NCBI RefSeq assembly: GCF_011801145.1
Contig: NZ_CP046172.1
Location: 4,216,001-4,280,000 of the forward strand
Direction of reading: 5' to 3'
Length of the DNA stretch: 64,000 nucleotides
Source: Nocardia arthritidis
GTDB lineage: Bacteria > Actinomycetota > Actinomycetes > Mycobacteriales > Mycobacteriaceae
Shown: positions 1 to 64,000 of the stretch, one piece after another
Layout of the letters: every line of letters begins with the position of its first letter
Position numbering within the stretch: the first letter of the stretch is position 1
Notes under the pieces: generated by a model
The model's database searches: none
Told to the model about the DNA's origin: nothing
What the model saw: the letters and a program-made list of their open reading frames with translations, nothing else
Program-made: the position numbers and the translations under genes

Positions 1-302
1 CTCACGTAATCGTGCTTGTCGCCGCTCGGCGGCAGATAATCCTTGGCTACCACCGTCCACGGGCCTTGATTCATGTACTTATCGGCCATACCGGTGAGGT
101 TGGCGAGCGCGGCAAGCGCCGCCGGGTCGCCTGCCTGGACCGCGGTGCGGGCCGCCGCAAGCCGTTGGCCGTCGAGCACGACGGTATTCGGCACCGGCAG
201 ATCGGGCAGCGCGGCGGCGTTCGGCGGAAATACGGTGGTGCCGAGTAATGCGAGCACACCCATTGCCAACGCGCGAACCGGCCTCGCGGTACTGCTGTTC
301 AT
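1..302 (-). CDS. Alginate lyase family protein, N-terminal part (cut by window edge)
   Basis: This minus-strand reading frame begins with ATG at 300-302 and runs off the left edge without a stop. About 100 residues are visible. The first ~29 form a signal peptide (MNSSTARPVR, a hydrophobic stretch, then NAAALP). The visible mature part contains GPWTVVAKDYLPPSGDKHDY. That matches the conserved start of the PF05426 alginate lyase fold (usually GPWSV..K....PSGDKHDY.S.APYWW). The family cleaves uronate polymers by beta-elimination, but most actinobacterial members are uncharacterised, so the substrate is unknown. The catalytic residues lie outside the window. It is divergent from the kinase at 428. 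Confidence 0.72.
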   Translation of the reverse strand, partial: MNSSTARPVRALAMGVLALLGTTVFPPNAAALPDLPVPNTVVLDGQRLAAARTAVQAGDPAALAALANLTGMADKYMNQGPWTVVAKDYLPPSGDKHDYV

Positions 303-427
303 GGCGGGCACGCTACGCTGGGCGACCACCCGCCACGGCCCGTTCGAATTGCGTCCGCGGCATCGGCCGATGCTATTTGCACATGGCGCGAGACTAAGTT
401 GCGGATAGTTTGCTACAAATTGACCTC
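303..427. promoter_or_regulatory. Divergent intergenic region between lyase and kinase
   Basis: These 125 bases separate two divergent genes and must hold both promoters. The stretch 372-420 is AT-richer than its surroundings, as expected for promoters in a high-GC genome. No convincing operator palindrome was seen. Confidence 0.3.
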
Positions 428-1293
428 GTGACCGATTTGCTCCGGGCCGGAGCGCAGTTCGCGGGATATGTCATTCGCATGCCGCTGGGGAGGGCGGCAG
501 CAGCGAGGTGTATCTCGCCGACGATCCGGTGCGCGGGCGGCCGGTGGCGCTGAAAATACTGAACCGGGACGCCGCCGTTTCCGCGGCGGCGCGCAGCCGC
601 TTCCGCAACGAATACGCGGTGGCGGCGCTGCTGCGGCATCCGAATGTCATCACCGTATTCGACCACGGCCAACTCGACGGCCGCCCCTGGCTCACCTACG
701 AGTACGTACCCGGTGGAACCGCCGTCGCGCTGGTGCCGGATCGGCATGCCGAAATGGATCCGGTCCGCGTGCTGCCGCTGCTGGCGGGTATCGCCGCCGG
801 ACTGGACTACGTGCACGGGCGCGAGGTGGTGCACCTGGACGTCAAACCCGCGAATATGCTTGTCGGCGCGCATAATTCGGGTGTGCTCACCGATTTCGGG
901 ATCGCTCGCCGATCGGCGGACCGGCGGCACGACGGGCGGGTGATGTTCGGGTCGATACCGTACGCGGCCCCCGAGGTGCTGCGCGGCGGCCCGCCGGGGC
1001 CTGCGGCGGATCAGTACTCGCTGGCCTGCGCGATCGTCGAATTCCTCACCGGCCATCCGCCGTTCCCGCTGCCGGATCGGCTCGCGGTGATGGAGGCGCA
1101 GCTGCGGCGGACGCCGCCGGACGTTTCGGGACGGCGGCCGTGGATTCCGCACGCGGTGGATTCGATTCTGGCCAAATGCCTGGCGAAGGAGCCCGGGGCC
1201 AGATACAACTCGTGCAGCGAGCCGGTGCGGCTGATCACCCGCGCGCTGCGCGATATCGAGCCGCCCGCGCCGCGATCCCGGTGGCGCCGTTGA
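428..1293 (+). CDS. Serine/threonine protein kinase with apparent 1-nt frameshift near its start
   Basis: The gene encodes a soluble Hanks-type kinase of about 288 residues with no transmembrane tail. From base 487 the frame reads GEGGSSEVYLADDP (glycine loop), then VALK (ATP lysine), HLDVKPAN (catalytic loop), DFGIARR and APE. The only plausible start, GTG at 428, is in a different frame: VTDLLRAGAQFAGYVIRMPLG. The two parts join perfectly if one base is restored in ggggaggg at 487-494. The kinase frame itself has no start codon between its upstream stop at 421 and GTG at 508, which would delete the glycine loop. The catalytic loop has HLD instead of the usual HRD. It is convergent with the response regulator at 1298, with 4 bases between them. 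It could be a sequencing error or a real pseudogene. Confidence 0.8.
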
Positions 1294-1297
1294 ACTT

Positions 1298-1954
1298 CTA
1301 CGATCCGGCGACGAGCCCGTTCACGTGCGCGTACACCACGGCCTGCACCCGATCTCGCAGCCCGAGCTTCGACAGTATCCGGGAGACATGGGTTTTGACG
1401 GTCTCCTCGCTCACCCGCAGCGTCAGCGCGATCTCCGCATTGGCTTTGCCGTCGGCGAGCAGCAGCAACACCTCGCGTTCCCGCGCGGTGAGCCGTTGCA
1501 GTTCAACGGGTTCCCGGCGCGGCGCCAGGCTGCCCGCGAACCGGTCGATCAGCCGTTTGGTCACCGAGGGGTCGATCAGCGCATCACCCCGGGCGACGAC
1601 CCGAAGTGCCGCGACGAGTTCGGCGGTCGGCATGCTTTTCAACAGGAATCCGCTGGCACCGGCCCGCAGCGCGCGGTAGACGTAGTCGTCGAGATCGTAG
1701 GTGGTGAGCACCACGACCTTGGCGAACGCGCCGGGCACCGCCAGGATCGCCTCCGCGGCGCCGAGCCCGTCGAGTTTCGGCATGCGGACGTCGAGTAGCA
1801 CGATATCCGGCTGTAGCCGAAGGGTTTCCGCGACCGCGGTGCGCCCGTCCCCGGCCTCGCCGACGCAGCACAGATCGGGCTGGGTCTGCAGCGCGAGCCG
1901 CAGCCCGGACCGGAAGGTCGCGTGATCGTCGGCCAGCAGCACCCGCACCGTCAC
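1298..1954 (-). CDS. LuxR/NarL-family response regulator
   Basis: The protein has 218 residues starting with GTG. The N-terminal receiver domain has acidic residues D9/D10, phospho-acceptor Asp55 (IVLLDVRMPK), Thr84 and Lys106. The C-terminal LuxR helix-turn-helix at about 155-215 includes LTAREREVLLLLADG and VSEETVKTHVSRILSKLGL. Its start overlaps the stop of the histidine kinase gene by 4 bases (GTGA), so the two are translationally coupled. It should bind DNA after phosphorylation by that kinase. The targets are not shown by the sequence. The divergently transcribed block from 3304 is the nearest candidate. Confidence 0.93.
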   Translation of the reverse strand: MTVRVLLADDHATFRSGLRLALQTQPDLCCVGEAGDGRTAVAETLRLQPDIVLLDVRMPKLDGLGAAEAILAVPGAFAKVVVLTTYDLDDYVYRALRAGASGFLLKSMPTAELVAALRVVARGDALIDPSVTKRLIDRFAGSLAPRREPVELQRLTAREREVLLLLADGKANAEIALTLRVSEETVKTHVSRILSKLGLRDRVQAVVYAHVNGLVAGS

Positions 1955-3195
1955 GACAGCACCTCGCCCGCAACCGGTTTCGCGAGCGGAAAGGTGACGG
2001 CCGTGCGCCAGCTGCGGCGCGCCGGATCCGGCCCGTGGTCGACGCGGCCGTCGAAAAGTACCGCGCGCCGCCGGATTCCGGCCAGCCCGCGATGGGTGAC
2101 CGGATCGGCGGCCGGAGCCGGATCCGGCGGCAGCGGGTTCTCGCTGGATACGGTCAGCCCGGCGGCGTCGCGCTCGATGCGCAGGTGCACCGAACCGTCG
2201 CCGTGCCGAAGGGCATTGGTCAGCATCTCCTGGGTGATGCGGTAGAGGGCGATGTCCAGGGATCCGGGCAGCGGCGCGAAATGCGCACCGGTGACATCCA
2301 TTCGGACCCGCAGCCCGGCGGCGCGCACCCCGTCGATGAGCTCGTCCAGATTGGCGAGGCCGGGTTGGCGCATGCCGTCGCCGTCGTTGCCGTGCAGCAG
2401 GTCGAGCATGCGGCGTAGGTCGTCCATCGCGGCGTGGCTGGAACTTTCGACCTCGTCGAGCGCCTTGGCCAGCACCAGCGTGCCGTTTCGTGTTGCGGCC
2501 GAGCAGTTTCGCGCGCCGGACTCGCCTTGCGCCGCGGCCAGGCCGAGCCGCGCGGCGCCCGCGTGCACCCCGATCGCGCTGACGTGGTGGGAGATCATAT
2601 CGTGCAGGTCGAGCGCGATGGCGCGGCGCTCGTCGAGCACGGCCTCCGCGATGGCCTGCTGCGCGTCGCGACGATCGTTGTCGGCCTTGCGATCCAGCTC
2701 CGCGAGGTAGGCGCGGCGCGCGGTGGTGTACCGGCCGACCAGCCACGGCAATATCGAGCTCTTGACACCGACGATGGACAGATGGGCGAGATCGAAATCG
2801 CCGTTGTGCATGCGGGTCAGGATCGCGCCCGCGAACAGCGTTGCCATCGCGGCGATTCCGGGCCAGCCGCGCAGCCAGGCGCCCACGCGGTAGCCCGCGA
2901 TCATCACCCCCGCGTCGTTGCCGCCGTAGCGGGCAGGGGTGTCGTACAACAGGATTCCCGCGGTCAGCATTACCGCGGCGTGCGCCACCGCGATCCGCCC
3001 CGACCAGCGCGCGGGCGCGGCGAGCGCGAGATCTGCGACGATAACCGCGATGCAAACCAACCAGTACGCCACCGAGCCGGATGCCGCGGGAAACCGCAGC
3101 AGCAGCTGCGCCAGATCCGCGAAAAGCGCGCCGAGCGCCACCAATTGCGATTGGCGCGCCAGCGACCTGACGACGTCACCGCCCGGACCCCACAT
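1951..3195 (-). CDS. Sensor histidine kinase (HisKA_3 type), partner of the 1298 regulator
   Basis: The protein has 414 residues. Four or five hydrophobic segments between about 18 and 155 form the membrane sensor part, with no large extracellular domain, so it probably senses within or at the membrane. The HisKA_3 dimerisation motif holds the phospho-acceptor His198 (RRAIALDLHDM). The ATPase domain has the N-box QEMLTNALRHG (Asn327) and a glycine box THRGLAGI near 368-374. It is the NarX/DesK/LiaS class of kinase. ATG at 3195 is preceded by a weak GAAG. It is divergent from the envelope gene block at 3304, with about 108 bases between. Confidence 0.92.
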   Translation of the reverse strand: MWGPGGDVVRSLARQSQLVALGALFADLAQLLLRFPAASGSVAYWLVCIAVIVADLALAAPARWSGRIAVAHAAVMLTAGILLYDTPARYGGNDAGVMIAGYRVGAWLRGWPGIAAMATLFAGAILTRMHNGDFDLAHLSIVGVKSSILPWLVGRYTTARRAYLAELDRKADNDRRDAQQAIAEAVLDERRAIALDLHDMISHHVSAIGVHAGAARLGLAAAQGESGARNCSAATRNGTLVLAKALDEVESSSHAAMDDLRRMLDLLHGNDGDGMRQPGLANLDELIDGVRAAGLRVRMDVTGAHFAPLPGSLDIALYRITQEMLTNALRHGDGSVHLRIERDAAGLTVSSENPLPPDPAPAADPVTHRGLAGIRRRAVLFDGRVDHGPDPARRSWRTAVTFPLAKPVAGEVLS

Positions 3196-3303
3196 ATCAC
3201 TTCACCGTCTTCCGTCTCGGCCGCATCGTGGCAGATCGCGGCGATCCGATCATCACTCTGACGGGGGATTCGCGATCACCTCCTGCGGTGATGCCCGAGG
3301 AGA

Positions 3304-4821
3304 ATGCCACTCCTAGCGTTGTGCACGATGATGAACACGATGTGCGCCCGATTGCGGGATATCGGCGCGATTCTGCTGTGCGCGGGCCTGATCGCGCTCG
3401 GCGGCGCGGGCCCGGCGGTCGCGGACAGCCCGTCGTCGGGTGGTGACGTGCAGGTCGCGCAGACCTTCGACGGGCGCGAGCTCACCGTGATCCTGCGCCG
3501 GATCACCTCGGTGCCAGGACCGTTGCGGGTGGATGTGGTGAGCCACGACGGCGACCGAGCCGGGCGACTGACGATCAGCGCGCTGTTCACCGGCGGCGCA
3601 CCGGGTTCGGCGCCGCGGGGAACGGTGGATCTGCCCGGCACGCCCGGCATGTACGGCACCACGCTGCCGGTGGATCGGGCAGGCCCATGGGAACTCGCGA
3701 TCGATGACGGTACGCGGGTGGCGCGCATCCCGTTCGTCGCGAGCCCGCAGGTGACTTCGCCGCCGGAGCGCTACGTCTACGGCGGATTCGCCGCCGCCGG
3801 AATCTGTCTCGTCGCGACGGTGGTGGTCGCCACCCGGTCCCGGCGCGGCGGATGGGCGCTGCTCCCGGGTGCCGGGCTGGTCGCAGGCATCGCGGTGGCG
3901 GTGACCGCGGCGGTGCTCTCGGTGATTTTCCCGCTGCCGCCGCAGCCCGGAGTGCAACTGGATCCGACGGTCGGCAATGTCACCGACCCGTATGCGAGGT
4001 CGCAGCCGCCGATCGTGAACTTCTCCAGGCCGCCGGTGAATCTGACCGTCGCACAACGAACTTCACCGGACGGCGCGGAGCTGACGATCGAATTGTCCGA
4101 TGCCGCGACCGGTTATCCGGTGGACGATCTGATCGTGCACGACAGCGCGCTGATGCATCTGTTGCTGATCTCGCCGTCGGGCCGCCTTTCGCACGTACAT
4201 CCGATCCGGATCGCGCCCGGTGTGTTCGAGGTGGGGCTGCCCGCACCGGAACCGGGCCACTACGCGGTGGCCGCCGAACTGTCCCGCCGCGGCGGCGGCG
4301 TACAGCAGGTCCGCGCCGCGGCCGGACTGGATATCGCCGGCGGCGCCGCCGTCCCGGTGACGAATCCCGCGGGCGCGGGGCGGCGTTCGCTCGGCGATGC
4401 ACCGGTCGATGTCGCGGTGACCGACGCGGTGGCGGGCGCGCCGGTCACCATCACCGCGACCTTCGGCGACCGCGCCGAGCTGCAACCGTGGCTCGGCATG
4501 ACCGGGCACATGATCGTCGCGGGTCCGCTCGACATCGCCGAACCCGCGGGCGTGGCAGCCGAACGAGCGCAATTGCTGGCACACGTCCATTCGATGAACG
4601 GCGGTTCCGGTTCGATGATCTACAACATCGCACCGGCGAACGGCGACAGCCCGCCCGACGAGACCGTCGCGAATCTCGGTCCGGCCGTGCCGTTCACCTA
4701 CCGGTTCCCGCTGCCGGGCCGGTACCGGGTGTGGGTCCAGGCCGAGCGCGGCTACCGGGTGCTGACGGTGCCGATCACCGTCGATATTCGCGCGTCAACC
4801 GAAAATGGGGGTACACCATGA
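3304..4821 (+). CDS. Membrane-anchored envelope protein with two His-rich YtkA-like modules, possibly metal-binding
   Basis: The protein has up to 505 residues; an alternative start is ATG 3328. A signal peptide lies at about 17-40. An extracellular domain (45-155) follows, then two membrane helices (about 157-176 and 184-209), then two related extracellular modules. Module one (240-345) has HLLLIS from His285 and SHVHP (His297, His299). Module two (365-495) has GHMIV (His402) and AHVHS (His427, His429). The spaced H...HVH pattern resembles secreted proteins found beside copper-handling genes. Metal binding is inferred from motif only. The stop overlaps the next start (ATGA), so it is co-translated with the YtkA-like protein. 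No database family can be assigned with certainty. Confidence 0.72.
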   Translation: MPLLALCTMMNTMCARLRDIGAILLCAGLIALGGAGPAVADSPSSGGDVQVAQTFDGRELTVILRRITSVPGPLRVDVVSHDGDRAGRLTISALFTGGAPGSAPRGTVDLPGTPGMYGTTLPVDRAGPWELAIDDGTRVARIPFVASPQVTSPPERYVYGGFAAAGICLVATVVVATRSRRGGWALLPGAGLVAGIAVAVTAAVLSVIFPLPPQPGVQLDPTVGNVTDPYARSQPPIVNFSRPPVNLTVAQRTSPDGAELTIELSDAATGYPVDDLIVHDSALMHLLLISPSGRLSHVHPIRIAPGVFEVGLPAPEPGHYAVAAELSRRGGGVQQVRAAAGLDIAGGAAVPVTNPAGAGRRSLGDAPVDVAVTDAVAGAPVTITATFGDRAELQPWLGMTGHMIVAGPLDIAEPAGVAAERAQLLAHVHSMNGGSGSMIYNIAPANGDSPPDETVANLGPAVPFTYRFPLPGRYRVWVQAERGYRVLTVPITVDIRASTENGGTP

Positions 4822-5252
4822 CAATTCGTCAGCCGCCGGTGCGACGCCGGTCCGCCGTCCTCGTCGTCGTGGCCGCGCTGATCCTCGCCGTCGCCGCGCT
4901 GGTCTGGTCGCTGTGGCCGTCGAGCGGCGGGCCGACGGTGCTCACCTCGGCGAGCGCGCAGCACACCGTTGTGCTGACCGCGGCCGACTTGCGGGTCGGC
5001 ACAACCGCATTCGACCTCGAGATCAGCGATGCGCACGGCGCACCCGCAACCCTGGACCAGGTGCGGGTGGAGCCGGTGATGGCGATGATGGGCCACGCCA
5101 TCGGCGCGGTCACCGCGAAACCGGTGGGCCCGGGACGCTTCCGGGCCGACGGTATCGAGCTGACGATGGCCGGTCAGTGGCAGATCACCGTCACCCTCGT
5201 CGACCGGTCCGGCATCGACCGGGTGATCGTGCCGGTCACGGTCGGCAACTGA
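4818..5252 (+). CDS. YtkA-like membrane-anchored protein
   Basis: The 144-residue protein has one N-terminal membrane anchor (13-32) and a single extracytoplasmic beta-sandwich-like domain. The motif MAMMGHAIGAV (Met88, Met90, Met91, His93) and the later MAGQWQITVTLVD match the YtkA/FixH-like family (PF13115). In that family 'MpxMgH' and 'maGxW' are the hallmarks. Such proteins often sit in copper or cytochrome oxidase neighbourhoods. It starts inside the stop of the upstream gene (4-base overlap). The following gene is 25 bases away with GAAAGG before its start. Confidence 0.75.
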   Translation: MTIRQPPVRRRSAVLVVVAALILAVAALVWSLWPSSGGPTVLTSASAQHTVVLTAADLRVGTTAFDLEISDAHGAPATLDQVRVEPVMAMMGHAIGAVTAKPVGPGRFRADGIELTMAGQWQITVTLVDRSGIDRVIVPVTVGN

Positions 5253-5277
5253 AATACCTTGTGAGAAAGGACTATTC

Positions 5278-6429
5278 ATGGACATAGCGGCCCATCCGGG
5301 CGGGGTTGCCCGGCCGCGGTCCGCCGTCGCGGCACTGCGGATAGACGCCGAACGCGCCGGCGCGCTGACGGTGCTGCTCGGCACCGTGGTTTCGCTGATC
5401 GGGCTGAGCTGGGATGTGCAGTGGCACAACGATGTCGGCCCCGACACCTTCTTCACGCTGCCGCACCTGTTCCTGTACTCCGGGAGCGCGATCGCCGGAT
5501 TCGCCAGCCTGGCGATGGTGCTGCGGGCCACCGCGGCCCAGCGCGCCGACCGCGACATCACTGGATTCCGCGGCGGCGTCCCGGTCCGGGTATTCGGCGG
5601 AATGTTCACCGCCCCACTGGGTTACATGGTGGCGGGTGCGGGGGCCGCGTCGTTCCTGCTGTACGGCCTGCTCGATCTCGCCTGGCATTCCATCTACGGT
5701 TTCGACGCGGTACTGAACTCGCCGCCGCACATCGCGCTGTTCCTCTCCATGTCGATCACCATGGCGGGCAGCCTGATCATCTTCGCGTCCGCGCGTGAGC
5801 AGCTGTGGGGGCGAACGGGTTTCGTGCTCGCGGTGCCGATCCTGATGACGTTCACCCCGATCACCGTGCTGGCGTTCGCGGCGTTGCCGTTGCCGGTCGA
5901 TCCGCGGACGCTGGGCACCATCTTTTTCGTCGTGCTGTTGCTGATCCTGTCCGCGGGTGTGCTGCGGTTGCCGTACGGCGCGGTGCTCGTCGCGGTGGCA
6001 CTGGGCGCGATGCAGGGGGTGCTGTGGTGGTTTTCCCCTTGGGCGGCACGGGTTTACGCGGATTGGGTCGGCCTGCCGCTGCGTGACGGGCTCGTCGCGC
6101 ACCCACCGTCGATTCCGAGCGCTATCCCGGTGTGCCTGATCATCGCCGCAGTGGTGGTCGACGGAATCCGCTGGCAGGCGCTGCGGCGCGGCTGGCCCAC
6201 CCGCTGGCTGCCCGCGTTGATGGGCGCAGTGGGCGGTCTGGTGATCGGTGTGACGTTCCCGATGCAGCATGTGCTCCTCTGGCATCTCGCGACGCCGTCG
6301 GTCTCGCGCCTGGTGACCATTGGCGTGTGGGGTATCGCGATCGGCGCGCTCGCCGGGTTCCTCGGCCAGCGCATCGCGCTGCTGCTGCGCTACGACGAAC
6401 TGGTCGCGCTGTCCGGAAAGGGACGCTGA
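5278..6429 (+). CDS. Multi-spanning membrane protein with repeated WH...D...PH motif
   Basis: The 383-residue protein has about nine or ten predicted membrane helices. A conserved-looking pattern occurs twice: Trp49-His50, Asp56, Pro62-His63 (QWHNDVGPDTFFTLPHL) and Trp136-His137, Asp143, Pro150-His151 (AWHSIYGFDAVLNSPPHI). Paired histidines in helices suggest metal or heme coordination, but no known oxidase or transporter signature is present. It lies between a YtkA-like protein and a secreted protein, and the stop is 1 base from the next ATG. The function is unknown; a metal-linked role is an inference from the histidines and neighbours. Confidence 0.75.
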   Translation: MDIAAHPGGVARPRSAVAALRIDAERAGALTVLLGTVVSLIGLSWDVQWHNDVGPDTFFTLPHLFLYSGSAIAGFASLAMVLRATAAQRADRDITGFRGGVPVRVFGGMFTAPLGYMVAGAGAASFLLYGLLDLAWHSIYGFDAVLNSPPHIALFLSMSITMAGSLIIFASAREQLWGRTGFVLAVPILMTFTPITVLAFAALPLPVDPRTLGTIFFVVLLLILSAGVLRLPYGAVLVAVALGAMQGVLWWFSPWAARVYADWVGLPLRDGLVAHPPSIPSAIPVCLIIAAVVVDGIRWQALRRGWPTRWLPALMGAVGGLVIGVTFPMQHVLLWHLATPSVSRLVTIGVWGIAIGALAGFLGQRIALLLRYDELVALSGKGR

Positions 6430-6430
6430 C

Positions 6431-6982
6431 ATGCGCGTATTACGCACTCTCGCAGCGATTTTCGGTGTCACACTGCTGACGCTGCTGCTCCCCGCGACGC
6501 CCGCATCGGCGGTCACCCCGGTGACCGTCGTGCACACCGAGCACGTCAAGGCCGGGCCGTACGACGTCACCCTCGGCTTCTCGGTATGGCCGCTGCGTGC
6601 GATGAAATCGCTGGACTTCACCTTCACCCCGGACGGCGGAATCGCCGGGAAATCCGGGAAACTCGTGCTGGACGGTCCCGGCTTCAAGGGCGGACACGAG
6701 GTGGAGCCGCTGGTCCGCCATCCCCGCGAGCGCGACGATTGGGGGCTGGACGTTCGCGCGTTCGACGCGCCGGGCACCTACCGCATCGGATTCGAGATCG
6801 ACGGGCCGGCCGGGCACGGCGCGGGCGCGCTCGAGAATCTGACGGTCCTGGATCAGCCCGGTCCGCCGATCGCCGCCAGCTGGGTGGTATGCGCGCTGCC
6901 GGTGCTCGGGCTGATCGCCCTGTTCGCCATCGCGTGGCGACGGGTGCGGCCGGGCCGGATGGCCGCGGCGGCGCCGCTGTAG
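6431..6982 (+). CDS. Secreted protein with C-terminal membrane anchor
   Basis: The protein has 183 residues. A signal peptide (1-28, ending TPASA) precedes a beta-rich ectodomain, and a single helix (about 148-170) followed by RRVRPGR forms a stop-transfer anchor. The topology, Ig-like domain outside plus C-terminal anchor, resembles CopC/YcnI-like envelope proteins, but no diagnostic copper motif was found. ATG 6431 follows the previous stop by one base, so it is the last gene of the four-gene unit 3304-6982. The function is unassigned. Confidence 0.7.
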   Translation: MRVLRTLAAIFGVTLLTLLLPATPASAVTPVTVVHTEHVKAGPYDVTLGFSVWPLRAMKSLDFTFTPDGGIAGKSGKLVLDGPGFKGGHEVEPLVRHPRERDDWGLDVRAFDAPGTYRIGFEIDGPAGHGAGALENLTVLDQPGPPIAASWVVCALPVLGLIALFAIAWRRVRPGRMAAAAPL

Positions 6983-7024
6983 CTCGCCGGAAAATATCGA
7001 CGGCGGTGGTGGACGGGCGGGCGG

Positions 7025-8173
7025 ATGTGCCATGGTGTCCCAATGTTCGGTACGCGATTGACAACGATGAGATGGCGTTCCGAATCGGGGCGGTTGGTTA
7101 CGGTGATGGCCGTCGGATTCGGATTGACGGTGGTGATCACCCGGCTGTATTTGATGGCATCCGGGTATCCGAAGATCGGCGGCAGCACCTATCACATCGC
7201 GCACGCGCTGTTCGGCGGGTTGCTGCTGGTGATCGCCTGCCTGGTATTCCTGTTGTTCACGGGCCGGGCGGCACTGAATACCGCGGCGGTGCTGTCCGGT
7301 GTCGGGCTGGGCCTGTTCATCGACGAGGTCGGCAAATTCATCACCGCGGACAACGATTATTTCTTCCCGCTCGCCGCGCCCATTATTTATCTGGCCTTTC
7401 TGCTCATCGTGCTGGTCGCCCGGTACGCGGCCAGGAAACGGGTGCAGGCGCCGTCGGTGATACTCGGCGAGGTCACCGCGCAGGTGGGCGAGGAGGTCGG
7501 CTCCAGGATCGGCCCGCAGCGCCGGGCGAACCTGCTGGATCGGCTGAATCGGTTGGACCGCAGCACCTTCGGGCCCGACATGATCGAATTGTGTGATGCG
7601 CTCACCGATTACCTCAACACCACCCACGAGGACAACCGTTCCGCGCTGAGCACCAGGATCGCCCACACCGCGGTGCGGCTCGAGGCGGCGCTGCTGCCGC
7701 TGCCGTTCCTGCGGGTCGCGCTGATCACGGTGATGCTCGGCCATTCCGTGTGGACGCTGGTGCGGTTGGTGGCCGCGGTGGTGGTGATCTCCGGCTGGCA
7801 TTCGCCGTGGCGGCAACTCGATCACATGCTCGACCCGTCGCAGCACCACGGCTGGAAATCCCTTGTCGGTCTGTCGATCGCCGCGGTGGCCGAGTTGATA
7901 GTCGCGATCGGGTACGCGGCCGGTTCGGTGACGTGGCTGCGCGGCCGCGCGGAAATCGGTGTGCGCGTGGGAATCTGGTCCACCGTTCTCTCGCTGACCG
8001 TGGTGAATGTGCTGGCCAGTTACTTCAGCCAATTCCTCACCGTATTCACCGCGATCGCCGAGGCGGTGCTGCTCTGGCTGCTGATCCGGTATCGCACCAG
8101 AGCCGGGCTGACCCGGCCGACCGGTACTGGACAGGTCATGGACCAACCGGCTGCCACGTCGTCCGGAAGCTGA
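7025..8173 (+). CDS. Polytopic membrane protein of unknown function
   Basis: Up to 382 residues; ATG 7043 is an equally good start. About eight membrane helices flank a cytoplasmic segment at 150-225. Recognisable stretches are [19 protein letters not shown] and [18 protein letters not shown]. They look strongly constrained (acidic plus histidine residues next to helices) and I have the impression of a widespread uncharacterised bacterial family, but I cannot name it. It lies 42 bases after the secreted protein at 6431, so it could be part of the same transcript. Confidence 0.65.
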
Positions 8174-8289
8174 AACACGAAGTAGTGGAACGCCGTTCGA
8201 CGTACCCTTGGAGGGGCGCCCGAACGCGGTCGCCAGGTAGTGAGCAAATACCAGCAGTCGGCAGGCACGGCAGTGACTGGAGTTCAGCG

Positions 8290-8937
8290 ATGCCGGACAA
8301 TGGAATTCGAAGAACTGCACTCTCCACCCGAACCGATCCCGGCTTGTCCGGGCCCGCCGCGACGGCGGAATCCCTCAAACACCTACACCGGCTACCCCGG
8401 CCACGGAATACCGAACTCGCCCAATTGGATCCGTTCGCGGGCATGGCGGCCGGAATCGCCGCGGCCCGGATGCTGGACCCGGACGAGCGGAATTGGCTCA
8501 CCGGCCATCTGGCCGAGCTGTCGGGCCGGTGGGACAGCATGCCGCTCGGCAGGCCGTGGTGCGTCATCCGCGGTTCGGCACCGCTCGACGAGCTGATCGT
8601 CATCGATGGCGCGATGGTCATTCCGCTCGCACTGGAGCGGGCGGTGATCGGGCCGCCGGAGTGGGATCTGGTGCGGATATCGATGGAGCTGTGGTCGTTC
8701 GGCTGGCGGACCGCACCGGAATACGCCGAATTCTGCCAGGCGTACGGCCAGGACGTCACACGATGGCCGGGCTGCTATCTATTGCGCGACATCCAGGAAT
8801 TCCGGATGGTCGTCGAGGTCACGGTGGCCGCGACGGCCGATCCGGGATTGCGCGGGCAGAGCGCACACCGGCTGGCCTGTATCCGCGGCGATGTCGGTCC
8901 CCGGCCGTGGCCGGGGTGGGTTTCGATCGATCAGTAG
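8290..8937 (+). CDS. Truncated aminoglycoside phosphotransferase-like protein lacking catalytic residues
   Basis: The 215-residue protein matches only the C-terminal lobe of the APH/choline-kinase fold. LDPFAGMA, then LERAVIGPPEWDLV and YGQDVTRWPGCYLLRDIQEFRM follow the order of that family. The catalytic HGD is replaced by RGS (VIRGSAPLDELIV) and the metal-binding Asp of the usual D(L/F)ER by Ala (LALER). The N-lobe is missing. A full family member has about 280-320 residues. It is therefore a pseudo-enzyme or a decayed gene that is still open. It overlaps the convergent deacetylase gene by 7 bases. The start is uncertain; ATG 8290 has only weak upstream purines. Confidence 0.62.
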   Translation: MPDNGIRRTALSTRTDPGLSGPAATAESLKHLHRLPRPRNTELAQLDPFAGMAAGIAAARMLDPDERNWLTGHLAELSGRWDSMPLGRPWCVIRGSAPLDELIVIDGAMVIPLALERAVIGPPEWDLVRISMELWSFGWRTAPEYAEFCQAYGQDVTRWPGCYLLRDIQEFRMVVEVTVAATADPGLRGQSAHRLACIRGDVGPRPWPGWVSIDQ

Positions 8938-9926
8938 GGGCGGGCCCGGCTCGCCCATTGCGGATTCAATTCGGCGGCACGGCTTTTCGGAAACGATACG
9001 GTGGCCGTGCCGCCATCGGATGTGTAGCGCTGGTCCGGGTTCGCGGCGAGCCGGTCCAGCCAGTAGCCCGAATCGAAGGCGACTCGGGTTCTGCCGGAAC
9101 GTATTCGGGGCAGCGCGGCGGGGTCGAGCCTGCCGTACGGCGACGGTGCCGGTTCGGCGCCGACGAGTAGGACGGCGTCGAACCGGTAGTCGCGCCCGTC
9201 CCAGCTACCGGAGGTGGCCAGCGCGCGATCGGCCGGGTAGACGCCGAGCGGCAGGGCCATGGTTCGCACCGCGACGCCGGGGACGGCGGCCTCGATCGCG
9301 CGCAGATTCTGGACGAGTTCGCGCTGCACGCCCGCGCGGTCCAGCCTGCCGAGGTTCGCGTGGGTCGCGGTGTGCGCGCCGATCTCGTAGCCGTGCGCGG
9401 CCAGCCACGGCAGTGCGCGCGGATCGCCGCCGAACGGGTCGTTGTTCACGTAAAACGTTGCGGTGGGCCGGAAATCCGGATTCCGCGCACCGAATTCCTG
9501 GAGGATGCCGACCGCGCAGTCCGGTGTCGGCGCGCCGCCCTCGGCGAGGGTGAGCTGGCTGCGCGTCGAGTCGTCGAAGGTGAGCACTACCGGATGCGTA
9601 CCCGCTGGCAGGTCGAGATGTCCTGAGCGGTAATCGGATACGGTGACCGGGCGGTAGCCCTCGCGATGCAGCCGTTCCAGTTCGGCGCGGAATTTGTCCG
9701 GGGTCTGGTCGTATTCGCCGAGTGGGTCCGCCACCACCTGGTGATACATCAAGATCGGCACGACGCCGAGCTCGTCGGCGTCGATCGGTGCCGCAGCGGA
9801 CGCCGCCTGCGGCGCTGCGCTGCTCGTTTCGGCCGGTGGCCGCGGCGCGGGCGCGCCGCAGCCCGCGATCAGGAAAACCATGATCGCCGAGCATATTCGG
9901 CTGCCGAGCGCGAACGGACGCGTCAT
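8931..9926 (-). CDS. Lipoprotein polysaccharide deacetylase (NodB domain)
   Basis: The 331-residue protein has a lipobox, LIAGC, with Cys23 as the lipidation site. A low-complexity Ala/Pro linker extends to about residue 50. The NodB fold (carbohydrate esterase 4) follows. Motif 1 is VVLTFDD (Asp118, Asp119); the metal-binding pair is His185/His189 in GAHTATH. VPILMYHQV is the usual entry strand. It would deacetylate N- or O-acetylated sugar polymers at the outer face of the membrane, plausibly peptidoglycan or another cell-wall glycan. It is divergent from the predicted glycosidase at 9996, with about 70 bases between, which suggests joint control. Confidence 0.88.
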   Translation of the reverse strand: MTRPFALGSRICSAIMVFLIAGCGAPAPRPPAETSSAAPQAASAAAPIDADELGVVPILMYHQVVADPLGEYDQTPDKFRAELERLHREGYRPVTVSDYRSGHLDLPAGTHPVVLTFDDSTRSQLTLAEGGAPTPDCAVGILQEFGARNPDFRPTATFYVNNDPFGGDPRALPWLAAHGYEIGAHTATHANLGRLDRAGVQRELVQNLRAIEAAVPGVAVRTMALPLGVYPADRALATSGSWDGRDYRFDAVLLVGAEPAPSPYGRLDPAALPRIRSGRTRVAFDSGYWLDRLAANPDQRYTSDGGTATVSFPKSRAAELNPQWASRARPY

Positions 9927-9995
9927 CGATCCAACAATAGCCGCGCGTCGCGATTTCGTTTGCGCGATAGTAATGGCATCGACGAACGAAAGTTG

Positions 9996-11633
9996 GTGCG
10001 CGCGTTGCTCGAACGGATCCGGCGGACAGGGCGGCACTCCAGGACGGTTGGCCGGCGCGGGCGGCCCGGCGGCGGTAGACACCGTTTGACGCTGGCCACG
10101 CTGACCGCGGTGTTGTCGATCCTGGTCGTCTCGGTGGCCGTCGGTGCGGTCAGGGCCGAGCCGGAGCGGCTGCCGGTGGCCGGTGTGCCGAACGGGCCGG
10201 TCGGTGCGAAAGCGTTGCCGGGCTTGGATATTCAGGTGGACGCGCGCGGCAACGATCCACATGCCGTTCGCCTGACGCTCGACGGTGAACCGGTGAGCGG
10301 CCGGGTGGACGGGTCGGTCGTCCACTTCCAGCCCGGCTATCTGCCCGACGGCAAACACACCCTCGGCGCGACCATCCCGCCGCGCGGCTCGCTCAGCTTC
10401 CTGCGCACCGGTCCCGGCGTCACCACAACCTTTACCGTACAGAGCAAACCGCCCCGTCTGGACCAGCTGCAGCCGGTCACCGCGCTGTCCTACCGGCATC
10501 CGGTCACGGTGCGCGGCAAGGCGATCGGCGCGGAGCGGGTGAGCGTCGGCGATCAGGTGGCCCGGGTGAGCGAGGACGGCTCATTCGAGCTGACGCTGCC
10601 GCGGGCGCCGGTCGGCGGCAGGCTGGTGGCCGTCGACGCCGCGGGAAACGAAGCGGCACAGGACATTACGGCGACCGTCACGGTGCCGCAGATCAAAGCG
10701 GTGCATGTGACCGCGTATGGCTGGGCCGACGCCGGGCTGCGCGAAGGGGTGCTGCGGCTGGCGCGGGCGGGCCGCATCAACGCCGTACAACTCGATATCA
10801 AGGACGAGGACGGTGTGGTCGGCTACGACTCGCAGGTGCCGCTGGCCCGGGAATCCGGTGCGGTCGCGGGCATCTACGACGCACGCGCGGCGGTCAAACA
10901 ACTGCACGACCTCGGCCTGCAGGTGGTCGGCCGGATCGTCGCCTTCCGCGATCCCACCGTGGCCGGATGGGCTTGGCGCTCAGGGCATCCCGACTGGGTG
11001 ATCCAGAACCCGGCGGGGCAGCCGTACGCCAGCCATTATGGACCGATCGCGTTCACGAATTTCGCTCAACCCGAAATCCGCAGGTACAACACGGATCTCG
11101 CGGTCGAGGCGGCGCGGATCGGCTTCGACGGGATCATGTACGACTACATTCGGCGCCCGGACGGGAGTCTGTCGCAGATGCGCTTTCCCGGCGCGACACA
11201 GGAGCCGTCGATATCCATCGCGGATTTCCTGCGGGACAGCCGCGACCCGGTTCGCGATGCGGGCGCCTATTTGAGCGCCGCCGTCTTCGGTATCGCCGCC
11301 ACCCGGCCCGACGAGATCGCACAGGATATTCCGGCGATGGCGAAGAGCCTCGACTATGTGTCGCCGATGCTGTATCCCTCGCACTGGAACGCGGGCGAAT
11401 ACGGCGTGGCGAATCCCAATGCCCAGCCCTACGACATCGTGTACCGCGCGCTGGCCGATTTCGCCGGGAAACTCGCGGGCACCGGTGCGAAACTGGTGCC
11501 GTGGCTGCAGGATTTCAGCCTCGGCGTCGATTACGGACCGGATCGGGTGCAGGCGCAAATCGCTGCCTGCGCGGCGGCGAATGTCGACAGTTATTTTCTC
11601 TGGAGTCCAACGGTCACATACCATCTGGATTGA
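9996..11633 (+). CDS. Membrane-anchored putative glycosidase (DUF4015/PF13200 TIM barrel)
   Basis: The protein has 545 residues from GTG 9996. A basic cytoplasmic tail precedes one helix (about 33-53). Two Ig-like regions (70-150 and 155-225) come next, then a C-terminal barrel from about residue 228. The barrel starts KAVHVTAYGWADAGL and contains NAVQLDIKDEDGVVGYDS, GFDGIMYDYIRRPDG and YVSPMLYPSHW. This is the pattern of the PF13200 putative glycosyl hydrolase domain, related to GH13-like barrels. The substrate is unknown; the neighbouring cell-surface deacetylase suggests a wall or capsule glycan. The upstream start region is weak in Shine-Dalgarno signal; TTG 9993 is an alternative. Confidence 0.82.
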   Translation: MRALLERIRRTGRHSRTVGRRGRPGGGRHRLTLATLTAVLSILVVSVAVGAVRAEPERLPVAGVPNGPVGAKALPGLDIQVDARGNDPHAVRLTLDGEPVSGRVDGSVVHFQPGYLPDGKHTLGATIPPRGSLSFLRTGPGVTTTFTVQSKPPRLDQLQPVTALSYRHPVTVRGKAIGAERVSVGDQVARVSEDGSFELTLPRAPVGGRLVAVDAAGNEAAQDITATVTVPQIKAVHVTAYGWADAGLREGVLRLARAGRINAVQLDIKDEDGVVGYDSQVPLARESGAVAGIYDARAAVKQLHDLGLQVVGRIVAFRDPTVAGWAWRSGHPDWVIQNPAGQPYASHYGPIAFTNFAQPEIRRYNTDLAVEAARIGFDGIMYDYIRRPDGSLSQMRFPGATQEPSISIADFLRDSRDPVRDAGAYLSAAVFGIAATRPDEIAQDIPAMAKSLDYVSPMLYPSHWNAGEYGVANPNAQPYDIVYRALADFAGKLAGTGAKLVPWLQDFSLGVDYGPDRVQAQIAACAAANVDSYFLWSPTVTYHLD

Positions 11634-11673
11634 ATTCGCCGAATTCCGCCGACGCGCTGAACGGCGCGGCCGA

Positions 11674-12828
11674 ATGTGGTACTCGTACAGCGTGGATGGG
11701 ACGCCGTTCGGGCGATACCGGTTGCTCGAGCTGCTCGGCGCGGGCGGTATGGGGCAGGTCTACCGGGCATACGACACCGAGACCAGCCGCACCGTCGCGC
11801 TGAAGGTGCTGCCGCGCGAATTCGCGCACGACGAGACATATCGCGAGCGGTTCCGCCGCGAGGCGCGGGCGACGGCGCGGCTCACCGAACCGCATATCGT
11901 GCCCATTCACGCGTACGGCGAAATCGACGGACGGCTGTTCCTGGACATGCGACTGGTCGAGGGCGCCGATCTCGGGACGCTGCTCGCGGCCGAAGGACGG
12001 CTCCCCGCCGCGGTGGCCGTCGAACGGCTCGGCCAGATCGCCGGTGCGCTCGACGCGGCGCACGCGGCCGGACTGGTGCACCGGGATGTTAAGCCGTCCA
12101 ACATCCTTGTCACCGCGGCCGGGTTCGCGTACCTGATCGATTTCGGTATCGCGGTGGCGGCGGGAGACAGTGCGCTGACCACCGTCGGGTCGGCGATCGG
12201 CACCTTCGCCTATATGGCTCCGGAGCGGTTGACCGGCGGCGTCTGCGATGCCCGCTCGGATGTGTATTCGCTGAGTTGTGTTCTGTACCAATGCCTTACC
12301 GGTGTGCGGCCGTTTCCCGGCGACAGTGTCGAACAGCTGATCACCGCGCACCTTTCCGCACCGCCGCCGCGGCCGTCGGCGATGGATGCCGGGCTGGTGG
12401 CATTCGACGCGGTGATCGCACGCGGGATGGCCAAGGATTCGACGGCGCGATACGACTCGGCGGGCGAGTTGCTGGTCGCGGCCGGGGCGGCGCTGGAAGG
12501 AGCTGCGGGGCCGAGGTTTTCGCGAACCGGACCGACCAGGATCAACCCCGCGGGTGCGCGTGCCGCGCCGGAACCGGATGCGGCGCGGCCGAAATCCGCC
12601 GGGCCGGGATCCCGGGACCGCATGAGTACGACCGTGATCGTCATCGTGCTGATCGCTCTCATCACCGGCTGGGTGCTGTACGACCACTACTCGAATCGCG
12701 CGCACACCTCGAATCCCGTTCCGAGCGTTACCGATTCGCCGACCACCGAAACGTCGGACACCGAAACCGCGACCACCGAATCGCCGTCCGGCGTGCCGAC
12801 CGCGCCCCGGCTGGGCTCGCCCGGTTGA
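11674..12828 (+). CDS. Membrane serine/threonine protein kinase
   Basis: 384 residues if ATG 11674 is used; GTG 11692 (VDGTPFGRYRLLELLG) fits kinase N-termini better. All motifs are intact: GAGGMGQVY, ATP lysine Lys44 (VALKVL), HRDVKPSN (Asp138), DFG (156-158) and APE. A Pro/Arg-rich juxtamembrane stretch leads to one helix (about 311-330). The short extracytoplasmic tail is rich in Thr/Ser/Glu and has no PASTA repeat. It resembles the PknF/PknH-type architecture of mycobacteria. It is the second Ser/Thr kinase within 12 kb. It stands alone, convergent with the sirtuin gene. Confidence 0.93.
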   Translation: MWYSYSVDGTPFGRYRLLELLGAGGMGQVYRAYDTETSRTVALKVLPREFAHDETYRERFRREARATARLTEPHIVPIHAYGEIDGRLFLDMRLVEGADLGTLLAAEGRLPAAVAVERLGQIAGALDAAHAAGLVHRDVKPSNILVTAAGFAYLIDFGIAVAAGDSALTTVGSAIGTFAYMAPERLTGGVCDARSDVYSLSCVLYQCLTGVRPFPGDSVEQLITAHLSAPPPRPSAMDAGLVAFDAVIARGMAKDSTARYDSAGELLVAAGAALEGAAGPRFSRTGPTRINPAGARAAPEPDAARPKSAGPGSRDRMSTTVIVIVLIALITGWVLYDHYSNRAHTSNPVPSVTDSPTTETSDTETATTESPSGVPTAPRLGSPG

Positions 12829-12840
12829 TCCCGGCGGAGT

Positions 12841-13698
12841 TCAGGCCGGGATCTCGAACCGCGTCGAGAGTCGGTCCGCCAGTGCCGTCAGCGTCGGTGA
12901 GCATCCCGCGTGCAGGGTGAGCGTGGCCAGTTCATCGCCCCTGGTCCGCCCGCGGTTCACGATGACAACCGGATGCCCGAGCTTGGCGGCGTGCCGGACG
13001 AATCGCAGCCCGGACAGTACGGTCAGCGACGATCCGGCGACCAGCAGCGCATCCGCCGACTCGACGACCGCATATGCGTCGGCGACCCGATCCTTCGGCA
13101 CATTCTCGCCGAAATACACGATGTCCGGTTTGAGCATGCCGCCACAGCGCGCGCAATCGACCATCACGAAGCCCGTGGTGTCCGCGACCACCGCATCGGC
13201 GTCCGGCGCCACCTCCAGCCCGTCGAGCCGCGCCGCCGCGGCGAATCCCGGATTGGCCGCCTCCAGCCGCTCGGCCAGCGCCATCCGGGAGATGAGCGCG
13301 TCGCAGCCGAGGCAGCGCACCCGGGCATAGGTGCCGTGCAGGTCGATCACCCGGCGCTGCCCCGCCTTGGTGTGCAGCATGTCGACGTTCTGCGTGATCA
13401 GGCCGGTGACCGCGCCCATCCGTTCCAGCCGGGCCAGCGCCCGGTGTCCCGCATTCGGCCAGGAACCGTCCATGCGTCGCCAACCGATGTGGTTGCGCGC
13501 CCAATAGCGTTGCCGGAATACGGGATCGGCGACGAACTGCTGGTACGTCATCGGATTGCGGGGCGGCGAATCCGGGCCGCGATAGTCGGGTATGCCGGAG
13601 TCGGTGGAGAGCCCGGCGCCGGTCAGGACGGCGATCCGGCGCCCGCCGAGCGATTCGAGCAGCCGCTCGAATCCGGGCGGTTCCTGGATATCGGGCAT
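12841..13698 (-). CDS. Sir2-family NAD-dependent protein deacylase
   Basis: The 285-residue protein carries every sirtuin hallmark: GAGLSTDSGIPDYRG (27-41), QNVD (103-106), the general base His121 (DLHGT), two zinc pairs Cys129/Cys132 and Cys182/Cys185, and GSSL (222-225). It lacks the Ala-His-Tyr-Arg desuccinylase signature; the equivalent stretch reads NHIGWRRM, so the preferred acyl group is open. It should remove acyl groups from lysines using NAD and act in the cytoplasm. The gene is single and is followed 24 bases upstream by a TetR gene on the same strand. Confidence 0.94.
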   Translation of the reverse strand: MPDIQEPPGFERLLESLGGRRIAVLTGAGLSTDSGIPDYRGPDSPPRNPMTYQQFVADPVFRQRYWARNHIGWRRMDGSWPNAGHRALARLERMGAVTGLITQNVDMLHTKAGQRRVIDLHGTYARVRCLGCDALISRMALAERLEAANPGFAAAARLDGLEVAPDADAVVADTTGFVMVDCARCGGMLKPDIVYFGENVPKDRVADAYAVVESADALLVAGSSLTVLSGLRFVRHAAKLGHPVVIVNRGRTRGDELATLTLHAGCSPTLTALADRLSTRFEIPA

Positions 13699-13722
13699 GT
13701 GTCCAGCGTACGACGCCGGTGA

Positions 13723-14427
13723 TCAGCGCCGCCCGCGCAGGCCGAGCACCGCGAGCGCGTAGTCGGTGAACAGCGGCGCCAGCTCGGGTACCCGCGCGGC
13801 GCCCGCGTCGACTATCACCCGCCGGGTCCGTTCGCCGATGGCATCGGGTATCAACGCGATGAGGTGGTCGGGCAGCTGCGGCAGCGCCGGATCCGCGGCG
13901 CGCGCCTGCGCGTAGAACTCCCGGTACAGATCCGCGAACCGGTCGACGGCGAGATCGCGGTAGGCCACCGCGGCCTGCTCGACCTTGAACGACTCGACCA
14001 GTACCAGGCGCGCGAAATCGGCTTCGGCGGCGACGGTTTCACAATATGTCGCCACCATCGACGCGATCTTGGCCACGGCATCCGCGTCGGCGGGCAGCTG
14101 CGCGAGTTCCTCCGCGATCCGGCAGGCCACGATATCGATGCCGGTGTGCACCGCCTCGACGAAACACTGCTCCTTGTTCGCGAATTGTTCGTAGAAGGTG
14201 CTGCGCGAAACATGGGCCCGCGCCACGATATCGCTCAGTGTGGTGGCCGAATAGCCTTTGTGCTCAACACATTCCACCATCGCCTCGATGAGTCTGCCGC
14301 GCGGCGACGCCAGCGCTGTCGACCGGGCCGCCCGATGCCGGTCGGCGAAAGCCGTGCTCACCCACTCCGCCGGCGCACGCTCGCCGGGATCGAACAGGGT
14401 TGTCGCGCACGGCCGCTCGTCGGGCAT
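13723..14427 (-). CDS. TetR-family transcriptional regulator
   Basis: 234 residues. ATG 14427 is chosen because AGAGAAGG lies five bases upstream; a longer frame to 14478 lacks this. An N-terminal extension of about 35 residues precedes the HTH (MVECVEHKGYSATTLSDIVARAH, VSRSTFYEQFANKE). The C-terminal ligand domain is all-helical. No self-evident target: the neighbour downstream is the sirtuin, 24 bases away on the same strand, which may be co-transcribed. The ligand is unknown. Confidence 0.88.
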   Translation of the reverse strand: MPDERPCATTLFDPGERAPAEWVSTAFADRHRAARSTALASPRGRLIEAMVECVEHKGYSATTLSDIVARAHVSRSTFYEQFANKEQCFVEAVHTGIDIVACRIAEELAQLPADADAVAKIASMVATYCETVAAEADFARLVLVESFKVEQAAVAYRDLAVDRFADLYREFYAQARAADPALPQLPDHLIALIPDAIGERTRRVIVDAGAARVPELAPLFTDYALAVLGLRGRR

Positions 14428-15105
14428 CCATACCTTCTCTCGGGTCGGTTCGGGGTTACGTCCCCACCGCCGGGCCACCGATTCGGCTCGGCCCGCGCCC
14501 CATTATCGGGGACGGCGGCGCGGAGTTCAGTGGTGGGCACAGGATCCGGGTCCTCGGTACAGGGCCGGAAGTGACCGAGGTGAAGGATCTGTTCGACATC
14601 AGTGGGTCGGGTCACAGTCGGGGGTGATAGCGCGTGTATTGCCGGAATGCGGCAACCGCTGGTCAGGGGTCGGCGTGCGGGTGACGAGGTGTCGGCTCGG
14701 ATGGGCCTGTGCACAACATCTTTCGGTGCGGTCCTGGGATGATCTCGCGAAACTTCGCAATATGTATGGCATGTCGGTCGATACGTCGAGCGCGATCGAC
14801 AACCCTGCTAGGGTGATCGAATCGTCGGGTTCCGGGTTGCTGGCGGGACTCCGCTGTGGGTGGTGGGCGGTGCTGGAATCGCCTGTCCCGCAGGTACTGT
14901 GCGGTCCGCCGCCGGTCACCCGCCAGGTGCTCGGCATTCGACGCGGACCGTATCCGGCCTGGTCGGCCGCGGTCGGTGTGGCGAGGAAGGTGGGACGAAA
15001 CTCTGTGGCAGCTGGCTGTCCACAGCGCCGGAGCGGGCCGACACCGGTTGTGGCGTGGTCAGGTTTTCCGGACGATCCCCGAGCTGGTCGACGACGAGAG
15101 AACTG
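14428..15105. promoter_or_regulatory. 678-bp non-coding region upstream of the conservon
   Basis: No convincing gene was found. Open frames that span it have Arg/Pro/Ser-rich translations with no domain. An inverted repeat ACCCT-gct-AGGGT sits at 14802-14814, inside an AT-richer stretch (14755-14830), and is a candidate operator or promoter part. The length is unusual for this compact window. It must contain the TetR and conservon promoters and may hold a long leader. Confidence 0.35.
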
Positions 15106-16515
15106 ATGAATTTGGATATCGCCGTGGTACTTCCGTGGATCATCGCCGCCGTCCTGGTACTCGCCGCGGCGGGGTACGCGGTACGAACCGGGCACGCGAA
15201 GCAGGAGCAGATCACCGCGCTGACACGGGAACAGCGGGCCCGCGAGGACGCACTGGAACATTTCGCCGTCAGCACGCTACCCGCCGTGACCGAGGCGGTG
15301 CGCCGCTTCGAACCGGCGCCGCGGGTGGAACTTCCCGCCGGACTGGAGGATTCGCGGTTCGCCCAATACCTGCGCTGGATCGCCGAGCGCGGCGCCGAGG
15401 ACCTGCGCGCGATTCAGGCCGAAACCAGGGAGCGCACCAACCGTGAGGCCGACGAGCGCGCGCAGCAGGCGATCCACGCCGCGGAGGAGGCGACCCGCGC
15501 CAAGGTGACCGCGAGCGCCCGCGAGGCCACCGCCGCCGCGGTGCGCTCCTTCGGCACCTCGGTGGTGAGCCTCGGCGCCGACGTCGGCCAGGTGGTGAGC
15601 CAGGCGCTGCGCGAACACCGCGACGACGAGGTGTACGGCACGCTGACCCGCATCGACCACACCGTTCAGCAGATGATCCGCCAGGCCCAGTCCTATGTGA
15701 TCGTCTCCGGCGGCCTGCCCGGCCGCCGCTGGCCGGTTCAGTCGCTGACCGATGTGGTCGGCGGCGCCGTCGGCCGCGTCCGCGACTATCTGCGGGTGCG
15801 GCCGAACCAACTCGACCGGATGGTCATCAGCCGCGCCGTCGAACCGCTGGTGCACACCCTGGCCACGCTGCTCGACAACGCGCTGCGCTATTCCCCGCCA
15901 ACGTCTTTCGTCGATGTGAGCTTCCAGGAGGGGCATCACGGCGTCACCGTCATCATCGACGACGCCGGCGTCAGGATGAACGCCGAGCAGATGGAGGAGG
16001 CCAGGCAGGTGCTCGCCAACGAGCGCCCGGTCGACATCCACCAGCTCGGGCCGTCCCCGAAGGTCGGCTTCCCCGGCATCGCCGCGCTGGCCCGCCGCTA
16101 CGGCTTCACCGTCTACATCGACGGCCCCAACGCCTACGGCGGTATGCGCGCCATGGTCTACATCCCGGAGGCACTACTTGTCACGCCGCAGGTGGCACCG
16201 GCGCCGGCCGTGCCGCAGCAGCAGAGCGAACCGCAGCATCAGCCCGCACCCGTCCCCGCCGACGAGATCGCACCGGAGCCCGCTTCGGTGACCGTGAGCG
16301 AACAGCCAATGGAGGAGCCACAATTCGCGCTGCACGAGATCACCAACGGCGGACTACCGAAGCGCAGGCGCCGAGATGTCGCGCCTGCCTTGCGGGTTGA
16401 CGGTCCACGCACCGAACCGGCGCTGGCGCGACCGGATATCGCCGCCGCCTGGCAGACCGGATCCAAGAGCGGCCGCGCCGCCGCTTCCGATCACAGCGAA
16501 GGGATGGATTCTTGA
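15106..16515 (+). CDS. cvnA: Conservon sensor histidine-kinase-like protein (CvnA type)
   Basis: 469 residues from ATG 15106 (GAGAG seven bases upstream). One N-terminal helix (6-24) is followed by a long coiled coil rich in Ala/Glu/Arg (about 85-175). A degenerate dimerisation helix has His185 (RIDHTVQQM), and the GHKL ATPase domain has the N-box LLDNALRYSP (Asn258). The C-terminal ~120 residues are Pro/Gln-rich and disordered. This is the nitrate-sensor-like CvnA of Streptomyces conservons, which is thought to form a membrane complex with the next three products, resembling a bacterial G-protein receptor system. Its stop overlaps the following start by one base. Confidence 0.88.
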   Translation: MNLDIAVVLPWIIAAVLVLAAAGYAVRTGHAKQEQITALTREQRAREDALEHFAVSTLPAVTEAVRRFEPAPRVELPAGLEDSRFAQYLRWIAERGAEDLRAIQAETRERTNREADERAQQAIHAAEEATRAKVTASAREATAAAVRSFGTSVVSLGADVGQVVSQALREHRDDEVYGTLTRIDHTVQQMIRQAQSYVIVSGGLPGRRWPVQSLTDVVGGAVGRVRDYLRVRPNQLDRMVISRAVEPLVHTLATLLDNALRYSPPTSFVDVSFQEGHHGVTVIIDDAGVRMNAEQMEEARQVLANERPVDIHQLGPSPKVGFPGIAALARRYGFTVYIDGPNAYGGMRAMVYIPEALLVTPQVAPAPAVPQQQSEPQHQPAPVPADEIAPEPASVTVSEQPMEEPQFALHEITNGGLPKRRRRDVAPALRVDGPRTEPALARPDIAAAWQTGSKSGRAAASDHSEGMDS

Positions 16516-16931
16516 TGGGCACACCGGCAACCGACAGCGGCAACAAACTGGCCTGGCTACTAGAGGATCTCGAAATTCCCGGGGTCCGCTTCGCGGTCCT
16601 GCTCTCCGAGGACGGCCTGCGGATCGCGCATTCGGCCGGCGTCGCCAAGGACGACGCGGAACGGTTCGCGGCCGCCGCGTCGGGGCTGCGTTCGCTCGGT
16701 AAGGCGCTCGGCGAATTCTGTGGCGGCAGCGGAAATTCCGTGCGGCAGAACATGACCGAATACGACGAGGGCATGATCCTGATCACCGCGGCCGGTGAGG
16801 GCGCGCTGCTCGGCGTCTCCACCACCACCGATATCGACGTGGGCCTCATCGCGCACCGGATGAACGAACTGGCCGGGCGCGTGGGCCGGGAGCTCGGCGC
16901 CGAACCGCGCAGGCGAGTCGACCTGCGATGA
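16515..16931 (+). CDS. cvnB: Roadblock/LC7 domain protein (CvnB type)
   Basis: 138 residues. The roadblock/LC7 fold is recognised from WLLEDLEIPGVRFAVLLSEDGLRIAHS, split here as the helix WLLEDLEIPGV followed by the strand pair FAVLLSEDGLRI, then ILITAAGEGALLGVST and IAHRMNELAGRVG. In conservons this protein is the proposed regulator of the GTPase, analogous to MglB. ATG 16515 uses the A of the upstream TGA, and the stop overlaps the DUF742 start by 4 bases, so stoichiometric coupled translation is expected. Confidence 0.92.
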   Translation: MGTPATDSGNKLAWLLEDLEIPGVRFAVLLSEDGLRIAHSAGVAKDDAERFAAAASGLRSLGKALGEFCGGSGNSVRQNMTEYDEGMILITAAGEGALLGVSTTTDIDVGLIAHRMNELAGRVGRELGAEPRRRVDLR

Positions 16932-17275
16932 GCCGGCCACGTCGCGACCCTGACCTGGTGCGCGCCTATGTGCGCACCGGGGGACGCTCTCGGGCCACCC
17001 GTGACCTCGACCTGGTCACGCTGGTGGTCGCCGCCAAGGATCCCGCGCCGGGGGCGAGGCCCGACGCGCGCCGGGTCATGGACGTGGTCCGCCGCGGCTC
17101 GCTGTCCATCGCGGAAATCGCCGCGTACCTCGATCTGCCGCCCTCGGTGGTAAAGATCGTCGCGTCGGATCTGCTGGACAGCGGACATTTGAACTCACCG
17201 GCACCGGCCGATGCGCTGCCGGATCTGGCCCTCTTGGAGGAGGTACTGAATGGGCTCCGTGCTCTCGCCGTCTGA
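16928..17275 (+). CDS. cvnC: DUF742 protein (CvnC type)
   Basis: 115 residues. It matches DUF742 (PF05331): DPDLVRAYVRTGGR at the N-terminus, then a winged-helix-like part, GSLSIAEIAAYLDLPPSVVKIVASDLLDSGHL (the core is IAEIAAYLDLPPSVVKI). It lies between roadblock and GTPase genes as in all conservons. The role is unknown; its helix-turn-helix appearance has led to suggestions of DNA or protein docking. It overlaps the GTPase gene by 26 bases. Confidence 0.92.
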   Translation: MSRPRRDPDLVRAYVRTGGRSRATRDLDLVTLVVAAKDPAPGARPDARRVMDVVRRGSLSIAEIAAYLDLPPSVVKIVASDLLDSGHLNSPAPADALPDLALLEEVLNGLRALAV

Positions 17276-17882
17276 TGTCGATCCGGGTGGGTGGCGGTCG
17301 GCGGAGCGGGTGAACTACGTCGCCGAGACGGTGACCCGGTCGGTGAAGTTGTTGGTGGCGGGCAATTTCGGTGTCGGCAAGACCACCTTCGTCGGCAGCG
17401 TTTCGGAGATCAAGCCGCTGCGCACCGAGGAGACCATCACCGAGGCCAGCGTCGGCGTCGACGATATGGCGGGTCTGCCCGGCAAGTCGACCACGACGGT
17501 CGCAATGGATTTCGGTCGCATCACGCTGAATCCCGAACTGGCGCTGTATCTTTTCGGCACGCCGGGGCAGCAGCGGTTCGTGCCGCTGTGGGAGGAACTG
17601 GCCCGCGGCGCGCTCGGCGCGCTGGTGCTGGTCGACACCCGCCGCATCGAGAAGGCCGACGAGGTGCTCTCGGTGCTGGAGGAGCGCGGCGTGCCGTATT
17701 CGGTGGCGGTGAACCAATTCGAGGGCGCCAAACAGTTTCCGCTCGACGAGGTGCGCGATGCGCTCGATCTCACCCCCGACACCCCGCTGACCATGCTGGA
17801 CGCCCGCGACCGCGGCACCTGTCTGCGCTCGCTGATCACGCTCGTCGAATTCCTGTTCCGTAGAATGGAAGGACGTCTTTGA
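17250..17882 (+). CDS. cvnD: Conservon small GTPase (CvnD type)
   Basis: 210 residues. The P-loop is GNFGVGKTTF (Lys44). Switch II is LFGTPGQQRF (103-110), with Gln in place as in Ras/MglA-like proteins. The usual NKxD base-specificity motif is replaced by VNQFEG, typical of CvnD proteins. It should bind GTP and relay the state of the histidine-kinase/roadblock complex. Start ATG 17250 lies inside the DUF742 frame; its stop overlaps the P450 TTG start by 4 bases. Confidence 0.92.
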   Translation: MGSVLSPSDVDPGGWRSAERVNYVAETVTRSVKLLVAGNFGVGKTTFVGSVSEIKPLRTEETITEASVGVDDMAGLPGKSTTTVAMDFGRITLNPELALYLFGTPGQQRFVPLWEELARGALGALVLVDTRRIEKADEVLSVLEERGVPYSVAVNQFEGAKQFPLDEVRDALDLTPDTPLTMLDARDRGTCLRSLITLVEFLFRRMEGRL

Positions 17883-19150
17883 CCCCGTCGCAGCGACTAT
17901 CCACCGCCGGGTCCACCGAACAAGCCCGCTGCCCGGTCGCGCACGGGTCGCCGGTGGACACCGACGGACCAAGGGTCGCACTGTATTCCGAGGAGTTCGC
18001 CGCCGATCCGCACCGCGCCTACCGCGAAATGCGCCGGAAATTCGGCTCATTGGTGCCGGTGGATCTCTCACCCGGCGTACCGGCGACCCTGGTGATCGGC
18101 TACCACACCGCGGTGCGCATCCTCAACGATCCGGACCACTTTCCGGCCGACCCGCGCATCTGGCAGCGCGAGATACCGGGTGAGTGCCCGATTCTGCCGA
18201 TGCTGGAGTGGCGCCCGAACGCATTGCGCAGCGCGGGCCTCGAACATGCGCGCTACCGGCAGGCCAATATCACGGCCATCGGCGAAATCGATTTGCACGC
18301 GCTGCATTCCACCGTGGAACGGATCGCGATCCCGCTGATCAACAGTTTCTGCGGCGACGGCGTCGCCGATCTGATCAGCCAGTACGCCTTCCCGCTCACC
18401 TTCGCCGCGTTGAACGAAATGCTCGGCTGCCCGGCCGATATCGGTCAGCAGGTGGCCACCGGCATGGCCGCGATGTTCGAGGGCGTCAACGCCGACAAGG
18501 GCAACCAGATGCTCACCGACGCGCTGTACGAGCTGGTGATGCTGAAGCGGCGGGAACCGGGTGACGACGTCACCTCGCGGTTGATCGCCCACCACGCCGG
18601 GCTCGGCGACGAGGAGATGATCCATCAGCTGGTGACGCTCTACGGCGCGGGTATCGAACCGCAGCAGAACCTGATCGTGAACACCCTGCTGCTGATGCTC
18701 ACCGACGATCGGTTCGCCGGAAATGTGTTGGGCGGCAGCCTGTCCACCCGCGACGCGCTGGACGAGGTGCTGTTCAACGACCCGCCGATGGCCAACTACT
18801 GCGTCTCGTATCCGAAGCAGCCGATCCTCATCGACGAGGTGTGGCTGCCCGCGCATCAGCCGGTGGTGATCAGCATGACCGGCTGCAACAACGATCCGGC
18901 GATCGACGCGGGCGGCTACACCGACAACCGCTCCCATCTCGCGTGGAGCGTCGGCCCGCACGCCTGCCCGGCCCGCTCGGTGGCCTATCTGGTGGTGCAG
19001 GACGCCATCGACCAATTGCTCGACGCACTACCCGAAATGCGTCTGTCCGTACGGCCCGAGCACCTCACCTGGCGGCCAGGGCCCTTCCATCGCGCTCTGG
19101 TGTCCCTACCGGTCACCTTCCCGAAATCCCCTCCGCTCAACGTGTATTAA
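17879..19150 (+). CDS. Atypical cytochrome P450 lacking the ExxR arginine (CYP157-like, CvnE type)
   Basis: 423 residues from TTG 17879, which overlaps the GTPase stop (TTGA). The heme ligand is Cys363 in [11 protein letters not shown]. The K-helix signature is Glu296-Val-Leu-Phe299, so the otherwise invariant Arg is Phe. The I-helix reads [10 protein letters not shown] instead of AGxDT. Loss of ExxR is known for Streptomyces CYP157 enzymes encoded in conservons, which are paired with CYP154 genes, the same arrangement seen here. Membership of that group is an inference from motif and position. It ends 10 bases before the next P450 gene. Confidence 0.88.
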
Positions 19151-19160
19151 GGAGATTCCG

Positions 19161-20375
19161 ATGGATCAACAGCCCCTAGTCCTCGATCCCACCGGAACCG
19201 ATATCCAGGGCGAATCCGCGCGGATTCGCGAGCGCGGCCCCGTGACAAAGGTGGAATTGCCCGGCGGCGTACAGGCTTGGTCGGTCACCGATCAGGTGCT
19301 GTTGAAGCAGCTGCTGGTGGATCCGCGGGTGTCCAAGGACGCCAAACAGCACTGGCCTGCCTTCATCAACGGTGAAATCCCGCCCGACTGGCCGCTTTTC
19401 CTGTGGGTGGCGGTGAACAACATGTTCACCGCGTACGGCGCCGACCACCGGCGGCTGCGCAAACTGGTCGCCCCGGCGTTCACCGCGCGCCGCACCGAGG
19501 CGCTGCGGCCGCGGATCGTCGCGATCACCGAAGAACTCCTCGACGAGCTGGCCACACAGGACGGAATCGTCGATCTGCGTGAGGGTTTCGCGTATCCGCT
19601 GCCGATCCGGGTGATCAGCGAGCTGATGGGCGTGCCGGAGGCGCTGAATCCGGGGCTGCGCACATGCGTCGACGGCATCTTCGACACCACCCTCACCCCG
19701 GAGGAGTCGCAGGCCAATTACATGGAGATGTACCGGATTCTGGCCGAACTGGTCGCATTCCGCCGCGAACATCCCGGCGACGATATGACCAGCCTGCTGA
19801 TCTCGCACCGCGACGAGGACGACGGCTCACAGCTCACCGAGCAGGAACTGATCGACACACTATTGCTCGTCATCAGCGCCGGGCACGAGACCACGGTCAA
19901 CCTGCTCGATCAGGCTATCTTCGCGCTGCTCACCCGGCCCGAGCAGCGGGCGAGTCTGCTTGCGGGCCAAGTGGGTTGGTCCGATCTGGTGGAGGAATCG
20001 CTGCGTTTCGAGGCGCCGGTGGCGCATCTGCCGCTGCGCTACGCCGCCGACGATATCGAGCTGGACGGCGGCATAAACATCGCCAAGGGCGAACCGATCC
20101 TGGCGTCCTATGCGGCGGCGAACCGCGATCCGAAGGTACACGGCGCGACCGCCGACGAATTCGACGTGACCCGAGCGACCAAGGAGCACTTGGCCTTCGG
20201 CTACGGCGCCCATCACTGCCTGGGTGCGCCACTCGCCCGCCTGGAGGCCGAGGTGGCGCTGCCCGCCATCTTCCAGCGCTTCCCGAATATGCGGCTGGCG
20301 GCGGATATTTCGGAGCTCGGCACGGTGGCGAGCTTCATCTCCAACGGGCACCACCAGTTGCCGGTGACCCTGTAG
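19161..20375 (+). CDS. Cytochrome P450 (CYP154-like), canonical
   Basis: 404 residues. All signatures are present: I-helix AGHETT (240-245), ExxR at Glu279-Arg282, and heme loop [15 protein letters not shown] with Cys353. ATTAAGGAG lies just upstream of ATG 19161. It is the last gene of the conservon transcript, followed by a strong hairpin. CYP154 members in Streptomyces hydroxylate steroids or polyketide-like compounds; the substrate here is unknown. It needs ferredoxin and reductase partners, none of which are in this window. Confidence 0.93.
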
Positions 20376-20386
20376 GGATTTCCTTC

Positions 20387-20416
20387 GAGGGGTGCCGATC
20401 TGCGGCGGCACCCCTC
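20387..20416. terminator. Bidirectional hairpin between P450 and E2 genes
   Basis: An 11-bp perfect stem (GAGGGGTGCCG pairing with CGGCACCCCTC) encloses an 8-base loop. It sits between the stop codons of two convergent genes (20375 and 20426), so it can end both transcripts. There is no long U tract, as usual for actinobacteria. Confidence 0.8.
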
Positions 20417-20425
20417 TAGTCGGAA

Positions 20426-21784
20426 CTAAGTGACGATACGCAGTGGTTGTTCGATGATCGACTTCAGCTGCTGCAGGAACCGGGCGCCGGTCGCGCCGTC
20501 GATCGCGCGGTGATCGGCGGACAGCGTCACCCGCAGGATCTTCCGCACCACGATTTCACCGTCGGCGAGCCGCAATTCGTCGGTGGCCGCCCCGACCGCG
20601 AGGATGGCCGCCTCGGGCGGGTTGATGACCGCGGCGAACTGTTCGATACCGAACATGCCCAGGTTCGAGATGGTGAAGGTGCCGCCGGACATTTCGTCGG
20701 CACGCAGTCGGCCCGCGCGGGCGCGTTCGGCCTTTTCCACTGTCTCCGCGGCGATTTCGGATACGCCCTTCCGGTCGGCATCCCGGATCACCGGCACGAC
20801 GAGGCCGGTGGGGATCGCCACCGCGACACCCAGGTGAATACCGTTGTGCCGCAACAGTTTATCTCCGGCGAAGGAGACGTTGACGGCCGGGTCGGTGCGC
20901 AGCGTCGCGGCCACCGCCTTGACGATGAGGTCGTTGACGCTGACCTTGCGCTTGCCCGCGCTCTCCAGCGTGGCGTTGACCTCGGCCCGGAAGGCCAGCA
21001 GATCGGTCACATCGATGGCGCTGGTCAGATAGAAGTGCGGGGCCTGCTGTTTGCTCTCGGTGAGGCGCTTCGCGGCGACCCGCTGGATATTGCTCAGCGG
21101 TTCCTCGGTGTAATCGCCCGCCGGTGCGGCGGATACCGTTGCGGCAGCGGCTGTTCCGTTAAGCGACGTTCCCGGTGGGGTAGCGGCGGTCGGCTGTCCG
21201 GCGTCGGTATCCTGGCGCGTGATCGGGCTGCTCGGTATCGATGCGGGTGTGGCCCGGTGCGCCGCCTCGACATCTTGGCGGGTGATACGGCCGCCTGGGC
21301 CGGTGCCCCGCACGGTGGCGATATCGATTCCGAGCTCGCCCGCGATCTTGCGCGCAAGCGGGGACGACTTCGGTCGCGCGCCGTTGCCGGGCGAAACGCT
21401 CTGCGCGCCAGCGCTTGACGTTGCGTCACCGGTCGATGCCGCAGCTCCGGGCACATCGGCAACGGATGTGTTACCGGCGACGTCATCCGCGCTGAGCGAT
21501 CCCGCGCTCGCCGAACCGGCAACCGGCGCAGCGGATTTCGCGGCCCCGCTACCATCGCCGACCAATGCGATCGGCGCGCCGATCGCCACCCGGGTTCCGG
21601 GTTCGACCAGGATCTGTTCCAGCACCCCGTCGTCGTAGGCCTCCAATTCCATGAGGGCCTTGTCGGTTTCGATTTCGGCCAGCACGTCACCGCGCGCGAC
21701 CCGGTCGCCGACCTGTTTGAGCCAGGCGGAAACGACGCCGTCCTCCATGGTGTCGGAGAGCCGGGGCATGGTGATTTCGGGCAT
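20426..21784 (-). CDS. pdhC: Dihydrolipoamide acyltransferase (E2) of a 2-oxoacid dehydrogenase
   Basis: 452 residues; ATG 21784 follows GGAGG. One lipoyl domain (1-78) carries Lys42 in EIETDKALME. An Ala/Ser-rich linker leads to the E1/E3-binding domain (139-175, SSPLARKIAGELGID). A second flexible linker precedes the catalytic domain, with His425 and Asp429 in the HRAIDG motif. It transfers the acyl group from E1 to CoA and forms the core of the complex. It is the last gene of the cluster, 16 bases after E1-beta. Sequence style favours pyruvate, but acetoin or branched-chain oxoacids are not excluded. Confidence 0.92.
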   Translation of the reverse strand: MPEITMPRLSDTMEDGVVSAWLKQVGDRVARGDVLAEIETDKALMELEAYDDGVLEQILVEPGTRVAIGAPIALVGDGSGAAKSAAPVAGSASAGSLSADDVAGNTSVADVPGAAASTGDATSSAGAQSVSPGNGARPKSSPLARKIAGELGIDIATVRGTGPGGRITRQDVEAAHRATPASIPSSPITRQDTDAGQPTAATPPGTSLNGTAAAATVSAAPAGDYTEEPLSNIQRVAAKRLTESKQQAPHFYLTSAIDVTDLLAFRAEVNATLESAGKRKVSVNDLIVKAVAATLRTDPAVNVSFAGDKLLRHNGIHLGVAVAIPTGLVVPVIRDADRKGVSEIAAETVEKAERARAGRLRADEMSGGTFTISNLGMFGIEQFAAVINPPEAAILAVGAATDELRLADGEIVVRKILRVTLSADHRAIDGATGARFLQQLKSIIEQPLRIVT

Positions 21785-21800
21785 GGGTGTCCTCCGGATC

Positions 21801-22793
21801 TCAGCGTCGTTTGCCGACGGCGGCAAGGGTTTCCACGGCGGCGGTGTACAGCGAGTCGGCCGACGGCAGCGCGAGGCGCTCGAGTGGTTTCGCGTAGGGG
21901 AGCGGCACCTCGGCCATCGCGACCCGCCGCACCGGCGCGTCGAGGTAGTCGAAGGCGCCGTCGGAGATGGAGGCGGCCACCTCCGCGCCGATGCCGTAGG
22001 TGAGCCAGTCGTCCTCGCCGATCACGGCGCAGCCGGTTTTGCGCACCGAGGCGACGATGGTGTCGCGGTCCAGCGGGCGCAGGCTGCGCAGGTCGACGAC
22101 CTCCGCCGAAATACCTTCCGCGGCGAGCCTTTCGGCGACCTGGGTGCAGACCGTCGCCATGCGCGAGTAGCCGATGAGGGTGATGTCGGTCCCGGTGCGG
22201 GTCACCGCGGCCTTGCCGATCTGGGCGGCCGGAAGATCTTCGGGCACTTCGCCTTTGGTGTTGTAGAGCGAAAGGTTCTCCAGGAACAGCACCGGATCGT
22301 CGTCGTCGATGGCGGCCTTGAGCAGGGCCCTGGCATCGGCCGGGGTGCTCGGCGCGACCACTTTCAGCCCGGGGACGAACGCGTAGTAGAGCTCGATGTT
22401 CTGCGAATGCGTCGCACCCAGCTGCTGTCCGCCGCCACCCGGGGTGCGGATGACCATGGGCACGCTGGTCTGTCCGCCGAACATGCCGTAGATCTTGGCG
22501 GCGTGGTTGACGATCTGGTCCAGCGCGAGCAGCGAGAAGTTGATCGTCATGATTTCCACGACCGGGCGCAGGCCGAGCATGGCCGCGCCGATCGCGGCGC
22601 CGACGAAACCCTCCTCGGCGATCGGTGTGTCGCGCACCCGCTTTTCGCCGAATTCGGCGAGCAGGCCCGCGGTGATCTTGTAAGAGCCCTCGAAAACGCC
22701 GATCTCCTCGCCGATGAGGAAGATATCGTCGTCGCGCCGCATCTCCTCACGGAGGGTTTCGCGCAGCGCTTCCCGATAGGTCATGACAGCCAC
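21801..22793 (-). CDS. pdhB: 2-oxoacid dehydrogenase E1 component, beta subunit
   Basis: 330 residues, the usual length. Family motifs are GEEIGVFEGSYKIT, DTPIAEEGFVGAAIG (with the TPP-activating Glu), PGGGGQQLGATHSQ and the C-terminal transketolase domain IGEDDWLTYGIGAEV. It pairs with the alpha subunit to form the TPP-binding heterotetramer. The gap to the E1-alpha gene is 27 bases with a purine-rich ribosome site. Confidence 0.94.
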   Translation of the reverse strand: MAVMTYREALRETLREEMRRDDDIFLIGEEIGVFEGSYKITAGLLAEFGEKRVRDTPIAEEGFVGAAIGAAMLGLRPVVEIMTINFSLLALDQIVNHAAKIYGMFGGQTSVPMVIRTPGGGGQQLGATHSQNIELYYAFVPGLKVVAPSTPADARALLKAAIDDDDPVLFLENLSLYNTKGEVPEDLPAAQIGKAAVTRTGTDITLIGYSRMATVCTQVAERLAAEGISAEVVDLRSLRPLDRDTIVASVRKTGCAVIGEDDWLTYGIGAEVAASISDGAFDYLDAPVRRVAMAEVPLPYAKPLERLALPSADSLYTAAVETLAAVGKRR

Positions 22794-22820
22794 GGTGATG
22801 TAATCCTTTTCAGGCGAAAG

Positions 22821-23903
22821 CTAGGCGAAGAGTGGGTCGGCGGGCAGGCGGTGGGAATCGCCGGGCACCGGGGTCGCGTAGTTGTAGTCGAACAGACTCG
22901 ACGGCTCGGGATGCGGGCTGGAATCGGCGAATTCGACCGCGGCGGCGACGCTTTCGGCCACCTCACGCTCGATGTCGGCTGCGGATTCCGCGGTGAGCAC
23001 GCCGGCGTCGAGCAATTTGGCGTGCCAGATCTCGATCGGATCGTGCGAGCGGGCCGTCGAAACCATATCGCTGCTGCGGTATTTCGCCGGATCGACGACG
23101 GAATGTCCCTTCAGCCGGTAGCTCACCGCCTCCAGCAGCGCCGGTTTGCCTTCGCGGCGGGCGGTTTCGATGAGCTCGCTCGCCATATCGCGCACGGCGA
23201 GCACATCGGTGCCGTCGACGCGTTCACCGCGCATGCGGTACGCGGCGGCGCGCTTCCACAGATCCGGTTCGGCCGAGGAGCGTTCGACGGTGGTGCCCAT
23301 GCCGGTCTGGTTGTTGATCACCAGGAATACGATCGGAAGCCGCCACAGCGCCGCGATATTCAGCGATTCGTGGAAGGCGCCGATATTCGTCGTGCCCTCG
23401 CCCATCTGGCACACCACCACATCGTCGCCGCCGCGATAGTCGACGGCGAGCGCCGCGCCGATGGCGAGCGGAACCTGGCCGCCGACAATGGCATAGCCGC
23501 CGAGCAGTCGGGTCGCGGTGTCGTACATGTGCATCGACCCGCCCCAGCCCTTGGAGGTGCCGGTGGCGCGGCCGTAGAGCTCGGCCATCACCCGGCCGGG
23601 TTCGATGCCCTTGGCGAGGGCGTAGCCGTGTTCGCGGTAGTTGGTGAACAGATAGTCGGTGGGGCGCATGGCCGCGCCGAGCCCGACGACGGTGGCCTCC
23701 TCGCCCAGATTGAGGTGGCAGTAGCCGCCGATCTTGGCCTGCTGGTAGGCCTGCGCGGTGCGCTCCTCGAAGCGGCGCACGAACAGCATGTCCCGGTACA
23801 GGCGCACCAGGGTTTCCGGATCCGTTGCGGTGAGCTGGTTTTCGGCGGCGGCGGGTTTGCCGGACTTACGGGTGGTCTTGCGCGGTGCGGTCGAAGTTGT
23901 CAC
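22821..23903 (-). CDS. pdhA: 2-oxoacid dehydrogenase E1 component, alpha subunit
   Basis: 360 residues. The TPP-binding motif is GEGTTNIGAFHESLN...NN. The phosphorylation-loop equivalent is RLKGHSVVDPAKYRS, close to the pyruvate type (YRxxGHSxxDPxxYR). The N-terminal ~25 residues are Lys/Thr/Ala-rich and unlike the family. It is transcribed after the E3 gene (12-base gap) and before E1-beta. In many actinobacteria pyruvate is handled by AceE, so an extra heterotetrameric complex may serve another oxoacid or acetoin. Confidence 0.92.
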   Translation of the reverse strand: MTTSTAPRKTTRKSGKPAAAENQLTATDPETLVRLYRDMLFVRRFEERTAQAYQQAKIGGYCHLNLGEEATVVGLGAAMRPTDYLFTNYREHGYALAKGIEPGRVMAELYGRATGTSKGWGGSMHMYDTATRLLGGYAIVGGQVPLAIGAALAVDYRGGDDVVVCQMGEGTTNIGAFHESLNIAALWRLPIVFLVINNQTGMGTTVERSSAEPDLWKRAAAYRMRGERVDGTDVLAVRDMASELIETARREGKPALLEAVSYRLKGHSVVDPAKYRSSDMVSTARSHDPIEIWHAKLLDAGVLTAESAADIEREVAESVAAAVEFADSSPHPEPSSLFDYNYATPVPGDSHRLPADPLFA

Positions 23904-23915
23904 GATCGGTGCTCC

Positions 23916-25366
23916 TCAACGCTTCTTGCGCGGCGCGACGTGCACGGGCAGGCCCAGCGCGCTGAGCGCGGCCTCCATGCCGATCTCGCCGAGGGTCGGG
24001 TGGGCGTGGATGGTGTCGGCCAGTTCGTCGAGGGTGGCCTCCAGCGTGATGGCCAGCGCGCCCTCGGTGATCAGATCACTGGCCGACGGGCCGATGATGT
24101 GGACGCCCAGGACCTCCTGATGTTGTTTTCCGGCAACGATTTTCAGGAACCCCTCGGTATCGCCGAAGGTCTTCGAGCGGCCGAGCGCCGCGAACGGGAA
24201 CCGCGCGGTGATCACCTCGTGGCCCGCCGCCTTCGCCGCGGCCTCGGTGAGCCCGACGCTCGCGATCTCCGGATGGGTGAAGGTGGCCGCCGGGATCGCG
24301 GCATAGTCGATCCGGACATCATGTCCGGCAATGACATCCGCCGCGGTGAGGCCCTGATGCGATGCGACGTGCGCGAGCAGCGCGCGGCCGGTCACATCGC
24401 CGATCGCGTGCACATGCTCCACGCCGGTGCGTAACTGGTCGTCCACCGGAATGAAACCCCGTGCGTCGGTGACGATTCCGGTCTTCTCCAGATCCAGTTC
24501 GGCGGTATTGGGTTTGCGGCCGACCCCGACCAGCGCCACGTCGGCGTCGATCTCCTGCCCCTTCGGGCCCTCGACGGTCACCCGCAGCGCGTCGGTCTGC
24601 GCGATCGCGGCGACCGTATGCCCGGTGAGCACGGTGATGCCACGCTTGCTGAACGAGCGGCCGAGCGCCGCGGAGATGTCCTTGTCCTCGGCGGGCACCA
24701 ACCGGTCCTGCATTTCGACGACGGTCACCCGGCTGCCGAAAGTGGCGAAGAGACTTGCCCATTCGGCGCCCACCGCGCTGCCGCCGACGATGACGATCCG
24801 GTCCGGGACCTCGGTGAGGCCGAAGGCGCCGTCGGAGGTGATCACGCCGGGCAGGTCGGCGCCGGGGATGGGCAGGCGCGCGGGTACCGAACCGGTCGCG
24901 ATGATCACGTCACGCGCGGAGACACTGCGGATGAACTTCCCCGGCGCGGCGGCGTAACGCGGACCGTCGGGCGCGATCGGCGACGGACCCGTCTCGTACA
25001 GGTCGACGGTGGTCGGGCCGGTGAATCGGGCGTGGCCCGCCAGCACCGAAACACCGTTGGCCGCAAGCAGTCCCGCGACCCCGTCGGTGAGTTCGGTGAC
25101 GATACCGTCCTTGCGCCGCCGCACCGCGCCGTAGTCGAAGCGCACATTGTCCGCGAGCACGCCGAATTCGGCGGCATCCCTTACGGTTTGGAAGACCTCG
25201 GCGGAACGCAGCATCGCCTTGGTCGGGATGCATCCCCAATTAAGGCACACCCCGCCGGGGCGCTCCTTCTCCACCAGGCCCACCGACAGACCACGCTGCG
25301 CGGCGCGGATGGCCGCCACATATCCGCCCGGCCCACCCCGACCACCAGCAGATCGAATTCCGGCAC
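23916..25366 (-). CDS. lpdA: Dihydrolipoamide dehydrogenase (E3) with apparent 1-nt frameshift near its start
   Basis: The true start is GTG 25366, preceded by TTGAGGAG: it reads VPEFDLLVVGVG and then leaves frame. The rest, GPGGYVAAIRAAQ onward, is in another frame. Restoring one C in the GGGCCGGGC run (about 25328-25336) rebuilds the FAD-binding GxGxxG motif exactly. The remainder is complete: redox pair in GGVCLNWGCIP, NAD motif GGSAVGAEWAS, GDVTGRALLAH and the dimerisation end HAHPTLGEIGMEAAL. It reoxidises lipoamide of the E2 core. It heads the E3-E1a-E1b-E2 operon. The gene is probably intact, with a base-call error, because the rest is well preserved. Confidence 0.88.
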
Positions 25367-25543
25367 TCGTGGTGCTCCTCAATCTCGAATGATTCATCCG
25401 CGCCGAGGTTGTGGCACGGACCATGCCGGAAAAGTCTTTCGCGCCAGAATTGCACACACAATGCCCGAAAGCCCAGGTTTGTGTGACCGAAAATGGGCGC
25501 TATGCACAATTTGTACCCGGCGGTAGGACCGACGGTACCGGTC
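25367..25543 (-). promoter_or_regulatory. Promoter region of the 2-oxoacid dehydrogenase operon
   Basis: A 177-bp AT-richer gap separates the PucR stop from the lpdA start. It contains several TTGTG/CACAA half-sites (for example ATTG-tgtgtg-CAAT near 25453-25466 read on the plus strand, and CACAA at 25504-25508), which may be operator elements. The assignment to PucR is only positional. Confidence 0.35.
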
Positions 25544-26749
25544 TCAAGCAGTGGTTTCGGGCAAGCGCAGCGCCGTCAGGGCGAGGGTGAGCTCGAGGTA
25601 GGCGCGCTGTCCGTCGAGCGGCCTGCCGAGCAGATGGGTGATCCGCTGTAGCCGGTTCAGCACCGTGTTGCGGTGGCAGTGCAGCCGCGCGGCCGCGTGC
25701 GCGGCCGAACAGTTCTCGGCCAGCCACGCGGCGAGGGTGTCCAGTAGTACGTCGCGTTCTTTCGCGGGCAATTCGAGCACCGGGCCGAGCAGATGCGCGG
25801 TGAGCAGCCGGGTCAGATCGGGGGAGCGCACCAGCAGCGCTTCCGGATAGCGCTCGTCGAGCGAGATCAGCTCGATCGCGTTGTGCGGCAACGTCTCCAG
25901 GGCGATGAGTGCCAACTCGTGCGCCGAATCCAGTTGTGCCAGTTGGGCGACCGCGGGCGAGCAGCCGGTGCGGCCGCGGTTGAGCGGGCGCAGCCGGTGC
26001 AGCACCGCGCCGGCGTCCCGGTGTTCCAGCGCGACGATGCCGATGGCGGTGTCCACCCTGCTGTGCCAGACCGAACGAATTCCCAAGGCCGCCAACACCG
26101 TTTCCGCACCGGGCAGCACCGGTGCGCCGTCGGTCCTCGGCTCGGCCGCCACCACCAGGTAGGCGCCGTGCGCGGGTAGGTCCAGTTCGCGCGCCGCCTG
26201 TGCGGCGAAGGTGGCGTCGTGTGCGCGGCCCGCGAGCAGATCCTCGATGAGCGCATGTCTGCGCCGCTCGTCCCGGCGCACCTGTTCGAGCTGGGTATTG
26301 CGGTAGGAGGTGGACAGTGCCGACGACAGCCCATCGATCACCGTCCACATGGCGGTGCCGACATCCCTGATCTCCTGCGGTCGCGTCCCGGTGTGCTCCG
26401 CATTGTCCAGCAGCGCCTCCCAGATGATCCGGCCGCCGAGCCGGAAGGTGCGCAGCATCGCCTCCAGCGGCACCCCCTGCTCGGCGCGCCGTCGCCCGAT
26501 GGCCGCGGCAACATCGTCGTGATCCGGGTCGGCGGCGGTGCCGGTCAGCAGGTCGAGGATGCGGGTGAGGTACCGGCGGCAGCCGTCGCGCAGATCCGCG
26601 CGCGGTACCGAGGTGTAGTCGTTCCATTCCGGGTTGTCGGTGAATACGGCCGCCATCAGCCGCCTGGTCAGCACCGGAGTCTCGGCGCGGCAGCGTTCGG
26701 CGAGCCGCTGGATGCCCGGGGTCGGTGGTGCTGATCGTGGCGTCGCCAT
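25544..26749 (-). CDS. PucR/CdaR-family transcriptional regulator
   Basis: 401 residues. An N-terminal sensor region (about 1-130) contains LRTFRLGGRIIWEALL, the RsbR/GGDEF-like middle part is not typical, and the C-terminal PucR helix-turn-helix reads CHRNTVLNRLQRITHLLGR (about 360-380) near the conserved Asp/Leu tail. These regulators respond to small metabolites and usually control neighbouring catabolic genes. The 2-oxoacid dehydrogenase operon lies 177 bases downstream on the same strand, making it the first candidate target. Confidence 0.9.
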   Translation of the reverse strand: MATPRSAPPTPGIQRLAERCRAETPVLTRRLMAAVFTDNPEWNDYTSVPRADLRDGCRRYLTRILDLLTGTAADPDHDDVAAAIGRRRAEQGVPLEAMLRTFRLGGRIIWEALLDNAEHTGTRPQEIRDVGTAMWTVIDGLSSALSTSYRNTQLEQVRRDERRRHALIEDLLAGRAHDATFAAQAARELDLPAHGAYLVVAAEPRTDGAPVLPGAETVLAALGIRSVWHSRVDTAIGIVALEHRDAGAVLHRLRPLNRGRTGCSPAVAQLAQLDSAHELALIALETLPHNAIELISLDERYPEALLVRSPDLTRLLTAHLLGPVLELPAKERDVLLDTLAAWLAENCSAAHAAARLHCHRNTVLNRLQRITHLLGRPLDGQRAYLELTLALTALRLPETTA

Positions 26750-27053
26750 TCGTTCGACGCTACCGGGTCACCGCCGCGGCTACGGCCGCGGCGCTCGGCC
26801 ACGTTTGAAATCCGAACAGTGGGTAAACATTCAGCAGACGGTCTGTTCGATGAGGCGAACCAGGTGGCCGCCAAAATGTGAAACCGCTTGTCGGCCCCCT
26901 GTTTCCGGCGCACCCGTCCGGCTCGCGAATTCTCTTCCCGGCGAGCGCTTTTCCCCAATTCAATAGTGCAGTCCCACCGGACCACCCTGGTCTGGACGTT
27001 CGACCATCACGAGATCGCTTGTCCGCAGCAACGACGGCTGAGGAGGAAAGACC
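26750..27053. promoter_or_regulatory. 304-bp divergent region, PucR gene and glycosyltransferase
   Basis: No gene was found. It has AT-rich patches at 26800-26840 and 26940-26965, and GAGGAAAG (27042-27049) as ribosome site for the GTG at 27054. No clear palindrome was recognised. Confidence 0.3.
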
Positions 27054-28250
27054 GTGAGCAGTGTATTGGCCGATATGGATTCGGCACTGAAACGACGGAC
27101 TACCGATGCGGCACTGCACATCGTGCTGGTGGCGCCACCCTACTTCTCGGTGCCGCCATCCGGATACGGCGGGGTGGAGGCGGTGGTGGCGCAGCTCGCC
27201 GACGCGCTGGTGGCGCGCGGTCATCGGGTGACACTGCTCGGGGCAGGGGAGCCGGGCACGCGGGCGCGGTTCATCCCGCTGTGGGAAACCACGCAGGCCG
27301 CGGTCCTCGGCGACCCGTTTCCGGAGGTGATGCACGCGCTGAAGGTGCGGCGCTGTGTGCAGCGGCTGGCGACCACCGAGCGTATCGATGTGGTGCACGA
27401 CCACACGTTCGCCGGTCCGCTGAACGCGCCCGCCTACCGCGCCCTCGGCATCCCGACGGTGATCACCGTGCACGGCCCGGTCGAGGACGGACCCGGCGAC
27501 TACTACCGCGCGATGGCGGCCAGCGCGCAACTGGTCGCGATCAGCGATCGGCAGCGCTCGCTCGCGCCCGATCTCAACTGGATCGGCCGGGTGCACAACG
27601 CCGTCGATCCGGATACCTGGCCGTTCCAGGCCGAAAAGCAGGACTACCTGCTCTTCCTCGGACGCTACGCCCCGTACAAGGGCGCCCATCTCGCATTGCC
27701 CGCCGCGCACGCCGCCGGCCGCAGGCTGGTGCTGGCCGCGAAATGCAACGAGCGTCCGGAGCGGGCCTATTTCGACAGCGAGGTCCGGCCGCTGCTCACC
27801 TCGTCGGACTGCGTATTCGGCGAGGCCGACGCGGTGTCGAAGCGGCTGCTGCTGTCGCAGGCGCGCTGCCTGCTCTTCCCGATTCGCTGGGAGGAGCCCT
27901 TCGGCATGGTGATGATCGAGGCGATGGCCTGCGGCACACCGGTGGTCGCGCTGCGCGGCGGTGCGGTCGCGGAGGTGATCGAGGACGGTGTCACCGGTTT
28001 CATCTGCGATGATCCGGCGGAACTGCCCGATGCCATCGCCGCGATCGACAGTATCGATCCGCGCAAATGCCGCCTGCGTGTCGAGCAGTTGTTCAGCATC
28101 GACCGGCTCGGTTCCGGTTACGAGGCCGCGTACCGGGCGGCGGTCGTCCGCGCGGACGACGCGATCGAGTTCCCGAAGGTCGATGCCGCCGAATCCCATC
28201 TGGCCGGTGCCGTGACGCTGTTGCACGGCGGTGAGCGGAGCAGGCCGTGA
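27054..28250 (+). CDS. Family 4 glycosyltransferase
   Basis: 398 residues from GTG 27054. A GT-B fold is shown by the N-terminal PPSGYGGVEAVVAQLADAL, by FLGRYAPYKGAHLAL at the start of the second domain, and by the EX7E motif in EEPFGMVMIEAMACGTPVV. It transfers a sugar from a nucleotide donor with retention; the acceptor is unknown. The stop overlaps the next gene (GTGA), so it is coupled with an amylo-glucosidase-like enzyme. That pair suggests trehalose/glycogen-like or glucosylglycerate-type metabolism, which is speculative. Confidence 0.9.
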   Translation: MSSVLADMDSALKRRTTDAALHIVLVAPPYFSVPPSGYGGVEAVVAQLADALVARGHRVTLLGAGEPGTRARFIPLWETTQAAVLGDPFPEVMHALKVRRCVQRLATTERIDVVHDHTFAGPLNAPAYRALGIPTVITVHGPVEDGPGDYYRAMAASAQLVAISDRQRSLAPDLNWIGRVHNAVDPDTWPFQAEKQDYLLFLGRYAPYKGAHLALPAAHAAGRRLVLAAKCNERPERAYFDSEVRPLLTSSDCVFGEADAVSKRLLLSQARCLLFPIRWEEPFGMVMIEAMACGTPVVALRGGAVAEVIEDGVTGFICDDPAELPDAIAAIDSIDPRKCRLRVEQLFSIDRLGSGYEAAYRAAVVRADDAIEFPKVDAAESHLAGAVTLLHGGERSRP

Positions 28251-30394
28251 CCGTGCCGCGGATCTTCAACGCGGGGCCGCCGGTCGGCGTCGGTGGTGGT
28301 CATTCGACCATCACCCTGGTCGAGGCCAGCACGTTCTGCCTGTCCGACCAGCACGGCGATATCCACCCCGGCGGCACGCTCGGGCTGTTCTACCGGGACG
28401 CGCGGGTGCTGTCGCGCTGGGCGTTGACTGTCGACGGGCATCCGGTGGAGCAGCTCAGCGTGCAGGCCTCGGAGGCGTTCGACGCCCGTTTCCTGCTCCG
28501 CCTGCCGCCCCGGCCGGGACTGGCCGACAGCACGGTGCTGATCGAGCGGCACCGCCGGGTGGGCGGCGGCCTGGAGGAGACGCTCACGGTGCACAACCTG
28601 GGCGGCGAGGACACCGCGCTGACGCTGACCATTCACATCGACGCCGATTTCGCCGATCTGTTCTCGGTGAAGGAGGGCCGCAGCAAACACGGCACCGCCG
28701 AGGTGGCGGTGGCCGGCGACGAGCTGCATCTGACCGCGCACGCGGATCCGGGACGCGGGCTGGTGGTCACCGCCAACGGTGACCCGATGGTGCTGCCCGG
28801 CACCCTGAACTGGCGCGCGGTCGTGCCGTCCCGCGGCAACTGGTCGGCGACGGTGCGGGCACAGCCGGTGGTCGGGCATCAGCGCACCCAGGTGACGCAG
28901 GCGCCCGCCGACGGTCCGGCGGGCCGGATCACCGCGTGGCGGGCCACCGCGACCGATCTCACCGCGACCGATCCCGGTCTGGCGCATATGTTGCGGCACA
29001 CCGAGAGCGATCTCGGCGCGCTGCGGATCGAAAGTCACGACGGTCTTTCGTCTTTCGTCGCGGCGGGCGCGCCGTGGTTCATGACGCTGTTCGGCCGCGA
29101 CAGCCTGCTGACCTCGTGGATGGCGCTGCTGCTCGATCGCGGCCTGGCCATGGGCACGCTGCGCAGATTGGCGAAACTACAAGGCAAAGAGGTCAATCCG
29201 GTGACCGAGGAGGAGCCGGGCCGGATCATGCACGAGATGCGGCGCGGCCCGGCGGGCGATCAGGTGCTCGGCGGCACGGTGTATTACGGCTCGGCCGACG
29301 CGACGCCGCTGTTCCTGATGCTGCTGGCCGAATGCCGGAGATGGGGTGCGCCCGACGACGCGGTGCGCGACCTGCTGCCCGCCGCGGATGCCGCGCTGGA
29401 TTGGATCGAGCACTTCGGCGACGCGGACGGCGACGGCTTCGTCGAATATCACCGGAAAACCGATCGGGGACTGTCGAATCAGGGCTGGAAGGACAGCTTC
29501 GACGCGATCAACGACGCCGCGGGCGACCTCGCCCATCCGCCGATCGCGCTGTGCGAGGTGCAGGGCTATGTGTACGCGGCGTGGCTGGCCCGCGCCGAAT
29601 TGGCGGAGGCCTTCGGCGATTCCCGCGTCGCGCAGCGCTCGCGCGCCGCGGCGGCCGAGCTGAAGCGAAAGTTCAACGAGGCCTTTTGGATACCCGAAAA
29701 GGGGTGGTATGCAATGGCTTTGGATCGCGACAAACGACCGGTCGACGCGCTGGCCAGCAATGCGGCGCACTGCCTGTGGACCGGAATCATCGACGACGAG
29801 CACGCGGGCGAACTGGTCGCCGCCATGGCCGATCCGGCGATGGACAGCGGGTTCGGGTTGCGCACCTTGGCAATCGGCATGGGCGCGTACAACCCGATGA
29901 GTTACCACAACGGTTCGGTCTGGCCGCACGACACCGCGATCGCGGTGGCCGGTCTGCTGCGCTACCGGCATATTCCGGGGGCGCTCGCCCTCGCCGAGAA
30001 GCTGACCGGCGGCATCGTCGCCGCCGCGCTCGCCTTCGACGGCAGACCGCCGGAGTTGTTCTGCGGCTTCGCCAGAGAGCAGTTCCCGGCGCCGATTCCG
30101 TATCCGACGTCGTGTTCCCCGCAGGCCTGGGCCAGCGCCGCGCCACTGCTGCTCGTCCGGTCCTTTCTCGGGTTGGCGCCGGATGTGCCGCGGCGGACGC
30201 TCACCGTCGCGCCGCGCATCCCGGCGGACTGGGGCAGGCTCGTCCTGACCGATCTGCGGCTCGGTCCGGTGACCGTGCGCATCGAGGCCGAGGGCACCGA
30301 CCTGCTGGTGCGCGGCCTGCCCGACGACTGGACGTTGGACGAGCCGGGCGCCCGTACCGACGAGCCGGTATACGTATCGGTCGGGGAGTCCTGA
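28247..30394 (+). CDS. Amylo-alpha-1,6-glucosidase-like protein (glycogen debranching N-terminal plus GH15-like barrel)
   Basis: 715 residues. The N-terminal beta domain (about 15-215) matches the 'glycogen debranching enzyme N-terminal' domain (FYRDARVLSRWALTVDG). From about 235 an alpha/alpha toroid follows, with GAPWFMTLFGRDSLLTSW, NQGWKDSFDAI and YNPMSYHNGSVWPHDTAI. This architecture is common in actinobacteria and cyanobacteria and is usually annotated as amylo-alpha-1,6-glucosidase, though proven substrates are few. It starts four bases inside the glycosyltransferase stop. A hairpin at 30469-30492 follows. Confidence 0.9.
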   Translation: MTVPRIFNAGPPVGVGGGHSTITLVEASTFCLSDQHGDIHPGGTLGLFYRDARVLSRWALTVDGHPVEQLSVQASEAFDARFLLRLPPRPGLADSTVLIERHRRVGGGLEETLTVHNLGGEDTALTLTIHIDADFADLFSVKEGRSKHGTAEVAVAGDELHLTAHADPGRGLVVTANGDPMVLPGTLNWRAVVPSRGNWSATVRAQPVVGHQRTQVTQAPADGPAGRITAWRATATDLTATDPGLAHMLRHTESDLGALRIESHDGLSSFVAAGAPWFMTLFGRDSLLTSWMALLLDRGLAMGTLRRLAKLQGKEVNPVTEEEPGRIMHEMRRGPAGDQVLGGTVYYGSADATPLFLMLLAECRRWGAPDDAVRDLLPAADAALDWIEHFGDADGDGFVEYHRKTDRGLSNQGWKDSFDAINDAAGDLAHPPIALCEVQGYVYAAWLARAELAEAFGDSRVAQRSRAAAAELKRKFNEAFWIPEKGWYAMALDRDKRPVDALASNAAHCLWTGIIDDEHAGELVAAMADPAMDSGFGLRTLAIGMGAYNPMSYHNGSVWPHDTAIAVAGLLRYRHIPGALALAEKLTGGIVAAALAFDGRPPELFCGFAREQFPAPIPYPTSCSPQAWASAAPLLLVRSFLGLAPDVPRRTLTVAPRIPADWGRLVLTDLRLGPVTVRIEAEGTDLLVRGLPDDWTLDEPGARTDEPVYVSVGES

Positions 30395-30468
30395 ATTCCA
30401 TTTGTCTTCGAGCGCAACACGATTGGATCCGAGTATGACGGGTATGCCAGTACTGTCGGCAACCGCGG

Positions 30469-30492
30469 GTCGCCGTCACCGTCAACGGCGAC
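30469..30492 (+). terminator. Hairpin downstream of the amylo-glucosidase gene
   Basis: A perfect 8-bp stem GTCGCCGT/ACGGCGAC encloses an 8-base loop, 75 bases after the stop at 30394. It could end the two-gene transcript. There is no U tract, and the region may also be leader for the kinase at 30616. Confidence 0.4.
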
Positions 30493-30615
30493 GAGATCTC
30501 AACGGCGAGATCTGGGTCGGTGCACCCGCGGTCGAGGTGCGGCACATGACATCACCGCGCGGATCGTGTACACCGGTGACGTGCCATCCTTCGAGGTTCG
30601 ACCGGGAGTTCGGTT

Positions 30616-31161
30616 TTGGCGCGCGGGGTGAGCACACTCGTTGTGATCCGGGGAAATTCGGCATCCGGAAAGTCGACGGTCGCCGCGGCGACGCAGCGCA
30701 GGTTCGCCCGTGGGCGATGCGTTGTCATCCCGCAGGACGTGGTGCGCAGGCAGATGGTTCGCGAGGCGGACCGGTCCGGCGGATTCAATATCGAGTTGAT
30801 CGAACATATTGCGGCGCTGTGCCTTTCGCGCGGACTGGTGGTGATCGTCGAGGGCATCCTCGATGCCAGGCGATACGGTGCGATGCTGGAGCGGCTGGCC
30901 GCCGCCGCGCGGGCCGCGCTGTTCTACAGCTTCGATCTGACCTTCGAGGAAACCCTGCTGCGGCACGCCGGACGCCCGCAGTCGGCCACCATTCCGGAAT
31001 CGCAGATGGCGCTGTGGTTCCACGGCTGGCAGCCGCTGTCCTTCGTCGGCGAGACCAGGATCGAGAGCAACTGGACCGTCGAGGACACCGTCGACCGGAT
31101 CTGCCGCGATATCCGCGCGGCCCGCAGGTCCGGCGGGGTCCGGTCCTCGGAACGGGCCTGA
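30616..31161 (+). CDS. Small P-loop kinase (AAA_33 / Zeta-toxin-like fold)
   Basis: 181 residues. TTG 30616 is used because GGGAG lies seven bases upstream; GTG 30628 is the alternative. Walker A is IRGNSASGKST, followed by VIPQDVVRRQMVRE as in polynucleotide-kinase-like and gluconate-kinase-like proteins. A lid region lies near 105-140. There is no partner antitoxin gene, so a toxin role is unlikely. It is probably a small-molecule or nucleotide kinase of unknown substrate. It is convergent with the LysR gene at 31175. Confidence 0.8.
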   Translation: MARGVSTLVVIRGNSASGKSTVAAATQRRFARGRCVVIPQDVVRRQMVREADRSGGFNIELIEHIAALCLSRGLVVIVEGILDARRYGAMLERLAAAARAALFYSFDLTFEETLLRHAGRPQSATIPESQMALWFHGWQPLSFVGETRIESNWTVEDTVDRICRDIRAARRSGGVRSSERA

Positions 31162-31174
31162 AAAGCGAAGCGGC

Positions 31175-32041
31175 TCATCGGAAATCCGCCACCGAGGCGT
31201 GCAGCGCCGCCCTGGCGGCATCGATCGCCGGATGTGCGCCGGTGCCGCGCCGATACGCCAGATGCGTTCTGCGCCTTGTCCGCAGCGGTGTCAGGGTGAC
31301 GCCGGGCGGCGGTTCGAGGGCGCCGAGGCCCGGTACCAGCGCCACGCCCTGACCGGCGGCGACCAGTGCGAGCACGGTGCCGAAATCGTCGGCGTGATGG
31401 CGGATCCGCGGCGTGAATCCGGCGGCCTGGCAGGCCCGTACCGTCATGGTGTGACAGAGCGTGCCGGGTGTGCTTGCGATCCAGGGGCTTTCCCGTCGCG
31501 TATCGAGGGATCCATCGGAAAGCGCCGCCAGATAGACGGTTTCGGTCAGCAGCGGTTCGGTGTCGAGCGCCGGATCGGGTTCGACCGGCACGTAGTCGTA
31601 CTCCTGGACCAGCGCGACATCGAGCGTCCCGGCCCGCAGCGCACCCGGTGCGAGCACCGGATCCAGTTCGGAGACGAACAGTTCCAGGCGCGGATGCGCG
31701 GTGCTCAACGCCACCAGGGCGGGGGAGAGGATGGTGCGCACCGCGGTGGGGAATACGCCGATCCGCAGATGTCCGGTGAGTTCGTCGCCGGTGAGTTCGG
31801 CGGCGGCCTGTTCCAGCACGGCCAGAATGGTTTCCGCGTGCGCGACCAGCCGGTGCGCGGCCGGGGTGAGCGTCACCCGGCGGCCGGTGCGCTCCAGCAG
31901 CGGCGTACCCGCCTCGCGTTCCAGCGCGGTGAGTTGCTGGGATACCGCCGACGGAGTGTAGTTGAGCGCCTCGGCCACCGCGGCGATCGTCTCCCGGTGG
32001 GCCAGTTCGCGCAGCAGGCGCAGTTTCCGGACATCGAGCAT
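31175..32041 (-). CDS. LysR-family transcriptional regulator
   Basis: 288 residues. The N-terminal winged helix contains LAHRETIAAVAEALNYTPSA, split by VSQQLTALEREAGTPLLERTGR. The C-terminal periplasmic-binding-like domain covers 90-288. It is divergent from a DapA-family gene with only 70 bases between the starts, the classic LysR arrangement. It probably controls that gene and the exporter behind it. Confidence 0.92.
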   Translation of the reverse strand: MLDVRKLRLLRELAHRETIAAVAEALNYTPSAVSQQLTALEREAGTPLLERTGRRVTLTPAAHRLVAHAETILAVLEQAAAELTGDELTGHLRIGVFPTAVRTILSPALVALSTAHPRLELFVSELDPVLAPGALRAGTLDVALVQEYDYVPVEPDPALDTEPLLTETVYLAALSDGSLDTRRESPWIASTPGTLCHTMTVRACQAAGFTPRIRHHADDFGTVLALVAAGQGVALVPGLGALEPPPGVTLTPLRTRRRTHLAYRRGTGAHPAIDAARAALHASVADFR

Positions 32042-32111
32042 TACCTCAGCTTATGCTCAGCGGCAGAAATGTGAACTGGACCTGAAGCTTTTCGCGCGCG
32101 AACCTGGAACC

Positions 32112-33014
32112 ATGACGCTCGCAGGCCTTTTCATCCCCCTGATCACGCCGTTCACCGCGGGCGGTGACCTCGCCACCGACGCGCTGGAGCGGCTCGCGCA
32201 CGAGGTACTGGCCGACGGCGCCACCGGCATCGTCGCCCTCGGCACCACCGGCGAACCGGCGACGCTCACCGCCGACGAACGGGAGACGGTCATCCGGATC
32301 TGCGCGAACGTGTGCCGGGAACACAACGCGCCCTTGATCGTCGGCACCGGATCCAACTCCACCGCGGCCTCACACGCGGCGCTGCGCGACCTCGATCCGG
32401 GGCTCACCGCCGCGCTGACCGTCGTCCCCTACTACACCCGGCCGTCGGAGGCCGGTGTGCTCGCGCATTTCCGCAGCCTCGCGGCAACCAGCCCGATACC
32501 GCTGATCGTCTACAACATTCCGTACCGCACCGGACGCACGCTCGGCGCGGATACCCTTGTCGCCCTTGCCGAAACGCCGAATATCATCGGCGTAAAGCAG
32601 GCCGTCGGCGCGATCGACGAAACCACGATCGAGCTGATGCGTAGGCGCCCAGCCGATTTCGCGGTGCTGGCCGGTGACGACCTGTTCATCGCTCCGCTGC
32701 TGGCCCTCGGCGCGGCGGGCGGCATTCTCGCCTCCGCCGCCGTCGCGACCGCGGAGTTCGCCGACCTGATCGCGCTGTGGCACAAGGGGTCCATCGATGC
32801 GGCGCGCGCCATCGGACACCGCCTCAGCGCGCTGTCGTCCGCGTTGTTCGCCGAACCGAACCCGACGGTCATCAAATCGGTACTCGCCGCACTGGGTCGA
32901 ATTCCCAGCCCGGCCGTCCGGCTGCCATTGTTACCGGCCGGCGAATCGGCCACGATGGCCGCGCTCGCACTCGCCGACGAATTTCCGCCAGCGCAGAAGT
33001 TCCGAATTCACTAG
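32112..33014 (+). CDS. DapA-family (dihydrodipicolinate synthase-like) aldolase/lyase
   Basis: 300 residues; ATG 32112. The (beta/alpha)8 class I aldolase motifs are GTTGE (44-48), Tyr134 in VYNIPYRTGR with Arg139, and Schiff-base Lys162 (IIGVKQAVG). The Tyr/Arg pair is that of genuine DHDPS. However, the gene lies beside a LysR regulator and an exporter, not in a lysine operon, so it may be a second DHDPS-like enzyme acting in catabolism or a specialised pathway. It is 32 bases from the MFS gene, probably co-transcribed. Confidence 0.9.
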   Translation: MTLAGLFIPLITPFTAGGDLATDALERLAHEVLADGATGIVALGTTGEPATLTADERETVIRICANVCREHNAPLIVGTGSNSTAASHAALRDLDPGLTAALTVVPYYTRPSEAGVLAHFRSLAATSPIPLIVYNIPYRTGRTLGADTLVALAETPNIIGVKQAVGAIDETTIELMRRRPADFAVLAGDDLFIAPLLALGAAGGILASAAVATAEFADLIALWHKGSIDAARAIGHRLSALSSALFAEPNPTVIKSVLAALGRIPSPAVRLPLLPAGESATMAALALADEFPPAQKFRIH

Positions 33015-33046
33015 AGAAATAGCGAAAGTGGTGGAACGCTTAAGCG

Positions 33047-34606
33047 GTGACATCACCTCCGGATATAGCGGCGGCGGGCCCAGACCCGTCGACCGACAAA
33101 CTCGACCCCGCGGTCCTCAAGGTCGCGGGTGTGGTCGTACTGGGTGCGATCATGTCGATTCTGGACATCAGCGTGGTCATCATCGCGCTGCCGACCTTCC
33201 AAACCGAGTTCAACACCACGACCGCCATCGCGGCGTGGACGATGACCGCGTACACCCTGGCGTTGGCCACGGTCATCCCGCTGACGGGTTGGGCGGCGGA
33301 CCGATTTGGCACCAAGCGCCTGTACATGCTGGCGCTGACCTTCTTCGTACTCGGTTCGGTGCTGTGTAGTACCGCATGGAATATCGAGTCGCTCATCGCT
33401 TTTCGCGTTGTCCAGGGTTTGGGCGGCGGCATGCTGATGCCGCTGGGCATGACGATCATGACCCATGCGGCGGGTCCGCAGCGGATCGGCCGCGTGATGG
33501 CCGTACTCGGCGTGCCGATGCTGCTCGGCCCGATCTCGGGCCCGATCCTCGGCGGCTGGCTGATCGGCTTCCACTGGGCCGACGGGCACAATATGTGGCA
33601 GCTGATCTTCCTGATCAACGTGCCGATCGGCATCATCGCACTCCTGCTCGCCTACATCGTCTTTCCGTCCGACCGGCCCGAGCCGTCGGAATCCTTCGAC
33701 TTCCTCGGCATGCTGTTGGCCTCACCCGGCCTCGCGCTGTTCCTGTACGGCGTCTCGTCGATACCCGGCGAGGGCAGGGTGATCGCGCCGAAGGTCTTGA
33801 TACCGGCCGCCATCGGCCTCGCGCTCATGGTGGCGTTCGTGTTCCACGCGCTGCGCACCAAACATCCGCTGATCGACCTACACCTGTTCCGGAACAAGGC
33901 GCTGACCTTCGCGGTGCTCACCATGGTGCTGTTCGCGACCGCCTTCTTCGGCGCCGGTGTGCTGCTGCCGAACTACATCCAGCAGGTGCGCGGTGAGACG
34001 CCGGTGATGACCGGTGTGCTGCTGATACCGCAGGGTCTCGGCGCGATGCTCACCATGCCCATCGGCGGCAAACTGGTCGACAAGATCGGTCCCGGCAAGG
34101 TCGTGCTCAGCGGACTCACGGTGATCGCGGTGAGCTCGGCCTTCTTCACCCAGCTGAAATCGGATACCCCGTATCCGATGATTCTGTCCGCGCTGTTCGT
34201 GATGGGTCTCGGCATGGGCTGCACCATGATGCCGACCATGACCGCGGCCATCCAGACGCTGACCCATGAGCAGGTGGCGCGCGGATCGACGCTGATGAAC
34301 ATCATCAACCAGACCGGCAGTTCGATCGGTACCGCGACCATCTCGGTGGTGCTGACGAACAACCTGAAACATCAGGAGTTGGCCGGCCCGGCGATGGTGG
34401 CGCTGAAGGATCCGGCGTTCGCGGCGAAACTGCATCTGCCGCCGCAGGCGATCGAGCTCGGATTGAGCCAGGCGGCAACGGCTTTCGCGCACACCTACGT
34501 GGTCGCCGTGGTTCTGATCGTGTTGACGCTGATCCCGGCGTTCCTGCTGCCGCGGACCAAGCCGAAGGCGCCCGCGCAGGACGCCGCGGCGGCCATGGTG
34601 CACTGA
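33047..34606 (+). CDS. MFS drug exporter, DHA2 (EmrB/QacA) family
   Basis: 519 residues from GTG 33047, with about 14 membrane helices. Motif A is GWAADRFGTKRLYM; motif C is VLGVPMLLGPISGPILGG. The helix 1 motif LDISVVIIALP is typical of DHA2. It expels hydrophobic compounds by proton antiport, or possibly the product of the upstream DapA-like enzyme. A strong hairpin follows at 34625. Confidence 0.93.
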   Translation: MTSPPDIAAAGPDPSTDKLDPAVLKVAGVVVLGAIMSILDISVVIIALPTFQTEFNTTTAIAAWTMTAYTLALATVIPLTGWAADRFGTKRLYMLALTFFVLGSVLCSTAWNIESLIAFRVVQGLGGGMLMPLGMTIMTHAAGPQRIGRVMAVLGVPMLLGPISGPILGGWLIGFHWADGHNMWQLIFLINVPIGIIALLLAYIVFPSDRPEPSESFDFLGMLLASPGLALFLYGVSSIPGEGRVIAPKVLIPAAIGLALMVAFVFHALRTKHPLIDLHLFRNKALTFAVLTMVLFATAFFGAGVLLPNYIQQVRGETPVMTGVLLIPQGLGAMLTMPIGGKLVDKIGPGKVVLSGLTVIAVSSAFFTQLKSDTPYPMILSALFVMGLGMGCTMMPTMTAAIQTLTHEQVARGSTLMNIINQTGSSIGTATISVVLTNNLKHQELAGPAMVALKDPAFAAKLHLPPQAIELGLSQAATAFAHTYVVAVVLIVLTLIPAFLLPRTKPKAPAQDAAAAMVH

Positions 34607-34624
34607 CACACCGAATTCGATGAG

Positions 34625-34654
34625 GTCCGGCGGCTGCCGCGGCAGCCGCCGGAC
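34625..34654 (+). terminator. Strong GC-rich palindrome after the MFS gene
   Basis: A perfect 30-bp palindrome, 15 bp each side of its centre (GTCCGGCGGCTGCCG and its complement), starts 18 bases after the stop. It is likely a terminator separating this unit from the uronate cluster. Confidence 0.75.
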
Positions 34655-34673
34655 TCATTTGATGCGTCTGACG

Positions 34674-34729
34674 TATCGGTCGATGCCCAGATGGTGTTGG
34701 ACAGGCATCAGTCGGCCGAAATAGCCTGC
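34674..34729 (+). promoter_or_regulatory. Uronate-cluster promoter element, copy 1 (upstream of udh)
   Basis: A 56-base block that shares 42 of 56 positions with copy 2 at 38088-38143. Identical cores are TATCGG, CGATGC, ATGG, GTTGGAC and ATAGCCTGC. TTGGAC and ATAGCC are 18 bases apart and look like -35 and -10 elements. The upstream TATCGGNCGATGC is a candidate site for the cluster's LysR regulator. The block ends 56 bases before the udh start. Confidence 0.65.
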
Positions 34730-34785
34730 TGACAGGCCAGGTGATGTGACTCGAACCACATCCGGCGTCGACAGGAGGACCGACG

Positions 34786-35583
34786 ATGACGCAACGAATC
34801 CTCGTCACCGGGGCCGCAGGCGGGATCGGCACGCTGATGCGGCCGCGGCTGGCCCGGCCCGATCGCGTACTGCGCCTACTCGACCTGCGGCCGCTGCCGC
34901 CCGCCGGGCCCGGCGAGGCCGTCGAACTCGTCACGGGTTCACTGACCGATCCGGTGACGATCGCGGCCGCCTGCCGGGACGTCGACGCGATCATCCACCT
35001 CGGCGGCATCAGTCGCGAGGACAGCTGGGATCGCATCGTCGCCGCCAATATCGACGGCACGCATACGGTGCTGGAGGCGGCCAGGCAGGCCGGGATATCC
35101 CGGATCGTGCTCGCATCGAGCAACCACGCCGCCGGATTCGCCGAAATCGGCGCGGAAAAGGTTGCCGGAGAAGCGTTTCCGCGGCCGGACACCTACTACG
35201 GGGTGAGCAAGGCCGCCGTCGAGGCGCTGGGCAGCCTCTATCACTCCCGATTCGGCATGGACGTGATCTGCGTGCGGATCGGTTCCTGTTTCGAGCGCCC
35301 GGCCGATCTGCGCGGACTGTCCATGTGGCTGTCGCCGGACGACTGCGCCCGGCTGCTCGAGGCCTGCCTCGCCGCGAAAAGTCCCGGCTACCAGGTGATC
35401 TGGGGTGTTTCGCCGAATACCCGCGCGGTGGTCTCGCTGCGCGAGGCCGAGGCGCTCGGCTATCGCGGCGTCGACGACGCCGAACGCTTCGCCGCCGAGA
35501 TCGACACCGATCCGGCGAATGCGCCGAAATATATCGGCGGGCCGTTCTGCGATACCCCGCTGGGTAAACCCAACCCACTCTGA
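34786..35583 (+). CDS. udh: Uronate dehydrogenase
   Basis: 265 residues. SDR/epimerase fold: GAAGGIG (9-15), HLGGIS, ASSNHAAGF and the YGVSK dyad (Tyr138, Lys142), followed by CVRIGSCFE. These are the marks of bacterial Udh (Agrobacterium type), which oxidises D-glucuronate or D-galacturonate with NAD to the aldaro-lactone. ACAGGAGG lies in good position before ATG 34786. It is the first gene of the aldarate cluster. The assignment is strong because every later enzyme of the pathway follows. Confidence 0.9.
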   Translation: MTQRILVTGAAGGIGTLMRPRLARPDRVLRLLDLRPLPPAGPGEAVELVTGSLTDPVTIAAACRDVDAIIHLGGISREDSWDRIVAANIDGTHTVLEAARQAGISRIVLASSNHAAGFAEIGAEKVAGEAFPRPDTYYGVSKAAVEALGSLYHSRFGMDVICVRIGSCFERPADLRGLSMWLSPDDCARLLEACLAAKSPGYQVIWGVSPNTRAVVSLREAEALGYRGVDDAERFAAEIDTDPANAPKYIGGPFCDTPLGKPNPL

Positions 35584-35688
35584 AACGCATTGCGCGATAC
35601 CGAGAACGAATCGTATTTCCGCGCAATCATCGTCCCCGCGCATGTGACGCTGGGAATCTCCGCTAGACCGCGAAAGAAGCGCAGCACC

Positions 35689-37077
35689 ATGCAGTACAAA
35701 TCGACGGTGTCGGCTCTCGGCGCCGATGTTCGTTTCCTCTATTTCTTCGGCGCGCTCGGCGGCATCCTTTTCGGCTACGACCTGGGCGTGATTTCCGGGG
35801 TGCTGCTGTTCATCAAGGATCAATGGCACCTGACCTCGTTCACCAAGGGCGTGATCGGCGGATGTCTCGCCGCGGGCGCGATATTCGGCGCCGCCGCGGC
35901 CGGGCGCATCACCGACCGGCTCGGCAGGCGGCGCACCATCATGATCGCCGCCGCGGTATTCGCGGTCGGCGCCATCGGCTGTGCGCTCGCGCCGAATGTC
36001 GCGGTGCTGGTGGTCGCCCGGTTCATCACCGGTATCGCGGTGGGCTGCTCGTCCGCGACGGTGCCGACCTATCTGTCCGAGCTGGCGCCGACCCGGGCCC
36101 GCGGTGCGCTGTCCACGCTGAACCAGCTGATGATCGTTTCCGGAATCCTGTTGGCCTACATAGTGGATTGGGCGCTGTCCGGCTCCGGGAACTGGCGGCT
36201 GATGTTCGGGCTTGCCGCGGTTCCGGCGGTGGTGTTGCTCGCGGGCATGTCGGTGCTGCCGGAGACGCCGCGCTGGCTGGTGCAGGCGGGAATGGTGGAG
36301 CAGGCGCGCGGCGTGCTCGCCGGAACCCATCGCGCCGACGAGGTGGACGCCGAAATCGACAGCATTCGCACGGTGATTCGATTGGACGCCGAACGGAAGG
36401 GCCGGCTGCGCGATCTGCTGATGCCGTGGGCGAAACCGGCGCTGCTCGTCGCGCTCATTCTGGCCGTCGGGCAGCAGTTCTCCGGTGTCAACGCGGTAAA
36501 CCTCTACGCGCCGACGATGTTCACCGATCTCGGCTTCGGCAATTCGACCTCGCTGCTCGCCTCGATCGTGCTCGGCGTGATCAAGGTGGCGTTCACCGCG
36601 TGGGTGATCTTCATGGTCGACCGGTGGGGCCGTAAACCGCTGCTGCTGCTCGGCAATGTCTGCATGGCGCTTTCACTGTTCCTGCTCGGCCTGGTGGTGC
36701 TCACCGTGCACAACCACACCGTCACCGGTTTGACGACGCTGATCCTGCTCAACGTCTATCTCGCCGGATACGAACTCGGTTGGGGTGCGGTGGTTTGGGT
36801 GATGATGGCCGAGATCTTCCCGCTGCGCGTCCGCGGCGTCGGCATGGGTGTCGGCAGCGTGGTGCTCTGGGCGTCCACCTTCGCCATCACCTTCCTCTTC
36901 CCGGTGATGAACGACCATCTGGGACTTGCCCATTCGGCGTGGGTGTTCGGCGCGGTGAGCGTGCTGCTGTACTTCCTGGTGCAGCGGTTCGTGCCGGAGA
37001 CGAAGGGACGCAGCCTGGAACAGATCGAGCTGGAGCTGCGGGCGCGCGTCGGCGGCCATGCGGCGCAGGCGAAGTGA
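35689..37077 (+). CDS. MFS sugar porter, probably for uronates or aldarates
   Basis: 462 residues from ATG 35689, 12 membrane helices. Sugar-porter motifs: GYDLGVISG, GRITDRLGRRRT, PETPRWLVQ, GQQFSGVN and the C-terminal VPETKGRS. These define the sugar-transporter (not ACS aldarate) family. It lies between udh and the lactonase with 105 bases to udh, so uptake of a uronic acid is the likely role; this is inferred from context. Confidence 0.88.
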   Translation: MQYKSTVSALGADVRFLYFFGALGGILFGYDLGVISGVLLFIKDQWHLTSFTKGVIGGCLAAGAIFGAAAAGRITDRLGRRRTIMIAAAVFAVGAIGCALAPNVAVLVVARFITGIAVGCSSATVPTYLSELAPTRARGALSTLNQLMIVSGILLAYIVDWALSGSGNWRLMFGLAAVPAVVLLAGMSVLPETPRWLVQAGMVEQARGVLAGTHRADEVDAEIDSIRTVIRLDAERKGRLRDLLMPWAKPALLVALILAVGQQFSGVNAVNLYAPTMFTDLGFGNSTSLLASIVLGVIKVAFTAWVIFMVDRWGRKPLLLLGNVCMALSLFLLGLVVLTVHNHTVTGLTTLILLNVYLAGYELGWGAVVWVMMAEIFPLRVRGVGMGVGSVVLWASTFAITFLFPVMNDHLGLAHSAWVFGAVSVLLYFLVQRFVPETKGRSLEQIELELRARVGGHAAQAK

Positions 37078-37088
37078 GGGTGTAGCGG

Positions 37089-38069
37089 GTGATCGTGTAC
37101 GTGTCGAATGCGGAAAGCCGCGCGATCTCGGTGCTGCGGCTGACCGCAACGGGTGAGTTGATTCCGCTGTCCGCCACCGATGTCGGTGGGAAGGTGATGC
37201 CGCTCGCGGTCGCCCCGGATCGCCGGTATTTATATGCCGGGCTGCGGTCGGAGCCGTATGAGGTGGTGGTGCTCACCATCGATCGGGCATCGGGGGAGTT
37301 GCGGGTTGTTTCGCGAAATCCGTTGCCGGACAATATGGCCTACCTCGCGACCGATCGGTCCGGGCGGTATCTGCTCGGCGCGTCGTACACGGGCGGCCGG
37401 ATCGCGGTGTGCCCGATCGATGGTGCGGCGGTGGGTGCGGCGGTCGCGGTGGTCGCGACGCCGCCGCACGCGCATTCGATCGTCGCCGATCCGTCGAATC
37501 GCCACCTGCTGGTCGGTGCGCTCGGTGGTGACGTGATCCTGCGATATCGATTCGACGAAGGTCTCGTCCACGGTGAGCCGACCGCTACGCCGACGAAATC
37601 CGGTGCGGGACCACGACATATCGTCTTCCACCCGAACGGGCGCGTCGTATTCGTCTCGAACGAACTCGACGGCACGGTGAACGGCTACCTGTTCGATGCC
37701 GGTGTATTGACCGAGACCGCGTCGGCATCGGTGCTGCCGCCCGGCCATGCCTCGGCATGGACATCCGATCTGCACATCACCCCCGACGGCCGGTATCTCT
37801 ATGTGGCCGACCGCAATTCGAGCACACTGGCCGGATTCCGGGTGGACGGCGCGACGGGCGGGCTGGAACCGATCGGGTATACGCCCACCGAAACGCGGCC
37901 GCGCGGTTTCGCCATCGATCCCGGCGGGCGCTACCTCGTCGTCGCGGGCCAGCTGTCGGGGCAGGTGACGAGCTACGCCATCGGCGGCGACGGCGCGCTG
38001 CGGGCCGTCGGCCGCTGCCGGGTCGGCGACGATCCGAACTGGGTCGAGATCGTCGATCTCGCGTCATGA
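37089..38069 (+). CDS. Lactonase, seven-bladed beta-propeller (PF10282)
   Basis: 326 residues from GTG 37089, 11 bases after the transporter. Repeated blade motifs: PDRRYLYAG, RSGRYLLGASY, GPRHIVFHPNGRVVFVSNE and TPDGRYLYVADRN match the Pgl/YbhE-like lactonase family. In this context it most likely opens the aldaro-lactone produced by Udh to the free aldarate, and not 6-phosphogluconolactone. Confidence 0.88.
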   Translation: MIVYVSNAESRAISVLRLTATGELIPLSATDVGGKVMPLAVAPDRRYLYAGLRSEPYEVVVLTIDRASGELRVVSRNPLPDNMAYLATDRSGRYLLGASYTGGRIAVCPIDGAAVGAAVAVVATPPHAHSIVADPSNRHLLVGALGGDVILRYRFDEGLVHGEPTATPTKSGAGPRHIVFHPNGRVVFVSNELDGTVNGYLFDAGVLTETASASVLPPGHASAWTSDLHITPDGRYLYVADRNSSTLAGFRVDGATGGLEPIGYTPTETRPRGFAIDPGGRYLVVAGQLSGQVTSYAIGGDGALRAVGRCRVGDDPNWVEIVDLAS

Positions 38070-38087
38070 CGCTCGATACCCACCCGG

Positions 38088-38143
38088 TATCGGACGATGC
38101 GGAAATGGCGTTGGACGAGTATCACTTCGGCGGCATAGCCTGC
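38088..38143 (+). promoter_or_regulatory. Uronate-cluster promoter element, copy 2 (upstream of LysR)
   Basis: The second copy of the 56-base block at 34674 (75% identity). It ends 28 bases before the LysR start and includes TTGGAC-N18-ATAGCC. Its presence before the regulator suggests autoregulation and common control of udh and the downstream catabolic genes. Confidence 0.65.
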
Positions 38144-38171
38144 GATTACGCCGTTGTACAGGAGGCCGACG

Positions 38172-39167
38172 ATGAACAGCGATAGCCACCGGGCGCCCGC
38201 GTTGCTGCGCCTGGCCGCCACGCCGTCCAACGGCAACCCGCGCGTCGACCTGATCCGTGGCGATGCGGGCAAACTCGGCTCGCTCATCTCGCTCGAGCAC
38301 ATCCGCGGCTTCGTCACCGTCGCGGAGGAGGGCAGCTTCCGCCGCGCCGCCGAGCGGCTCCGGATGACCCAACCGCCGCTGAGCAGGCAGATCCAGAAGT
38401 TGGAGCGCGATATCGGCGTCGAACTCTTCGATCGCACCCAGCGGCAGGTGCAGCTGACCCCGGCGGGCGAGGTATTCCTGATCGAGGCGCGCAGGCTGCT
38501 CGCGCTGGCCGAGGCGGCGCCCGGCGCGGCCCGGTTGATCGCGGCGGGGGGTGCGGGCACGGTCCGGGTGGGCTTCACCGCCGCCTCCGGTTTCGGCTTC
38601 CTCGGCCGCTTCCTCAATCACATCGAGCAGGGGCTGCCCGGCGTCGAGGTGGTGCTGCGCGAGATGGTGAGCGCCGAGCAGTTCGCCAACCTGCGCAGCG
38701 GGCGACTCGATCTGGCGCTGGCCCGCCCGCCCTTCGATCAGAACGAATTCGATTGCCGCGCGGTGCATTCCGAGCGGCTGGTGCTCGCCGTCCCGGCCAC
38801 GCACCGGCTGGCCGGGCTGGAGCCGCTGCCGATCGAGCAACTGGGCGGCGAATCACTGCTGGTATACGCGCCGGGCCCGGCCCGGTATTTCGCCGACCTG
38901 GTCGCGGGCATCCTGGCCGCCGTGCCGTACACCGCGACCCATGAACTGACCCAGGTGCACACCATGCTCGCACTGGTGGCCGCGGGCCGCGGCTTGGCGC
39001 TGGTACCGGACAGCGCCACCCACCTACATCCCGACGGCGTGCGGTTCCGCCCGCTGGCCGGTGTCGACGACCCGGTCGTACTGCATGCGGTGTGGCGGCG
39101 CGACTGCGCCAACCCGGCACTGCATCGCGTTGTCGCACTGCTGGATTCGCTGCCGCCCGCGCACTGA
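38172..39167 (+). CDS. LysR-family regulator of the uronate/aldarate cluster
   Basis: 331 residues; AGGAGG before ATG 38172. An N-terminal extension of about 35 residues precedes the helix-turn-helix (EEGSFRRAAERLRMTQPP, LSRQIQKLERDIGVELFDR). The ligand-binding domain spans 125-330. It sits mid-cluster in the same direction as the catabolic genes, with the repeated 56-base element before it. Probably an activator responding to an aldarate. Confidence 0.91.
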   Translation: MNSDSHRAPALLRLAATPSNGNPRVDLIRGDAGKLGSLISLEHIRGFVTVAEEGSFRRAAERLRMTQPPLSRQIQKLERDIGVELFDRTQRQVQLTPAGEVFLIEARRLLALAEAAPGAARLIAAGGAGTVRVGFTAASGFGFLGRFLNHIEQGLPGVEVVLREMVSAEQFANLRSGRLDLALARPPFDQNEFDCRAVHSERLVLAVPATHRLAGLEPLPIEQLGGESLLVYAPGPARYFADLVAGILAAVPYTATHELTQVHTMLALVAAGRGLALVPDSATHLHPDGVRFRPLAGVDDPVVLHAVWRRDCANPALHRVVALLDSLPPAH

Positions 39168-39203
39168 ATCCGCCGATCGTTCCATGTCCCCAGGAGGAAG
39201 ACC

Positions 39204-40124
39204 GTGTCCCATCTGTCCGCGGAAGAACTGGGCCCAGCGCTAGGGCGCGGGCTGCTCTCGTTCCCCGTCACCCACTTCGACGCCGACCTCGCCTTCGACG
39301 AGGCGGCCTACCGCAAGCACATCGCCTGGCTGGCCCAATACGAGGTGGCCGGGCTGTTCGCGGCCGGCGGCACCGGCGAGGGATTCTCGCTGACACCGCA
39401 GGAGATCGATCAGGTGGTGCGGGCCGCGGTGGCCGAAACCGGCGGCCGGATCCCGGTGGTCGCACCCGCGACGGCGGGTACGGCGGTGGCCATCGAACAG
39501 GCGCGGGCCGCGGAAGACGCTGGGGCGGAAGGGATTCTGCTGATGCCGCCGTATCTCACCGAGGCGGGTCCCGACGGTATCGTCGAACACGTCGCGGCCG
39601 TCTGCGGCGCGACCGGGCTCGGCGTGATCTTCTACAGCCGCGCCAATGCCGCGGTGAACGACGTGACGGTGGCGCGGATGGCCGAACGCTGCCCGAACCT
39701 GGTCGGTTTCAAGGACGGCGTCGGCAATATCGAGACGATGACCCGCGTCTACGCCCGCCTCGGCGACCGCTTGACCTACATCGGCGGGCTGCCGACCGCG
39801 GAGACCTTCGCGCTGCCCTACACCGAAATGGGCGTTACCACATACTCTTCGGCCATCTTCAACTTCGTCCCGGAGTTCGCGCTCGATTTCTATCGGGCGG
39901 TGCGGGCGCACGACCGGGCCGCCGTCTACCGCAAGCTGCGCGAATTCGTCATCCCCTATCTCGACATCCGCGACCGCAGACCGGGTTACGCGGTATCCAT
40001 CGTGAAGGCCGGGCTCGCCGCGATCGGCAGGCCCGCCGGATCGGTGCGGCCGCCGCTGACCAACCTCACCGAAGCCGAGCTCGACGAACTCACCGAGCTG
40101 GTGCGCACCATCACGGTGGCGTGA
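39204..40124 (+). CDS. kdgD: 5-dehydro-4-deoxyglucarate dehydratase
   Basis: 306 residues from GTG 39204 (AGGAGG upstream). The KdgD type of the DapA superfamily: [24 protein letters not shown], Tyr144 ([10 protein letters not shown]) and Schiff-base Lys170 ([11 protein letters not shown]). It dehydrates and decarboxylates 5-dehydro-4-deoxy-D-glucarate to 2,5-dioxopentanoate. It overlaps the following dehydratase start by one base. Confidence 0.94.
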
Positions 40125-41251
40125 TGAGTTCCGTCGACGAAATCACCGGCGTCGCACTGTCTTCGGTGGTGGTGCCGCTGGAGGCCGGGATCAGCGACGC
40201 CAAGGTGCTCACCGGCAGGCAGCGCCCGATGACCGAGGTCGCGGTGCTGCTCGCCGAGATCGACACCGCGGCCGGGCTGCGTGGCCTCGGCATCAGCTAT
40301 GCCAAACGGGCCGGTGGGCCAGGGCAATTCGCGCATGCGCGGGAACTGGCCCCGGAGCTGCTGGGCGCCGATCCGAACGATATCGGCCGGATCTGGGATC
40401 GGTTGGTGTGGGCGGGTGCGTCCGTGGGCCGCGCTGGGCTCGCGGTACAGGCCGTCGCGGCATTCGATATCGCGCTGTGGGATCTGAAGGCCAAGCGCGC
40501 CGGGCTGCCGCTGGCCAAACTACTCGGTGCACACCGTGATTCGGTGCGTTGTTACAACACTTCGGGCGGCTTCCTGCACGCATCGATCGACGAGGTGCTC
40601 GACCGCGCAGCCGAATCGCTCGCGCAGGGCATCGGCGGGATCAAGATCAAGGTCGGTCATCCGGACCGGTCCGTCGATCTGGCCAGGCTCACCGCGATCC
40701 GGGAGAAATTCGGCGACCGGGTGCCGCTGATGGTCGACGCGAACCAGCAGTGGGATCGCGCGACGGCCCGCCGCATGTGCCGCGCCCTCGAGCCGTTCGG
40801 TCTGGAATGGATCGAAGAACCCTTGGACGCATACGATTTCGCGGGACACGCCGGGCTGGCCGCCGCCTTCGACACCCCGATCGCCACCGGCGAAATGCTC
40901 GCCGGCGCGGGAGAGCACGCGCGGCTCATCCAGGCGGGCGGGGCCGATATCGTGCAACCCGACGCGCCCCGGGTCGGCGGCATCACCCAGTTCCTGAAGA
41001 TCATGGCCCATGCGGAACGGGAAAACCTCGCGCTCGCACCGCATTTCATGAAGGAGGTGCACGTCCACCTGGCCGCCGCCTATCCGCTGGAACCGTGGGT
41101 CGAACATTTCGAATGGTTCGACGCGCTGTTCGCCGAACGGTTGACGATCAGCGACGGCCGCATGCACCTGTCCGACCGGCCCGGACTCGGCGTGACGCTC
41201 ACCGAACAGGCGCGCGCCTGGACCGTCGCGGAACATGTTGTGCGAGCCTGA
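40124..41251 (+). CDS. Galactarate/L-talarate dehydratase-like enolase-superfamily enzyme
   Basis: 375 residues. Mandelate-racemase-group enolase fold: Lys174 and Lys176 (IKIKVG), metal ligands Asp205 (VDANQQW), Glu231 (IEEPLD) and Glu257 (TGEML), and His307 in LAPHFMKEVHVHLAAA. The stretches QPDAPRVGGITQFLK and EPWVEHFEW fit talarate/galactarate dehydratase. It would dehydrate galactarate to the keto-deoxy sugar acid used by KdgD. D-galactarate from galacturonate is the likely substrate; this needs assay. Confidence 0.9.
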   Translation: MSSVDEITGVALSSVVVPLEAGISDAKVLTGRQRPMTEVAVLLAEIDTAAGLRGLGISYAKRAGGPGQFAHARELAPELLGADPNDIGRIWDRLVWAGASVGRAGLAVQAVAAFDIALWDLKAKRAGLPLAKLLGAHRDSVRCYNTSGGFLHASIDEVLDRAAESLAQGIGGIKIKVGHPDRSVDLARLTAIREKFGDRVPLMVDANQQWDRATARRMCRALEPFGLEWIEEPLDAYDFAGHAGLAAAFDTPIATGEMLAGAGEHARLIQAGGADIVQPDAPRVGGITQFLKIMAHAERENLALAPHFMKEVHVHLAAAYPLEPWVEHFEWFDALFAERLTISDGRMHLSDRPGLGVTLTEQARAWTVAEHVVRA

Positions 41252-41379
41252 TATGGCGCGCTCGCTTGCCGATGGACCTGGTCCCGGTATCGCGCAGAGC
41301 GCGCGCTCGGCCGTCGGCGAGCGCGGTGCGCGGAACTGATTTCGCGTACCGATCACCGCTCGACCTCGAAAGGAGACAG

Positions 41380-42825
41380 ATGGATACCGATTCGCGAGAC
41401 CTGGACCGGATCATCGCCGATGCGGCGGCCGCCGCCGTTCGGATCGCCGAGACCACCCCCGTCGAGCGGGCGAGCTGGTTGATGCGCGTCGCCGATGCGT
41501 TGGACGCGGCCGCCGATGAACTGATTCCGCTGGCCGCCGCGGAAACTCACTTACCCGAGGCTCCGCGCCTGCGTGGAGAGTTGCTGCGCACCACCTTTCA
41601 GCTGCGGTTCTTCGCCGATGTACTGGCCGACGGTGAATTCCTCGGCGCTACGGTGGATCACGCGGATCCGGGGTGGCCGATGGGTCCGCGGCCGGACATC
41701 CGGCGCGCGATGGTGCCGATCGGGCCGGTATTGGTCTTCGCCGCAAGCAATTTCCCGTTCGCGTTCAGCGTCGCGGGCGGTGATACCGCGTCGGCGCTGG
41801 CGGCCGGGTGCCCGGTCGTGTTGAAGGCGCATCCGGGACATCCGAGACTGTCCGAGCGCACGGGTGCGATCGTGCGCGCGGCGCTGGCCGAATCCGGTGC
41901 GCCCGAAGGAACTTTCGCGGTGGTCGAGGGTGTCGATGCGGGTGTCGCCGCGCTGCGGCATCCGGATATCGCGGCGGCCTCGTTCACCGGTTCGGTGACG
42001 GGCGGCCGCGCGCTGTTCGATATCGCGATGAGCCGACCGCGCCCCATCCCGTTCTACGGGGAACTGGGCAGCGTCAATCCAGTGGTGGTACTGCCGGGCG
42101 CCGTTCGCGCACGTGGGCCGGAAATCGTTGCGGGATACCTGAATTCGTTCACACTCGGGGCCGGGCAGTTCTGTACGAAACCGGGACTGCTGCTGCTCCC
42201 GGCCGGACACGGCCTGACCGAACCGCTGCGCGCCGCCGTCGACGCCGCACCGGAGCAGCCGCTGCTGAACGACCGCATCGCCGAGGGCTATTCGACCCGT
42301 GTCGAGAGCATCCGCGAACATCCTGCTGTCACAGCGATTTCCGCGCCGGACCCGGGCTCGCTGCGGCCGACCCTCCTGAGCGTCCCGGCAGCCGATTTCC
42401 TGGCGGCGGGACAGGTGCTGCGGGACGAATGTTTCGGGCCCGCATCGCTGGTGGTCGAATACGCGAACGCCGACGAGCTGGCCGGGTTACTCGGCGAACT
42501 CGAGCCCGGCCTCACCGCAACGGTTTTCGCCGAGGACACCGAGATCGACGACGTCCGCCCGCTGCTGCCCGCGCTCACCGCGCTGGCGGGCAGGTTGCTG
42601 TGGAACGACTGGCCCACTGGTGTCACGGTGAGCTGGGCTCAGCAGCACGGCGGACCCTATCCGGCCACCACCACGCCGACGACCACCTCGGTCGGTGCGG
42701 CGGCCATCGACCGCTTCCTGCGGCCGGTGGCCTGGCAGGGCTTCCCCGACGCGCTGCTGCCGCCCGCGCTGCGCGAACACAATCCATGGGATCTACCCCG
42801 ACGTATCGACGGAAAGCGAAGCTGA
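41380..42825 (+). CDS. 2,5-dioxopentanoate (2-oxoglutarate semialdehyde) dehydrogenase
   Basis: 481 residues; AGGAG before ATG 41380. Aldehyde dehydrogenase residues: Asn124 (ASNFPFAFS), Glu228 (YGELGSVNP) and nucleophile Cys265 (GQFCTKPG). The GQFCTKPG and YGELGSxNP variants are typical of the NADP-type KGSALDH III subfamily in aldarate clusters. It converts the KdgD product to 2-oxoglutarate for the TCA cycle. The 128-base gap before it contains an imperfect inverted repeat (CGCTCGC near 41261, GCGAGCG near 41325). Confidence 0.92.
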   Translation: MDTDSRDLDRIIADAAAAAVRIAETTPVERASWLMRVADALDAAADELIPLAAAETHLPEAPRLRGELLRTTFQLRFFADVLADGEFLGATVDHADPGWPMGPRPDIRRAMVPIGPVLVFAASNFPFAFSVAGGDTASALAAGCPVVLKAHPGHPRLSERTGAIVRAALAESGAPEGTFAVVEGVDAGVAALRHPDIAAASFTGSVTGGRALFDIAMSRPRPIPFYGELGSVNPVVVLPGAVRARGPEIVAGYLNSFTLGAGQFCTKPGLLLLPAGHGLTEPLRAAVDAAPEQPLLNDRIAEGYSTRVESIREHPAVTAISAPDPGSLRPTLLSVPAADFLAAGQVLRDECFGPASLVVEYANADELAGLLGELEPGLTATVFAEDTEIDDVRPLLPALTALAGRLLWNDWPTGVTVSWAQQHGGPYPATTTPTTTSVGAAAIDRFLRPVAWQGFPDALLPPALREHNPWDLPRRIDGKRS

Positions 42826-42828
42826 AGT

Positions 42829-44112
42829 ATGACCGCCGTTATCAAGGATGTCCGGCTCACCCCGATCCTGATCGCCGATCCGCCGCTGCTGCTGGTGGGC
42901 GGCGTGCATCAGCCGTATACCCCGCGGCTGATCGTCGAGGTCGAAACCGATTCCGGCACGGTGGGTCTGGGCGAAACCTACGGGGACCGCCGCTACCTGG
43001 AGCGGGCCACCGAACTCGCGCCGCGGCTCATCGGCATGCCGCTGGCCGGTATCAACGCCATCCGGCTGCTCGGTGCGCAGCGGGCGAGCGGCGACCGGCT
43101 GATCGATGACAACCCGCTGGCCAGTGGGTTACGCGGGGCGCTGACCACCGATAAGGTCCGGCTGAGCGTGTTGTCCGCCTTCGAGGTCGCCGCGCTGGAC
43201 GCGCACGGCCGTGAGCTCGGCCTGCCGGTGCACGCGCTGCTCGGCGGGAAGGTGCGCGACCGCGTCGACTACTCGGGTTACCTGTTCTACAAGTGGGCCG
43301 AACACCCGGTGCCGGACGCCCCTGTCGACGAGTGGGGTGCGGCCCTCGATCCGGACGGCGTCGTCGAACTCGCGCGGAAGTTCAAGGCGCACGGCGGATT
43401 CCACTCCTTCAAGTTGAAGGGCGGGGTGTTCGAGCCGGAGGCGGAGTGCGCGGCTGTCGAGGCGCTGGCCGTCGCGTTTCCCGGCCATCCGCTGCGACTG
43501 GACCCGAATGCGGGCTGGTCGGCCGAGACCGCGCTGAAGGTGGCCGAAAGGCTTTCCGGCACAGTCGAATACCTGGAGGATCCGACCGCCCGGCTGACCG
43601 ATCTCGCGGAGCTGCACCGCCGCACCGGTATTCCGCTGGCCACGAATATGGTGGTGACCTCGGTGGCGGAGATCAAACCGGCGTTCGACCTGGACGCGGT
43701 GCAGGTGGTGCTGTCCGATCACCATTACTGGGGCGGCCTGCTGGCCACCCGGGAGCTGGCGGCGATATGCGGCGCATACGGCAAAGGCGTTTCGATGCAC
43801 TCGAATACCCATCTCGGCATCAGTCTCGCCGCCATGACCCACGTCGCCGCCACCATCGCCGAGCTGGATCACGCCTGCGACACCCATTACCCGTGGCAGG
43901 CGGAGGAGGTGATCACCGAGCCGTTCGAATTCCACGACGGCGCAATCGAAGTCACCGACGCGCCCGGACTCGGCATCGAACTGGACCGGGATGCGCTCGC
44001 CCGGTTCCACGAACGCTGGCAGCGCATGCCCGCGCTGCGCGACCGCGACGACATCGCGGCCATGCGGGTGGTGCGCCCGGATTATCAACCGCCCGCGGGG
44101 CCGAAGTTCTGA
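42829..44112 (+). CDS. gudD: Glucarate dehydratase
   Basis: 427 residues. The enolase-superfamily GlucD signature: GYLFYKW, Lys195/Lys197 (FKLKGGVF), Asp225 and Asn227 (LDPNAGW), Glu250 (YLEDP), Asp297 (SDHHYWGG) and His328 (SMHSNTHLGIS). It converts D-glucarate to 5-dehydro-4-deoxy-D-glucarate. The start lies 3 bases after the dehydrogenase stop. Two different aldarate dehydratases in one cluster imply use of both glucuronate and galacturonate. A hairpin follows. Confidence 0.94.
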   Translation: MTAVIKDVRLTPILIADPPLLLVGGVHQPYTPRLIVEVETDSGTVGLGETYGDRRYLERATELAPRLIGMPLAGINAIRLLGAQRASGDRLIDDNPLASGLRGALTTDKVRLSVLSAFEVAALDAHGRELGLPVHALLGGKVRDRVDYSGYLFYKWAEHPVPDAPVDEWGAALDPDGVVELARKFKAHGGFHSFKLKGGVFEPEAECAAVEALAVAFPGHPLRLDPNAGWSAETALKVAERLSGTVEYLEDPTARLTDLAELHRRTGIPLATNMVVTSVAEIKPAFDLDAVQVVLSDHHYWGGLLATRELAAICGAYGKGVSMHSNTHLGISLAAMTHVAATIAELDHACDTHYPWQAEEVITEPFEFHDGAIEVTDAPGLGIELDRDALARFHERWQRMPALRDRDDIAAMRVVRPDYQPPAGPKF

Positions 44113-44119
44113 TCGAAAA

Positions 44120-44144
44120 AGCCCGCTCGCAAAGGGAGCGGGCT
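44120..44144. terminator. Hairpin ending the uronate cluster
   Basis: A 9-bp stem AGCCCGCTC/GAGCGGGCT with a 7-base loop lies between gudD (stop 44112) and the convergent SRPBCC gene (stop 44150). A run of five A upstream gives a U tract for the opposite transcript, so it may end both. Confidence 0.78.
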
Positions 44145-44149
44145 CGGCC

Positions 44150-44581
44150 TCAGCCGTACAGCGCGACGAACCTGTCCAGCGATCGTTCGATATCGCCCTT
44201 CACCGCCCGCGCCACCCCGGCGCCGATCGGACCGAACAGCGGTGCGCCGCCCAATTCGATGTCGACCGTGACCTCGGAACCCGAACCCTTCGGCCGCACA
44301 AGCAATTCCAGGCCCAGCTTGGTCCCGCCCTTACCCGCGCCACGCAGGGCCAGCTTGTGTGGCGGTTCGGCGGCGCGCACCGTCCAGGTCACCCGGTTGC
44401 GCAGGCCTTTCACGGTCGCGACTCCGACGAGTTGGGTGCCGACGGTCAGCTCCGCGGGCACCTCCCCGCGCCACGCCTCGTGCATGGTCAGCCACTTACC
44501 CAGGTCGGCCAGATTGGACGTGTGCGCCCACGCGTCCTCCGGCGGGATCGGCACATCGACGGAAACCTTCAGCTTTGCCAC
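44150..44581 (-). CDS. SRPBCC-family protein
   Basis: 143 residues from GTG 44581. The START/Bet v1-like fold is shown by VDVPIPPEDAWAHTSNL at the N-terminus, LGKWLTMHEAWRG, and a C-terminal helix VARAVKGDIERSLDRFVALYG. In mycobacteria such proteins are of unknown function and bind lipids or polyketides. It is a single gene 144 bases from the DHA2 exporter on the same strand. Confidence 0.82.
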   Translation of the reverse strand: MAKLKVSVDVPIPPEDAWAHTSNLADLGKWLTMHEAWRGEVPAELTVGTQLVGVATVKGLRNRVTWTVRAAEPPHKLALRGAGKGGTKLGLELLVRPKGSGSEVTVDIELGGAPLFGPIGAGVARAVKGDIERSLDRFVALYG

Positions 44582-44724
44582 CCGCGCATGGTAACCGGTA
44601 CCGAAAGTTCTGCCTACCGCACGGAAAGGCGGCGGATATCGACCAGTCGCGGAACGAGACGCGGCCCGCGCCGGGCCGAGCTGCCGCGTGCGGCACTCGT
44701 ATACCCGGCGCGGGCGGTCTCTCC

Positions 44725-46152
44725 TTACGCGCGAGCCGGTTTCACGCTGCGGAAGGTCAGCGCGACGAGGAAGGCCAGCGCCGCGATGCCGACCGCACCG
44801 GCGAAGGCCGCCGTGACGCCGCTGACGAGCACATGCTCGGGTGATCCCGTCGCATCCTTGGCCGCGGTGCCGAATACCGTGACCAGGATGGCCAATCCGA
44901 GTGCGGCGCCGGTCTGCTGCAGGGTTTGCAGCGCACCGCCCGCCGCGCCGGCGTCGGCGCTCGGCACGCTGGACATGATGATCACGTTCAGCGGCGAAAA
45001 GGCAAGGCCGATACCGCATCCCAGCAGCAGTGTGGCGACGAACAGCATCGGGAAGTACGCGCTGTCGGTCGAGAGCTGGGTCAGCAGCGCCAATCCGGCG
45101 CCCATCGATACCGTTCCGGTCAGCGTGAGCGGCTTGGGCCCGAGGCGGGGCAGCAGCCGCGGGACGAGCCGGATCATGGTGAACATCATCACCGCGGTCG
45201 GCAGGAAGGCGAAACCGGTTGTCAGCGGGCTCATTCCGCGCACCTCCTGGAGGTACCGGGTGAGGAAGAAGAACATCGACATGCCCGCCATCGGCCCGAG
45301 GAACATATTGGCGTACGCGGCGGCGCGATTGCGCTCGACGAACAGGCGCAGCGGCAGCAGCGGTTCGGCCGTGCGCATTTCGATGGTCAGGAAGGCGGCG
45401 AGCAGTCCGGCGCCGACGGCCAGCGAGAGCACGGTGGTGGTGGCCGACCAGCCATCGGATGCCGCGCTGATGAAGCCGTACACCAGCGTCGCGATGCTGC
45501 CGGTCGCGGTGAACGCGCCGGGCAGATCGAGGTGGGCGGGCCTGCGCTCGGAATCGGGCAGGTAGCGCAGCGCGAGCACGCCGACCGCCGCGCCGAACGG
45601 CACGTTGATGAACAGCGCGGACCGCCAGCTCAGCCACTGGGTGAGCAGACCGCCGATGATCAGGCCGATCGCGAAGCCCGCGCTGGACATGCCGGAGAAC
45701 AGGGCGAGCACCCGGACCCTGGCCTTCGGCTCGGTGAAGGTGGTGGTGAGCAGCGCGAGGGTGCTCGGGCCCGCCATCGCGCCGCCGATGCCCTGGACGA
45801 CGCGGGCGGCGATCAGCCAGGTCGCGGACGGCGCGAGCCCGCCCGCCAACGAGGCGAGGGTGAACAGGGTGGTGCCGACGACGAACAGGTTGCGCCGACC
45901 GAACAGATCGCCCGCGCGGCCGCCGAGCAGCAGCAGACCGCCGAAGGTCAGGGTGTACGCGTTCATCACCCAGGACAGGCCGGTGGCGCTGAAGTGCAGG
46001 TCGGTGCGGATGCGCGGCAGCGCGACATTCATCACGGTGATGTCGAGGACGATCATCAATTGGCAGGTCAGCAGGGTGGCCAGCACGACGCCATGCCGCA
46101 GTGGGCGGGCGAGGGCCGGACGGATGTCCGCGGCAATGGTGTTGGTAGACAA
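44725..46152 (-). CDS. MFS drug exporter, DHA2 family
   Basis: 475 residues from TTG 46152, chosen because GGAGCG lies four bases upstream; 14 helices. Motifs: LDITVMNVALPRI, GRAGDLFGRRNLFV and FSGMSSAGFAIGLIIGG. It is divergent from the TetR gene at 46277 with three copies of an operator-like sequence in the 124-base gap, including one immediately before its start. It is therefore a drug- or metabolite-efflux pump released by a TetR ligand. Confidence 0.92.
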   Translation of the reverse strand: MSTNTIAADIRPALARPLRHGVVLATLLTCQLMIVLDITVMNVALPRIRTDLHFSATGLSWVMNAYTLTFGGLLLLGGRAGDLFGRRNLFVVGTTLFTLASLAGGLAPSATWLIAARVVQGIGGAMAGPSTLALLTTTFTEPKARVRVLALFSGMSSAGFAIGLIIGGLLTQWLSWRSALFINVPFGAAVGVLALRYLPDSERRPAHLDLPGAFTATGSIATLVYGFISAASDGWSATTTVLSLAVGAGLLAAFLTIEMRTAEPLLPLRLFVERNRAAAYANMFLGPMAGMSMFFFLTRYLQEVRGMSPLTTGFAFLPTAVMMFTMIRLVPRLLPRLGPKPLTLTGTVSMGAGLALLTQLSTDSAYFPMLFVATLLLGCGIGLAFSPLNVIIMSSVPSADAGAAGGALQTLQQTGAALGLAILVTVFGTAAKDATGSPEHVLVSGVTAAFAGAVGIAALAFLVALTFRSVKPARA

Positions 46153-46174
46153 GTACGCTCCATGGGATGAACCT

Positions 46175-46261
46175 AAGCGGAGAGTGTCTCCGTTTGGACA
46201 GGAGCTAGCATATGGAGAAGGTCTCCGTTTACGCAAGCCTAAACGGAGAGTTCATCCGTTT
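46175..46261. promoter_or_regulatory. Three operator copies for the TetR gene at 46277
   Basis: Three related 21-base sites: 46175-46195 (core CGGAGA-gtg-TCTCCG), 46210-46230 (GGAGA-agg-TCTCC) and 46241-46261 (AAACGGA-N7-TCCGTTT, perfect). They share AA(G/A)CGGAGAG...TCCGTTT. The first covers the exporter start region and the third ends just before the TetR ribosome site, so both genes should be repressed. Confidence 0.8.
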
Positions 46262-46276
46262 CCAGTGGAGGAATCA

Positions 46277-46864
46277 GTGGACGCACCGTCGACCGCACGG
46301 CCCATGCGCGCCGACGCGCGGCGCAATTACGAGCGGATCGTCGAGGCCGCGCGGGCGGCCTTCGCCGAACACGGTCCGGATGCGCCACTGGATGACATCG
46401 CCCGCCGCGCCGGGGTCGGCGCGGGCACCCTGTACCGGCACTTCCCCAACCGCGACGCGCTCATCGAGGCCGTCTACCGGTCGAGTATCGAGCGGCTCAG
46501 CTCGTACGCGCACGAGCTGGCCGCGACCCATCCGCCGGAGGCGGCTCTGGAGATGTGGCTGCAGCGGCAGGTGCGCTGGGTGCTCGAGGAACGCAGTCTC
46601 GCGGTGACGCTGAAGGCGCTGATCGACCGCGAGTCGGAGACCTTCGAGATGTGCCGTGTCCTGATGAACGACGCGGCGACCGCGATTCTGAAACCCGCGC
46701 AGGCGGCGGGCATGGTGCGCGGCGATATCGAACCGCGCGACCTCCTGCGCTTCGGGCACGGCATCGCCATCGCCTGCGAAACCGCACCCGAGGCGGCGGA
46801 CCGCCTGCTCGCGGTCACCATGGACGGCCTGCGAACAACCGGCGCGCACCCCGCCGACGGGTGA
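46277..46864 (+). CDS. TetR-family repressor of the DHA2 exporter
   Basis: 195 residues from GTG 46277 with GGAGG six bases upstream. HTH: FAEHGPDAPLDDIARRAGVG and GTLYRHFPNRDALIEAVY. It resembles TetR proteins with a TetR_C_SBP-like ligand domain (LLRFGHGIAIACE). It is divergent from the exporter and probably binds the three palindromes between them. It is convergent with the TetR gene at 46958. Confidence 0.9.
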   Translation: MDAPSTARPMRADARRNYERIVEAARAAFAEHGPDAPLDDIARRAGVGAGTLYRHFPNRDALIEAVYRSSIERLSSYAHELAATHPPEAALEMWLQRQVRWVLEERSLAVTLKALIDRESETFEMCRVLMNDAATAILKPAQAAGMVRGDIEPRDLLRFGHGIAIACETAPEAADRLLAVTMDGLRTTGAHPADG

Positions 46865-46957
46865 GCTTGCGCGGGTATTCGCCTGTGCCCCGCTATTTTT
46901 CGCGAGTCATCATGCGGCCGACGGAGCTGCGCAAGCCGCTTGTTTGCTAACCCGAAC

Positions 46958-47560
46958 TTACCCGGCGGCGATGGCCGAGGTGACCTGAGTGATGTAGGCG
47001 CGGAACAGCTTCGGCATATCGACTTGCTCCGGATCGAGCAGCCATTGCAGCTGTAGGCCGTCCATCATCGCGAACACCTGGCGGGCGAGGGCGGCGGTAT
47101 CGGTATCCGGTCGGATGGCGCCGTCGGCGATTCCGTCGTCGAGCGCGCGCACCAGCCAGGTCTCCAGCATGCGGTAGCGGCCGACGACCCATTCGTGCGC
47201 GGGGTGGTCGATGGTCACCGCCTCCCCGGTCACCACCGTGAACAGTCGCACCAGCCCGGGCAGGTGCGCGTTGTATTCGACCAGCTGCACCAGCCGCTCC
47301 AGTGCGGCGACGCCGGACAGTCTGCCGTCGAATTCCATTCGCCGCGCGTCGATTTCGTCGCGGCGCTGGAGCACCGCCGCGAGCAGCTCGGTCTTGCTCG
47401 CGAAGTGGTGCAGCAGGCCGGGTTGGGACAGTCCGCAGTTCGTCGCGATATCCGCCAGGGACGCGCCGCGGAATCCGTTCTCGGCGAACGTCTTCAGCGC
47501 CACATCGAGGATCTGTTCGCGGCGCGCGTCGCCACGCGGTCTGCCGTACCGTCCGGTCAT
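46958..47560 (-). CDS. TetR-family regulator of the 47649 hydrolase
   Basis: 200 residues. HTH: FAENGFRGASLADIATNCGLS and GLLHHFASKTELLAAVL. The C-terminal domain resembles BetI-type TetR proteins (TGEAVTIDHPAHEWV). It is divergent from the alpha/beta hydrolase gene at 47649, with the palindrome ACCGAG-tgagtg-CTCGGT between them. Confidence 0.9.
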   Translation of the reverse strand: MTGRYGRPRGDARREQILDVALKTFAENGFRGASLADIATNCGLSQPGLLHHFASKTELLAAVLQRRDEIDARRMEFDGRLSGVAALERLVQLVEYNAHLPGLVRLFTVVTGEAVTIDHPAHEWVVGRYRMLETWLVRALDDGIADGAIRPDTDTAALARQVFAMMDGLQLQWLLDPEQVDMPKLFRAYITQVTSAIAAG

Positions 47561-47580
47561 GGTCTCGAATATATAACATT

Positions 47581-47598
47581 ACCGAGTGAGTGCTCGGT
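47581..47598. promoter_or_regulatory. TetR operator in the 46958/47649 gap
   Basis: Perfect inverted repeat ACCGAG-N6-CTCGGT, next to an AT-rich stretch (ATATAACATT, 47571-47580) that is a likely -10 region. Position and sequence fit a TetR operator for both divergent genes. Confidence 0.75.
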
Positions 47599-47648
47599 TA
47601 CGATGCCGGTTGTCGGCACACTCGTGTCGTCGCAATCGAGGAGGATTG

Positions 47649-48494
47649 ATGAGTTACGCCACCGGGAACACCGCCGAAATCGTGCCGTTCGACCTGCGTG
47701 GGGGCGCGGGGCGGCTGTCGGCGTGGCGTTCGGCGCCGCCGGACGGTGTCGAGGTGCGCGGCACCGCTCTGCTCGTTCCGGGCTTCACCGGTTCCAAGGA
47801 GGATTTCGAGGCCATGCTGTCGCGCTTGGCGCGGGCCGGATTCCACTGTGTCGCTTACGATCAGCGCGGCCAGTGGGAGTCGGACGGTTCGGACGATCCG
47901 GCCGACTACACGCTGCGCGATTTCGCGGGCGATCTGTTGGGCGTCGCCGAGCGGATCGGTGCGCCGGTGCACCTGGTGGGCCACTCCTTCGGCGGTTACG
48001 TCTCCCGCGCCGCGGTGCTCGCGGATCCGGGCCGCTTCCGCAGCCTGACCCTGCTCGCCTCGGGGCCCACCTCGGTGCGCGATATCGCCTTCCCGCCACC
48101 GCGATCGGTCGCGCAGATGGTGGAAGCCGGTGGGCAGCAGTCGATCTGGGAGCAGATGAGTTCCGCGATGAGCGCGCTCCCCGACGCGAAACGAGATTTC
48201 CTGCACCGGCGGATCATGGCGACCAAGAAGGCGAACCTCGTCGGCATCCTGCACACCATGGAGACCGTCGACGACGATATCGCCGGTCTGCGGGCCGCGG
48301 CGGTACCGATCCTCATCGCCTACGGCGACACCGGCGATCTGTGGGAGCCCGCCGTGCACGAGCGTTACGCCGATGACCTCGGTGCGCGGCGCGTCGTCTA
48401 CCCCGGCGTCGGCCATCTGCCGAACGAGGAACGGCCCGAACAGGTTTGCGCCGACCTCACCGCGTTCTGGGCCGAGGTCGACTCCCGGCGGTAG
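47649..48494 (+). CDS. Alpha/beta hydrolase
   Basis: 281 residues; GAGGA before ATG 47649. The nucleophile elbow is GHSFGG, the oxyanion loop VPGFTGSKEDF, and the His is in GVGHLPNEERPE. It is like the esterase/epoxide-hydrolase group but without a distinctive cap motif, so the substrate is unknown. It is under probable control of the divergent TetR. The LexA-like gene starts 42 bases downstream in the same direction and may be co-transcribed. Confidence 0.88.
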   Translation: MSYATGNTAEIVPFDLRGGAGRLSAWRSAPPDGVEVRGTALLVPGFTGSKEDFEAMLSRLARAGFHCVAYDQRGQWESDGSDDPADYTLRDFAGDLLGVAERIGAPVHLVGHSFGGYVSRAAVLADPGRFRSLTLLASGPTSVRDIAFPPPRSVAQMVEAGGQQSIWEQMSSAMSALPDAKRDFLHRRIMATKKANLVGILHTMETVDDDIAGLRAAAVPILIAYGDTGDLWEPAVHERYADDLGARRVVYPGVGHLPNEERPEQVCADLTAFWAEVDSRR

Positions 48495-48535
48495 CCTGCG
48501 CCGATCCGGGAGTCACTGCCTCTAACATCTCCGGG

Positions 48536-49195
48536 GTGACCGGATACGACCTCGACGCGTTCGAGCACCTCGACACCTCGCTGCTGCCGCCGCGCCAGCA
48601 GCGGATCCTCGCCACCATTCGGGATTGGGTGGTCCGGTACGGGTACCCGCCCAGCACCAGGGAACTGGGCGACGCCGTCGGGCTGCGCTCGACCTCGTCG
48701 GTGTCGAAACATCTGAACAGCCTGGAGGAGAAGGGCTTTCTGCGGCGCAGCGGTTCGGTGTCGCGGCCGATCGATGTGCGGATGTTCCTGCGGGCGGCCG
48801 AGCCGCGCACGCAGGACACGGATTCGGTCCCGGTGCCCGTCGTCGGCGATATCGCGGCGGGCACCCCGATCCTGGCCGAGGAGCACACCGACGACGTCCT
48901 CACCCTCTCGCGCCAACTCGTCGGCCGCGGAACGGTTTTCGGGCTGCGGGTGCGCGGCGACTCGATGATCGACGCGGCCATCTGCGACGGCGATATCGTG
49001 GTCGTCCGCAAACAGCACGAGGCGCATTCGGGGGAGATCGTCGCCGCCATGATCGACGGGGAGGCGACCGTCAAGGTGTACCGGCGGCGCAACGGGCACG
49101 TCTACCTGGAGCCACGCAATCCGGCGTACGAGGTGATCGACGGTGATGCGGCGGTCGTGCTCGGCAAGGTCGTCTCGGTGATGCGCCGGGTCTGA
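48536..49195 (+). CDS. LexA-like repressor (divergent paralogue)
   Basis: 219 residues from GTG 48536. LexA HTH: YPPSTRELGDAVGLRSTSSV. Cleavage bond Ala108-Gly109 (DIAAGTP); catalytic Ser143 (GDSM) and Lys180 (TVKVY) are intact, so RecA-induced self-cleavage is possible. Compared with the usual actinobacterial LexA, the recognition helix is changed (VSKHLNSLEEKGFL instead of VAHQLRTLERKGYL). No TCGAAC-N4-GTTCGA box was seen upstream. It is either the only LexA with altered specificity or a second LexA with its own regulon. Confidence 0.85.
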   Translation: MTGYDLDAFEHLDTSLLPPRQQRILATIRDWVVRYGYPPSTRELGDAVGLRSTSSVSKHLNSLEEKGFLRRSGSVSRPIDVRMFLRAAEPRTQDTDSVPVPVVGDIAAGTPILAEEHTDDVLTLSRQLVGRGTVFGLRVRGDSMIDAAICDGDIVVVRKQHEAHSGEIVAAMIDGEATVKVYRRRNGHVYLEPRNPAYEVIDGDAAVVLGKVVSVMRRV

Positions 49196-49199
49196 TCAT

Positions 49200-49961
49200 T
49201 CAGAGGCGGTTCACGGCCTTGATGATCGCCGAGTGCATCCCGTCGGCCACCGGATGCGTCGCGGAGATCTCGATGTCGCCGAATCCGGCCGCCGCCAAGT
49301 GGTTTCGATACTCGCCGAACGACAGCGCCCCCGCGATACAGCCGACGTAGTCGCCGCGCTCACCGCGCTGGGCGGGGGTCAGGGCGTCGTCGGCGACCAC
49401 ATCGGCGATCCCGATGCGACCGCCAGGCACCAGCACCCTTGCCATTTCGGCGAATACCGCCGGTTTGTCGGTCGACAGGTTGATGACGCAGTTGGAGATC
49501 ACCACATCGATGCTGTTGTCGGGCAACGGGATCGCCTCGATCGTGCCCTTCAGGAACTCGACGTTCGTGACACCGGCCTTCGCCGCGTTATCCCGGGCCA
49601 GCGCCAGCATCTCATCGGTCATATCGACGCCGAATGCCTTGCCGCTCGGCCCGACCCGGCGCGCCGACAGCAGCACGTCGATGCCGCCGCCGGATCCGAG
49701 ATCGAGTACGGATTCGCCCGCGCGCAACTCGGCGACCGCGGTCGGGTTGCCGCAGCCCAGTGATGCGGCGACGGCCCGAATCGGCAAGACATCGCGGTCG
49801 GTGGCCCCGTACAGGCTCGCGCCGAATTGCTCGTCGATCTCGACCCCACAGCCGCTGCCGCCGCAACAATCCGTCGCGGTACCGCCATCCGCGACCGCCA
49901 CGGCGGCGGCCGCGTAGCGCTCACGCACGGTTTCCCGCAGCTCGTTACCCTGCTCCGACAT
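49200..49961 (-). CDS. arsM: Arsenite methyltransferase
   Basis: 253 residues; ATG 49961, AGGAG nine bases upstream. The SAM motif is LDLGSGGGID (86-95). The three conserved arsenic-binding cysteines are Cys70 (LGCGNPT), Cys158 (SNCVINL) and Cys208 (VGCIAGALS). Methylates As(III) to volatile or less toxic species. It is divergent from arsR, and no arsB, acr3 or arsC gene is nearby, so detoxification here rests on methylation or on genes elsewhere. Confidence 0.95.
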   Translation of the reverse strand: MSEQGNELRETVRERYAAAAVAVADGGTATDCCGGSGCGVEIDEQFGASLYGATDRDVLPIRAVAASLGCGNPTAVAELRAGESVLDLGSGGGIDVLLSARRVGPSGKAFGVDMTDEMLALARDNAAKAGVTNVEFLKGTIEAIPLPDNSIDVVISNCVINLSTDKPAVFAEMARVLVPGGRIGIADVVADDALTPAQRGERGDYVGCIAGALSFGEYRNHLAAAGFGDIEISATHPVADGMHSAIIKAVNRL

Positions 49962-49985
49962 GAGAACCAACTCCTGACCAGGTTG

Positions 49986-50041
49986 TATTGAAATCTATCG
50001 AAGCAAGTTTGCCGCTCTGATTAGATATCTGTCAATATTGA
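49986..50041. promoter_or_regulatory. arsR/arsM divergent operator region
   Basis: Two 16-base half-sites face each other: TATTGAAATCTATCGA at 49986 and its inverted counterpart ending at 50039 (12/16 identical). The perfect palindrome TCAATATTGA lies at 50032-50041, directly before the arsR start. These resemble ArsR operators (ATTGA...TCAAT). Confidence 0.65.
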
Positions 50042-50044
50042 TGT

Positions 50045-50404
50045 GTGTCGAAACAGGAGCTTCCGCTGATCGCCGCGATGACGGGCTGCTGCACCACGTT
50101 GTCCGCACCGCTGGACGCCGCCGCGGCGGTCGAGTTGGCGAGCGCGTTCAAGGCGCTGGGCGATCCGGTCCGGCTGCGGCTGCTGTCGTTGATCGCCGCC
50201 GCCGGCGGCGAAGAGGTCTGCGTCTGCGAGCTGACCCCGGCCTTCGACCTGTCCCAGCCCACCATCTCCCACCACCTCAAGGTCCTGCGCGAAGCTGGGC
50301 TATTGACCTCGGAACGACGCGGCACCTGGGTTTACTACCGGGTGGTTCCCGCTGCGCTGCAACGACTTTCCGATATCCTCGCGCCGACCGCAGCACCCGT
50401 GTAG
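50045..50404 (+). CDS. arsR: ArsR-family metalloregulator
   Basis: 119 residues from GTG 50045. The winged helix contains LSQPTISHHLKVLREAGLL. The metal site is Cys59-Val-Cys61 (EVCVCEL) and a second pair Cys15-Cys16 near the N-terminus, fitting arsenite sensing by cysteines. It is divergent from arsM over a palindromic operator, so derepression by arsenic is expected. Confidence 0.93.
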   Translation: MSKQELPLIAAMTGCCTTLSAPLDAAAAVELASAFKALGDPVRLRLLSLIAAAGGEEVCVCELTPAFDLSQPTISHHLKVLREAGLLTSERRGTWVYYRVVPAALQRLSDILAPTAAPV

Positions 50405-50414
50405 GCCCCGCGGG

Positions 50415-51530
50415 TCAGTGCCTGGTGAACATCTCGACGAAGCTGTGCGGCGCGGCGGCGCCGAACATGAACTCGAAGACCTCGGCGCCGTCGGCGGCGG
50501 CCGCGGCGGCGCGCGGGAACAGTGCCTGTTCGTATTCGGTCAGCGCGGACTCGACGTCGCCGGGGTGCGCGGCGATGGCCTTGCCGAGTTCGGCGCCGTC
50601 CTGCATGGCCAGGTTGGCTCCTTCGCCGTTCGGGGGTGCGAGGTGGGCAGCGTCGCCGATCAATGTCACTCCCGGCACTCGGTCCCAGCGGTGTTCGATC
50701 GGCAGCGTGTTGAGTGGGCGCAGGACCGGTGCGGTGTCGCTTTCGGTGATGAGCGCGGTGAGTTCCGGTGCCCAGCCGTCGAATTCGCCCGCGATGCGCG
50801 CGGCGGCCGCGGCCGGGTCAGTGAAATCGATTTCGGCGAACCAGCTTTGGGATTTGGATAGTGCCACATAGGTGTGCAGGGTCTCGCCGCGCTCACGGTG
50901 GGCCTGAATGCCCTTGCCCGGCTCGGGCGCGATGAGTGCCCCGCCGCCAACGGCTTTCGCGGCGGCCGGATGACGGGTGTCGGCGTCGAACAGATAGGTC
51001 TCGACGAATGACATGCCGGTGTACTCGGGGGTGGCGGCAGACAGCAGCGGCCGAACCCGCGACCACGCGCCGTCGGCGCCGACCAGCAGATCCGTGACCG
51101 CGGTGCCGCCGTCGGCGAAGCTCACCTCGTGGCGGCCGTCGCCGATGGCGCGGGCGCCGCTGACCTTGTGGCCCCACCGGACGGTGCCGGGCGGCAGCGA
51201 ATCGAGCAGCAGCCGTCGCAGTTCGCCGCGCTGCGCCTCGGGGCGTCCGCCCGTACCGTCGTCGGGTTCGTCGAGCAGAACGGTTCCGTCCCGATCGAGG
51301 ATCCGCAGCGCCTGACGTCCTTCCAGGATGAGGCCGCGGAACTCGTCCAGCAGACCGGCCGCCGCCAGCGCAGGCTGCCCGTTGTAGTCGTGGATGTCGA
51401 GCATTCCGCCCTGCGTGCGTGCGGTCGGGGAGTCCTCCGCCTCGTAGACCGTGGCCGGTATGCCGTTGACGTGCAGGACGCGGGCCAGCGTCAGGCCGCC
51501 GAGCCCGGCGCCGATGATCGTGATCTTCAT
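50415..51530 (-). CDS. FAD-dependent monooxygenase, TetX-like
   Basis: 371 residues. FAD-binding GAGLGGLTLA at 8-17, GGMLDIHDYNGQPAL (a hallmark of TetX-type flavoproteins), RGELRRLLLDSL, and GDAAHLAPPNGEGANLAMQD for the second FAD motif. Homologues include tetracycline destructases, but many actinobacterial members act on other polycyclic or aromatic compounds. It is divergent from a TetR gene, which suggests an inducible detoxification or tailoring role. Resistance itself is not established. Confidence 0.87.
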   Translation of the reverse strand: MKITIIGAGLGGLTLARVLHVNGIPATVYEAEDSPTARTQGGMLDIHDYNGQPALAAAGLLDEFRGLILEGRQALRILDRDGTVLLDEPDDGTGGRPEAQRGELRRLLLDSLPPGTVRWGHKVSGARAIGDGRHEVSFADGGTAVTDLLVGADGAWSRVRPLLSAATPEYTGMSFVETYLFDADTRHPAAAKAVGGGALIAPEPGKGIQAHRERGETLHTYVALSKSQSWFAEIDFTDPAAAAARIAGEFDGWAPELTALITESDTAPVLRPLNTLPIEHRWDRVPGVTLIGDAAHLAPPNGEGANLAMQDGAELGKAIAAHPGDVESALTEYEQALFPRAAAAAADGAEVFEFMFGAAAPHSFVEMFTRH

Positions 51531-51564
51531 GGTGGCTCCTTCGAGGTTCGACCTTCTGGTATGC

Positions 51565-51609
51565 CATTCCAGAACTGGAATGCCGTTCCATGTTGGAGCA
51601 ACGTTCCAG
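51565..51609. promoter_or_regulatory. TetR operators between 51530 and 51628
   Basis: Perfect inverted repeat CATTCCA-gaac-TGGAATG (51565-51582), followed by further half-sites GTTCCA (51585) and GTTCCA (51603) and TGGAG (51594). Clustered half-sites between divergent genes are typical of TetR control. Confidence 0.78.
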
Positions 51610-51627
51610 ATGTGTCAAGATGGCGGC

Positions 51628-52314
51628 ATGGCAACGCGGACACGTCGGGCAGCGGCGCTTTCCCGGGAGACCATCGTCGAAGCCGCCGTCGAACTGCTCG
51701 ACGCCACCGGCGCGGGCGGGCTCACCTTCCGGACATTGACCGAACGCCTCGCCACCGGACCCGGGGCGATCTACTGGCATGTGGCGAACAAGGACGAACT
51801 GCTCGCCGCCGCCACCGACACCGTCGTCGCCGCCGCGCTGGCCATCGCGCCCGCCGAATCTCCCGGCACGGCGCGGGACGAGATCCGCGCCATCGCGCTC
51901 GGCCTGTTCGACGCCATCGACGAACATCCTTGGCTCGGAACGCAACTCGCCATGCAGCTGGCCCGCAGCCCATGGGGTTCGATGACCCGGCGGATCTACG
52001 AGAGCATCGGTCGCCGGGTCCGCGCGCTCGGCGTGCCCGAGGGCAGTTGGTTCACGGCCACCTCGGCGCTGGTGAACTACATCCTCGGCGCGGCGGGCCA
52101 GAACGCCGAGAACTCCCGCGTCGGCGAACAGCATCCGGACCGCGGCGAATTCCTCGGCGACGCGGCGGCGGCATGGGAAGAACTCGACCCCGACGACTAC
52201 CCGTTCCTCCGGTCCATTGCCGATCAACTCCGCGGACACGACGACCGCGAGCAATTCCTCGCGGGCATCGATTTCCTGCTCGCCGGTGTCATCGCGGCGC
52301 ACCCGTCCACCTGA
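51628..52314 (+). CDS. TetR-family regulator of the TetX-like monooxygenase
   Basis: 228 residues. HTH: LLDATGAGGLTFRTLTERLA and GAIYWHVANKDELLAAA. The HxxNKxEL stretch WHVANKDELL is typical of the TetR_C_1-type repressor group. Divergent from the monooxygenase with the palindromes between. The exporter at 52342 follows in the same direction with a 27-base gap, so the regulator may also drive efflux. Confidence 0.9.
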   Translation: MATRTRRAAALSRETIVEAAVELLDATGAGGLTFRTLTERLATGPGAIYWHVANKDELLAAATDTVVAAALAIAPAESPGTARDEIRAIALGLFDAIDEHPWLGTQLAMQLARSPWGSMTRRIYESIGRRVRALGVPEGSWFTATSALVNYILGAAGQNAENSRVGEQHPDRGEFLGDAAAAWEELDPDDYPFLRSIADQLRGHDDREQFLAGIDFLLAGVIAAHPST

Positions 52315-52341
52315 GCCGCAGTGGCCGGGTAGCGTGCGCCC

Positions 52342-53535
52342 ATGCCGACTCCGCCGGGTGCCCGTCGCCGCCTGCCGACCTGGCTGACGCCGAATCTCCG
52401 GGTGCTGTGCGGGGTCAGCTTCCTCGCCGACACCGCAGGCGAGTTGCTGTATCCGATTCTGCCGATCTTCCTCACCGTCACCCTCGGCGCGCCCGCCGCC
52501 GTGGTCGGCGCGGTCGAAGGCGCGGCCGAGGCGGCCGCCGCGCTGACCAAGATCGCCGCGGGCCGCCTCGGGGACCGCTACCGCAAGCGGCCGTTGATCG
52601 CGCTCGGATACGCGCTCGCCGCGCTCGGCAAGGTCATCGTCGCCGCGGCGTTCGCCTGGCCGCTCGTGCTCGCCGGGCGCTGTGTGGACCGGCTCGGCAA
52701 GGGCGTGCGCGGGGCACCCCGCGATGCCCTGCTGATGGTCGGCGCCGATCCCGCGGTCAAGGGCCGCATATTCGGGGTCCACCGCACCATGGACACGCTC
52801 GGTGCGGTTGTCGGACCCGCGCTCGGGCTCGCGCTCTACGAACTACTCGACCACCGCATGCGGCCGCTGCTCGTGCTCGCCGTCGTCCCCGCGCTGGCCG
52901 CCGTCGCGCTGGTCGCCGCGGTCCGCGAAAACTCCTCCGGCGCAACGAATCGCACAGTCGATGAGCCGGATGATCCGTCGTCCCAACGGTTCTCGACGCG
53001 ATTGAAGACGCTCATCGCCGTGCTGACGGTCTTCTCCCTGGTGAACTTCCCCGACTCGCTGCTCCTGTTGCGCGCGCACCAACTCGGGCTTTCGGTGGCC
53101 GGGGTCATCGGCGCCTACATCGCCTACAACGCCGCATACGCGCTGCTGTCCTACCCGGCCGGCGCGGTATCGGACATGCTGCCGCGGCAATTCGTCTTCG
53201 CGGCCGGGTTGGCGTGCTTCGCGGTGGGCTATCTCGGCCTCGGGTTCGCGACCTCGCCGGGATGGGTCTTCGTCGTCCTGCCGATCTACGGCGGATTCGC
53301 CGCGGCCACCGACGGGGTCGGCAAGGCCTGGATCGCCGATATCGCGCCTGCCGCAAGGCAATCCACCGCCCAAGGCATCTATCAAGGACTCACAGGCGGC
53401 GCCATCCTCGCCGCCGGACTGTGGGCCGGACTCGCCTGGTATGCCGACGGCCGCATCCCCCTGCTGATCTCCGGGGCCACCGCACTCGCACTGGCGGTGG
53501 CGCTCGTCCTGGCCGGAGAACGTCTGCATCGGTAA
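52342..53535 (+). CDS. MFS transporter
   Basis: 397 residues, 11-12 helices. Motif A: GRLGDRYRKRPLIALG; DRLGKGVRGAPRDALL is a conserved cytoplasmic loop of a subgroup of small MFS exporters. TAQGIYQGLTGGAIL in the second half. The substrate is unknown. It is probably co-transcribed with the TetR gene 27 bases upstream, which would link it to the TetX-like enzyme. Confidence 0.87.
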   Translation: MPTPPGARRRLPTWLTPNLRVLCGVSFLADTAGELLYPILPIFLTVTLGAPAAVVGAVEGAAEAAAALTKIAAGRLGDRYRKRPLIALGYALAALGKVIVAAAFAWPLVLAGRCVDRLGKGVRGAPRDALLMVGADPAVKGRIFGVHRTMDTLGAVVGPALGLALYELLDHRMRPLLVLAVVPALAAVALVAAVRENSSGATNRTVDEPDDPSSQRFSTRLKTLIAVLTVFSLVNFPDSLLLLRAHQLGLSVAGVIGAYIAYNAAYALLSYPAGAVSDMLPRQFVFAAGLACFAVGYLGLGFATSPGWVFVVLPIYGGFAAATDGVGKAWIADIAPAARQSTAQGIYQGLTGGAILAAGLWAGLAWYADGRIPLLISGATALALAVALVLAGERLHR

Positions 53536-53632
53536 TTCCATTCAAAGTAAAGACCGGCCGGTATTCTTGGAGCGACTGTCGAGCAACGGCGTTCGAGTTC
53601 GCGAGAGGACCGGCGATGGCGGCGAGGCGGAT

Positions 53633-54577
53633 ATGAAGGGGCTGCCGCGCTATGCGCCGATGCTGGCCACGGCCGGCGTCATACCCGGAAACGACTCGCA
53701 ATGGAATTACGAAGTGAAATTCGATGGCGTCCGCGCCATCGGCTATATCGATAGCGACCTGCGGTTGATGTCTCGAAACGACAAGAACATCACCGCGGCC
53801 TGGCCCGAACTCGCCGGGCTCGCCCCATCGGATCCGCCATTCGTCGTCGACGGTGAAATCGTCACCTTCGCCGCGGATGGGCGGTCCTCGTTCGAGGCGC
53901 TACAGCCGCGGATGCATCAACGCAATCCCGCCGCGATCCGCGCACTGGTCAGCAGCGTCCCGGCCACCTATATGATTTTCGATCTGCTCCATATCGGGGA
54001 TCGCTCGCTGATCGACCTGCCCTACCAGCAGCGACGGGAATTACTCGAACAACTCGACTTGCGCGGCCCGAATTGGCAAACCCCGGCTCGCCTGAACGGA
54101 TCCGGCGCGGCGGTTCTCGAAGAATCGCGGCGCCTCGGATTGGAGGGAATTGTCTGCAAACGCGTGGACAGCCCTTATTCGCCGGGCCGACGCAGTCCGC
54201 TGTGGATCAAGGTGAAGAACATCCGCGATCAGGAGGTCGTGATCGTCGGCTGGCGGCCGGGCGCCGGACGGCGCGCCGGGCAGATCGGCTCACTGCTCAT
54301 GGCGGTGCACGACGACACCGGTGAACTCACCTACATCGGAAACGTCGGCACCGGCTTCACCCAGGCCATGCTCGCCGACCTACATGCAAAACTCAAACCG
54401 CTGCAACGTAATACAGCTCCCGTAGCGGCCCCCGTCGCCGACGCCGTCTGGGTCGAGCCGACCCTCGTCGGCGAGGTGACCTTCACCGAATGGACCGGAG
54501 ACGGCAGGCTTCGCCATCCCTCGTGGCGAGGATTGCGGCCCGACAAGGAATCTCGCGACGTGAAACTGCCGGAATGA
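53633..54577 (+). CDS. ATP-dependent DNA ligase (LigD-type ligase domain)
   Basis: 314 residues. Nucleotidyltransferase motif I KFDGVR with adenylated Lys29; motif III-IV VVDGEIV (Glu75), EGIVCKR and WIKVKN; the OB-fold domain ends with WRGLRPDK. It lacks the polymerase and phosphoesterase parts of full LigD, so it is a stand-alone ligase of the NHEJ type. Ku is not in the window. The ~97-bp gap before it has no clear control site. Confidence 0.92.
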   Translation: MKGLPRYAPMLATAGVIPGNDSQWNYEVKFDGVRAIGYIDSDLRLMSRNDKNITAAWPELAGLAPSDPPFVVDGEIVTFAADGRSSFEALQPRMHQRNPAAIRALVSSVPATYMIFDLLHIGDRSLIDLPYQQRRELLEQLDLRGPNWQTPARLNGSGAAVLEESRRLGLEGIVCKRVDSPYSPGRRSPLWIKVKNIRDQEVVIVGWRPGAGRRAGQIGSLLMAVHDDTGELTYIGNVGTGFTQAMLADLHAKLKPLQRNTAPVAAPVADAVWVEPTLVGEVTFTEWTGDGRLRHPSWRGLRPDKESRDVKLPE

Positions 54578-54579
54578 CC

Positions 54580-55467
54580 TCAGGGCTGTTTCGCTGACCA
54601 GTCGCGGATCGCGGCGACGAACTCCTCTGGCGCGTCGGATTCCACGTAAGTGCCTGCACCCTCGACGATCACGGTCTGGTGCTTGGGGAAGGTCGCTTCC
54701 AGACGCTTGCGCTCCTGGGGGCGGAAGGCGATGTCGGCGTCACCCCACACGATCAGTGTCGGCAGGTGGGCGAGGTCGGCAAGACCGGCCTCGAGCTCGG
54801 CGAAGAAGGCTCGGCTGATGAGGACCTGGCGGGGGAATACGGCGGAGGCCTTGCGCCGCTCGGGGGTGTCCATAGCCCGGCGGTAGTGGGCCATCTCGGC
54901 TGCCGTTGGTTTCCGCCGCCGGTGACCCAAGGGGATGAACACGTTGACGATGAAGTTCAGGCGCTGGGCGAGGAAGCGGCCCAGGGGTCCGCCGAAGATG
55001 CGAGAGAAGTACTCGAAGTGTAGGACACCATTGACCGGCCAGGCCCAGGTGTCGGCGAGCACCAGCCGATCGAACACGCTCGGCCGACGCTCCGCGGCAG
55101 CCAAGCCGATCAGGGCGCCCCAGTCCTGCCCGACCAGCGTGACACCCTCGAGGCCGAGCTTGTCGACGAATCCGGTGACCACGTCGGCGTGCTCCTCGGG
55201 CAGATAACGGTAGCCGGGTTTCGCCGCCGACAGCCCGAAGCCAGGGTAATCCATTGCGACGCAACGGAAGTCGTCGCGCAGTGCGCGAATCACGTCGCGC
55301 CAGAGGAACGACCAGGTCGGGTTGCCGTGCAGGAGCAGCAGTGTGGGCCCCGACCCCTCGTCGACGTAGTGCACGGTGTGCCCGTCGATATCGACGAAGC
55401 GGCTCTCGAACGGGAACAGGGTGTCGTCGACCCAATCGGGCCGCACGCTGCTGGTGGTATCGGCCAT
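54580..55467 (-). CDS. Haloalkane dehalogenase-like hydrolase with catalytic His replaced
   Basis: 295 residues; ATG 55467. Family marks: HGNPTWSFLWR (halide-binding Asn49/Trp52), nucleophile Asp115 (VGQDWGA) and WGDADIAF (Asp244). The catalytic His, normally GAGHF..ED near the C-terminus, is Thr273 (GAGTYVESDAPEE). Activity is therefore doubtful unless another residue takes over. It is divergent from an HxlR gene with direct repeats between. Confidence 0.88.
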   Translation of the reverse strand: MADTTSSVRPDWVDDTLFPFESRFVDIDGHTVHYVDEGSGPTLLLLHGNPTWSFLWRDVIRALRDDFRCVAMDYPGFGLSAAKPGYRYLPEEHADVVTGFVDKLGLEGVTLVGQDWGALIGLAAAERRPSVFDRLVLADTWAWPVNGVLHFEYFSRIFGGPLGRFLAQRLNFIVNVFIPLGHRRRKPTAAEMAHYRRAMDTPERRKASAVFPRQVLISRAFFAELEAGLADLAHLPTLIVWGDADIAFRPQERKRLEATFPKHQTVIVEGAGTYVESDAPEEFVAAIRDWSAKQP

Positions 55468-55500
55468 GGCGGCCCCCTCTAGGCTTGGCGGCAAGGTATG

Positions 55501-55534
55501 CTTGAGAATGTCACGCACACTTGAGAAAAACAAG
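55501..55534. promoter_or_regulatory. HxlR-type operator repeats
   Basis: Direct repeat CTTGAGAA at 55501-55508 and 55520-55527 (19-base spacing); the second copy also forms CTTG-N7-CAAG (55520-55534). It sits between the divergent genes, next to the HxlR start, and may also mark a -35-like region. Confidence 0.6.
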
Positions 55535-55542
55535 TAGAAGGA

Positions 55543-56172
55543 ATGATGCGTAGCTACGGCCAGTACTGCGGGCTCGCCCGGTCCCTCGAAGTCGTGGGCG
55601 ACCGGTGGAACCTGCTCATCGTCCGCCAGCTCCTCATCGCCCCCGCCCGCTACCGGGACCTGCTCGACGGCCTCCCCGGCATCGCGACCAATCTGCTCGC
55701 CGACCGGCTCCGCGACCTCGAGACCGCGGGCGTGATCGAGCGGCGACTGGCCGGTGCGGGCAATGCTGTCGAGTACGCCCTCACGCCGTGGGGTGCCGAG
55801 CTGCGCCGGCCGATCGAAAGCCTGATCCGCTGGTCCACCCCGCTGATGCTGCGCGGCCCCGACGGCGACGCCTTCCGCCCCGGATGGCTCGCCCTCGCCG
55901 TCCCCGCCCTGCTCGACACTCGGGTCGCGGTCCGCCCCTCGGCGACGGTGGGCCTCGAGATCGGCGGCCCACCCTTCCAGCTCCGCGCGACGCGCTCCGG
56001 CTTCGAGGTCGGCCCGCACGACGGCCGCGATCTCGACGCCACCGTCCGCGCCGAACCCGCCTACATACTCGGACTCGCCGCGGGCGCCATCACCCTCGGC
56101 GACGCCCGCGCCCTCGGACTGGTCGAGATAGACGGCGACGAATCCGTCGTCCGCGCCGTCTTCGCCGCCTGA
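55543..56172 (+). CDS. HxlR-family regulator with C-terminal SCP2-like domain
   Basis: 209 residues. The HxlR winged helix starts with CGLARSLEVVGDRWNLLIVRQLL and includes DLLDGLPGIATNLLADRLRDLE, both cited here in part: VGDRWNLLIVRQLL and PGIATNLLADRL. The C-terminal half (95-205) resembles the sterol-carrier-like ligand domain present in some actinobacterial HxlR proteins. It is divergent from the dehalogenase-like gene, its likely target. Confidence 0.88.
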   Translation: MMRSYGQYCGLARSLEVVGDRWNLLIVRQLLIAPARYRDLLDGLPGIATNLLADRLRDLETAGVIERRLAGAGNAVEYALTPWGAELRRPIESLIRWSTPLMLRGPDGDAFRPGWLALAVPALLDTRVAVRPSATVGLEIGGPPFQLRATRSGFEVGPHDGRDLDATVRAEPAYILGLAAGAITLGDARALGLVEIDGDESVVRAVFAA

Positions 56173-56322
56173 CGGGTGCCGCTGCGTCGGATGTGCGGTG
56201 TCCGATCAAACCTGCTTCGGACCGTCGATATCTGCGGATGGTTACTTTCGCGCAATCAGGGAAGACCACCGGTGCAGGTATCGAGAAAACTCACACGATC
56301 GCGATTCGAAGGAGGACATCTC

Positions 56323-56553
56323 ATGAGATTCGCCAAGGCGGGTGCCTCGGTTGTACTGCTGGCAGGTTTGTGTGTCGCCGGGGCGGGTGTCGCACACGCC
56401 GACCAGACCATCACCGTCACCACGGATTTGCTCGGCTGCGCGACCCGCGCCGACATCGACGTTTCCGCGCTGAACGGGGTCAGCCCGGGGACATCGGTGT
56501 CCATCTCGGACACGTTGGCGGCGCAGCTCCGCCAAAACGGTTGCATGCCTTGA
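56323..56553 (+). CDS. Small secreted protein with two cysteines
   Basis: 76 residues; perfect AAGGAGG before ATG 56323. A signal peptide ends at AHA-DQ (about residue 26). The mature ~50 residues have Cys39 and Cys74, likely a disulfide, and are otherwise polar (TITVTTDLLGC, SISDTLAAQLRQNGC). No family recognised. The strong ribosome site suggests high expression. Confidence 0.72.
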   Translation: MRFAKAGASVVLLAGLCVAGAGVAHADQTITVTTDLLGCATRADIDVSALNGVSPGTSVSISDTLAAQLRQNGCMP

Positions 56554-57021
56554 TCTTTCAGCAGGGCCAGAGCGCGCGGCCACGGGATGCCACCGTCGGC
56601 CGCGCGCTGCGGGCCATCGAAGGCGACGATTCCTTATGACCCGGACAGGAGTAATGCCGTACGCGCGTAGGCGGGCGTCATCCAAGCCGGTCAGGATGAG
56701 ACGTCCGGTGGTGCGCTCCGGAGTCTCCCACGAGTGATCCGCCGCAACCCGCATTACCTCGCGATCATATTGGGCCGCAACGAAATTGACCGAACGATCC
56801 ATTGGCATCGCCCGCGACCATTCCCAACGCACCAGATCACCGACGCGAGCGATGATGATAGCGGTAACGGAACAGCCGTAATCGCCGCAGCCCCTGCACC
56901 GTGCGATGGGGACAGTGCGTGGCAGCGGCCCGGCGGCCAGACGATTGGTCGCGTGATCTCCCGGCATTCGGCGGCGATTGGATAGGGTCGTGGCGATGCC
57001 TTGGGCCGGAAGGGGTTGCGC
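56554..57021. other. 468-bp gap with a decayed minus-strand gene
   Basis: No intact gene. A stretch at 56640-56967 translates on the minus strand into a plausible protein fragment (see separate entry). The rest is the promoter region of the GH13 gene at 57022 and the 3' side of the small secreted gene. Confidence 0.4.
56640..56967 (-). pseudogene. Remnant of a conserved hypothetical protein
   Basis: The minus-strand frame reads RCRGCGDYGCSVTAII, then LVRWEW, FVAAQYDREVMRVAADHSW and ERTTGRLILTGLD. This looks like a conserved actinobacterial hypothetical family with a CGCG(D/E)YGC motif. No proper N-terminus is present; the nearest ATG (56967) would leave only a part, and the frame after about 56645 turns Arg-rich and overlaps the convergent secreted-protein gene. 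Both ends seem lost, so it is called a remnant. It might still be a short live gene. Confidence 0.4.
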
Positions 57022-58584
57022 ATGGGCTGGTGGCGGGATGCGGTGTTCTATCAGATCTATCCGCGCAGCTTCGCCGATTCGGATGGGGACGGTGTGGGTG
57101 ATCTGCCCGGAATCATCGGGCGGCTGGCGCATTTGAAGGATTTGGGGGTGGATGCGGTCTGGCTGTCGCCGTGCTATCGGTCGCCGATGGTCGATTTCGG
57201 TTATGACATCAGCGATTACCGCGATATCGACCCGGTGTTCGGCACCTTGCGCGATTTCGACGAGTTGTTGTCGGCCGCGCACGGAATGGGGCTGCGGGTG
57301 GTGTTGGATCTCGTCGCCAACCACACCTCCGATCGGCACCCGTGGTTCCAGGAATCGCGGTCCGCGCGGGATGCGCCGCGCCGCGATTGGTATGTGTGGG
57401 CCGATCCCGCGGAAGATGGTGGGCCGCCGAACAATTGGCTGAGCACGTTTCCGGACACCGGAGCGGCGTGGACATTCGACGAGGCCACCGGCCAGTACTA
57501 TCTGCATTCGTTCACGCGCAATCAACCCGACCTCAACTGGTGGAATCCCGCTGTGCGGCAGGCGATGACCGAGGTGATGCGGTTCTGGCTGGATCGCGGT
57601 GTCGACGGCTTCCGGTTCGACGTCCCGCACCGTTTGATCAAAGACCGTGCGCTGCAAGATAATCCACCCGATGTGGCGCACCTGCGCAAGGCGACCGGCG
57701 CACCGCCGGGGCGGCAGCGGCATATCGATCGCCCGGAGGTGCACGAGGTGCTTCGCGCCTTGCGGGCCGTGCTCGACGACTATCCGGACCGGGTGGCAGT
57801 CGGCGAGGTGGGCGTCACTGATTCCGGCAGGCTGACCGCCTACTACGGCGACGACGACGAACTGAATCTGCTGTTCAATTTCGCGTTCTGGTCACAACCG
57901 TGGTCCGCCAACGGTTTTCGTGACGCGGTCGCGGTCGTGGAGGCCACGACACCAGCGCACGCATGGCCGACCTACGCGCTGTCCAACCATGATCTCCCGC
58001 GCGCCGCCCACCGCTACGCCGAAGACGGCCACGGTCCGGCGCGGGCGCGTCTGGCGGCGATGATGCTGCTCACCCTGGGCGGCACGCCATTTCTGTACTA
58101 CGGCGAGGAGATCGGCATGACCGATGTACCCGTCCCGGCGCAGCGGGCACACGACCCGGACGGCCGCGACGGCTGCCGCGCACCGATGCTGTGGGACGAA
58201 AACCGGCACGCCGGATTCACCCTCGGCACACCCTGGCTGCCCATCGCCGCCGACGCGCCTGCCATCAATGTGGCGGTTCAGCGCGCCCGGCCCGATTCCC
58301 TGCTCAACCTGTACCGAAAACTGCTGGCGCTGCGTCGAACTCATCCGGCACTGACCGAGGGCGCCTACCGCGTAGCCGATTTCGGTGACGATCGGGTCTT
58401 CGCCTATCACCGCGAGACTGGTGACGAGCGCCTGCTGGTCGCACTGAATTTCGCGGCGACCTCGGTGACCGCTCCGATGGCGCTCGCCGATGCTCGCCTG
58501 CTCTGCTCCACCCACCCGGGCAGCACCGGATCGGGTGGTCTTCGCCTAGGCCCGCACGAAGGAATCCTCGTATCGATCGGGTGA
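57022..58584 (+). CDS. GH13 alpha-glucosidase/oligo-1,6-glucosidase-like enzyme
   Basis: 520 residues from ATG 57022 (GGAAGGGG upstream; TTG 57001 is an alternative). GH13 region I DLVANHTS, nucleophile Asp200 (GFRFDVPH), acid/base Glu262 (VGEVGV) and region IV SNHD (322-324). The QPDLNWWNP stretch places it with oligo-1,6-glucosidase/alpha-glucosidases. No signal peptide, so it acts on imported oligosaccharides or on glycosides inside the cell. It is convergent with the barrel glycosidase at 58664. Confidence 0.93.
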   Translation: MGWWRDAVFYQIYPRSFADSDGDGVGDLPGIIGRLAHLKDLGVDAVWLSPCYRSPMVDFGYDISDYRDIDPVFGTLRDFDELLSAAHGMGLRVVLDLVANHTSDRHPWFQESRSARDAPRRDWYVWADPAEDGGPPNNWLSTFPDTGAAWTFDEATGQYYLHSFTRNQPDLNWWNPAVRQAMTEVMRFWLDRGVDGFRFDVPHRLIKDRALQDNPPDVAHLRKATGAPPGRQRHIDRPEVHEVLRALRAVLDDYPDRVAVGEVGVTDSGRLTAYYGDDDELNLLFNFAFWSQPWSANGFRDAVAVVEATTPAHAWPTYALSNHDLPRAAHRYAEDGHGPARARLAAMMLLTLGGTPFLYYGEEIGMTDVPVPAQRAHDPDGRDGCRAPMLWDENRHAGFTLGTPWLPIAADAPAINVAVQRARPDSLLNLYRKLLALRRTHPALTEGAYRVADFGDDRVFAYHRETGDERLLVALNFAATSVTAPMALADARLLCSTHPGSTGSGGLRLGPHEGILVSIG

Positions 58585-58622
58585 CAGCCAGCATGTGTTG
58601 TCCGGCAAGGTATCCGATCGGT

Positions 58623-58657
58623 GGTCGGCGCTGCCGTTGACGCGGCGGGCGCCGACC
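58623..58657. terminator. Bidirectional hairpin between two convergent glycosidase genes
   Basis: A 9-bp perfect stem GGTCGGCGC/GCGCCGACC with a 17-base loop that itself contains a GCCG/CGGC mini-stem. It lies between the stops at 58584 and 58664. Confidence 0.7.
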
Positions 58658-58663
58658 CGAAGA

Positions 58664-60091
58664 TCAGGATTCGACGAAAATCGGAGTCAGCGTCAGCGGC
58701 AGGGTGGCGCGCCCGCCGGTGACCCGGACGGGAACGGGTTCGCCGTACGCGTTGAGCGCGCGGGCGGTGGCGGTAGGCCAGGGGAGTTCGTGGGCCGTCG
58801 CCGGGGCCGACTCGTCGCCGAGGTCCGCGTGCCGTTGCCATGCGACGACGAGCGGCCCACCGTCGCGGTCGACCTCGAAGATGTAGGAATCCGGATTCTC
58901 GGTGGGTGTCCGCCGAATCATCTTGGCGCCGTGCAGCATTCGGGAAGTCAGTGCGAGGGCGTCCGCCTGTCGGTGCCGCAGGGTGATGTCATCTCCCTCG
59001 TAGTCCATGAGGGCGAACTTGTTGAACATCAGGCCGAGTATCGTATAAGGCTTTTGGCCGCCGGGTGTTTCGGGCGCGAGGTTCCAGCATGCCGTGCGCC
59101 GGATACCCGCCGAAAGGGCGAGCAGGTTGCGCATCACGATCTCTCGGCACATCCAGCGATCGTGCATATCCGCGTACTCCGGCGGGCAGCCCTGCATGAA
59201 CATCTGCAATTGGGGCGGCAATTCGGGCATCCGGTTGTACAGCTCGACCATCGCGTCGTGTTCTGCGGCGGGTTTGTCGTCGGTGGTGGTCGCGGTCCAA
59301 TCGCTGTTCTCCGAGTTCTCCGACATCATCGCCATGAATCCGGGAGCTGCGGCCGCCAGGTATGTCCACACCTCCGGTCCCGGCAGCGGGCCGTTGTATT
59401 CGGCGGCGACAATAGGCTTTTGGTAGCCGTGCCGGGCCATCAGGGCGCGGATCGCGGCGATCCGGTCCGGAATCTGGTACGGATCCTCGTACAGGTGCAC
59501 GTCGTATACGTCGAAATGATCGCGGCCGTGTTCGACGAGGTATTCGAAAGTGCCCGGCCGCATGTTGTTTTCGGGTGGTTCGCCGCCGAGCATGACGAGG
59601 GCGTCCGGATCGGCGGCGCGCACCGCGGCCGCGAACACCTTCAGCTGTTCGAGGTATTCGGCGGGCGTCCCGGCCCACAGGATCGGTATGGACGGCTCAT
59701 TGTCGAACTGCCAGTAGGTGATTCGGCCACGGCAGCGGGTGACCAGCGCACGGACGAACGCGCCGAAGGTGTCGAGATCCTTTGCCGGAGAGGGCGGCAG
59801 CATATCGGTGACCCGCCGGGTGCCCCACAGCGATGCGGACGAGACGGTGATCAGCACCTCCTCGTCGCCGTCCAACTGCCCGAGCAGCGCATCGACGGCA
59901 TCCCAGACGAAGCGGCCCGGCTCGGGTTCGATCTGTGACCAGTACAGGTAGCAGCGCAGCATGCCCGCGCCGACGCTGCGTACCGCGGGCATGATCCGTT
60001 CCGGCGGGCGCAGCAGACCGTAGGTGATGCCGCGGACGACGCCGAGCCGGATACCCGGCGAAATGTCTCGGTCCAGGGCGATTTCAGTCAT
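58664..60091 (-). CDS. Clan-A TIM-barrel glycoside hydrolase, family unassigned
   Basis: 475 residues. Barrel pattern with acid/base Asn131-Glu132 (YWQFDNEPS) and candidate nucleophile Glu231 (IVAAEYNGP) at the ends of strands 4 and 7, as in clan GH-A (GH5/GH39/GH42-like). The N-terminus LGVVRGITYGLLRPP, then MLRCYLYWSQIEPEPG, resembles GH39/GH42. No signal peptide. The start lies 90 bases from the divergent TetR gene, with strong operators between, so expression is probably induced by a substrate sugar or glycoside. Confidence 0.8.
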   Translation of the reverse strand: MTEIALDRDISPGIRLGVVRGITYGLLRPPERIMPAVRSVGAGMLRCYLYWSQIEPEPGRFVWDAVDALLGQLDGDEEVLITVSSASLWGTRRVTDMLPPSPAKDLDTFGAFVRALVTRCRGRITYWQFDNEPSIPILWAGTPAEYLEQLKVFAAAVRAADPDALVMLGGEPPENNMRPGTFEYLVEHGRDHFDVYDVHLYEDPYQIPDRIAAIRALMARHGYQKPIVAAEYNGPLPGPEVWTYLAAAAPGFMAMMSENSENSDWTATTTDDKPAAEHDAMVELYNRMPELPPQLQMFMQGCPPEYADMHDRWMCREIVMRNLLALSAGIRRTACWNLAPETPGGQKPYTILGLMFNKFALMDYEGDDITLRHRQADALALTSRMLHGAKMIRRTPTENPDSYIFEVDRDGGPLVVAWQRHADLGDESAPATAHELPWPTATARALNAYGEPVPVRVTGGRATLPLTLTPIFVES

Positions 60092-60103
60092 GGTTTCCTC
60101 CCA

Positions 60104-60158
60104 ACTAGACAGTGTTCACTGAACACCGTCTAGTGACAGTAGCTGAACACTGTCTAGT
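60104..60158. promoter_or_regulatory. TetR operators between 60091 and 60182
   Basis: At 60104-60134, half-sites ACTAGACAGTGTTCA and TGAACACCGTCTAGT face each other around one base (14/15 match). A third half-site, TGAACACTGTCTAGT at 60144-60158, is the exact complement of the first. They cover the promoter region of both divergent genes. Confidence 0.85.
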
Positions 60159-60181
60159 AGAAAAGGTTAGGATCATCCGCC

Positions 60182-60763
60182 ATGGCCCTCGACCGTGAAC
60201 TGATCGTGCGCACCGCCCTGGCTCAGCTCGACGAGGTCGGGTTGGCGGCGCTCTCGCTGCGCCGTCTCGCCAAGGACCTCGAGGTGCATCCGTCGGCGCT
60301 GTACTACCACTTCCAGAACAAGCAGGATCTGCTGAACGAGATGGCGCGCGAGCTGGTGCTTTCGGTGGTCGGCGAGGTGGGGTATCCCGGCGCGACGTGG
60401 GACACCTGGCTGACTCATCTCGCGCGCACCCAGCGCCGCGCCATCCGCTCCCGCCGCGACGGTGCGCTGCTGATGATCAGGGCGCGGCCGGACGCCGAAT
60501 ATCAGCTGGACTATCTGGACCAGCTCTTCGAACTCCTTGCCGCGGCGGGCTTTTCCCGTGAACAGGCGGGCGCGGCCTTCATCGCCGTCAGCAACTACAC
60601 CGTCGGCATGACGCTGTCCGAACAGCAGCAGGAAACCGTGACCGGCGCCGCACGCAACCTCGACCGCCCCGGCGTCCAGAGCATCGCCGCCGCGTCCGCG
60701 GACGCCGACACCACCTTCGAAACCGGCCTCCGCTGGCTGATCGACGGAATGCGCCCGGCGTAA
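60182..60763 (+). CDS. TetR-class repressor of the barrel glycosidase
   Basis: 193 residues. HTH: LDEVGLAALSLRRLAKDLEV and ALYYHFQNKQDLLNEMA; the spacing and the TetR_C domain (Tet repressor class) resemble true TetR. It faces the glycosidase with three copies of a 15-base half-site between. The inducer is likely a small organic compound. Confidence 0.9.
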   Translation: MALDRELIVRTALAQLDEVGLAALSLRRLAKDLEVHPSALYYHFQNKQDLLNEMARELVLSVVGEVGYPGATWDTWLTHLARTQRRAIRSRRDGALLMIRARPDAEYQLDYLDQLFELLAAAGFSREQAGAAFIAVSNYTVGMTLSEQQQETVTGAARNLDRPGVQSIAAASADADTTFETGLRWLIDGMRPA

Positions 60764-60765
60764 AC

Positions 60766-60785
60766 CGGCCGGTTACTGCCGGCCG
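60766..60785. terminator. Short hairpin between convergent TetR and MarR genes
   Basis: A 7-bp stem CGGCCGG/CCGGCCG with a 6-base loop overlaps the MarR stop region. It can serve both transcripts. Confidence 0.5.
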
Positions 60786-61222
60786 AGTTCGGCCAGGCGG
60801 GTCAGTGCGGGGAGGGCCGCGGCCAGCGCCTCGCGATCCTGCTCGGTGAGTTGGTCGACGAGGGGTTGAAGTCTGCGGATGCGGTCCGCGTGGCGGGAAC
60901 GAACGATATGCGAGCCGGCCTCGGTGATGTGGACCAGTACGGCGCGGCCGTCGGTGGGGTCGGGGCGGCGTTCGACCAGGCCGTCGCGTTCGAGCCGGGT
61001 GACGAGCTGGGTGATCGCGGGTTGGGTGACCTGCTCGGACTTCTTCAGTTCGCTGAGCCGCAGCGGGCCGTCGGAATGCTCGAGGGTGAACAGCACCGAC
61101 AGGGTGGTGAACGACAGCGTCTCCAGCGTGGGCAACCGGATGAAGAAGCGGTTGAACTGCTCGATCGCGATGGCGAAGGCGTCGACGTCGATGGTGTGAT
61201 CCACGGCGACCAATCTAATCAC
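60773..61222 (-). CDS. MarR-family transcriptional regulator
   Basis: 149 residues from GTG 61222 (GTG 61204 is possible). The winged helix contains LRLSELKKSEQVTQPAITQL and VTRLERDGLVERRPDPTDGRA, shown here in pieces: SEQVTQPAITQLVTRL and RRPDPTDGRAVLV. It is divergent from the GAPDH gene with a 24-bp inverted repeat between. It probably represses itself and possibly the GAPDH gene. Confidence 0.9.
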   Translation of the reverse strand: MIRLVAVDHTIDVDAFAIAIEQFNRFFIRLPTLETLSFTTLSVLFTLEHSDGPLRLSELKKSEQVTQPAITQLVTRLERDGLVERRPDPTDGRAVLVHITEAGSHIVRSRHADRIRRLQPLVDQLTEQDREALAAALPALTRLAELGRQ

Positions 61223-61232
61223 CGAGCTTATT

Positions 61233-61256
61233 TAAGTTATTTATTTAAATGACTTA
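61233..61256. promoter_or_regulatory. MarR operator
   Basis: Inverted repeat TAAGTTATTT-attt-AAATGACTTA (9 of 10 arm positions pair) in a very AT-rich stretch, rare in this window. It lies 10 bases before the MarR start and 55 bases before the GAPDH start. Confidence 0.75.
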
Positions 61257-61310
61257 TGCTGTTGCGGCGGCGCGGGACGCCGCTGTTCGTCGGCTCTGAG
61301 AGAGGTACCC

Positions 61311-62315
61311 ATGACTGTTCGGATCGGCATCAACGGCTTCGGGCGCATCGGCCGCAGCGTCTTCCGCGCGGCGTTCGCCAGGGACGCGGAGCTGGAGATC
61401 GTCGCGATCAACGACCTCGGTTCCGTCGCGACGATGGCGCACCTGCTGGCCTACGACTCGGTGAACGGCCGCTTCCCGGCGGCGGTCACCGCCGAGCCGG
61501 GCGCCATCCGCGCAGGCGACCGCCTGGTCACCGTGCTGGCCGAGCGAGATCCGGCCGCGCTGGCCTGGGGCGATCTCGGCGTCGATCTGGTGATCGAGGC
61601 CACCGGCCGCTTCACCGACGCCGATCGGGCCCGCGCACATGTGCGCGGCGGCGCGAAGAAGGTGATCGTCGCGGCGCCCGCCGACGGCGAGGACGTCACG
61701 ATCGTGCTCGGCGTGAACGAGCACACCTACGATCCGGAGCGGCACACCGTGGTGTCGAACGCCTCGTGCACCACCAATTGCCTTGGCGTACTTGCCAAAG
61801 TGCTGCACGACGCGATCGGCATCGAATACGGCTCGATGACCACCGCGCACGCGTACACCCAGGACCAGAACCTGCACGACGGCCCGCACGGCGATCCGCG
61901 CCGGGCCAGGGCCGCCGCGCTCAACATCGTGCCGACGTCCAGCGGCGCGGCCAAGGCGATCGGCGCGGTGCTACCGGAACTGCGCGGACGGCTCGACGCG
62001 TCGGCGCTGCGGGTGCCGGTGCCGACCGGTTCGCTGACCGACCTGACCGTTATCACCAAGCGCCCCACCACGATCGAGGAGATCAACGCCGCGTACGCGG
62101 CCGCGGCGGCGGGTCCGTACCGCGGTCTGCTGTCCTACACCGAGGCGCCGATCGTGAGCAGCGATATCGTTGGCGACCCCGCCTCCTGTGTCTTCGACGC
62201 CGGGCTCACCCGGGTGCTCGGACCGCAGGCGAAGGTCGTCGGCTGGTACGACAACGAGTGGGGGTACTCGAATCGGCTGATCGATCTGGCGTTGCTGATG
62301 GGATCCGCGCTGTAA
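61311..62315 (+). CDS. gap: Glyceraldehyde-3-phosphate dehydrogenase (stand-alone paralogue)
   Basis: 334 residues. NAD motif INGFGRIGR, Asp35 (AINDL) favouring NAD, catalytic Cys153 (NASCTTNC) and His180. C-terminal WYDNEWGYSNR is intact. In most actinobacteria the glycolytic gap is followed by pgk and tpi; here it is alone under a MarR gene, so it is likely a second, regulated form. The reason may be oxidative or metabolite stress. Confidence 0.94.
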   Translation: MTVRIGINGFGRIGRSVFRAAFARDAELEIVAINDLGSVATMAHLLAYDSVNGRFPAAVTAEPGAIRAGDRLVTVLAERDPAALAWGDLGVDLVIEATGRFTDADRARAHVRGGAKKVIVAAPADGEDVTIVLGVNEHTYDPERHTVVSNASCTTNCLGVLAKVLHDAIGIEYGSMTTAHAYTQDQNLHDGPHGDPRRARAAALNIVPTSSGAAKAIGAVLPELRGRLDASALRVPVPTGSLTDLTVITKRPTTIEEINAAYAAAAAGPYRGLLSYTEAPIVSSDIVGDPASCVFDAGLTRVLGPQAKVVGWYDNEWGYSNRLIDLALLMGSAL

Positions 62316-62326
62316 TCCCGGTCCGC

Positions 62327-62578
62327 TCAATAACTTTGCGACAAGTTGTATGACACGCAGCGGCCGGTGTCGCCGTTGGTCCAGCCGATGAGGATTCCGT
62401 CGGTCAGGAAGCACATACTTCCGTTCGGCACGCACTGGCCGTTCGTGTTGATGACGGCGCTGCCGTTGTCGCACTTGGTGCCCGGCGGCGGTGCGGCGTG
62501 CCCGACGGCCGTCGAGGCCATCGTCAATCCGAGCGCGACGACTGTGCCGGCGGCGAGGCGAGTTGGCAGGTGCGGCAT
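62327..62578 (-). CDS. Small secreted protein with four cysteines
   Basis: 83 residues. Signal peptide (1-28, ending GHA). The mature part has Cys36, Cys49, Cys56 and Cys74, a pattern fitting two disulfides, and ends in SYNLSQSY. No known family. It is convergent with gap (11-base gap) and starts 9 bases after the stop of the monooxygenase gene on the same strand, so it may be co-transcribed with it. Confidence 0.7.
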   Translation of the reverse strand: MPHLPTRLAAGTVVALGLTMASTAVGHAAPPPGTKCDNGSAVINTNGQCVPNGSMCFLTDGILIGWTNGDTGRCVSYNLSQSY

Positions 62579-62587
62579 GGGTTCTCC

Positions 62588-64000
62588 CTATCGCATCGAG
62601 TCCGAGCCGACACTATAGGCGGATGTCGCGGACCGCTGCTGTGGTGCGCCTGCCCACCGGTGAAGAGTCGCTTCGAGACCGGTTGTATCGGTCGTGTCGC
62701 AGGCCCAAGCGACCACCCCGTCCGGGCGGACCAGCACACCGGTCGGCGTCGCGTATTCGTCGGTCACGCGGCGCACCCGCTCGCCCCACGCCGCGCCGAG
62801 CCGGGCGAACGCGCCGTCCGGAGTGCGATCGAGCAGCAGGAATTCGCCGCCGTGACCGTGATCGACGAGGCGTGAGCCGTCGCGCAGCCACAGATCGGGG
62901 ACGAGCCGCCCGATCAGCGGATGGTCGCCGGGCAGCTCGACGCGCTGGTCGACGCCGGAGATCTTCTTGACCGCGTAGGTCGCGCCGTCCCCGGTGTTCA
63001 GCAGATCGGCCAAGATCCCGCGCAGCGCGGCCGATTTGGCGTCCCCGCGCATTACCGCGGTCTGGGATCGTGTCCAGTCCAGCACCCAGGCGCCGAGGGG
63101 GCGGCGTTCGGCGTCGTAGGTGTCGAGCAACCCGTCCGGCGCCCATCCGGCGACCACGGCGCCGAGCTTCCAACCCAGGTTCATCGCATCGCCGACCCCC
63201 AGGTTGAGCCCTTGACCGCTGAACGGCGGGTGCACATGTGCGGCATCGCCCGCCAAGAGCACCCGGCCCGACCGGTAGGTCGCGGCTTGGCGGGCATTGT
63301 CGGTCCAGCGGGTCGGGGTGGTGCGCAGCGCGGTCAGCGTGACGTCGGTGCCCGAGATCCGGCGCAGGCTGGTTTGCAGCTCCGCGAGGGTGACCGGCGC
63401 CGAGCGATCGACCGGACCGCCGTCGAATTCGACGGTGGCCACCCGGCCGGGCTGCGGTCCGTAGCGGTAGGCGCCTTCGGATGACCAAACCCATTTGTTC
63501 GCAAGCTTTTCCGGGTCGGCGATCTCGACGACCGCCTGGTATCCGGTGAATTCGGGGTCGGTGCCGGGAAATTCGATGCCGGCGAGGCGGCGCACGGTGC
63601 TGTGCCCGCCGTCGCAGCCGACCAGCCAGCCGGTGCGGATCCGGCCCGCGGTAGTGCCTACGAGCACGCCGTCGCCGGTGTCTTCCAGCTCGGTGACCGT
63701 CACCCCGCGATGCACCGGAACACCAAGTCGCGCAACGTGTTCGGTGTGCAGCGCGACCAGTTCACGCTGCGGCACCATTCGCGCCCCGGCGGCCGCGGTA
63801 TGTGCGGCGAGGTCGGGATCGGACCAGTCGACGAGGTCGGCATCGAGGACGATTCCCGCGAAATGTCCGGTGAATCGGTTGTCGGGCGTGCCAGCGAACG
63901 GCCCCATGCGCGCGAGCGTTTCCCGGTGCACCGCCGCGGCGGCGGGGAGCAGGCCGCGGCGGTCGAGCGCTTCGGCCGTCGGCACGTTGATCGCCTGTGC
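62588..64000 (-). CDS. FAD-dependent aromatic monooxygenase, N-terminus outside window
   Basis: At least 470 residues are visible; the frame remains open at the right edge (AQAINVPTAEALDRRG). PHBH/TfdB-type class A flavoprotein: LVGCDGGHSTVRRLAG (DG motif), VLLAGDAAHVHPPFSGQGLNLGV (cited in part: AGDAAHVHPPFSGQG) and a C-terminal thioredoxin-like domain (from about 62600-62900). It hydroxylates an aromatic or polyketide compound using NAD(P)H. Related enzymes include rifampicin monooxygenase, but the substrate is not shown. Confidence 0.88.
   Translation of the reverse strand, partial: AQAINVPTAEALDRRGLLPAAAAVHRETLARMGPFAGTPDNRFTGHFAGIVLDADLVDWSDPDLAAHTAAAGARMVPQRELVALHTEHVARLGVPVHRGVTVTELEDTGDGVLVGTTAGRIRTGWLVGCDGGHSTVRRLAGIEFPGTDPEFTGYQAVVEIADPEKLANKWVWSSEGAYRYGPQPGRVATVEFDGGPVDRSAPVTLAELQTSLRRISGTDVTLTALRTTPTRWTDNARQAATYRSGRVLLAGDAAHVHPPFSGQGLNLGVGDAMNLGWKLGAVVAGWAPDGLLDTYDAERRPLGAWVLDWTRSQTAVMRGDAKSAALRGILADLLNTGDGATYAVKKISGVDQRVELPGDHPLIGRLVPDLWLRDGSRLVDHGHGGEFLLLDRTPDGAFARLGAAWGERVRRVTDEYATPTGVLVRPDGVVAWACDTTDTTGLEATLHRWAGAPQQRSATSAYSVGSDSMR

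Follow-up and report, generated by a model that had tools for sequence, protein, structure and literature searches.

Cluster organization and distribution

The window, a stretch of 64,000 nucleotides from the Nocardia arthritidis contig NZ_CP046172.1, contains four consecutive forward-strand genes at 3304–6982, here designated G1 to G4, and a two-component system beside them (Table 1). The reading frames and spacings in the preliminary description, which was made from the sequence alone, were borne out: G1 and G2 overlap by 4 bases, G2 and G3 are separated by 25 bases, and G3 and G4 by 1 base. Judging from this spacing, G1–G4 are probably carried on one transcript. The start codon of G1 is uncertain and could lie at 3304, 3328 or 3331. 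The histidine kinase and LuxR-type response regulator are indeed divergent from G1, as had been noted; such a pair is divergent and adjacent in 35 of 81 loci and is absent from about half of them.

Table 1 Positions of the G1–G4 genes, the G3 sites and the divergent two-component system within the window
Feature	Position	Strand	Description
Response regulator	1298..1955	-	Receiver and LuxR-type HTH (Pfam)
Histidine kinase	1951..3195	-	HisKA_3, N-terminal hydrophobic region (Pfam)
G1	3304..4821	+	46-sequence alignment; AlphaFold2 model, mean pLDDT 85.3
G2	4818..5252	+	Membrane-anchored YtkA-domain protein, motif MAMMGH
G3	5278..6429	+	Membrane protein, 383 aa, ten long helices; model mean pLDDT 93.0
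G3 site 1	5413..5466	+	D46, W49, H50, D56, T57, F59, T60, H63
G3 site 2	5674..5730	+	D133, W136, H137, D143, H151
G4	6431..6982	+	Secreted domain, C-terminal hydrophobic anchor

These 81 loci comprise the N. arthritidis locus and 80 named loci, carrying 23 genus names, kept out of 197 loci found; the unnamed regions L013–L030, several of which duplicate named loci, were left out of the counts, including L028–L030, which do not match our own G3 profile, and one comparison omitted L026 and L027. The order G1-G2-G3-G4 was present in 79 of the 81 loci, which excludes chance, and G3 is spread over Nocardia, Streptomyces, Lentzea, Amycolatopsis and further actinobacteria. Full-length G1, G3 and G4 mark the identical 14 of 60 related genomes, counting strong matches only. 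Matches of any strength occur in 19 genomes for G3 and in 26 for G1, the weaker ones being distant relatives or proteins that have a single module in common. Synteny and co-occurrence in other genomes, which the preliminary description had proposed for checking, are nearly complete, and none of the cluster proteins was placed by the family-library searches in a family whose role is unrelated to metals; neither of the outcomes that would have refuted the proposal was observed. A Pfam family, YtkA, was assigned to G2 alone among the four proteins; neither G1 nor G3 reached the cut-off of any. We recognised no paper in the open-licence literature as describing the four-gene cluster.

Predicted extracytoplasmic proteins G1, G2 and G4

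G1 starts with a signal peptide, followed in the AlphaFold2 model by an extracytoplasmic beta domain (residues 49–146), two long and probably transmembrane helices (153–178 and 182–208), and two more beta domains holding H285/H297/H299 and M399/H402/H427/H429/M431. The H...HVH motif pointed out earlier is real, with H285 and H297-x-H299 invariant in 46 sequences, and a second set, M399-x2-H402 and H427-x-H429-x-M431, is equally invariant among them. Parts of G1 resemble the G2 YtkA profile, and generic Ig/FnIII-type folds are among the Foldseek matches listed. In PmoB, a beta domain is followed by two transmembrane helices and another beta domain. G1 shares this domain order with PmoB/AmoB; however, its histidine motifs lie in the C-terminal domains, the hhalign score against PmoB was 22.2 with the best of 60 shuffles at 20.9, and no PmoB fold was among the Foldseek matches listed.

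G2 belongs to the YtkA family, which includes CtaK and the C-terminal domain of YcnJ (35 bits against Pfam YtkA, cut-off 25.9). Its MAMMGH motif holds up as real and conserved across 28 sequences; within it only the Gly is invariant, the His is kept in at least 90% and the Met before the Gly is often replaced. With the 28-sequence profile, PDB 9ll2, an entry titled "Copper resistance protein", was matched at E 4.5e-8; the single sequence without the profile does not match that entry. Copper binding by G2 is putative, by analogy with CtaK/YcnJ and PDB 9ll2. G2 differs from the known members of the YtkA family in belonging to a fixed cluster of four genes, where a PmoC-like membrane protein takes the place of CopC/CopD.

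G4 has a signal peptide and a C-terminal hydrophobic segment, in keeping with its description as a tail-anchored secreted protein. H35, E37 and H97 are invariant in 29 sequences, and the G4 profile resembles the YtkA domain of G2 (hhalign probability 67, E 5.1e-5, a comparison run without a shuffled control). A secreted domain with one C-terminal transmembrane helix is also the architecture of PmoD/AmoD. However, PmoD is described as having two strictly conserved Cys (PMC6189053), compared with no conserved Cys in the 29 G4 sequences, and G4 was rejected as a PmoD on this ground.

G3 and its similarity to PmoC/AmoC

The duplicated WH-D-PH motif reported for G3 is real: D46/W49/H50/D56/H63 and D133/W136/H137/D143/H151 are invariant in 63 sequences. 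Both copies lie in the first four helices, and they have the same order and spacings as the copper ligands of PmoC/AmoC (PF04896), the C subunit of the copper membrane monooxygenases. With the ligand numbering given in PMC12576850, D46-x3-H50-x12-H63 of site 1 has the spacing and the full ligand set of CuC (D156, H160, H173), and D133-x3-H137-x13-H151 of site 2 has the spacing of CuD (N227, H231, H245). The CuD ligand set itself is not found in the G3 family, which keeps both His and the spacing and has Asp for Asn in 206 of 206 sequences. Within the first motif, G3 and PmoC/AmoC also agree at W, D/E, T-x-F-T and H. D-x3-H occurs twice in all 206 G3-family sequences examined, and the exact x12 and x13 spacings in 191 of them, including 62 of 62 close members; the other 15 deviate by one to two residues in the first spacing or by three in the second. 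Lys and Arg are absent from both site loops, and three occur in the loop that joins helix 2 to helix 3.

In hhalign, the deep G3 family scored 34.9 against PmoC (E 1.1e-4 for one comparison, probability 56–57%), with both motifs in register; the maximum was 23.5 in 450 shuffles and 24.3 for 54 unrelated neighbour families, only five of which have three or more hydrophobic segments. The close G3 branch alone scored 25.2 (E 0.0044, probability 8), hardly above the best control. Direct hhalign comparisons were weaker than the scripted runs (E 3.4e-4, probability 38; for the close branch E 0.0092, probability 4.4). The PmoC set was narrow, being drawn from one database neighbourhood plus phage copies, with no archaeal or actinobacterial sequences. 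The gathering score of Pfam AmoC was not reached: the best of 14 deep G3 members, the only one to match, gave 14.3 bits (cut-off 26.7, E 0.027), AmoC is not among the listed 25 of 31 families for the 63 close members, and the N. arthritidis G3 has no AmoC match at E up to 10. The similarity is thus a remote one, and G3 is also longer than PmoC/AmoC.

Foldseek returned no match to G3 at E below 0.001. In a second structural comparison, 10 of the top 12 matches were pMMO/AMO chains, subunit A wherever the chain is named, the best superposing at 3.0 Å over 163 residues in the second half of G3; these PmoA-fold matches are suggestive only, and PmoC chains are absent among the 50 structural matches listed (one chain per entry). 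As a PmoA by sequence, the second half of G3 was rejected, with a score of 10.4 below the best of 60 shuffles (20.3). In the N. arthritidis genome, Pfam AMO was without a match at E up to 0.01, as was Monooxygenase_B at E up to 1; the control of one of these searches also matched nowhere. Weak AMO matches in two of 394 class genomes proved to be a different membrane protein, which we take to be UPF0182-like. A PmoA scan of viral contigs gave no match, and pmoA was not found in the fetched flanks around phage pmoC. Unlike in copper membrane monooxygenases, neither PmoA nor PmoB was detected in the G1–G4 cluster; it is also distinct from the actinobacterial butane monooxygenases, which PMC6215863 describes as of the ordinary xmoCAB type.

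Copper genes around relatives of the cluster proteins

Proteins similar to the His/Met module of G1 are encoded beside copper genes: a heavy-metal ATPase lies 45 bases from one relative (L242), and a multicopper oxidase lies 97 bases from another in the N. arthritidis genome itself (L239). Among distant G3 relatives, L028 and L030 have a heavy-metal ATPase in their regions, and DUF305 genes are near L028 and L027; L028–L030 are related only weakly (E 6.4e-7 to 7.6e-5) and are not recovered by our own G3 profile. Distant G3 relatives also carry a YtkA-like domain fused to the membrane domain, which matches G2 (probability 87, E 3.7e-6). This tail domain had been taken by eye as G4-like, a candidate discarded since its probability against G4 is 0.5. 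Fused relatives of other classes had no copper genes adjoining, by eye, in the regions read (L139 and L140 in part).

The preliminary statement that no copper ATPase or oxidase is present refers to the cluster neighbourhood only. Outside the cluster, the N. arthritidis genome contains two CopD matches and a multicopper oxidase, and CopD is above the cut-off in 55 of the 60 related genomes, including all 14 cluster carriers. Because CopD occurs in genomes with and without the cluster, the cluster is not the sole copper route, and the idea that it replaces CopD is ruled out.

Proposed function

The computed evidence supports the earlier proposal of an undescribed envelope metal system, with copper as the best-supported metal. 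New relative to that proposal are, at the level of sequence comparison, the YtkA domain of G2, the two PmoC/AmoC copper-site motifs of G3 and the G1-module relatives beside copper genes. Copper is probably the metal because of the match of the G2 profile to 9ll2, the copper neighbours of G1-module and distant G3 relatives, and the PmoC motifs. On balance, we lean towards a complex that handles copper outside the cytoplasm and has a membrane core related to PmoC. G3 would be a remote PmoC/AmoC relative; its two copper sites, each made of one Asp and two His, would lie in the first four helices and face the outside of the membrane. G1, G2 and G4 would be anchored YtkA-like or Ig-like domains that bind copper via His and Met, and either pass it to G3 or receive it from G3. 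Such a physical complex may capture, hold or relay surface copper for cuproprotein delivery or uptake, and at about one locus in two the adjoining two-component system would regulate it. The redox role also raised in the preliminary description is putative, as would be any electron transfer or catalysis.

Alternatively, the cluster could encode an enzyme like the copper membrane monooxygenases, in which G3 is the catalytic membrane oxygenase or oxidase and G1, G2 and G4 load copper. Both PmoC motifs with matched spacing, the strongly conserved aromatics around them and the pMMO/AMO structural matches are consistent with this, and some pmo operons are described as carrying PmoD, CopC and CopD (PMC6189053). 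Oxidised products could be substrates of neighbouring dehydrogenases: an aldehyde dehydrogenase is common to 14 loci within Nocardia, and a short-chain dehydrogenase family member is found at 18 loci from several genera. Oxygenase activity of a G3 complex is possible and unproven, and we regard such an enzyme as unlikely. A bolder form, slightly more doubtful, is that G3 founds a large unrecognised actinobacterial branch of PmoC/AmoC, an oxygenase or oxidase core without recognisable PmoA/PmoB; its two Asp-His-His copper sites might be paired, and dedicated YtkA-like domains would load the copper.

Less probable again is a copper importer doing the job of CopC-CopD-YtkA proteins with an unrelated membrane part. 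YcnJ is described as joining CopC, CopD and YtkA, with a published role (PMC13344008), and the cluster likewise combines a membrane protein with extracytoplasmic domains including YtkA, the two being fused in distant G3 relatives. However, searches of G1–G4 at E up to 1 gave no CopC or CopD domain, the analysis revealed no path for transport, and the occurrence of CopD elsewhere in the same genomes means that the cluster does not replace it. Asp/His sites can hold metals besides copper, and the metal identity comes from homology and neighbours only, so a zinc, iron or heme system, or an envelope-stress system with structural His/Asp, is conceivable, yet we think it improbable given the PmoC similarity, the YtkA domain and the copper-related genes found near relatives of two separate components of the cluster.

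PmoC/AmoC belongs to the methane- and ammonia-oxidising enzymes; to our knowledge, where its copper sites came from is not settled, and the cluster-bearing actinobacteria are not generally known as oxidisers of methane or ammonia. A common actinobacterial PmoC relative with both sites would serve as an outgroup and give a simpler model of these copper sites, and an unannotated copper-handling system would be added to genera that include antibiotic producers. The six ligand residues and the four genes would be clear bench targets.

Layout and conservation of the cluster

The reading frames agree with the spacing given in the preliminary description (a 4-base overlap, then gaps of 25 and 1 bases), and its divergent two-component system was likewise found, a histidine kinase and a LuxR-type regulator adjoining G1 divergently. 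The host genome is one contig of 10.0 Mb. Pfam assigns a family above cut-off to G2 alone (35 bits versus 25.9), NCBIfam gave no match above cut-off for G1–G4, and the best PHROGs match for G1, G3 and G4 was only E 0.021. The membrane protein 3′ of G4 (382 aa) has no Pfam family above cut-off, and no family like it was seen among the shared neighbour families listed for the loci. Farther along, by reading, cytochrome P450 genes come after a run that we take to be conservon-like (sensor kinase, roadblock, small GTPase).

Window coordinates of the cluster and neighbouring features
Feature	Position	Strand	Remark
LuxR-type response regulator	1298-1955	-	
HisKA_3 histidine kinase	1951-3195	-	
G1	3304-4821	+	reading frame
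G2	4818-5252	+	reading frame; Pfam YtkA
G3	5278-6429	+	reading frame
G4	6431-6982	+	reading frame
Membrane protein	7025-8173	+	
Conservon-like run, then cytochrome P450	14860-20000		

G3 matched at least 717 proteins at E up to 0.001; among the 120 matches listed, every named one was hypothetical or uncharacterized, the nearest being from Nocardia panacis. From 197 loci found by scanning named genomes 80 were kept, carrying 23 genus names, and with the window these gave 81 loci, 79 of which had the order G1-G2-G3-G4 on one strand. The exceptions were L033, from a metagenome-assembled genome, where the search recovered just G3 and G4, and L098, in which the stretch starts inside G2. G1 and G2 formed a single reading frame in L065, L073, L092 and L097. 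Among 60 genomes picked as relatives, the same 14 were marked by G3 (E < 1e-80), G1 (E < 1e-90) and G4, and further genomes had weaker G3 or G1 matches. In L020 (G028:C13) the G3 homologue is broken by an in-frame TGA and was found as two matches; either the gene has decayed or the sequence is in error. L090, titled Rhodococcus rhodnii, has neighbour gene families in common with Kibdelosporangium, Actinosynnema and Actinocrispum loci, and the record is possibly mislabelled or contaminated.

Similarity of G3 to PmoC

We read G3 as a new, probably copper-handling membrane protein related to PmoC and accompanied by YtkA-like partners of its own, and no published description of the cluster was recognised in the open-licence literature searched. 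In the accessible text of PMC12576850, the PmoC ligands are Asp156, His160 and His173 at copper site CuC, and Asn227, His231 and His245 at CuD. G3 reproduces the CuC spacing as D46-x3-H50-x12-H63, where it also matches a verified PmoC sequence at W, a second Asp and T-x-F-T, and the CuD spacing as D133-x3-H137-x13-H151, although Asp replaces the PmoC Asn. The G3 model (mean pLDDT 93.0) has ten long helices, probably transmembrane; helix 1 ends with D46/H50 and helix 2 starts with H63, and helix 3 ends with D133/H137 and helix 4 starts with H151. Neither site loop (53-60 and 141-148) contains Lys or Arg, against three such residues in the loop joining helices 2 and 3; by the positive-inside rule, both sites probably lie on the outer face.

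D-x3-H occurs twice in all 206 G3-family sequences examined, with the exact x12/x13 spacings in 191, including all 62 members of the close branch (those most like the window's G3). Both spacings occurred in 94 of the 1929 called reading frames of the loci, 93 of them with the G3 signature (D-x2-W-H or W-x2-W-H). In profile comparison, the deep family of close and distant members (24 sequences) scored 34.9 against PmoC (42 sequences) at E 1.1e-4 and a probability of 56, the alignment keeping both motifs in register, and a second G3 set (52 nonredundant from 206) again gave 34.9. Controls remained lower: maxima were 23.5 in 200 column shuffles and 19.3 in 100 reversed block shuffles of the deep family (reversed, 14.3), 22.7 in 150 column shuffles of the second set (reversed, 11.1) and 24.3 for 54 unrelated neighbour families. 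With the distant members by themselves the score was 36.8, in an alignment confined to the first motif, and with the close branch by itself just 25.2; the case for a link therefore depends mostly on the distant members. Separate direct comparisons were weaker. One distant relative had a weak Pfam AmoC match (E 0.027). Since Asn at CuD is absent and the score lies below the Pfam cut-off, two features of PmoC membership, G3 is not classed as a copper membrane monooxygenase.

A search of 200 genomes of the order with the AmoC model yielded six matches, all below threshold; of the two loci read, L152 is a G3-family member, aligned over AmoC positions 119-226, and L151 is not. L152 belongs to a second widespread branch (with L026, L027 and P0241-P0360) in Nocardia, Mycobacterium and other actinobacteria, whose proteins are mostly near 490 aa and, where read, fused to a YtkA-like domain; all named proteins among the 120 matches listed are hypothetical or uncharacterized.

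Links to copper

The G2 profile matched PDB 9ll2, 'Copper resistance protein' (E 4.5e-8), and YtkA domains are described, in the portions available of PMC13344008 and PMC9145763, as part of CtaK and as the C-terminal domain of YcnJ, a proposed copper importer. In the G1 model (mean pLDDT 85.3) an N-terminal helix is followed by a beta domain, a pair of long helices and another two beta domains; H285, H297, H299, M399, H402, H427, H429 and M431 in the C-terminal part of G1 are invariant in a 46-sequence alignment. By reading, G4 carries a signal peptide and, at its C-terminus, a hydrophobic segment.

The G1 His/Met module (about residues 269-412) has relatives outside the cluster, and four of their neighbourhoods were inspected (L239-L242). 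In the host genome one such protein is encoded downstream of a multicopper oxidase gene, at a distance of 97 bases (L239:7592-10205), and in a relative's genome another is separated by 45 bases from the gene for a heavy-metal P-type ATPase (L242); by eye, L240 and L241 showed no adjacent copper gene, L240 having a partial ATPase-like hydrolase about 7 kb away. The L239 module relative (269 aa, no Pfam family) constitutes an unannotated family of its own. A heavy-metal ATPase occurs in the regions of L028 and L030, both weak, distant G3 relatives, and DUF305 in those of the distant relatives L028 and L027. In other classes, fused relatives combine, in this order, a G3-like membrane domain, a domain matching the G2 profile (probability 87, E 3.7e-6) and a hydrophobic segment; no copper genes were seen beside them among the neighbourhoods listed. 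CopD was above cut-off in 55 of the 60 relatives, cluster carriers included, and the cluster therefore adds to the usual copper set rather than replacing it.

Proposed function

We lean, by a little, towards the four proteins forming an outer-face copper complex, in which copper bound by the YtkA-like and Ig-like domains would pass to and from the two PmoC-like sites of G3, where it could be stored, transferred, imported or used for oxidation. The aldehyde dehydrogenase among the common neighbours of 14 Nocardia loci and the short-chain dehydrogenase family near 18 loci of several genera would fit an oxidation pathway; both families, however, are large and common and are not shared by every lineage. 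A role of G3 as an oxygenase is less probable, though still conceivable, because its Asp makes G3 site 2 closer to CuC than to CuD, the active site as reported in the accessible part of PMC11194816.

Regulator pair and genomic setting

The kinase and regulator were adjacent and divergent in 35 of the 81 loci. Five others (L073, L081, L083, L089, L094) have them upstream in the cluster's direction, and in L033 they lie farther away. Of the 24 named Nocardia loci 23 lack the pair, as do all three Mycobacteroides loci. Ten named Nocardia loci without the pair have the cluster beside the ribosomal-protein operon. Altogether it stands just 5′ of this operon in 13 Nocardia loci (L016-L018, L037, L040, L044, L046, L047, L050, L055, L066, L071 and L082), which are 10 distinct records, L016-L018 duplicating L066, L071 and L082.
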